Assembly: GCA_018920255.1 (NCBI GenBank)
Contig: JAHLMR010000021.1
Span: 1-7,107 of the forward strand
From: Candidatus Aenigmatarchaeota archaeon
GTDB lineage: Archaea; Aenigmatarchaeota; Aenigmatarchaeia; Aenigmatarchaeales; JAHLMR01
DNA: 7,107 nucleotides
Reading direction: 5' to 3'
The notes beneath the pieces are model-generated. The model had not been told where the DNA came from. It was given only the letters and a program-made list of their open reading frames with translations, and did not search any database. Of the stretch, positions 1-7,107 are shown piece by piece (the stretch's first letter is position 1; every line of letters starts with the position of its first letter). A program made the position numbers and the translations under genes.

Positions 1-2
1 AT

Positions 3-108
3 GGGCGGGTAGCTCAGCCAGGTTGGAGCGCCAGTCTTATAAGACTACGCTTCATATAAGCAGTGTAGAAACTGGTGGTCAGGAGTTCAAATCTCCTCTC
101 GCCCACCA
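3..108 (+). tRNA. tRNA-Ile (anticodon UAU), one intron, CCA encoded
   Basis: Full cloverleaf. Acceptor stem 3-9 pairs with 98-104 (one G-U), D-stem GCTC 12-15 with GAGC 26-29, anticodon stem CCAGT 31-35 with ACTGG 71-75, T-stem AGGAG 81-85 with CTCCT 93-97 around loop TTCAAAT. The discriminator is A105 and CCA is encoded at 106-108. Removing 28 nt from the anticodon loop leaves the 7-nt loop CTTATAA, so the anticodon is UAU (38-40), which reads AUA. The mature length is 78 nt. Most archaea decode AUA with a CAU-anticodon tRNA carrying agmatidine; a genuine UAU is known from a few lineages such as Nanoarchaeum. AUA is a frequent Ile codon here, including in S8e. It ends one base before the next tRNA, so the two are probably co-transcribed; any promoter lies outside the window. 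Confidence 0.88.
43..70 (+). other. tRNA-Ile anticodon-loop intron (28 nt)
   Basis: The boundary is ambiguous by one base (42-69 or 43-70) because A42 and A70 are identical; the mature tRNA is the same either way. I prefer 43-70 because it gives a relaxed bulge-helix-bulge. UUAU 37-40 pairs with GUAG 65-68 (two G-U pairs), the 5' bulge is AAG 41-43, an inner helix ACU 44-46 pairs with AGU 62-64, and GCUU 49-52 pairs with AAGC 58-61 around a 5-nt loop. C36 is left unpaired opposite A69-A70, so the motif is not perfectly canonical. Confidence 0.7.
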
Positions 109-129
109 TGGGCCGTTGGTCTAGCGGTA

Positions 130-143
130 ACAAAAAGCCGTAT
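130..143 (+). other. Putative D-loop intron of tRNA-Val(UAC), 14 nt
   Basis: The segment ACAAAAAGCCGTAT interrupts the D-loop. GCGG 124-127 pairs with CCGU 138-141 (one G-U) to form a 4-bp helix. A 3-nt bulge follows it on each strand (128-130 and 142-144), and cutting each bulge after its second base removes exactly 130-143. The outer helix is the D-stem itself, with U122-A123 unpaired. Excision restores the 9-nt D-loop TAGCGGTAT, matching TAGTGGCAT in the tRNA-Val at 7030. The structure is bulge-helix-loop rather than full bulge-helix-bulge, because the intron is too short for an inner helix. Non-canonical archaeal tRNA introns need a broad-specificity splicing endonuclease. The alternative is an unspliced, oversized D-loop. 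Confidence 0.72.
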
Positions 144-159
144 TGACGCCACCCTTACA

Positions 160-170
160 ATTTTTAAGAA
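160..170 (+). other. Anticodon-loop intron of tRNA-Val(UAC), 11 nt
   Basis: This is a textbook minimal archaeal intron at the canonical 37/38 position. CUUA 154-157 pairs perfectly with UAAG 165-168, flanked by 3-nt bulges CAA 158-160 and AAA 169-171, with the outer helix CCACC/GGUGG and only UUUU 161-164 as the terminal loop. Cutting each bulge after its second base excises 160-170 and leaves a 7-nt loop. Confidence 0.88.
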
Positions 171-225
171 AGGTGGAGGTCGACAGTTCAAATCTGTCAC
201 GGCCCACCATTTCTAAAAAGTTAAA

Positions 226-233
226 TTTATAAA
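226..233 (+). promoter_or_regulatory. TATA box for rps8e
   Basis: TTTATAAA matches the archaeal TATA consensus. There are 23 nt between it and the ATG at 257, so transcription should start at or within a base or two of the start codon, giving a leaderless mRNA. No Shine-Dalgarno sequence is visible. It lies 16 nt after the tRNA-Val gene, so S8e can be transcribed independently of the tRNAs. Confidence 0.7.
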
Positions 234-256
234 CATTAAATTTCATATCAATTTTT

Positions 257-640
257 ATGTTAACTCAATTTAGATCTAAAAGAAAATATACTGGTGGACT
301 TTATCATAAAATAAGAAAAAAGAAGAAAAGAGATATAGGAAGCGATTTTATTCCAGTAAAATTAGGTGAAATAAAAGTTAAAAAACTAAGAACTTATGGT
401 GGAAATAAAAAGATAAGATTACTTCAAACAAACGTTGCAAATATTATAGATAAAACAAATAATAAATGTTTTAAATCAAAAATAATAACTGTTAAAGAAA
501 ATAAAGCAAATATTCATTTTGTTCGTATGAACATAATAACAAAGGGAGCTATTATACAAACAGAAGCTGGTCTTGCAAAAGTTGTTAACAGACCTGGGCA
601 AGAAGGGTTTGTAAACGCTATACTATTAGAAAAGAAATAA
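257..640 (+). CDS. rps8e: 30S ribosomal protein S8e (eS8)
   Basis: This is a protein of the small ribosomal subunit found in archaea and eukaryotes but not bacteria. The 127 residues match the usual archaeal length. Family hallmarks are visible: RKYTGG at 9-14, a very basic segment at about 17-25, KKLRTYGGNKKIRLL at about 42-56, the highly conserved HFVRMNIITKGAII block at about 87-100, and NRPGQEGFVNAIL near 111-123. The start is the ATG placed 23 nt after a TATA box, giving a leaderless message; the next Met is far inside the protein. Isoleucine is often encoded by ATA, consistent with the AUA-reading tRNA-Ile nearby. It converges on the secretion ATPase gene with a single base between the stop codons. 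Identification is firm. Confidence 0.97.
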   Translation: MLTQFRSKRKYTGGLYHKIRKKKKRDIGSDFIPVKLGEIKVKKLRTYGGNKKIRLLQTNVANIIDKTNNKCFKSKIITVKENKANIHFVRMNIITKGAIIQTEAGLAKVVNRPGQEGFVNAILLEKK

Positions 641-641
641 A

Positions 642-2258
642 TTATTTTATTTTCTTTAAAAGATTTTCTTTATTATGATAAAATTCTGATATTATATTTG
701 CAAAATCTTTATAATTTTTTATATTTTTCTTTTTTGCCCAATTTAAAATTTTTGTACGCATATCTAAATCTTTTTGTAAATCTTCTATTGATATTCCCTT
801 TAATTGAGAAATTTTTTGTAAAACCCAAGAATATTCTCTTTTTGAAAAACTATCATTAGAAGCTAACCAAGTAAATAAAACGTTTGTTTTTGCTTTGTTT
901 GAAATTGGATCCACTGCTTCTATTTCAACAACTTCTCTTATTCTTCTTGCAGAAGGACCTATTTCATGTGCATGTGTTAATAATACAATAATATCTAAAG
1001 TTTCTAAAAGAGATGGAGAAATTTCTATTGGTGGAGTTTGTAATCTATATATAACATCTTCAACTCTTCCAGCATGCATAGTTCCCATTGCAGGAATTCC
1101 AGAAGCCATACCCTGAAATAAAACATATGCTTCTTTTCCTCTAACTTCTCCTACAATTACATAATCTGGACTTTGTCTAAAACTTTCTTTAAGTAAATCA
1201 AATAAAGTAACTTCACCATACTCTCCGGCAAAACTTGTTCTTGTAACTGATGCTATCCAATTTTCATGCGGAAGTTGAAGCTCTCTTGTATCTTCTATAC
1301 TTATTATTTTTGACTCTGGTTTTATAAATAAAGAAAGTGCATTTAAAAGAGATGTTTTTCCTGTACCTGTTCCTCCTGCAATTAATATTGATGCACCATT
1401 TTCTATTGCTAACCATAAATATGCAAGAATTTCTGATGATGATGTGCCTAATTCTATTATTTCTGTTGGAGAATATGGTATTTCTCTAAATTTTCTTATT
1501 GTAAAAGATGGTCCTCTTGTTGTTACGTCAGATGCAAGAGTTGCTTGTACTCTGCTTCCATCTGGTAGTGTCCCATCTAATAATGGCTGTGCATAACTTA
1601 TATATCTTCCGCATCTTTCTGCTAATTTCATTATAAATTCTTCTAAATTTTTTTGGCTTTCAAATTTAATATTTGTTTTTAAAGATCCATATTTTCTATG
1701 TGTAACATATATTGGTATATTTGTTCCATCACAAGAAATATCTTCAATATAAATATCCTGAATTAATGGCTCTAATTCGTTTAAACCAACAAAGTTTCTC
1801 CAAATATAATATAAAATTTTACCGATTTGTTCTTTATTTATTTTTATATCAAATTTTTCTATAATTTTTTGTACATTTTCTTCTATATATGGAATTAACT
1901 TTTCTGTATTTCTTATTGCACTTAACTCTATATCAATAGTTTCTAAAAGAATTTCAACAATTCTATTATAAATTTCTTTTTCTTGTTCATTTAATTTTGG
2001 TTCTATTATTTCATAAATATTTTGTTTAATTTTTTTATCATAATAAATATGAACTTTTACAAAAGAGGGTATTATGTTATAAGTAAAATCAATTTCTTTC
2101 CCTTCAGGAAACTCTATTATTTTTCTTTCTTTTTCAATTTTAAAATCAATTTTTTCATGCTTTATTTTTTTAGAAAATGCTAAAACAGGGATTTTAAATT
2201 TAGGAAAAACTTTTACTTCTTTTATCTTTTTTATACTTATTTTTTTTAATTTTTTCAT
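642..2258 (-). CDS. Type II/IV secretion system ATPase (ArlI/TadA/VirB11-like)
   Basis: This is a cytoplasmic hexameric ATPase of the GspE/PilB/VirB11 superfamily that powers assembly of archaeal type IV pili or archaella, or related secretion. The 538-residue protein has a basic N-terminus (1-45), an N-terminal domain with EPLIQD..IEDISCDG (162-177) and TLPDGSRVQAT (230-240), then the RecA-like domain: Walker A GGTGTGKT (295-302), Asp box IEDTRE (321-326), Walker B region DYVIVGEVRG (365-374) and His box GTMHA (392-396). All catalytic motifs are intact and the length suits archaeal members. It is probably the last gene of an operon with the upstream DUF72 and membrane KaiC-like genes; the gap to DUF72 is 22 nt. 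No ArlJ/TadC-type platform protein, prepilin or peptidase is in the window, so the exact system (archaellum, adhesive pilus or other) cannot be assigned. The only visible ATG start lacks a Shine-Dalgarno sequence. Confidence 0.93.
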   Translation of the reverse strand: MKKLKKISIKKIKEVKVFPKFKIPVLAFSKKIKHEKIDFKIEKERKIIEFPEGKEIDFTYNIIPSFVKVHIYYDKKIKQNIYEIIEPKLNEQEKEIYNRIVEILLETIDIELSAIRNTEKLIPYIEENVQKIIEKFDIKINKEQIGKILYYIWRNFVGLNELEPLIQDIYIEDISCDGTNIPIYVTHRKYGSLKTNIKFESQKNLEEFIMKLAERCGRYISYAQPLLDGTLPDGSRVQATLASDVTTRGPSFTIRKFREIPYSPTEIIELGTSSSEILAYLWLAIENGASILIAGGTGTGKTSLLNALSLFIKPESKIISIEDTRELQLPHENWIASVTRTSFAGEYGEVTLFDLLKESFRQSPDYVIVGEVRGKEAYVLFQGMASGIPAMGTMHAGRVEDVIYRLQTPPIEISPSLLETLDIIVLLTHAHEIGPSARRIREVVEIEAVDPISNKAKTNVLFTWLASNDSFSKREYSWVLQKISQLKGISIEDLQKDLDMRTKILNWAKKKNIKNYKDFANIISEFYHNKENLLKKIK

Positions 2259-2280
2259 ACAAATAAATTTAAAATATTCT

Positions 2281-2288
2281 TTAATAAA
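2281..2288 (-). promoter_or_regulatory. Weak TATA-like site before the secretion ATPase gene
   Basis: On the minus strand this reads TTTATTAA and is centred about 26 nt from the ATG at 2258, the spacing seen for the other leaderless genes in this window. It overlaps the end of the DUF72 gene and departs from the TATA consensus, so it may be a chance match in AT-rich DNA. If real, it would let the ATPase be transcribed apart from the operon. Confidence 0.3.
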
Positions 2289-2979
2289 ACTTTCTATTTA
2301 AGTATTTTTTCATTAATCTTGCATTTTCTAACATATCATGATCATTATTAAAAAATATATAAGCCCTTTTTGGTTTTATTGCTTTTATTTTTCTTGAAAT
2401 TTCTTTAAGTTCTTCCTTTGTATAACAATAACTATACCAACTTTCTTTTCCGTGCAATCTTAAATAAACAGAATCAGAAGTTTTTATTATTTCATCTGGA
2501 AGTTTTGGTGCACTAACACTTACAAAACATATATTATTTGTTTTTGCCCAATCATAAACATCTTTATTCCACCATTCAGTATTTCTTGCCTCTAAAGCAA
2601 TTTTTTGTTCTAATTTTATTTTATTTAAAAATTTTGAAATTTTATTTTTTTGTTTTTCTGAAAAAGAAGGTGGTAATTGAAATAAATAAAAATCAATATG
2701 ATTTTCTAATGGTTCAAAAATTTTTTGAAACTTATTCCAAACATTTATTGCCTTTTCATTAAATTTATAAACATGAGTAATAAATCTATTTACTTTTATA
2801 CACCAATGTAATATTTTTCCAATTTTACTCCAACTTTTTATTTGATTTGGAAAGGGAAATCTATAAAAGCTAGCATTTAACTCTATTGCATTTAATTTAG
2901 AATTATTAACATACCAAGAAAGATTTCCACCCAAATTCCAGCTATATGCCCAACCTGAAGTACCTATAAATATTTTCAT
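2281..2979 (-). CDS. DUF72 domain protein (YecE-like)
   Basis: A 232-residue cytoplasmic protein of the DUF72 family, predicted to be a TIM barrel; its biochemical role is not established. Family motifs run in order: GTSGW (6-10), ELNASFYRFP (33-42), ITHVYK (67-72), FQLPPSF (100-106), LEARNTEWW (129-137), YLRLHG (172-177), AYIFFNND (206-213) and a C-terminal NARLMKKYL (219-227). The protein is complete and of normal or slightly short length. Its ATG lies only 2 nt after the stop codon of the membrane KaiC-like gene and its own stop is 22 nt before the secretion ATPase, so it is probably co-transcribed with both. There is no strong Shine-Dalgarno sequence; translation may depend on coupling to the gene before it. 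DUF72 genes are widespread and occur in many contexts, so this neighbourhood alone does not assign a function. Confidence 0.93.
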   Translation of the reverse strand: MKIFIGTSGWAYSWNLGGNLSWYVNNSKLNAIELNASFYRFPFPNQIKSWSKIGKILHWCIKVNRFITHVYKFNEKAINVWNKFQKIFEPLENHIDFYLFQLPPSFSEKQKNKISKFLNKIKLEQKIALEARNTEWWNKDVYDWAKTNNICFVSVSAPKLPDEIIKTSDSVYLRLHGKESWYSYCYTKEELKEISRKIKAIKPKRAYIFFNNDHDMLENARLMKKYLNRKFY

Positions 2980-2981
2980 AA

Positions 2982-4127
2982 TTATATCTCTATTTCTTCT
3001 TCATATTTTCTAATAAGTAAAATTTTTTGATTTTTTATTTTATATTCCCAAAAATCTTGAATAGAATGTGTGCCTTTCATTTTTGCAATTCTAATATATC
3101 TTTTTGAACCTTCTCCTTTAAATTCAATTATTCCATCTACCATGTAACTTATTGTTGCTAATGTTTTTTGCTCTAATGTTCCTTCTTCAACTATTAATAT
3201 TGATGTTATTTCATAATCTTTTAATTTAGATATTGTATTTTGTATAAATTTTATTAAAATGTCTGGTTCTGATATTAATGATAAGCTTGAAATTGTATCT
3301 ATAACACATCTTTTTTCTTTGTTTGATTTTAATTTTTCTAAAACATCAGTAATTAAAATAGAAAGTTTATCTAAATCTAATTGTCCTTCAATAGCAAATT
3401 CTTCATCTGATTTTCTATTATGTCTTGAAGAATAAGCATCTATAATTATTAAATTTTTCGTTGATATTTTATTTTTCTTAAAATATTCTCTAATCTCTTT
3501 TGGGTTTTCATCAATTGCAATATATAAGCATTTTTGATCACGCAAAAGTCCATCTTCTATGAACTGTTTTGCTAAAGTTGATTTTCCAAAACCAGATTGA
3601 CCTTTTAAAAGTACTATAGATTTTGGTGGTATTCCTCCTCCCATTAATTCATCTAATTTTCCTATTCCAGTTTTTATTCTTTCTGTTGCCCATTCTTTAT
3701 TTAAATTTAACATATTTTTATCTAGCATTATTGCAAGACCAATTAAAATTAATAAATAAAATATTTTATAATTTTCTTGTAAGTTTAAAAGAAAACCAGA
3801 AAATACTATACCAAATAAAATAATTAAAACTGAAATTGATAGCCAAGACGTTGGTATTTTTTTATCTTTAAAATATTCTTTAAAATGTAAAAATAATAAA
3901 ATTCCTGAGATTATAAATAATATAGAAATTAATAAAACATCTAAAGTTAAAATATAAAATATATTAATAATTTGAAGTAAAATAAAAATTGATGAAGTTA
4001 AAATTAAGAAATCCCAGACAAAAATTCTTTTTTTGTAAAACTTTTTTGTAAAAATAAATGTCATAAAAATTAGAAATATAAATGAAAAAATCATCAAAAT
4101 TCTAAAAATTAAAAATGCGTATTCCAT
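2982..4127 (-). CDS. Membrane-anchored KaiC-like RecA-superfamily ATPase
   Basis: A 381-residue two-part protein. Residues 1-140 hold about five hydrophobic helices (roughly 4-26, 36-58, 60-81, 95-116, 121-137). A KaiC-like domain follows, opening with ERIKTGIGKLDELMGGG (149-165), then Walker A GQSGFGKST (176-184), acidic pair D206-E207 at the catalytic glutamate position, Walker B with D277 in RCVIDTISSL (273-282), and the late motif IAKMKGTH (347-354) that matches KMRGSEH in the other KaiC-like protein here. ATP binding and hydrolysis look possible. The fusion should tether an ATPase to the cytoplasmic face of the membrane. It is the first gene of the probable operon with DUF72 and the secretion ATPase. 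The start is supported by AGGGTG at 4135-4140, 7 nt before the ATG. KaiC-like proteins include the archaellum protein ArlH, but membership in that subfamily cannot be shown here. Confidence 0.88.
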   Translation of the reverse strand: MEYAFLIFRILMIFSFIFLIFMTFIFTKKFYKKRIFVWDFLILTSSIFILLQIINIFYILTLDVLLISILFIISGILLFLHFKEYFKDKKIPTSWLSISVLIILFGIVFSGFLLNLQENYKIFYLLILIGLAIMLDKNMLNLNKEWATERIKTGIGKLDELMGGGIPPKSIVLLKGQSGFGKSTLAKQFIEDGLLRDQKCLYIAIDENPKEIREYFKKNKISTKNLIIIDAYSSRHNRKSDEEFAIEGQLDLDKLSILITDVLEKLKSNKEKRCVIDTISSLSLISEPDILIKFIQNTISKLKDYEITSILIVEEGTLEQKTLATISYMVDGIIEFKGEGSKRYIRIAKMKGTHSIQDFWEYKIKNQKILLIRKYEEEIEI

Positions 4128-4134
4128 TAATAAA

Positions 4135-4140
4135 CACCCT
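4135..4140 (-). promoter_or_regulatory. Shine-Dalgarno site for the membrane KaiC-like gene
   Basis: AGGGTG on the minus strand, separated by 7 nt from the ATG at 4127, complements the archaeal 16S rRNA 3' end. With the TATA box at 4166-4174, the predicted leader is about 15-17 nt. This is the only gene in the window with a clear leader and Shine-Dalgarno site; the others with a TATA box look leaderless. Confidence 0.65.
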
Positions 4141-4165
4141 TTTATTAAAAATAAGATATTTACTA

Positions 4166-4174
4166 TATATAAAA
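4166..4174 (-). promoter_or_regulatory. TATA box for the membrane KaiC-like operon
   Basis: TTTTATATA on the minus strand. A start site about 24-26 nt downstream falls near 4142-4144, just before the Shine-Dalgarno site. The sequence immediately upstream (4177-4196) is repeated at a second promoter in the window. Confidence 0.65.
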
Positions 4175-4196
4175 TTAATGAATTTTTAAAATGTTA
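4166..4196 (-). repeat. Shared promoter element, copy 1 (31 bp)
   Basis: Read on the minus strand this begins TAACATTTTAAAAAT and ends in the TATA box of the membrane KaiC-like gene. It aligns without gaps to 5018-4988 at 26 of 31 positions; the first 20 bases differ at one. The core TTTTAAAA is palindromic. Its position just upstream of TATA is where transcription-factor-B contacts and regulator sites lie in archaea, so a shared operator is likely. Confidence 0.6.
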
Positions 4197-4203
4197 GCTA
4201 ATA

Positions 4204-4839
4204 TTAGCTTTTTTTAGATGTGAATTTACAATCCGATGGACAAGTATCGCAACTTTCTTCATTATCACAAATATTATTCATATTACATATAGAAAATTTA
4301 GACACATCATAAGATAATACTAATTTTTGATTTTTATCATAAATATCTATTTTCATTGCATTGGTGAAATATGGGATCCACATAATAACTGTGGTACTTG
4401 TTGGTAGAGTTTGATTTGGATAATAAATTCTATTGCCGTTTTCATCAAACCAACGAGGGTCTAAAGCATATAAGGGAATTACTGTAATAGAAAAGTTTTC
4501 TTTATATAATTCTCTATTTTTAAAATCAATAAGTTTTAAAATAAATGCATCTGTTGGTTGAACTAATGTTGGATGATGTATCATATTTATTAATCTTACA
4601 TTTTTAATACCCAATTCATTCTTAAGATTGTATGTAAAAGTTATTTCATAAGAAATATTATAAATTCTATATGATTCAATTTTATCTTCTTTTTCACACA
4701 TAGAAACGTTTTCTAATTTAGTAATATTTTGTATAGGAGTGTTTAAAAAAAGAATAATTGTTGCTGAAAAAATTAAAAATATTATTGTTGGCAAAATTAT
4801 TTTTTTAAATTTTTTATTTAATTTTTTATTTCTTTTCAT
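4204..4839 (-). CDS. Membrane-anchored extracellular protein with C-terminal Cys-rich motif
   Basis: Function unknown. The 211-residue protein has a lysine-rich N-terminus (2-13), then one hydrophobic segment (about 14-32) that is a signal anchor or uncleaved signal peptide, so about 180 residues should face outside. That part carries five N-glycosylation sequons (N38, N44, N61, N115, N142). The C-terminus holds five cysteines spaced C-x5-C-x5-C-x2-C-x3-C (C185, C191, C197, C200, C204), with Asn, Glu and Asp between them and the ending TCPSDC. This resembles the short Cys/Asp motif, often written CGNGxCExxExCxxCPxDC, found in surface proteins of DPANN and other archaea; it may bind metal or form disulfides. 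C48 is the only other cysteine. The start ATG overlaps the stop of the 42-residue ORF (ATGA), suggesting translational coupling. No enzymatic motif is visible. Confidence 0.8.
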   Translation of the reverse strand: MKRNKKLNKKFKKIILPTIIFLIFSATIILFLNTPIQNITKLENVSMCEKEDKIESYRIYNISYEITFTYNLKNELGIKNVRLINMIHHPTLVQPTDAFILKLIDFKNRELYKENFSITVIPLYALDPRWFDENGNRIYYPNQTLPTSTTVIMWIPYFTNAMKIDIYDKNQKLVLSYDVSKFSICNMNNICDNEESCDTCPSDCKFTSKKS

Positions 4840-4964
4840 TTAAGATTACCATGAGTATTGTTTGATATTAAATCTTTAGAAATTATTTCTGTTGCATAAA
4901 CATTAAAAGAACATATTAAAGAAGTTATTAATAAAAATATTGTTAAAAATATTTTGCTTGTCAT
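4836..4964 (-). CDS. Small secreted or membrane peptide (42 aa), hypothetical
   Basis: A short ORF starting at ATG 4964-4962 and ending at TGA 4838-4836. It encodes 42 residues beginning MTSKIFLTIFLLITSLIC, a Lys plus a long hydrophobic stretch, then FNVYA followed by TE, which resembles a signal peptidase I site after A24. The predicted mature part is only about 18 residues, mostly polar, with one sequon (N36). Three things support it as a gene: a TATA box (4988-4995) with 23 nt to the ATG, as at the leaderless S8e gene; the ATGA overlap with the downstream membrane-anchored gene; and its filling of an otherwise empty gap. It could be a signalling or pilin-like peptide, a leader ORF for coupling, or the remnant of a longer gene. 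No homologue is recognised. Confidence 0.6.
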   Translation of the reverse strand: MTSKIFLTIFLLITSLICSFNVYATEIISKDLISNNTHGNLK

Positions 4965-4987
4965 TAATTTTAATTATCTTTTTAAAA

Positions 4988-4995
4988 TATTTAAA
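4988..4995 (-). promoter_or_regulatory. TATA box for the 42-aa peptide and surface protein unit
   Basis: TTTAAATA on the minus strand, with 23 nt between it and the ATG at 4964, predicting a leaderless mRNA. It forms the end of copy 2 of the shared 31-bp element and faces away from the promoter of the KaiC-like gene at 5053. Confidence 0.6.
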
Positions 4996-5018
4996 GATAA
5001 TGGATTTTTAAAATGTTA
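4988..5018 (-). repeat. Shared promoter element, copy 2 (31 bp)
   Basis: This is the gapless match (26 of 31) to 4196-4166. In addition to sitting just upstream of the minus-strand TATA box, its other end stops 2 nt before the plus-strand TATA box at 5021-5028. One bound factor could therefore act on both divergent genes. Confidence 0.6.
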
Positions 5019-5020
5019 TA

Positions 5021-5028
5021 TTTAAATA
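5021..5028 (+). promoter_or_regulatory. TATA box for the soluble KaiC-like gene
   Basis: TTTAAATA, with 24 nt to the GTG at 5053 and 33 nt to the ATG at 5062. Transcription should begin near 5052, which makes GTG a leaderless start or gives the ATG a leader of about 9 nt. Confidence 0.55.
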
Positions 5029-5052
5029 TTCAATAATTAAAATATAAATATT

Positions 5053-5754
5053 GTGATTATTATGCAAGAAAAAAGAGTGAAATCTGGAATTCCTGGTATG
5101 GATGAATTAATATCTGGTGGATTTATTAATGGTTCACAAATACTTTTAACTGGAACTGCTGGAACTGGAAAAACAGTTTTTTGTTCTCATTTTTTATATA
5201 CAGGAGCAAAAGAAAATGAACCTGGTCTCTATGTTAGTTTTGAAGAACCTCCTGAAAATATTAAGGCAAATATGGCTAAACTTGGAATAGATTTTGAAGA
5301 ATTTGAAAAGAAAAAGCTTATTATGTTTTTAAGATATGATCCTTATCATATTGAAGATATATTTGACTTAATAGAATCTGCAATTAAAAAAATTAATGCA
5401 AAAAGAATTGTTATAGATTCTATATCTTCTCTTGGTTTATATATTCGAGATCCATCTGAAATGAGAAGAACCATTTTAAATCTTTCAATATTATTAAGAA
5501 AAAGTGGAATTACTTCTATTTTATCTTCTGAAATCCCTTCAGAACAAAAAACTCTTTCAAGATTTGGAGTTGAAGAATTTGTTGCAGATACAGTAATAGT
5601 ACTATATTATTTAAGAACTGAATCTCAATTTTCAAGAGCAATAACAGTTTGGAAAATGAGGGGAAGTGAACATTCTCATAAACTACATCCTTATAGAATA
5701 ACAGAAAAAGGAATTATTATTTATCCAAAAGAAGAAGCATATATTAAAATTTAA
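5053..5754 (+). CDS. KaiC-like RecA-superfamily ATPase, single domain
   Basis: A soluble 233-residue protein with one complete KaiC domain: RVKSGIPGMDELISGGF (8-24), Walker A GTAGTGKT (34-41), YVSFEEPPENI with catalytic Glu pair E64-E65, Walker B with D122 in RIVIDSISSL (118-127), and the C-terminal KMRGSEHSHKLHPYRIT (201-217). Archaea have many such proteins, mostly of unknown role and often linked to signalling; the cyanobacterial clock protein has two tandem domains and is not implied. It is a paralogue of the membrane-anchored protein at 4127-2982, sharing Walker B and C-terminal motifs. The start is uncertain: GTG 5053 fits leaderless spacing from the TATA box, while ATG 5062 removes three residues and is a stronger codon. 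The gene overlaps the endonuclease Q gene by 4 bp, tail to tail. Confidence 0.92.
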   Translation: MIIMQEKRVKSGIPGMDELISGGFINGSQILLTGTAGTGKTVFCSHFLYTGAKENEPGLYVSFEEPPENIKANMAKLGIDFEEFEKKKLIMFLRYDPYHIEDIFDLIESAIKKINAKRIVIDSISSLGLYIRDPSEMRRTILNLSILLRKSGITSILSSEIPSEQKTLSRFGVEEFVADTVIVLYYLRTESQFSRAITVWKMRGSEHSHKLHPYRITEKGIIIYPKEEAYIKI

Positions 5755-6992
5755 TAATCTATTAATCTTTTTTGTGAATCTTTAAAGTATTTTATTTCAA
5801 TTTTCTTTCCTGGTGGTACAGGTATTCCATATATGCCTGCTCCTCCTGGAATATATTGAAACTTTCCAGAACGAAATGCAAAAATTAGTTCAGCAACAGA
5901 TTTATCTATTGACTCAAGTTCTGAAATATCTACATTTAGTAAAACATTCAATTCGTTATTAAATTTATTAACAAATTCTCTCCATTTCTCTTGTACTTTT
6001 TCAGACCAAGAATTTTTTATATTATATGCTAAAGAAATTATTTCACTTAATGGTATTATATGGATACATGGTGGTCTGTGTTTTGGATGTTTTGGTTCTT
6101 TCCATTTTGCTAATTCTTCAATTCTATAATCAACACCTTTTTTTATTGGTTTTCCACAATTTGGACATTTCCAATTATATTTTTCTGCTTTTTTTGGTTC
6201 GAAAAATAATAAACATCCTGTACATCTTGTTTTATGATATTTTCCTTCTCTTGGATCAAACTTTACATTTAATGTTGGTCCTCTTCCATTACTACGTATT
6301 AATGCTTTTTTGATTTCTTCAAAACTTATTTCCTTTACTTTAAATCTTGTTATTTCTCTTCCTAGTTTATTTGGCCAAGGAGAATGACAATCTGAATTAC
6401 TTGTAAATGTTATATCTTGTAGTTCTTCAATTCTATCTGCCATGTTTGTATCTGCAGAAAGTCCTAATTCCATAAAATATACTTTATCCCAATATTTTCC
6501 ATAACATTCTTTATAACTATTAAATTTACTGTATAAGCCAAAATATGGTGTAAATGCATGAGAAAAACCAACTAAACATCCTGCTAAATTACAAATTTCT
6601 AAAATCTCTTCTCCAGTTAAATGAATTTTCGGTCTTCCGTCTGTATCTAAATCTTTACAATATTTTGAAAATTTTTCATAAACTTCTTCTAATTTACTTA
6701 AAGAAGGAAATAAAATAATATGATGAACTCTATTTTTATCTTCTATTTCTGTTTGTAAAATAAATTTTGTTCCATTTTTATATTCAAAAATTCCATCTTG
6801 AATTTCTTTTAATTGTTCTTTTATTAGTTTTAACCAATGTTTATTTAAAATATCTCCTGTTCCAATTAATTGAATTCCTTTTAAAGGAGCATTTTCAGCT
6901 ATTATTTTTGGGATCATTTTTTCGCTCGTTCCACCTGCATATAAACCATGAATATGAAGATCTGCATTTATTTCTATAAAATCTTCAGACAT
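5751..6992 (-). CDS. Endonuclease Q (EndoQ), PHP-domain DNA repair nuclease
   Basis: EndoQ cuts DNA on the 5' side of deaminated bases (uracil, hypoxanthine, xanthine) and abasic sites, starting a repair route found in Thermococcales, some methanogens and a few bacteria. The 413-residue protein matches characterised members of about 400-425. The N-terminal PHP domain shows metal ligands in DLHIHG (11-16), H90-H91, SHAF (144-147) and SNSDCHSPW (198-206). A four-cysteine zinc finger follows (C257-x2-C260 and C276-x2-C279), with the conserved KHRPPCIHIIPL at about 304-315 and IPGGAGIYGIPVPP at about 381-394. All key residues are present. It starts at ATG 6992, 21 nt from a TATA box, and is probably monocistronic. 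It converges on the KaiC-like gene with overlapping stop codons; this looks like genome compaction rather than a functional link. Confidence 0.93.
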   Translation of the reverse strand: MSEDFIEINADLHIHGLYAGGTSEKMIPKIIAENAPLKGIQLIGTGDILNKHWLKLIKEQLKEIQDGIFEYKNGTKFILQTEIEDKNRVHHIILFPSLSKLEEVYEKFSKYCKDLDTDGRPKIHLTGEEILEICNLAGCLVGFSHAFTPYFGLYSKFNSYKECYGKYWDKVYFMELGLSADTNMADRIEELQDITFTSNSDCHSPWPNKLGREITRFKVKEISFEEIKKALIRSNGRGPTLNVKFDPREGKYHKTRCTGCLLFFEPKKAEKYNWKCPNCGKPIKKGVDYRIEELAKWKEPKHPKHRPPCIHIIPLSEIISLAYNIKNSWSEKVQEKWREFVNKFNNELNVLLNVDISELESIDKSVAELIFAFRSGKFQYIPGGAGIYGIPVPPGKKIEIKYFKDSQKRLIDY

Positions 6993-6998
6993 AAATTT

Positions 6999-7007
6999 TT
7001 AATATAT
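6999..7007 (+). promoter_or_regulatory. TATA-like site for tRNA-Val(GAC)
   Basis: TTAATATAT, centred about 27 nt before the tRNA 5' end, which is the expected distance for an archaeal promoter. It lies inside the untranscribed or leader part of the oppositely oriented EndoQ gene. Confidence 0.45.
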
Positions 7008-7012
7008 TCTAT

Positions 7013-7022
7013 TTTATATAAA
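7013..7022 (-). promoter_or_regulatory. TATA box for endonuclease Q
   Basis: The palindrome TTTATATAAA is the best TATA match in this 37-bp intergenic gap. Its centre is about 25 nt from the EndoQ ATG at 6992, predicting a leaderless mRNA. It is too close (7 nt) to the tRNA at 7030 to serve that gene. Confidence 0.65.
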
Positions 7023-7029
7023 TTGATAT

Positions 7030-7104
7030 GGGCCGGTGGTCTAGTGGCATGACGTCACCTTGACGCGGTGAAGGTCGAGAGTTCAAATCTCTCCCGGCCC
7101 ACCA
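7030..7104 (+). tRNA. tRNA-Val (anticodon GAC), intron-less, CCA encoded
   Basis: Acceptor GGGCCGG 7030-7036 pairs perfectly with CCGGCCC 7094-7100, D-stem GTC 7039-7041 with GAC 7051-7053, anticodon stem TCACC 7055-7059 with GGTGA 7067-7071 around loop TTGACGC, and T-stem GAGAG 7077-7081 with CTCTC 7089-7093. The anticodon GAC (7062-7064) reads GUC and GUU. The discriminator is A7101 and CCA is encoded at 7102-7104. At 75 nt without introns it is a template for interpreting the two-intron tRNA-Val(UAC) at 110-209. As at the other tRNAs here, the gene is preceded and followed by AT or T, so another tRNA could follow beyond the window edge. Confidence 0.95.
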
Positions 7105-7107
7105 TGT

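Follow-up and report, generated by a model that had tools for sequence, protein, structure and literature searches.

The window analysed here is the entire 7107-base contig C13 of a 552-kb genome (G000) that is 94.6% complete and comes from a tiny uncultured archaeon of the Aenigmatarchaeota, a DPANN (Nanobdellati) phylum; the nearest relatives of its tRNA splicing endonuclease (EndA) are nearly all from Candidatus Aenigmatarchaeota. The Rfam tRNA model matches the window at 3-105, 110-206 and 7030-7101. The central match belongs to a tRNA-Val(UAC) gene with an encoded CCA and two putative introns (110-209, forward strand; RF00005, 46.9 bits). Its tandem neighbour is a tRNA-Ile(UAU) gene (3-105, forward strand; 54.7 bits) for which splice search gives one 28-nt intron (40,68) at 37/38, and the third match is an intronless tRNA-Val(GAC) gene (7030-7104, forward strand; 66.6 bits, also detected by ARAGORN) that serves as a comparator within the window.

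Elsewhere in the window, the ORFs at 2982-4127 and 5053-5754 encode KaiC/RadA-like ATPases as judged from their translations, the first with N-terminal membrane segments. A minus-strand HPnc0260 match at 171-308 scores 37.9 bits against a gathering score of 59; it overlaps the 3′ part of the tRNA in antisense and was taken as chance. The tRNA-Ile gene at 3-105 reads UAU, and no tRNA-Ile(CAU) was seen among the tRNA genes found; AUA may thus be read without agmatidine. The gene is found again at the end of contig C25, and window positions 1-110 are the reverse complement of the start of that contig (G000 C25:1-112). With these shared ends, C13 is probably the continuation of C25, the two being joined at the tRNA-Ile gene.

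The tRNA-Val(UAC) gene has a body at 110-206 and its CCA at 207-209. The acceptor, anticodon and T stems are intact, the anticodon is UAC, and the Rfam model accommodates the body by treating two stretches as insertions. Both loops are enlarged to the lengths given in the original prediction, the D-loop (122-144) to 23 nt and the anticodon loop (154-171) to 18 nt. The D-loop holds a 14-nt candidate intron, ACAAAAAGCCGTAT, at 130-143 (position 21/22, forward strand). Here the 5′ strand of the bulge-helix-bulge (BHB) central helix is exonic (GCGG at 124-127, corresponding to G15, C16, G18 and G19) and the 3′ strand lies in the intron (CCGT at 138-141), with the standard pairs G124-U141, C125-G140, G126-C139 and G127-C138. 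The motif has no real inner helix, for which reason it is counted as a relaxed BHB, and a 2x3 internal loop separates the central helix from the outer D-stem. The anticodon loop holds an 11-nt intron, ATTTTTAAGAA, at 160-170 on the forward strand, beginning one nucleotide 3′ of the anticodon at the canonical position 37/38. Its 4-bp helix joins exonic CTTA (154-157) to intronic TAAG (165-168), again through standard pairs (C154-G168, U155-A167, U156-A166 and A157-U165).

Given the gene start as its sole input, and required to leave a valid cloverleaf after cuts two nucleotides beyond either strand of a central helix, a splice search returned introns at 130-143 and 160-170 with 4/4 central pairs in each, the same limits that had been proposed from inspection. 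The cuts lie two nucleotides beyond GCGG and beyond CCGT in the D-loop, and equally far beyond each strand of the 154-157/165-168 helix, so that the proposed CUUA/UAAG core and the GCGG/CCGU helix with its flanking cut sites were both recovered. ARAGORN missed the gene in the unspliced window, detecting only the tRNA at 7030. It found no tRNA when the anticodon intron alone was removed and the D-loop insert was kept, and a tRNA-Val(tac) with intron i(37,11) when the D-loop insert alone was removed. Removal of 130-143 restores a standard tRNA of normal length; once fully spliced, the gene yields a 75-nt product (CCA included) that ARAGORN recognises and that equals tRNA-Val(GAC) in length, with 63 of 75 positions identical, in agreement with the resemblance first noted. 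The shorter intron had also been described as close to the smallest possible. Archaeal tRNA introns span 11-129 nt, with 20/21 and 22/23 among the listed sites, and the Crenarchaeota and Nanoarchaeota are singled out as rich in them (PMC4090602). The 11-nt intron therefore equals the known lower limit, and neither size nor site is a record.

How far the D-loop helix exceeds chance depends on the register allowed. The register fixed by homologous D-arms gives a mature AGCGGUA-UGAC, compared with AGUGGCA-UGAC and AGUGGUA-UGAC in intronless genes, and shuffling the 14-nt insert produced a 4/4 helix in this register 0.5% of the time (strict P 0.005). With any acceptable register admitted, 9% of shuffled inserts gave such a helix, so that the helix of tRNA-Val(UAC) by itself is modestly beyond chance and constitutes weak evidence. 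What carries the case for the predicted D-loop intron is the register shared with homologues, together with the paralogue and the relatives. Seven D-loop inserts (Val, Glu and Pro from this genome, Val and Ala from G003, Val from G009 and Pro from G005), some of which may share ancestry, jointly give P ~ 2e-6 in the strict test (Fisher). Folding predictions give the D-loop helix a pairing probability of 0.94-1.00 at 37 °C and 0.64-0.85 at 75 °C and a contribution of ~5 kcal/mol on top of the cloverleaf. Against an intron-bearing functional precursor, the D-stem is not formed in its lowest-energy predicted fold.

A nearly identical D-loop insert, ACAAAAAGCCGCAA, is present in the paralogous tRNA-Val(CAC) gene on contig C20 of the same genome. 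Between the two genes the helix changes from GCGG/CCGU to GCGG/CCGC, a G-C pair replacing the G-U pair, and is kept. Inserts at the identical site that differ in sequence and preserve the pairing occur in tRNA-Val(CAC) of G009 (15 nt, GUGG/CCGC) and, in G003, in tRNA-Val(GAC) (35 nt, GUGG/CCAU) and tRNA-Ala(GGC) (32 nt, GUGG/CUGC). In six members of the order (G006, G007, G011, G012, G014 and G016) the D-loop of tRNA-Val(UAC) is uninterrupted and of normal length. An equally long but unfoldable D-loop in a relative's tRNA-Val(UAC), which the original prediction had named as evidence against an intron, was seen in none of the relatives examined; in sister genomes the D-loop is intronless or carries an insert that is itself a candidate intron. 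A strict pattern for the 21/22 site matched 7 genes in 5 of 156 genomes of the class, and a reversed control pattern had no match in the same 156 genomes. Two of the matches lie outside the order and are also in tRNA-Val(GAC), one of them with an identical mature D-arm. Much larger D-loop inserts, at another D-loop position, occur in the tRNA-Val genes of G004 (L193, L202).

Ectopic introns extend well beyond this gene. We found at least 39 tRNA genes in the genome, about 34 of them interrupted, drawing on Rfam, on a T-loop pattern and on one T-loop intron used as a query; the list is a lower bound. A standard covariance search yielded 16 matches above threshold in this nearly complete genome, against at least 39 genes, and tRNA counts of such genomes are therefore badly underestimated. 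The 39 genes contain ~50 introns, comprising ~20 in the anticodon arm, at least 11 in the D-loop and ~19 in the T-arm, where inserts reach up to 129 nt. These counts derive from the splice search and from five genes read by hand, namely Leu(GAG), which the search mis-spliced, and Glu(UUC), Cys, initiator Met and Ser(UGA), for which it gave no result. ARAGORN served to check the manual splicing of four of the five, and Ser(UGA) was read by eye only. The register chosen by the search was 2-3 nt away from the one restoring the homologous D-arm in Pro(CGG), Pro(GGG), Asn and Thr(CGU), and the latter was preferred; for a Leu gene on C19 the anticodon read by the search is wrong.

D-loop introns are predicted in Val(UAC), Val(CAC), Pro(CGG), Pro(GGG), Glu(CUC), Glu(UUC), Asn, Thr(CGU), Thr(GGU), elongator Met and Ser(GCU). 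The original prediction had placed the sequence in DPANN and called a D-loop intron unusual there. The host assignment holds; the intron is no isolated case, with at least 10 further D-loop introns in the genome and others in several members of the order. Val(UAC) and Val(CAC) are each represented by one copy among the 39 genes, so both presumably must work. The intron density is ~1.3 per tRNA gene; Thermoproteales average 0.84, and Pyrobaculum calidifontis has 71 introns in 46 genes (PMC8450103). Judged from these gene models, the tRNA genes of this genome rank with the most intron-rich known.

Most of the T-loop introns belong to one family of ~50-130 nt (GAACCTTCTTTC...GAAGCTTC) that is inserted at the same T-loop site in ~15 different tRNAs (L218-L247; G000 C1:6000, C18:56136, C23:20100, C23:659, C25:24355, C22:27150, C12:1056, C23:17841, C11:39640, C25:21735, C11:58688, C19:4620, C23:8767, C20:22975 and C11:62049). 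The 16 other genomes of the order nearly lack the family, and its distribution looks like recent intron transposition. The spread resembles the intron transposition described in Thermoproteales (cited in PMC4090602 and PMC4033280). Several other genes have distinctive arrangements. The elongator tRNA-Met (L252, G000 C23:400-1100) has three introns, in the D-loop (15 nt, 4/4 helix), at 37/38 and in the T-loop. In tRNA-Pro, both this genome and G005 (L080, L104, L213, L214) have D-loop introns of 13 to 50 nt at another D-loop site, with a palindromic CUAG/CUAG central helix, and tRNA-Glu(CUC) and tRNA-Glu(UUC) (L020, L114) have 11-nt D-loop introns with CGGU/GCCG, matching the smallest tRNA introns reported.

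The presence of a D-loop intron had led to the prediction of a broad-specificity splicing endonuclease, whose subunits were to be sought and typed in the same genome. Contig C11 carries two adjacent EndA genes encoding proteins of 170 aa and 183 aa, both with PF02778 and PF01974 (the tRNA_int_endo N- and C-terminal domains). The 183-aa protein keeps the catalytic Tyr and His and the 170-aa protein is without the His, a gene layout of the (alpha-beta)2 type with one putatively catalytic and one putatively structural subunit. Enzymes of alpha/beta architecture cut relaxed BHB introns and are called broad-specificity (PMC6379350), so the gene pair is consistent with the predicted activity. The genome also encodes the ligase RtcB (589.7 bits).

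What could not have been foreseen from the window is that the EndA alpha subunit departs from the Tyr-His-Lys catalytic triad. Tyr and His are present and the Lys position is Ala. We aligned 53 loci, 51 from the class and two outgroup sequences (Micrarchaeota and Archaeoglobaceae). Among the 51 class-level EndA alpha sequences (L001:1258-1809, L116-L166) this position is Ala in 47, Thr in three and Ser in one, with Tyr and His invariant; both outgroup loci retain Lys. The third catalytic residue is Lys156 in M. jannaschii, and the two enzymes tested lose all activity with alanine there (PMC12397907). Activity of an EndA alpha without the lysine essential in those enzymes is therefore not guaranteed by homology. 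Throughout the class, the catalytic Tyr and His are separated by a loop K-K/R-G-P-K in which one Lys is fully conserved; N. equitans has a similar Lys-rich loop yet keeps the catalytic Lys, so the loop is no proof of compensation. Across the order, the relation of alpha/beta EndA to D-loop and T-loop introns has the expected direction and is not clean, since G034, for which one EndA gene was found, has a D-loop insert.

Taken together, tRNA-Val(UAC) is very probably a functional archaeal gene with two protein-spliced introns that would be cut by EndA and sealed by RtcB, with transcription, cleavage and ligation proposed from the genome sequence. In the transcribed precursor, G15, C16, G18 and G19 of the D-loop would pair with CCGU of the first insert, and CUUA of the anticodon loop with UAAG of the second. 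With each 4-bp helix, the scissile bond on either strand would fall two bases beyond the pairing; the alpha/beta EndA would cut after 129, 143, 159 and 170, and RtcB would join the exons into a 75-nt tRNA. G18 and G19 are needed for the tRNA elbow, and excision of the D-loop intron would release them. With G15, G18 and G19 occupied by the helix, the intron would therefore have to be removed ahead of elbow formation and ahead of the action of enzymes requiring a mature D-arm.

One could instead suppose that the D-loop insert is retained, and that the tRNA-Val in use has its D-loop expanded by a small additional hairpin. Insert and D-loop alone are indeed predicted to fold into a stable hairpin, but its helix would occupy the G18 and G19 that general tRNA knowledge assigns to the elbow. 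Homologues have either a normal D-loop or a 14 to 35 nt insert here, always leaving the same mature D-arm; the at least 10 other D-loop inserts and ~19 T-arm inserts (to 129 nt) cannot all stay; and the genome encodes both a splicing enzyme and a ligase. We regard retention as improbable. Still less probable is a pseudogene or decayed copy, an idea to which the failure of ARAGORN to find the gene in the window lends some weight: all stems are intact, CCA is encoded, this is the sole tRNA-Val(UAC) found, and 63 of 75 positions match the intronless paralogue.

The EndA alpha subunit belongs to a class without the catalytic lysine, which raises the question of whether the D-loop insert is removed by something else, through self-splicing or by another nuclease. 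By general knowledge, however, 14 nt is far below the size of group I or II introns, the cut sites obey the BHB rule on both strands, and the canonical 37/38 introns already need some enzyme, for which EndA is the only candidate found. Removal by anything other than EndA therefore seems to us hardly credible. A broader scenario can be drawn, to which we give less than even confidence. The Aenigmatarchaeota EndA would have lost the catalytic lysine and use another group, possibly a lysine of the K-K/R-G-P-K loop; in one order with a separate beta subunit it would tolerate D-loop and T-loop introns, which would have let the T-loop intron family spread independently of Thermoproteales.

D-loop introns of this kind have been described mainly from Crenarchaeota, Nanoarchaeum and ARMAN. 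Among the papers searched, none on tRNA introns in Aenigmatarchaeota was found, and as far as these papers show, the lineage, its density of ectopic introns and the altered enzyme are new. The genome-wide setting of the introns is more interesting than the single tRNA-Val(UAC) gene. An order of Aenigmatarchaeota joins the bearers of D-loop introns, with members that have and members that lack an intron at the same site. It offers a natural series for following the gain and loss of ectopic tRNA introns, and for asking whether the enzyme change came before them. The missing catalytic lysine challenges the textbook triad.

A close parallel is offered by the Thermoproteales and other Crenarchaeota (PMC4090602), which share small introns, sites in D-loop, T-loop and stems, several introns per gene, relaxed BHB motifs and similar introns copied between tRNA genes. 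The lineage here is in contrast a deep DPANN/Nanobdellati one, and its 21/22 site adjoins the listed 20/21 and 22/23. Nanoarchaeum equitans is likewise a DPANN archaeon with non-canonical introns and an alpha/beta EndA, there of the (alpha-beta)2 kind, in which a Lys-rich loop separates the catalytic Tyr from the His; unlike our genome, in which no split tRNAs were seen among the tRNA genes found, it has split tRNAs, and its alpha subunit keeps the catalytic lysine. ARMAN-1 and ARMAN-2 (Micrarchaeota; PMC6379350, PMC12397907) also combine DPANN affiliation with relaxed-BHB introns, a lineage-specific loop and a broad-specificity enzyme, which for our genome is predicted, but their epsilon-2 EndA is one fused three-unit protein, whereas two separate genes are found here. 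The tRNA-Ile(UAU) of Cyanidioschyzon merolae, with introns in the D-, anticodon and T-arms (PMC9602550), has the same accumulation of several ectopic introns in one tRNA, the D-arm included, although in a eukaryote with a TSEN-type enzyme.
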